Source: Chloroflexota bacterium
GTDB lineage: Bacteria > Chloroflexota > Anaerolineae > Anaerolineales > UBA11858
DNA: 10,998 nucleotides
Assembly (NCBI GenBank): GCA_003513015.1
Contig: DOTA01000523.1
Location: forward strand, 20,591-31,588
Reading direction: 5' to 3'
The stretch's first letter is position 1. The number at the start of each line of letters is the position of its first letter. The notes beneath the pieces were generated by a model. It was not told where the DNA came from. It worked only from the letters and a program-made list of their open reading frames with translations, and searched no databases. The position numbers were made by a program, and so were the translations under genes. Of the stretch, positions 1 through 10,998 are shown piece by piece.

Positions 1-118
1 CTATACTTTCCTGGGATACCGTCGCCCTTATCCGCAGGCTGGGTTGATTCTCGAGGGTGCCAGCGGTTGGAAAGGTTGGATATTTTTTACGGTGCACCTC
101 CTTTCTTTGATTAGATAG
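1..118. other. Possible edge-truncated coding segment, strand undecided
   Basis: The first ~80 bases look more GC-rich than the AT-rich stretch that follows, which suggests the edge of a gene. Two readings compete. On the + strand, the frame starting at base 2 is open for 38 codons and stops with TAG at 116-118. It ends in the hydrophobic stretch GWIFFTVHLLSLIR, and a weak hairpin with a T-run follows at 144-164. On the - strand, a GTG at 97-95 opens 32 codons without a stop, running off the window as MHRKKYPTFPTAG and onward. It directly abuts a perfect Shine-Dalgarno-like sequence (AGAAAGGAGGTG, 106-95) and a weak promoter-like pair (TTGCTT at 147-142, 17 bases, GATACT at 124-119). Neither product is recognised. 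The - strand start has essentially no spacing from the Shine-Dalgarno core, which counts against it. Confidence 0.25.
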
Positions 119-143
119 AGTATCGCGTATATTTTGGGAAAAA

Positions 144-164
144 GCAAGTACCTTGCAAATTTTT
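144..164 (+). terminator. Weak hairpin plus T-run, possible terminator
   Basis: GCAAG at 144-148 and CTTGC at 152-156 form a perfect 5-bp stem with a 3-base loop. AAA then TTTTT (160-164) follow. The AAAAA at 139-143 could pair with the T-run around a bulge. It lies 26 bases after the + strand TAG at 116-118, so it could end a gene entering from the left. The stem is short and the T-run does not directly abut it, and the same bases can be read as the -35 of a leftward promoter. Confidence 0.25.
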
Positions 165-249
165 CAGCAATTTCTAATCTATCAAGAATTATTTGGATGC
201 CAATTTGCCGATCTTCAATCAGATATCCTGTTTGCCTTTTTTCCCTGGA

Positions 250-272
250 GATATGATCTGTTTTGATATGAT
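250..272 (+). repeat. Direct repeat GATATGAT x2 upstream of the giant gene
   Basis: GATATGAT occurs at 250-257 and again at 265-272, 15 bases start to start, just upstream of the -10 element at 293-298. A related CAGATATC lies at 220-227. Two copies 1.5 helical turns apart in front of a promoter could be a regulator binding site, but the region is AT-rich and a chance repeat is quite possible. Confidence 0.3.
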
Positions 273-289
273 ATTTGCTTTGGCTTTTT

Positions 290-298
290 TGCTATAAT
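290..298 (+). promoter_or_regulatory. Extended -10 promoter for the giant gene
   Basis: TGCTATAAT at 290-298 is a perfect sigma-70 -10 hexamer (293-298) with the extended -10 TG. The best base-paired position for a -35 at 17-base spacing (270-275, GATATT) is poor, which fits an extended -10 promoter that needs little -35 contact. Initiation would fall near 305, giving a leader of about 50 bases before the ATG at 356. Confidence 0.6.
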
Positions 299-344
299 CA
301 ACTTACATCTGGTTTGCGGGGAACCAGTTTTCAATGAGATGCCT

Positions 345-350
345 GGGAGG
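345..350 (+). promoter_or_regulatory. Shine-Dalgarno site fixing the start of the giant gene
   Basis: GGGAGG lies five bases before the ATG at 356 and includes the perfect anti-SD complement GGAGG. The next in-frame ATG (383, residue 10) has no comparable site and would shorten the n-region of the signal peptide, so 356 is preferred. Confidence 0.8.
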
Positions 351-355
351 GCAAA

Positions 356-460
356 ATGAAAACCCAATATATAATTCCAAAAATGATTCGTTCGATTCCT
401 TTCTTGGCCGCATCTCTAATGATAGCGGTCGTTTTATTTGTGCCCCTGGCTTCACGGGCG
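356..460 (+). other. Signal peptide (residues 1-35)
   Basis: A basic n-region (K2, K9, R12) is followed by a hydrophobic core at residues 14-31 and then S33-R34-A35, a small-x-small site predicting cleavage before Q36. No lipobox cysteine sits at the cleavage point, so a Sec/SPase I substrate is expected. Confidence 0.85.
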
Positions 461-3400
461 CAGAGCATTTGTGTGGTAACCAGTATCAACGATGCGGGGC
501 CGGACACCCTGCGGCAATGCCTGCAAGATGTGGTCACTGGAGATAGTATCAGCTTTGATACCAGTGTCTTTCCGCCCGGCAGCCCGGTGACCATTATGCT
601 AAATAGCGAGCTACCTCAATTGAATCAAGGAAATATCAGCATCGATGCCAGCAACGCCGGGGTGATCTTAGATGGCAGCGGTTTGTCGAATGAACCTGGT
701 TTGCGGATTCAATCCGACGGCAACCAGATCATAGGTTTGCAGTGGCTCAATTTTCCGAACGATGTAATTTTTGTCCAGGGGAAAAATAATCTCATCGGTG
801 GCGATCGCAGCCTGGGCAGCGGCCCGCTGGGCCAGGGCAACTTATTTGGCAATAATGCCGGTGTCACCATAGTGATTCAGGGCACGGGCACCATGAGCAA
901 TACCATTTCCGGCAACTACATCGGCGTTGGCCTGGATGGCAGCACAGCTTTGCCCAATTATGGCGGCATTCGCGTTGAGGGCGGCGCCCAATATAACCGG
1001 ATTGGCGGTGATACCCCCGGTGAAAGTAATGTCATTGCTGGGAATACCTGGCGCGGCATCTCCATCAACGGGGTTGGTGATATTTATCCCCAGGACCCGC
1101 TCCTCGACGATGTTTCGCTCACCTTTGATGGCAGCGCCAACCTGCTGGCGAATAGCGGCTTCGATAGCGACACCCTGCACTGGGTCACTGCAGATGATGA
1201 CCCGGCCTTTGGCCGCAGCCTCAACACTGGCGATTATCATTCATCCCCCGCCAGCTACCAATTCAACCGCAACGCGGCTTGGGGCGTGATGCGCAGCTTT
1301 TACGATACCGCCGCCCAAACCGGCTCCATCCCCGATCCTTATCAGGCTAGCAGCTCGATCTGGATCACGGTAACACCCGGAACCCAGGTCGAGTTGAGCT
1401 ATTGGTATAACCTGGGCTTTGGCACAGCCTTCATATTGGGCCGGGATACCGGCGGCGGCTGGCGAAATCTGGAAGTGCTTGACTGCAATTGCATGGTCAC
1501 AGATTGGACCTATGCCGCCTTCACCGCCAAAATCCCCGGCGATATCGATGCCATTGGCATTCAATTCGATATGCGGATTAACGAGCAAACCGCTCATAAC
1601 ATCGTCAGCGGCAACTACATCGGCACGGATGCCAGCGGCCAAAACCCGCTGCCCAACCAGGAAGATGGCATTCGCCTCGAAAGTGGCACTGTCGACAACC
1701 TGATCGGCGGCCCGGATCAGGCCGCCCGCAATATCATTTTTTCGAATGGTTTCGCCGGGGTGCGGATCATGAATCCTGCCACGACCGGCAATATCATCCA
1801 GGGAAACTACCTCGGTTTTGGGCTGGGAGGCATTCGTCAGGCTTATCCCGTCGATATGGCCATGTCGCCCAATTTTGCGACAGATTGCACCCTGTATGTG
1901 GCAACCCAATCGACCGGCATCCATAAAACCACGGATTGCGGTGCCACCTGGAATGAAGTCAACCAGGGCTTGACCGAATCCCGTTTTATGATCGTTAAAA
2001 TCCCGCCCGACGCGGCCAATGCTAATCGCGTTTATGCCCTGGCCGAAACAGGCGCTTTGTTTATCACCCAAGACGGCGGTGCCAATTGGAGCCTGGTCAG
2101 CACCGTGCTGCAAGGCATTGATCGGCGTAACCTGGCGCTCTCCGCCAACTTCAACGTGGATCAAACCCTATACGCTTCCGCGGAAAACTGGAGTTGGCAG
2201 GAGTTGGGCGATGGACCCGGCGTGTTCAAATCCACCGATGGGGGCGTCACCTGGGCGCGTGTTGATAATGGCATGAGCGATAAACGCATCTGGAAAGTTC
2301 TGGCCTCGCCCTCTGCGGCTTCGGCGGGGACTTTGTTTGCCCTTGGATATGATGTGATCTACAAATCTACAGATGGCGGCGCGAATTGGAGTTCGCTCGC
2401 CAGCCCCGACAGCAATCTCACCGATCTGGCCCTCTCGCCCAATTTCGGCAGTGACCAAACCATGTTTGCGACCGCCTGGGGCAACAATAATGGACGGGTT
2501 TACCGCTCAACGGATGGCGGCGCTAATTGGACGGGCTTCGATACGCCGCGCGGCGACCCGCGCTTTATCGCCATTTCCCCGGCTTACGCCAGTGACCAAA
2601 CCGTCTGTCATGGCGGCGGCTGGAACGATTGGAGCTACTGCTCCTCCGATGGTGGCCTGACTTGGAATCAGCGCTTCAGCGGGCTGCCCGGTGGCCTGAA
2701 CTCAGGCGCAACCGGCATTCTGTTCACGCCCAATTACGCGACGACCCACACCCTTTACATGATCAGCCCCTCGGGCATCTCACGCTCGACGGATCGCGCC
2801 GAAACCTGGATCGTGCTAAACAGCCTGCATCCGGTCGGGAACGGGCAGGGTGTGGTGGTGGAAGACCGCGCCCACCAGAATACTATCGGTCCCGATAATG
2901 TGATCAGCAACAATGCCAGTGGCATTGAAATCCATTGGGACGCAAGTGACAACACAATTACGGGTAATCAAATCGGCACCTGGCCTGGCGGCCTTTCGGC
3001 GTTGCCCAATATCCAGGATGGTGTTCAGATTAATGGCAGCTACAATACCATCACGGATAACTTGATCAGCGGCAACCTGGTGGAAGGGGTACGCATCAAC
3101 GGCGAATCGGCCTTTGAAAATGTGGTGGCCGGGAACCTGCTGGGCACCGATATTACGGGCAATCAGGTTTTGGGCAACGGTGGAGCGGGTGTTTCCCTGC
3201 ACAGCGGCGCACATCACAACCTGGTCGGCGGCCATACCCCAGCCGAGCGCAACCTGATCAGTGGCAATGGTTATGCCATGGGCCTGTGGGATTGGAACAC
3301 AGCCTATAACACCATCTCCGGCAACTATGTGGGCGTGAATGCGGCCGGAACGGCAGGACTTTACAGTGGCAGCGGCATTCAAATCAACAGAGGCGCCAAC

Positions 3401-6400
3401 CACAACCTGATCGGCGGGCTGACGCCCGAAGAAGGCAACCTGATCAGCGGCAATAAATGGCATGGCGTCCAAATCACTGATGGTGGAACCTTCAGCAACA
3501 CGGTCTCGGCTAATATTATTGGCCTGGATGCCGGTGGCACTTACGCCATCCCCAATGGAGGAAGCGGTGTGTGGGTGGAAAATGGGCCAGAATACACGGT
3601 GATTGGCGGTGACACACCCGGTGAACGCAATATCATCAGTGGTAACGGCATTGGTGAGAACTGGGATCGGGTGGGTGTGTTTATCGGTGGGCAGGGTACG
3701 GCTTACACCCTGGTTCAGGGTAACTATATCGGCTTGGATATTTCGGGGGCACACCCCCTGGGTAATTTGGGGCATGGTGTCGAATTGTGGGTGGGCACGC
3801 ATGATAACCAGATTCGCGATAATGTGATCAGCGCCAATGGCTGGGAGGGCATTTTGGCGCTCAACGAAACCCCCAACAACCTGATTGACGGTAACTATAT
3901 TGGCCTAAATGCGGCAGGCACAACTGCCTTGGGTAACCGACGCAATGGTATCTACTTTGGCGAAGGCGGTTGGGATAATCGTTCGCCGCGGGATAATACG
4001 ATCAGCAATAATGTCATCAGCGGCAATGGCTTTAGCGATGGTGGCTACAGCGGTATCGTCATTGATGGTGGTTCTGCGAGTGGCAACCTGATCTTTGGGA
4101 ACAAGATTGGCACAGATCCCAGTGGCACCATACCCCTGCCGAATGCTTTTATCCTGGCTGAAGCGCAACAAGATTCGCTGGAAATAAGTGATTTCGATTC
4201 CGCACTGCCTAACCCCACATCCCTGAGTGGTTCCACTACGCCTAATTCTCTAATCAGCCAGGCGAGTCAAATGCAAATCCTGGATGTTCAACGGGATCCT
4301 TCCGCGATATCAGCTCCCAGCGGATCGCCCAATGCGAATGCCCAGAATGGAGTGACGTTCTATAACGGCGCGCACAATAATACAGTCGGCCCGAATAACG
4401 TCATTGCCTTCAATGGCTGGCATGGTGTTGAAGTCAATGGCAGCAGCGCTGGCAACACCATCACCCAAAACAGCATCTTCCGTAATACGCAGCAAGGTAT
4501 TGCCTTGGCCGATGGCGGCAACCACAACCTGATGTCCCCGCGCATCACCAGTTCCAGTCTCGTTGGCGGCACGGCCAGCGGTACAGCCTGCGCCAATTGC
4601 ACAATCGAGATTTTCTCAACCACCGATGAAGAAGGCCAGACCTTCGAAGGCAGCACAGTTGCTGACGTCAACGGCGCTTGGGCCTTCAATGCCGGTCACG
4701 CCTTGGTTGGGCCGAACCTGACAGCCACTGCCACCTCTGCCGAAGGTGACACCTCCGCCTTCTCGCAACTCTTCAATCTCTTGGTGTTCGATTTGAACGT
4801 TCCGCAAGACCTGAATGCCCTCAATCGCCTGGGCTTGCAGTACGATCTGGTCAATGGGGCTGCCTTTGCCAGCGTGGATTTGAGCAACTATGATGTACTC
4901 TTTGTCGGCTTCACCGGCAACGATCCCCAGCCCGACGATTTGTTGCAACCTTTACTTGACCGGCAGGCCGATATCGCTGCCTTCGTACAAGCCGGTGGCG
5001 CTCTGGTGGCAAACTCGGAAGATGGGGTGGTTGCCACTCCCCTGGACTGGCTGTGGGTTCCGGTTCCGGTCACACACCGTAATTCCAACAACCAGCAAAT
5101 GCTCATAAACCTGCCCACCCACTTGCTGATGGAGGGTCTGACCGAATCAGACCTGAATGGCTGGTGGCCCTACCACAACACCTTCACCACCTGGGACTGG
5201 CCCGAAGCCGAAGTCGTGTTGACTGAACCGGGTTCTGGCGAGGCTATTATTCTGGCAGGTAGCTATGGCAGCGGCCGGATGATTTTTAGTGGTTCGGACC
5301 CCGATTATCACGGGGAAGAAGGCGCTGCCAAATTGTTATCGAATGAAATATACTGGGCTGCGGGTGTCTTGACAGATCAGCCGCCCTTCGTAGCCTGGCA
5401 CCGCCCGGCCAACGCTGAAGGCACTTCAGCCAACACGCTGGTCGATGCTTACTTCGATCAGATGATTGATCCCATCACTGTGACCGCAGCCAACTTCAAG
5501 GTTGTCGGCAGCCAGAGCGGCGCAGTTAGTGGTGCGCTGGATTATGACAACTACTTTGGCGTGGCTACCTTCACGCCGGATACCCCCTTCAGCGTTGGCG
5601 AAACGGTCACGGTCACGGTCAGCGGCAACATCCAAGACCTAACCGGCAACGGGCTGGACGGCAATGGCGACCAAATTAGCCAGGGTTCGCCCATCGATGA
5701 CTATGTGTGGACGTTTACCATCCGCGACCCACACACGTTAGTGGTCAACAGCACCGGCGACGATGGCATGTGGAACTACGTGGAGGGCCAACTCACGCTG
5801 CGTCAGGCCATGGAAACCTGTCAGGCTGGTGATACGATCACGTTTGATCCGGTTGTGTTTCCGCCTGCCTCGCCTACTACGATCTTTGTCGAAAACGGTG
5901 AATATAATGCCATGTGGCCCGGCTATGTGACCATTGACGCTTCCAATGCCGGGGTGATTCTTAATGGCAGCCGCCTGGGCGGCGGTAACGCCTTCAACAT
6001 TGTCTCCGATGGCAACGCCATCCGCGGTTTACAAATCCTGTCCTTCCCTGATCAGGCCATCAACTTTATGTGGCGCAGCCAGCACAATGTGATTGGTGGC
6101 AGCAATGCCACGCCCGGCGGCGTGTGCAGCGGGCAGTGCAACTTGATCAGCGGCAACGGGGCCAGCGCCATTAACCTCAACGGGCTGGGTGTGAGAAACA
6201 ACCTCGTTTCCGGCAACTATATTGGCACCGATCGCAGCGGCAATACAGCTATCAGCAACAACCTGCGCTATGGTGTCAACGCGATTGACATCTCAGATGG
6301 CGCTAGCTACAACCGCATCGGCGGTGATACCCCAGGTGAGCGCAACCTGGTGAGCGGCAACCACTACGGTATCGTGATCAATTACGCCAATTACAACGAG

Positions 6401-9400
6401 GTGGTTGGCAACTATCTGGGTGTCAACGCGGCTGGCACAGCCGCGCTGGGCAACCGTGCCGCCGGAACAGGTGTGGGAGGCGGCCATCACAACACCTTCC
6501 GCAATAACCTGATCAGCGGCAACGATTGGGTGGGGCTGTATCTGCATAATTGGGGCGCCGATTACAACGTGGTCATCGGCAACCGCATTGGCACCGATGC
6601 CAGTGGCAGTGGTGCTATCCCCAATGGCTCGGGCATTGAACTTAATAATGACGCTCGAAACAATCGCATCGGCGGTATCACACCTGCGGAGCATAACGTA
6701 ATCGCTTTTAACAACGGCGACGGCATCGCTGTCTATGGTGGCGGAAGTTGGGCTAACACTTTCCAGCAAAATAGCATCTATGCGAACAGTGGACAAGGCA
6801 TCGCTTTATGGTGGATAGATGCCTTGCCGCAACCGGTCGTGGTGACTGCCTCCCCAGCCGGAACAGCCAGTGGCACCGCGCCCGCGAATTGCACGATTGA
6901 AATCTTCTCGGATAATGACGACGAAGGTCGCTGGTACGAAGGCACAACCACCTCCGATGGCAGCGGTAACTGGTCGTTTAACAAGGGCAGCGCCTTCAAC
7001 GGGCCGAACATTCACGCCACCGCCACCGATGCCGATGGTAATACCAGCGAATTCAGCGGCCCCGGCCCTATCATTGACGGCCTGTGGCCCCCCTCAGCCA
7101 ACCCTGGCTCAAATAATCTGGTATTTTGGCTGTGGGGCAGCAACTTCCGCGAGAACCCGCCCTTGGGCGTGGATTTCGGCGCTGGTATGGATGTTACGAA
7201 GATCGAATTCGTCCACTCTGGCTTGCTAAAACTTTACGTTAATATTGCCCCCGATGCCGCCTATGGCCTGCGCGACGCCACCGTGACCATCAACGACGGG
7301 CAATCCTTCACGCTGTCGAGCGTCTTTGAAGTAGTGTCGGAATTGCCACCGCCGCCCGTGGTAACCGGTGTGGATCCTAATCAGGCTGCACCCGGCACGT
7401 CGAGCGAGTTTTTTATCTTTGGTAGCAACTTCATTAATCAACCGCAGGTCAGCGTCAGCGGTGGTGATGTGGGAGTCAATTGGGTAGATTTCCAATCCGA
7501 CAAAAAGCTCTGGGTGAGTTTCTCTGTAAATGCGGGAGCAACCTTCGGGCCGCGTGATGTGACCGTGACGAACCCGGAAGGCCAATCCTTCACGCTGACA
7601 AACGCCTTCGTCATCGCCCCGCCCATCTTCGAAGATGTCGCGCCCTCCTTTGGGCTGAATCTGCACACTGGCGAAGATGGCGCAGCCTGGGGTGATTGGA
7701 ATGATGATGGCTGGCTCGATCTGGCCTTCGGTAGTAACTTCCTGTTCACCAATAACGCCGCGGCCTCCTTCACCGATGAAACCGTCAATGCCGGCCTGGA
7801 GTGGAACGATCAGTATAGCGGCTGGGCCTGGGGCGATTACAACAACGACGGCAAACTTGATCTGCTTTCGAGTTGGCGCAAGGTCTACCGCCAGAACAGC
7901 CTGCCCTTCAGCAAAGTGTTGGATGGCGGCGGCAATCACCCGCCCCTGGCCTGGGCCGATTTCGACCGCGACGGCGATCTGGATGCCTACGCCGATGGTA
8001 TTCTTTACCGCAATGACGGCAGCGACATCTTTACGGATGTTACTGGCGCCGCGGGGATCAATCCCAGCGGGTACCTGCTCTCGGCTACCTGGGCCGATAC
8101 CGATAATGATCTCTGGCCCGATCTGTATATCACCAACAACAGCGGTAACGACTATCTTTATCATAACAACGGTAATGGCACCTTTAGCGATGTCACCAGC
8201 GCGGCCGGTATCAACAATGGAGGCTCCGGCCACGGGGCGACCTGGGGTGATTATGATAACGATGGCGATCTTGACCTGTTTGTTGCCAACAATAATAACG
8301 AATATAGTGTGCTTTTCCGCAACAACGGCGATGGCACCTTCACCAATGTCAGCGAAGCCGCCGGTTTGCACGACCGCCAGGGCAATGGAACAGGTGCCAA
8401 CTGGCTCGATTATGATCTGGATGGTTGGCTGGATGTTTTCGTGGTCAACCGCGATGACCGCAACCGTCTGTATCACAACAACGGCAACGGTACCTTCACG
8501 GATTACGGCTCAGCAATAGGCGCAGCCTATAACCAGGATAGTGATGGTAGCGCGGTCGGTGATTACGATAATGATGGCGACCCCGACATCTTCGTGGTCA
8601 GCGGCACCTGGAATTGGTCGAATACTCCCAGCCGCTTGTTGCAAAACAACCTTGACCATACCAATCGCCATTGGCTGAAAGTGCGTTTGGAAGGTATTCT
8701 CAGCAACCACACCGGCATCGGTGCCCGTGTGGTAGTTTACACCGATGGGCCATTGCAGACGCGCTTAATCGCCGGTTCTACCGGCTACATGAGTCAAGAT
8801 GCCCCTGAAGCACTCTTCGGCCTGGGAAACTACACTGGGATTGTTGGCGTAATTGTCTACTGGCCGAGCGGTGTGATGGATGTACGCAATGTGGCAGTGG
8901 ATCAGACTATCGTGATTGCGGAATCCACACCCTACTTCCACGATCTCGGGCTGACGAGCGTTCTTCCTGCGGGTGAGCGCCCGATAAACATTGCCTTCCA
9001 GCCTTTCGTTACTCTGCGAAACTATGGGCAATCCGCCGATGGCGCGTCCGTGACTTGCCGCATCGTTCACAATAGTGCACAAGTTTACGCCCAAACGCTC
9101 AATACGGGCTTGCTTCCACCAGCTAACTGGAAATCGTTGACCCTTCCGGCCTTTACACCTACCGAAACCGGTAACTATCAACTGACCTGCCAGGTCGCTT
9201 TACCTGGAGACGAACGTACCAGTAACGATATCCTGGTTCAAAATATCTCGGTCACCGAACAGGTGACGGATGTCTGGTCAAAGGATGATCCCTATGATGA
9301 TGGCGATGTGCCCAGCAGCCTGAACAACTGGTATATGTCACCCGACCTGTGGGTGCGTAATGCTGATGATGGCGGTCTGATCCCACAAGACCCGATCAAG

Positions 9401-10468
9401 GGCATCACCAACACCGTATATGTGCGCCTGCGCAACCGCGGCAACACCACCATCACAACCGGAGATGTAAATGTTTACTGGATTGAACCCTCCTTAGGCG
9501 TGCGCTGCGGTGGTTGGGCTGAGATCGGTGTGGTCAACTTCACCAATCTATTGCCCGGTGAACAGCGTATTCTCAAACTGCCTTGGGTACCCAGCCGTAG
9601 CGGACACACTTGCTTGCAGGATGTAATCAATTCGCCACAAGATCCCTACGCGGCCGCACTGGAATGCACGCCGCAATGGGTGCCCTGGGATAACAACGTC
9701 TCCTGGCATAATGTCAATATTCTGGCAAACAGCGTTACCTTGGGGAATTCGCCCATGGATATTAAGGAATCGGCAGTTCAACTTGTCAACGTCTATGAAG
9801 TGCCCAAAGATGTAGATGTGATTGTAGATCGCCTGAGCTTCCCGGCAGATGGCGTAATCACAGTTCGTTTACCCGTTGGCTTGTTTAATCGTTGGTTGGA
9901 TTATGGCAAAAACTGGGGCGAGGGCATCGAAGTCTTGACCACCACCCACGAAATCCGGATCACCGATGCCATCTCAGCAACGATTGGAGCGATCCCGATG
10001 ATGGCGGATGAGGTAGTAACCGTCGGGTTGGAATTTAGTGGCCCGGCCGGATTGGAGTTCGAGATGGGCATCCGCGAGCGCATTGATGGCATCACCATGG
10101 GCGGCGTATCGTACCAGTGGATGATTCCCGATACAACTCCTCCAACGATTATCAGTGTGGAGCCTGTCAATGATGCTGTGAATGTGTTGCTGGATGCACC
10201 GCTTGTGATCACGTTCAATGAACCCGTTAGCCCGTTGACACTGGAACTCTCGGTTGATCCTGACCCCGGAATGTGGTCTTACGAATGGAACGATGACAAC
10301 ACAGTTGTAACCGTCACCCATGCTGCTTTCACGCCCGATACAACCTATCAGTTCAGTTTCAGGGTTAGTGATGTTTCTGGCAATGCGGTCCTTGCGCCCT
10401 ATCAATGGGAGTTTACTACCTTGTCAGAGGAGTTTTATCTGTATTTGCCCATTGTCATACGACAATGA
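356..10468 (+). CDS. Giant secreted mosaic protein (CSLREA / beta-helix / Asp-box propeller / FG-GAP-UnbV / Big_5), 3370 aa
   Basis: Exported multidomain protein, probably a surface or extracellular adhesin or binding scaffold; that role is inferred and no enzyme activity is shown. Domains in order: signal peptide 1-35; CSLREA-like cap 38-105; right-handed beta-helix to ~1395, broken by a jelly-roll-like domain (262-412), a seven-Asp-box propeller (494-824) and a low-complexity spacer (1264-1330); CTIEIFS module 1396-1472; alpha/beta flavodoxin/GATase-like domain 1473-1673; Big_5 Ig-like 1676-1791; second CSLREA cap 1793-1877, second helix 1878-2159, second CTIEIFS module 2160-2235; two IPT/TIG domains 2238-2330 and 2334-2420; FG-GAP propeller 2424-2769; UnbV 2770-2856; CARDB-like modules 2860-2969 and 2970-3122, the latter opening with DVWSKDDPYDDG; unassigned beta segment 3123-3258; Big_5 3259-3355; tail LYLPIVIRQ. 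There is no LPxTG motif, S-layer homology domain or C-terminal membrane helix. Start chosen on the GGGAGG site; stop TGA at 10466-10468. The frame is intact over 10.1 kb with no visible frameshift. It stands alone, with its own promoter and hairpins after the stop. Confident on gene and domain classes, less so on exact borders. Confidence 0.95.
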   Translation: MKTQYIIPKMIRSIPFLAASLMIAVVLFVPLASRAQSICVVTSINDAGPDTLRQCLQDVVTGDSISFDTSVFPPGSPVTIMLNSELPQLNQGNISIDASNAGVILDGSGLSNEPGLRIQSDGNQIIGLQWLNFPNDVIFVQGKNNLIGGDRSLGSGPLGQGNLFGNNAGVTIVIQGTGTMSNTISGNYIGVGLDGSTALPNYGGIRVEGGAQYNRIGGDTPGESNVIAGNTWRGISINGVGDIYPQDPLLDDVSLTFDGSANLLANSGFDSDTLHWVTADDDPAFGRSLNTGDYHSSPASYQFNRNAAWGVMRSFYDTAAQTGSIPDPYQASSSIWITVTPGTQVELSYWYNLGFGTAFILGRDTGGGWRNLEVLDCNCMVTDWTYAAFTAKIPGDIDAIGIQFDMRINEQTAHNIVSGNYIGTDASGQNPLPNQEDGIRLESGTVDNLIGGPDQAARNIIFSNGFAGVRIMNPATTGNIIQGNYLGFGLGGIRQAYPVDMAMSPNFATDCTLYVATQSTGIHKTTDCGATWNEVNQGLTESRFMIVKIPPDAANANRVYALAETGALFITQDGGANWSLVSTVLQGIDRRNLALSANFNVDQTLYASAENWSWQELGDGPGVFKSTDGGVTWARVDNGMSDKRIWKVLASPSAASAGTLFALGYDVIYKSTDGGANWSSLASPDSNLTDLALSPNFGSDQTMFATAWGNNNGRVYRSTDGGANWTGFDTPRGDPRFIAISPAYASDQTVCHGGGWNDWSYCSSDGGLTWNQRFSGLPGGLNSGATGILFTPNYATTHTLYMISPSGISRSTDRAETWIVLNSLHPVGNGQGVVVEDRAHQNTIGPDNVISNNASGIEIHWDASDNTITGNQIGTWPGGLSALPNIQDGVQINGSYNTITDNLISGNLVEGVRINGESAFENVVAGNLLGTDITGNQVLGNGGAGVSLHSGAHHNLVGGHTPAERNLISGNGYAMGLWDWNTAYNTISGNYVGVNAAGTAGLYSGSGIQINRGANHNLIGGLTPEEGNLISGNKWHGVQITDGGTFSNTVSANIIGLDAGGTYAIPNGGSGVWVENGPEYTVIGGDTPGERNIISGNGIGENWDRVGVFIGGQGTAYTLVQGNYIGLDISGAHPLGNLGHGVELWVGTHDNQIRDNVISANGWEGILALNETPNNLIDGNYIGLNAAGTTALGNRRNGIYFGEGGWDNRSPRDNTISNNVISGNGFSDGGYSGIVIDGGSASGNLIFGNKIGTDPSGTIPLPNAFILAEAQQDSLEISDFDSALPNPTSLSGSTTPNSLISQASQMQILDVQRDPSAISAPSGSPNANAQNGVTFYNGAHNNTVGPNNVIAFNGWHGVEVNGSSAGNTITQNSIFRNTQQGIALADGGNHNLMSPRITSSSLVGGTASGTACANCTIEIFSTTDEEGQTFEGSTVADVNGAWAFNAGHALVGPNLTATATSAEGDTSAFSQLFNLLVFDLNVPQDLNALNRLGLQYDLVNGAAFASVDLSNYDVLFVGFTGNDPQPDDLLQPLLDRQADIAAFVQAGGALVANSEDGVVATPLDWLWVPVPVTHRNSNNQQMLINLPTHLLMEGLTESDLNGWWPYHNTFTTWDWPEAEVVLTEPGSGEAIILAGSYGSGRMIFSGSDPDYHGEEGAAKLLSNEIYWAAGVLTDQPPFVAWHRPANAEGTSANTLVDAYFDQMIDPITVTAANFKVVGSQSGAVSGALDYDNYFGVATFTPDTPFSVGETVTVTVSGNIQDLTGNGLDGNGDQISQGSPIDDYVWTFTIRDPHTLVVNSTGDDGMWNYVEGQLTLRQAMETCQAGDTITFDPVVFPPASPTTIFVENGEYNAMWPGYVTIDASNAGVILNGSRLGGGNAFNIVSDGNAIRGLQILSFPDQAINFMWRSQHNVIGGSNATPGGVCSGQCNLISGNGASAINLNGLGVRNNLVSGNYIGTDRSGNTAISNNLRYGVNAIDISDGASYNRIGGDTPGERNLVSGNHYGIVINYANYNEVVGNYLGVNAAGTAALGNRAAGTGVGGGHHNTFRNNLISGNDWVGLYLHNWGADYNVVIGNRIGTDASGSGAIPNGSGIELNNDARNNRIGGITPAEHNVIAFNNGDGIAVYGGGSWANTFQQNSIYANSGQGIALWWIDALPQPVVVTASPAGTASGTAPANCTIEIFSDNDDEGRWYEGTTTSDGSGNWSFNKGSAFNGPNIHATATDADGNTSEFSGPGPIIDGLWPPSANPGSNNLVFWLWGSNFRENPPLGVDFGAGMDVTKIEFVHSGLLKLYVNIAPDAAYGLRDATVTINDGQSFTLSSVFEVVSELPPPPVVTGVDPNQAAPGTSSEFFIFGSNFINQPQVSVSGGDVGVNWVDFQSDKKLWVSFSVNAGATFGPRDVTVTNPEGQSFTLTNAFVIAPPIFEDVAPSFGLNLHTGEDGAAWGDWNDDGWLDLAFGSNFLFTNNAAASFTDETVNAGLEWNDQYSGWAWGDYNNDGKLDLLSSWRKVYRQNSLPFSKVLDGGGNHPPLAWADFDRDGDLDAYADGILYRNDGSDIFTDVTGAAGINPSGYLLSATWADTDNDLWPDLYITNNSGNDYLYHNNGNGTFSDVTSAAGINNGGSGHGATWGDYDNDGDLDLFVANNNNEYSVLFRNNGDGTFTNVSEAAGLHDRQGNGTGANWLDYDLDGWLDVFVVNRDDRNRLYHNNGNGTFTDYGSAIGAAYNQDSDGSAVGDYDNDGDPDIFVVSGTWNWSNTPSRLLQNNLDHTNRHWLKVRLEGILSNHTGIGARVVVYTDGPLQTRLIAGSTGYMSQDAPEALFGLGNYTGIVGVIVYWPSGVMDVRNVAVDQTIVIAESTPYFHDLGLTSVLPAGERPINIAFQPFVTLRNYGQSADGASVTCRIVHNSAQVYAQTLNTGLLPPANWKSLTLPAFTPTETGNYQLTCQVALPGDERTSNDILVQNISVTEQVTDVWSKDDPYDDGDVPSSLNNWYMSPDLWVRNADDGGLIPQDPIKGITNTVYVRLRNRGNTTITTGDVNVYWIEPSLGVRCGGWAEIGVVNFTNLLPGEQRILKLPWVPSRSGHTCLQDVINSPQDPYAAALECTPQWVPWDNNVSWHNVNILANSVTLGNSPMDIKESAVQLVNVYEVPKDVDVIVDRLSFPADGVITVRLPVGLFNRWLDYGKNWGEGIEVLTTTHEIRITDAISATIGAIPMMADEVVTVGLEFSGPAGLEFEMGIRERIDGITMGGVSYQWMIPDTTPPTIISVEPVNDAVNVLLDAPLVITFNEPVSPLTLELSVDPDPGMWSYEWNDDNTVVTVTHAAFTPDTTYQFSFRVSDVSGNAVLAPYQWEFTTLSEEFYLYLPIVIRQ
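1139..1591 (+). other. Jelly-roll / CBM-like domain inserted in the helix (residues 262-412)
   Basis: The segment opens with NLLANSGFDSDTLHW, the usual start of carbohydrate-binding-module-like beta-sandwiches (N-x-G-F-E/D ... W). It continues with SYQFNRNAAWG, SSSIWITVTPGTQVELSYWY and a closing strand IDAIGIQFDMRIN. Size (~150 residues) and strand pattern fit a jelly roll. It sits between the coil ending GISINGVG and the coil starting NIVSGNYIGTD. Two cysteines in LDCNCMV may be structural. Ligand unknown; fold assignment is by pattern only. Confidence 0.55.
1835..2827 (+). other. Seven-Asp-box beta-propeller inserted in the helix (residues 494-824)
   Basis: Seven Asp-box (BNR) motifs of the S/T-x-D-x-G-x-T/N-W type occur with their Asp at residues 527, 573, 628, 673, 720, 765 and 813: TTDCGATW, TQDGGANW, STDGGVTW, STDGGANW twice, SSDGGLTW and a degenerate STDRAETW. 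Spacings of 45-55 residues match one blade each. A second motif of the form SPNFxxDQTLYxA recurs out of phase. This resembles VPS10/Ycf48-type propellers and not a sialidase: the catalytic Arg triad and Tyr/Glu pair of sialidases cannot be made out. Probable role is protein or glycan recognition (inference). Confidence 0.8.
4772..5374 (+). other. Flavodoxin / class I GATase-like alpha/beta domain, probably non-catalytic (residues 1473-1673)
   Basis: The pattern is that of a Rossmann-type GATase-like domain: strand LLVFDLN, helix, SNYDVLFVGF, a helix ending IAAFVQAGGALVANSEDG (1541-1557), then GSYGSGRMIFSGSDPDYH (1635-1652), which resembles the 'YGxGRVxxxGxDP' end seen in DUF4350/ThuA-like and beta-galactosidase-trimerisation domains. 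The position after the GGALV strand, where a nucleophilic Cys would sit in true amidotransferases, has Asn-Ser and not Cys, so a binding role is more likely. It is the only clearly alpha/beta unit in an otherwise beta-rich protein. Confidence 0.55.
5604..5621 (+). repeat. Three-unit hexamer repeat CGGTCA
   Basis: CGGTCA is repeated exactly three times in frame and encodes the Thr-Val alternation of a beta strand in the first Big_5 domain. Gain or loss of a unit would not shift the frame. It is probably incidental. Confidence 0.5.
5987..6832 (+). repeat. Second beta-helix tract (residues 1878-2159)
   Basis: This is a shorter, uninterrupted helix of the same repeat type as the first, with three GNYIG-type turns (NLVSGNYIGT, EVVGNYLGV, NVVIGNRIGT) and IGG corners such as RIGGDTPGERNLVSGN. 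It follows the second CSLREA-like cap (TLVVNSTGDDG, LTLRQAMETCQAGDTITFD; residues 1793-1877) and leads into the second CTIEIFS module, so it forms the plain copy of the series seen in the first half. Confidence 0.85.
7625..8923 (+). other. FG-GAP/VCBS seven-bladed propeller plus UnbV domain (residues 2424-2856)
   Basis: Seven Ca2+-loop-like motifs begin at D2447 (DWNDDGWLD), D2494 (DYNNDGKLD), D2535 (DFDRDGDLD), D2581 (DTDNDLWPD, lacking the loop Gly), D2632 (DYDNDGDLD), D2685 (DYDLDGWLD) and D2736 (DYDNDGDPD), spaced 41-53 residues, as expected for integrin-like blades. The following ~87 residues from NRHWLKVRLEG to DQTIVI, with GIGARVVVY and VYWPSGVMDVRNV, match the ASPIC/UnbV domain that usually trails FG-GAP repeats in CRTAC1-like proteins. 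Calcium-dependent folding is likely from family knowledge. Confidence 0.88.
10433..10465 (+). other. C-terminal FYLYLPIVIRQ tail, candidate phylum-specific export/anchor signal
   Basis: After the last Big_5 strand (WEFTT) the protein ends SEEFYLYLPIVIRQ-stop. The short aromatic-hydrophobic-Pro-hydrophobic-basic ending resembles the '(Y/F)LPL(V/I)x(R/K)' ends I recall on many exported Chloroflexota proteins. It is too short for a membrane helix and is not LPxTG or a known T9SS domain. Function is unproven. Confidence 0.5.
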
Positions 10469-10488
10469 TCGATAGTGGTTAAAAAAAT

Positions 10489-10520
10489 AGGCGTGCAAAT
10501 TTCCCTAAAATTGCACGCCT
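10489..10520 (-). terminator. 10-bp hairpin with T-run on the minus strand
   Basis: AGGCGTGCAA (10489-10498) pairs perfectly with TTGCACGCCT (10511-10520), with a further TTT/AAA inside after an A-A mismatch. Seven A's (10481-10487) precede it, so only leftward transcription would meet the hairpin followed by ATTTTTTT. To the right it is followed by ACAGTTTC, which is not a T-run. It may end leftward transcripts heading into the giant gene, or simply stabilise the giant mRNA's 3' end. Confidence 0.5.
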
Positions 10521-10556
10521 ACAGTTTCTACAAAAATTGAAGAGAGTATTGAGAGA

Positions 10557-10593
10557 AACGGAGTGGAAATATTTGTGGTATTTCCACTCCGTT
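10557..10593 (+). terminator. 15-bp perfect hairpin downstream of the giant gene
   Basis: AACGGAGTGGAAATA (10557-10571) and its exact reverse complement (10579-10593) flank a 7-base loop. ATTTCTGTTTTC follows, a broken T-run, so this is the better candidate terminator for the giant mRNA, about 90 bases after its stop. The broken T-run makes efficiency uncertain. Confidence 0.6.
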
Positions 10594-10677
10594 ATTTCTG
10601 TTTTCAAGGGAAGCTCTTCCAGGACAGCCTGGATAAGATCGCTGATAGACTGGGGCAGAAATATCATAAAAAAACTC

Positions 10678-10708
10678 TTGACTTGGAGTTAACTCTAAGT
10701 GTTACACT
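10678..10708 (+). promoter_or_regulatory. MerR-type promoter/operator of the aldo/keto reductase
   Basis: TTGACT (10678-10683) and TACACT (10703-10708) are separated by 19 bases, two more than the sigma-70 optimum. The interval contains an inverted repeat, ACTTGGAGTT (10681-10690) with AACTCTAAGT (10691-10700), with one mismatch. A long spacer holding a dyad is the hallmark of promoters activated by MerR-family proteins, which untwist the spacer DNA. The GAGTTAACTC core resembles operators of the AdhR/NmlR aldehyde-responsive branch as I recall them. The regulator gene is not in the window. Confidence 0.75.
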
Positions 10709-10760
10709 ATCTGTGGATGCACATCATGGCTTTCGTCCGGGATTGAAAAGGAGATTGGAA

Positions 10761-10998
10761 ATGAAATATGCAAAACTTGGCAATACCGGATTGGATGTAT
10801 CGCGGATTTGTCTGGGCTGTATGAGTTTTGGCACGGCCGAGGGGTGGTTCCATAACCCATGGGCGCTGGATGAAGAGACCAGCCGCACCATCATCAAAAG
10901 AGCACTGGATTTAGGGGTTAATTTTTTCGATACCGCCAATGTTTATGCATACGGTGCAAGCGAGGAAATTCTCGGGCGTGCCCTGAAAGATTATGCCA
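10761..10998 (+). CDS. Aldo/keto reductase, YajO-like, N-terminal part (cut by window end)
   Basis: Predicted cytoplasmic NAD(P)H-dependent oxidoreductase with a TIM-barrel fold that reduces aldehydes or ketones; the exact substrate cannot be told. The 79 visible codons show the family start MKYAKLGNTGLDVSRICLGCMSFG followed by the signature FFDTANVYAYGASEEILGRAL, in which D57 and Y62 match the catalytic Asp and Tyr; the Lys and His of the tetrad lie beyond the window. Wording and spacing closely resemble E. coli YajO. Family members are about 320-330 residues, so roughly three quarters is missing. Start supported by AAAAGGAGA at 10746-10754, with the GGAG core seven bases upstream of the ATG. 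A MerR-type promoter lies ~50 bases upstream, so it is probably induced by reactive aldehydes or similar stress (inference), independently of the giant gene. Confidence 0.92.
   Translation, partial: MKYAKLGNTGLDVSRICLGCMSFGTAEGWFHNPWALDEETSRTIIKRALDLGVNFFDTANVYAYGASEEILGRALKDYA

Follow-up and report, generated by a model that had tools for sequence, protein, structure and literature searches.

Evidence for a seven-bladed Asp-box propeller nested in one loop of a parallel beta-helix in a 3370-residue protein of a Chloroflexota bacterium

Domain organisation of the locus

The window, i.e., the whole stretch of 10,998 nt that was analysed (contig DOTA01000523.1 of a Chloroflexota bacterium), is dominated by a single large open reading frame encoding a multi-domain protein (Table 1). 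Downstream of it, a partial ORF (10563-10997) runs off the window; judging from its sequence motif, it presumably encodes an aldo/keto reductase-like protein.

Table 1. Features of the large ORF, with positions in the window and residues of the encoded protein
Feature	Position (nt)	Residues	Strand	Remarks
Whole ORF	356..10468		+	3370 aa; signal-like stretch at the N-terminus (by eye)
Beta-helix 1, N-terminal cap and first turns	467..1075	38-240	+	limits by eye; rung motif at 182
CBM_4_9-like insert in another loop of beta-helix 1	1076..1588	241-411	+	limits by eye
Helix turns preceding the propeller, the last being GNYLGFGLGG	1589..1831	412-492	+	rung motifs, loop counts
Nested seven-bladed Asp-box propeller (blades predicted)	1832..2827	493-824	+	
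Helix resumed in register (HPVGNGQGVVVEDRAHQNTIG...)	2828..4144	825-1263	+	
Ser/Pro/Asn-rich insert, 67 residues	4145..4345	1264-1330	+	limits by eye
Second FG-GAP-type propeller, not nested (part), and ASPIC/UnbV	8408..8911	2685-2747 (best FG-GAP stretch), 2787-2852 (ASPIC/UnbV)	+	Pfam
Big_5 Ig-like domain, C-terminal	10130..10420	3259-3355	+	Pfam
FYLYLPIVIRQ tail, C-terminal	10433..10465		+	

For the whole protein, the Pfam profiles Beta_helix, NosD, Sortilin-Vps10, FG-GAP_3, UnbV_ASPIC, Big_5, and Big_6 scored above their cut-offs. The assignment to the right-handed parallel beta-helices is based on Beta_helix (PF13229, 64.5 vs. a cut-off of 25.9) and NosD (PF05048, 58.5 vs. 23.6) together with regular rung repeats. 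Both profiles also exceeded their cut-offs when the stretch following the insert (2855-4405) was scanned separately (54.9 and 47.7, respectively). In case of the 114 residues preceding the insert (1493-1834), a separate scan gave no Pfam match, but rung motifs are nonetheless visible. A second, separate beta-helix without a propeller insert is indicated by rung motifs at 6200-6781 (residues 1949-2134).

No Pfam match to an autotransporter beta-barrel was obtained at the C-terminus at E ≤ 0.1; this end of the protein consists of the Big_5 domain and a short tail. C-terminal tails of the [YF]LP type occur in 9 out of 14 listed proteins, the window protein included, and a short tail of this type was also observed in the propeller proteins of loci L029, L030, and L031, whose contigs are labelled Chloroflexota, Chloroflexi, and Thermoflexales. 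A function of such tails as sorting or anchoring signal is possible.

Due to the fact that the source is a draft genome of 548 contigs, an assembly chimera or a misread frame had to be considered. The reading frame is, however, unbroken over 3370 codons, and the same layout is found in 19 further sequences, including three from other genomes of the class (60%, 49%, and 33% identity). These homologues refute an artefact of this kind, the probability of which we regard as practically nil.

The propeller insert and the register of the coil

Residues 493-824 contain seven Asp boxes with an SxDxGxTW-like motif, of which the seventh is degenerate (TDRAETW), and 28 predicted strands, i.e., seven times four, as is characteristic of an Asp-box propeller. 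The initial annotation had described a seven-Asp-box propeller in one helix loop at nt 1835-2827, and apart from the start at nt 1832 this description held. When segment 1820-2860 was scanned alone, Sortilin-Vps10 (PF15902, 65.4 bits vs. a cut-off of 33), BNR (43.0 vs. 27), and PSII_BNR (PF14870, 32.2 vs. 27) all scored above cut-off, yet in the context of the whole protein BNR dropped to 21.4 and PSII_BNR was absent from the list. The best stretch of the Sortilin-Vps10 match covers only profile positions 4-117 of 446. Sortilin/VPS10 proteins consist of a ten-bladed propeller followed by a 10CC module, an architecture that does not apply here, as seven predicted blades are followed directly by the beta-helix. 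The Ycf48 equivalog of NCBIfam was likewise rejected (31.1 vs. a cut-off of 326).

The main rival of non-catalytic ligand recognition is a catalytic propeller, namely a glycoside hydrolase of the GH74 or sialidase type for which the helix would hold the substrate or anchor the enzyme. With 91.4, the score for the F510_1955 glycosylhydrolase family (NF045728) stays below the curated cut-off of 175, and instead of the two successive seven-bladed propellers of GH74 (PMC2716378), one propeller is situated between helix turns. A hydrolase is thus considered unlikely.

The last helix motif upstream of the insert, GNYLGFGLGG, comprises residues 483-492, and the helix motif recurs with GVVVEDRAHQNTIG at residues 832-845, in good agreement with the end near 492 and the restart at about 833 given in the initial annotation. 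Loop length, defined as the number of residues from the rung motif to the next GN-type anchor, was measured in 20 proteins and three loci. In 151 of 192 uninserted loops nine residues separate the anchors, compared to 340 in the propeller loop of the window protein. Except for P0122 (286 residues, owing to a mis-called exit), all 23 inserted loops recorded span 319-344 residues; the regular expression used for the count did not capture P0026, P0125, and P0141. In the initial annotation, a domain of about 330 residues was said to replace a loop of about ten residues. The nesting itself is borne out by these counts, but nothing is visibly replaced, because both anchor motifs are kept.

To examine the register, 537 ordinary repeat units were taken from proteins other than the 16 tested and used to build an HMM. 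The test comprised 19 nested copies, P0122, P0125, P0141, P0026, and the three loci being left out. When the flanks were joined across the propeller, all 19 spliced units aligned over 72-76 HMM positions with a median of 49.6 bits (range 34.4-79.5). This median has its maximum when no shift is applied and decreases to 47.5 and 45.8 at shifts of -2 and +2 and to 35.6 and 22.9 at -20 and +20, respectively. When either part is scored alone by the same HMM, 12.1 bits are obtained for the left and 33.4 for the right one. Ordinary units score higher than spliced ones (median 70.6 vs. 49.6, the former from 111 units without insert in the tested proteins). The flanks therefore appear to be the two halves of one repeat that has diverged to some extent.

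AlphaFold2 models of window residues 395-950 and of a distant homologue, the 851-residue P0125, both reached a pLDDT of 88.7 and a pTM of 0.85. Both predictions support seven four-stranded blades and a fixed position of the propeller relative to the helix. In the model of the window protein, the propeller and the helix following it account for approximately 82% of the residues, and its pTM is thus little informative on the helix turns preceding the propeller. In case of P0125, the two largest of three blocks make up approximately 75% of the residues; by our own reckoning, a pTM of 0.85 requires that all three are placed together. Fold matches include GH74, Ycf48, and designed seven-bladed propellers. 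The PDB matches listed for the two models are all propeller proteins and contain no beta-helix chain, which excludes nothing. Among the matches listed from a viral library for the window model, propeller-type names occur as well.

Taken together, the loop counts, the register scan, the conservation in relatives (see below), and the two models support the nesting of the propeller in one helix loop with the coil register kept, as had been proposed.

Relatives and further loop inserts

A first search for relatives gave matches in 37 of 61 genomes, with the whole query covered only in the genome of the window itself, and a class-wide search gave matches at E 1e-12 or better in 186 of 396 genomes. 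A total of 1439 sequences and open frames was scanned with two HMMs, and a propeller was called nested if helix units occurred close to it on both sides. By this rule, 22 entries are nested, two of which represent the locus of the window itself, so that 20 sequences (the window protein included) with 23 copies remain; the scan leans towards nested copies, because the propeller HMM was trained on them. Helix-flanked propellers as initially described for this one protein were thus recovered repeatedly. The nested propeller blocks comprise 311-336 residues. P0002 contains three and P0004 two nested copies in one protein. Pairwise identity among nested copies does not exceed 82% and ranges from 29 to 78% relative to the window propeller. 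P0026 and P0027 appear nested by eye, but fail the rule since the 60 residues following the propeller contain no scored helix unit. Nested frames were found in at least four of the 396 class genomes, i.e., the window's own, G250, G247, and G338; of the nested sequences, P0042 is labelled Chloroflexi and P0141 Anaerolineae. Owing to the 23 nested copies in 20 sequences, the arrangement is not a matter of chance. Judging from these sequences, the nesting of propeller and helix is conserved and repeatedly duplicated, and it combines two common folds without creating a new one.

A contig scan with one Asp-box peptide pattern was followed by a strict regular expression, which revealed no case of three rungs and three Asp boxes in one frame among the 80 loci listed, and none of these loci is nested by the HMM rule. 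In the inspected parts of four of them (L029, L030, L031, and L034), propellers are encoded but no helix. Among 26 nested and 31 other propellers, two label changes were counted in a test of origin and the nested ones form three groups, but the AU test is compatible with a single nested clade (p 0.176).

Alternatively, the flanks could be two independent helices for which the propeller serves as linker domain. Tandem layouts do occur: 57 sequences with both domains fail the nested rule, and 48 of them carry two propeller blocks followed by helix units. Seven of these propeller-propeller-helix proteins are labelled Pyrinomonadaceae or Blastocatellia. The layout that the initial annotation had set against nesting thus exists, but in other proteins, and in none of the 48 is a helix unit situated ahead of the propellers. 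Moreover, the break in the nested proteins falls within a repeat unit whose halves fit together as a full-length repeat when joined without a shift. A linker domain is for these reasons highly improbable.

The propeller is not the only insert. The CBM_4_9-like stretch (Pfam E of approximately 0.03, below the cut-off) is located in the repeat unit preceding that of the propeller and in a different loop. In P0007 this insert is lacking at the matching place and the sequence is continuous (RNIISGNDYNGVGIFDSGTMSNTVSGNYIG), while the next two rungs are spaced by 64 residues in both P0007 and the window protein. Due to this collinearity, we read the site of P0007 as the putative empty counterpart of the CBM-like insertion site. 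A 67-residue Ser/Pro/Asn-rich stretch of the window protein lies in a later helix turn, at about the loop position of the propeller. At about this position, P0028 contains a GH115_C-like domain (residues 3775-3978, E 7e-5, 23.1 vs. a cut-off of 24.1), and P0049 an unassigned stretch of 177 residues (1359-1535). It could be that the GNYIG-to-GN loop is a natural docking slot into which propellers, CBM-like sandwiches, and other modules plug while the coil remains undisturbed, the solenoid forming a display rail for side-mounted discs with up to three propellers per chain. We put this forward tentatively, at slightly less than even confidence.

Candidate binding face and comparison with known systems

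Residue conservation was assessed in 17 aligned close propeller copies (49-100% identity). D589, R591, D734, W756, and N757 are present in all of them, and W612, R736, and H752 in 16 out of 17; the first of the three P0002 copies lacks both W612 and R736. According to the strand map of the model, seven of these eight residues belong to D-A or B-C loops; the eighth, H752, is located at the end of a strand bordering such a loop. Invariant positions, counted without P0123, amount to 7 of 53 in the D-A and 4 of 39 in the B-C loops, compared to 11 of 64 in the A-B and 9 of 50 in the C-D loops, which carry scaffold motifs. These counts show no overall enrichment of invariant positions on the presumed binding face formed by the D-A and B-C loops, and the conserved residues there thus represent only a candidate site.

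Two cysteine pairs sit in blades 1 (C511/C528) and 6 (C751/C762). C751 and C762 are found in all 17 copies, while C511 and C528 are either both present (12) or both absent (4) in the 16 copies that have these columns, some of which are close kin; they co-occur as would be expected for a disulfide. Paired cysteines and the signal-like N-terminus suit an extracytoplasmic protein.

In the proposed arrangement, one beta-helix loop accommodates the propeller, which would form a complete ring of seven blades, and the helix subsequently resumes in register. The signal-like N-terminus and the paired propeller cysteines suggest secretion, and the solenoid may act as a rigid stalk from which the ring would project laterally as a ligand-binding disc. 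Recognition would be mediated by the polar and aromatic residues D589, R591, W612, D734, R736, H752, W756, and N757. We consider the arrangement as a whole, i.e., a complete ring nested in register and presented sideways by a secreted stalk protein, moderately probable. As for its parts, a lateral recognition disc is plausible, the conservation of residues beyond the scaffold giving only a hint, and the most likely role, as far as it can be deduced from sequence, is non-catalytic recognition of a glycan or a surface protein, i.e., adhesion or nutrient capture.

One could also regard the inserts as near-neutral decorations without conserved recognition role, collected in a permissive loop. The variety of cargo fits such an explanation, given that about the same loop hosts the Ser/Pro-rich stretch, the domain of P0028, and the stretch of P0049, and so do the absence of the CBM-like insert from P0007 and the two residues lost in one P0002 copy. 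The five residues kept in 17 out of 17 close copies are less likely for neutral cargo, and purely decorative inserts are therefore judged doubtful at best. If the proposed arrangement is right, a repeat protein tolerates a closed ring of 330 residues within a loop of nine, and it does so repeatedly and without loss of register. The beta-helix would then constitute a modular scaffold for display, both in natural proteins and in protein design, and a large unstudied protein class, which likely belongs to the Chloroflexota, would offer a testable binding module.

Known examples of subdomains that loop out of a beta-helix are SPATE d2 and HxuA, and searches of open-licence PMC full text gave no description of a whole propeller nested in this way. 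The propellers of Ycf48/HCF136 and GH74, to which the insert is related in fold and sequence, occur singly or in tandem, outside any helix and in other roles. The propeller-propeller-helix proteins combine the same two kinds of domains in one chain, but sequentially and un-nested. Quistgaard and Thirup (2009) distinguish Asp-box propellers of types 1-4 (PMC2716378), of which type 1, a single uninterrupted propeller, resembles the insert in its Asp-box blades, while types 2 and 4 contain other domains within or between their propellers. In the passages covered, no propeller inserted into a beta-helix is mentioned, and the term beta-helix does not occur.

HxuA of Haemophilus is a beta-helix with long partner-binding loop insertions (PMC4873976). 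Unlike in the window protein, the insertions of HxuA are loops, the longest comprising residues 512-578, and the propeller belongs to the host ligand haemopexin (PMC4873976). In the passengers of SPATEs (Hbp, EspP, and kin), the subdomains d2-d4 loop out of the beta-helix (PMC9289746); the word propeller is absent from the main text of this review. The SPATE subdomains are called small there, and the window protein differs further in that no autotransporter barrel was found in it. Both share, however, the principle of a beta-helix scaffold with a separate domain emerging from an extended helix loop (PMC9289746).
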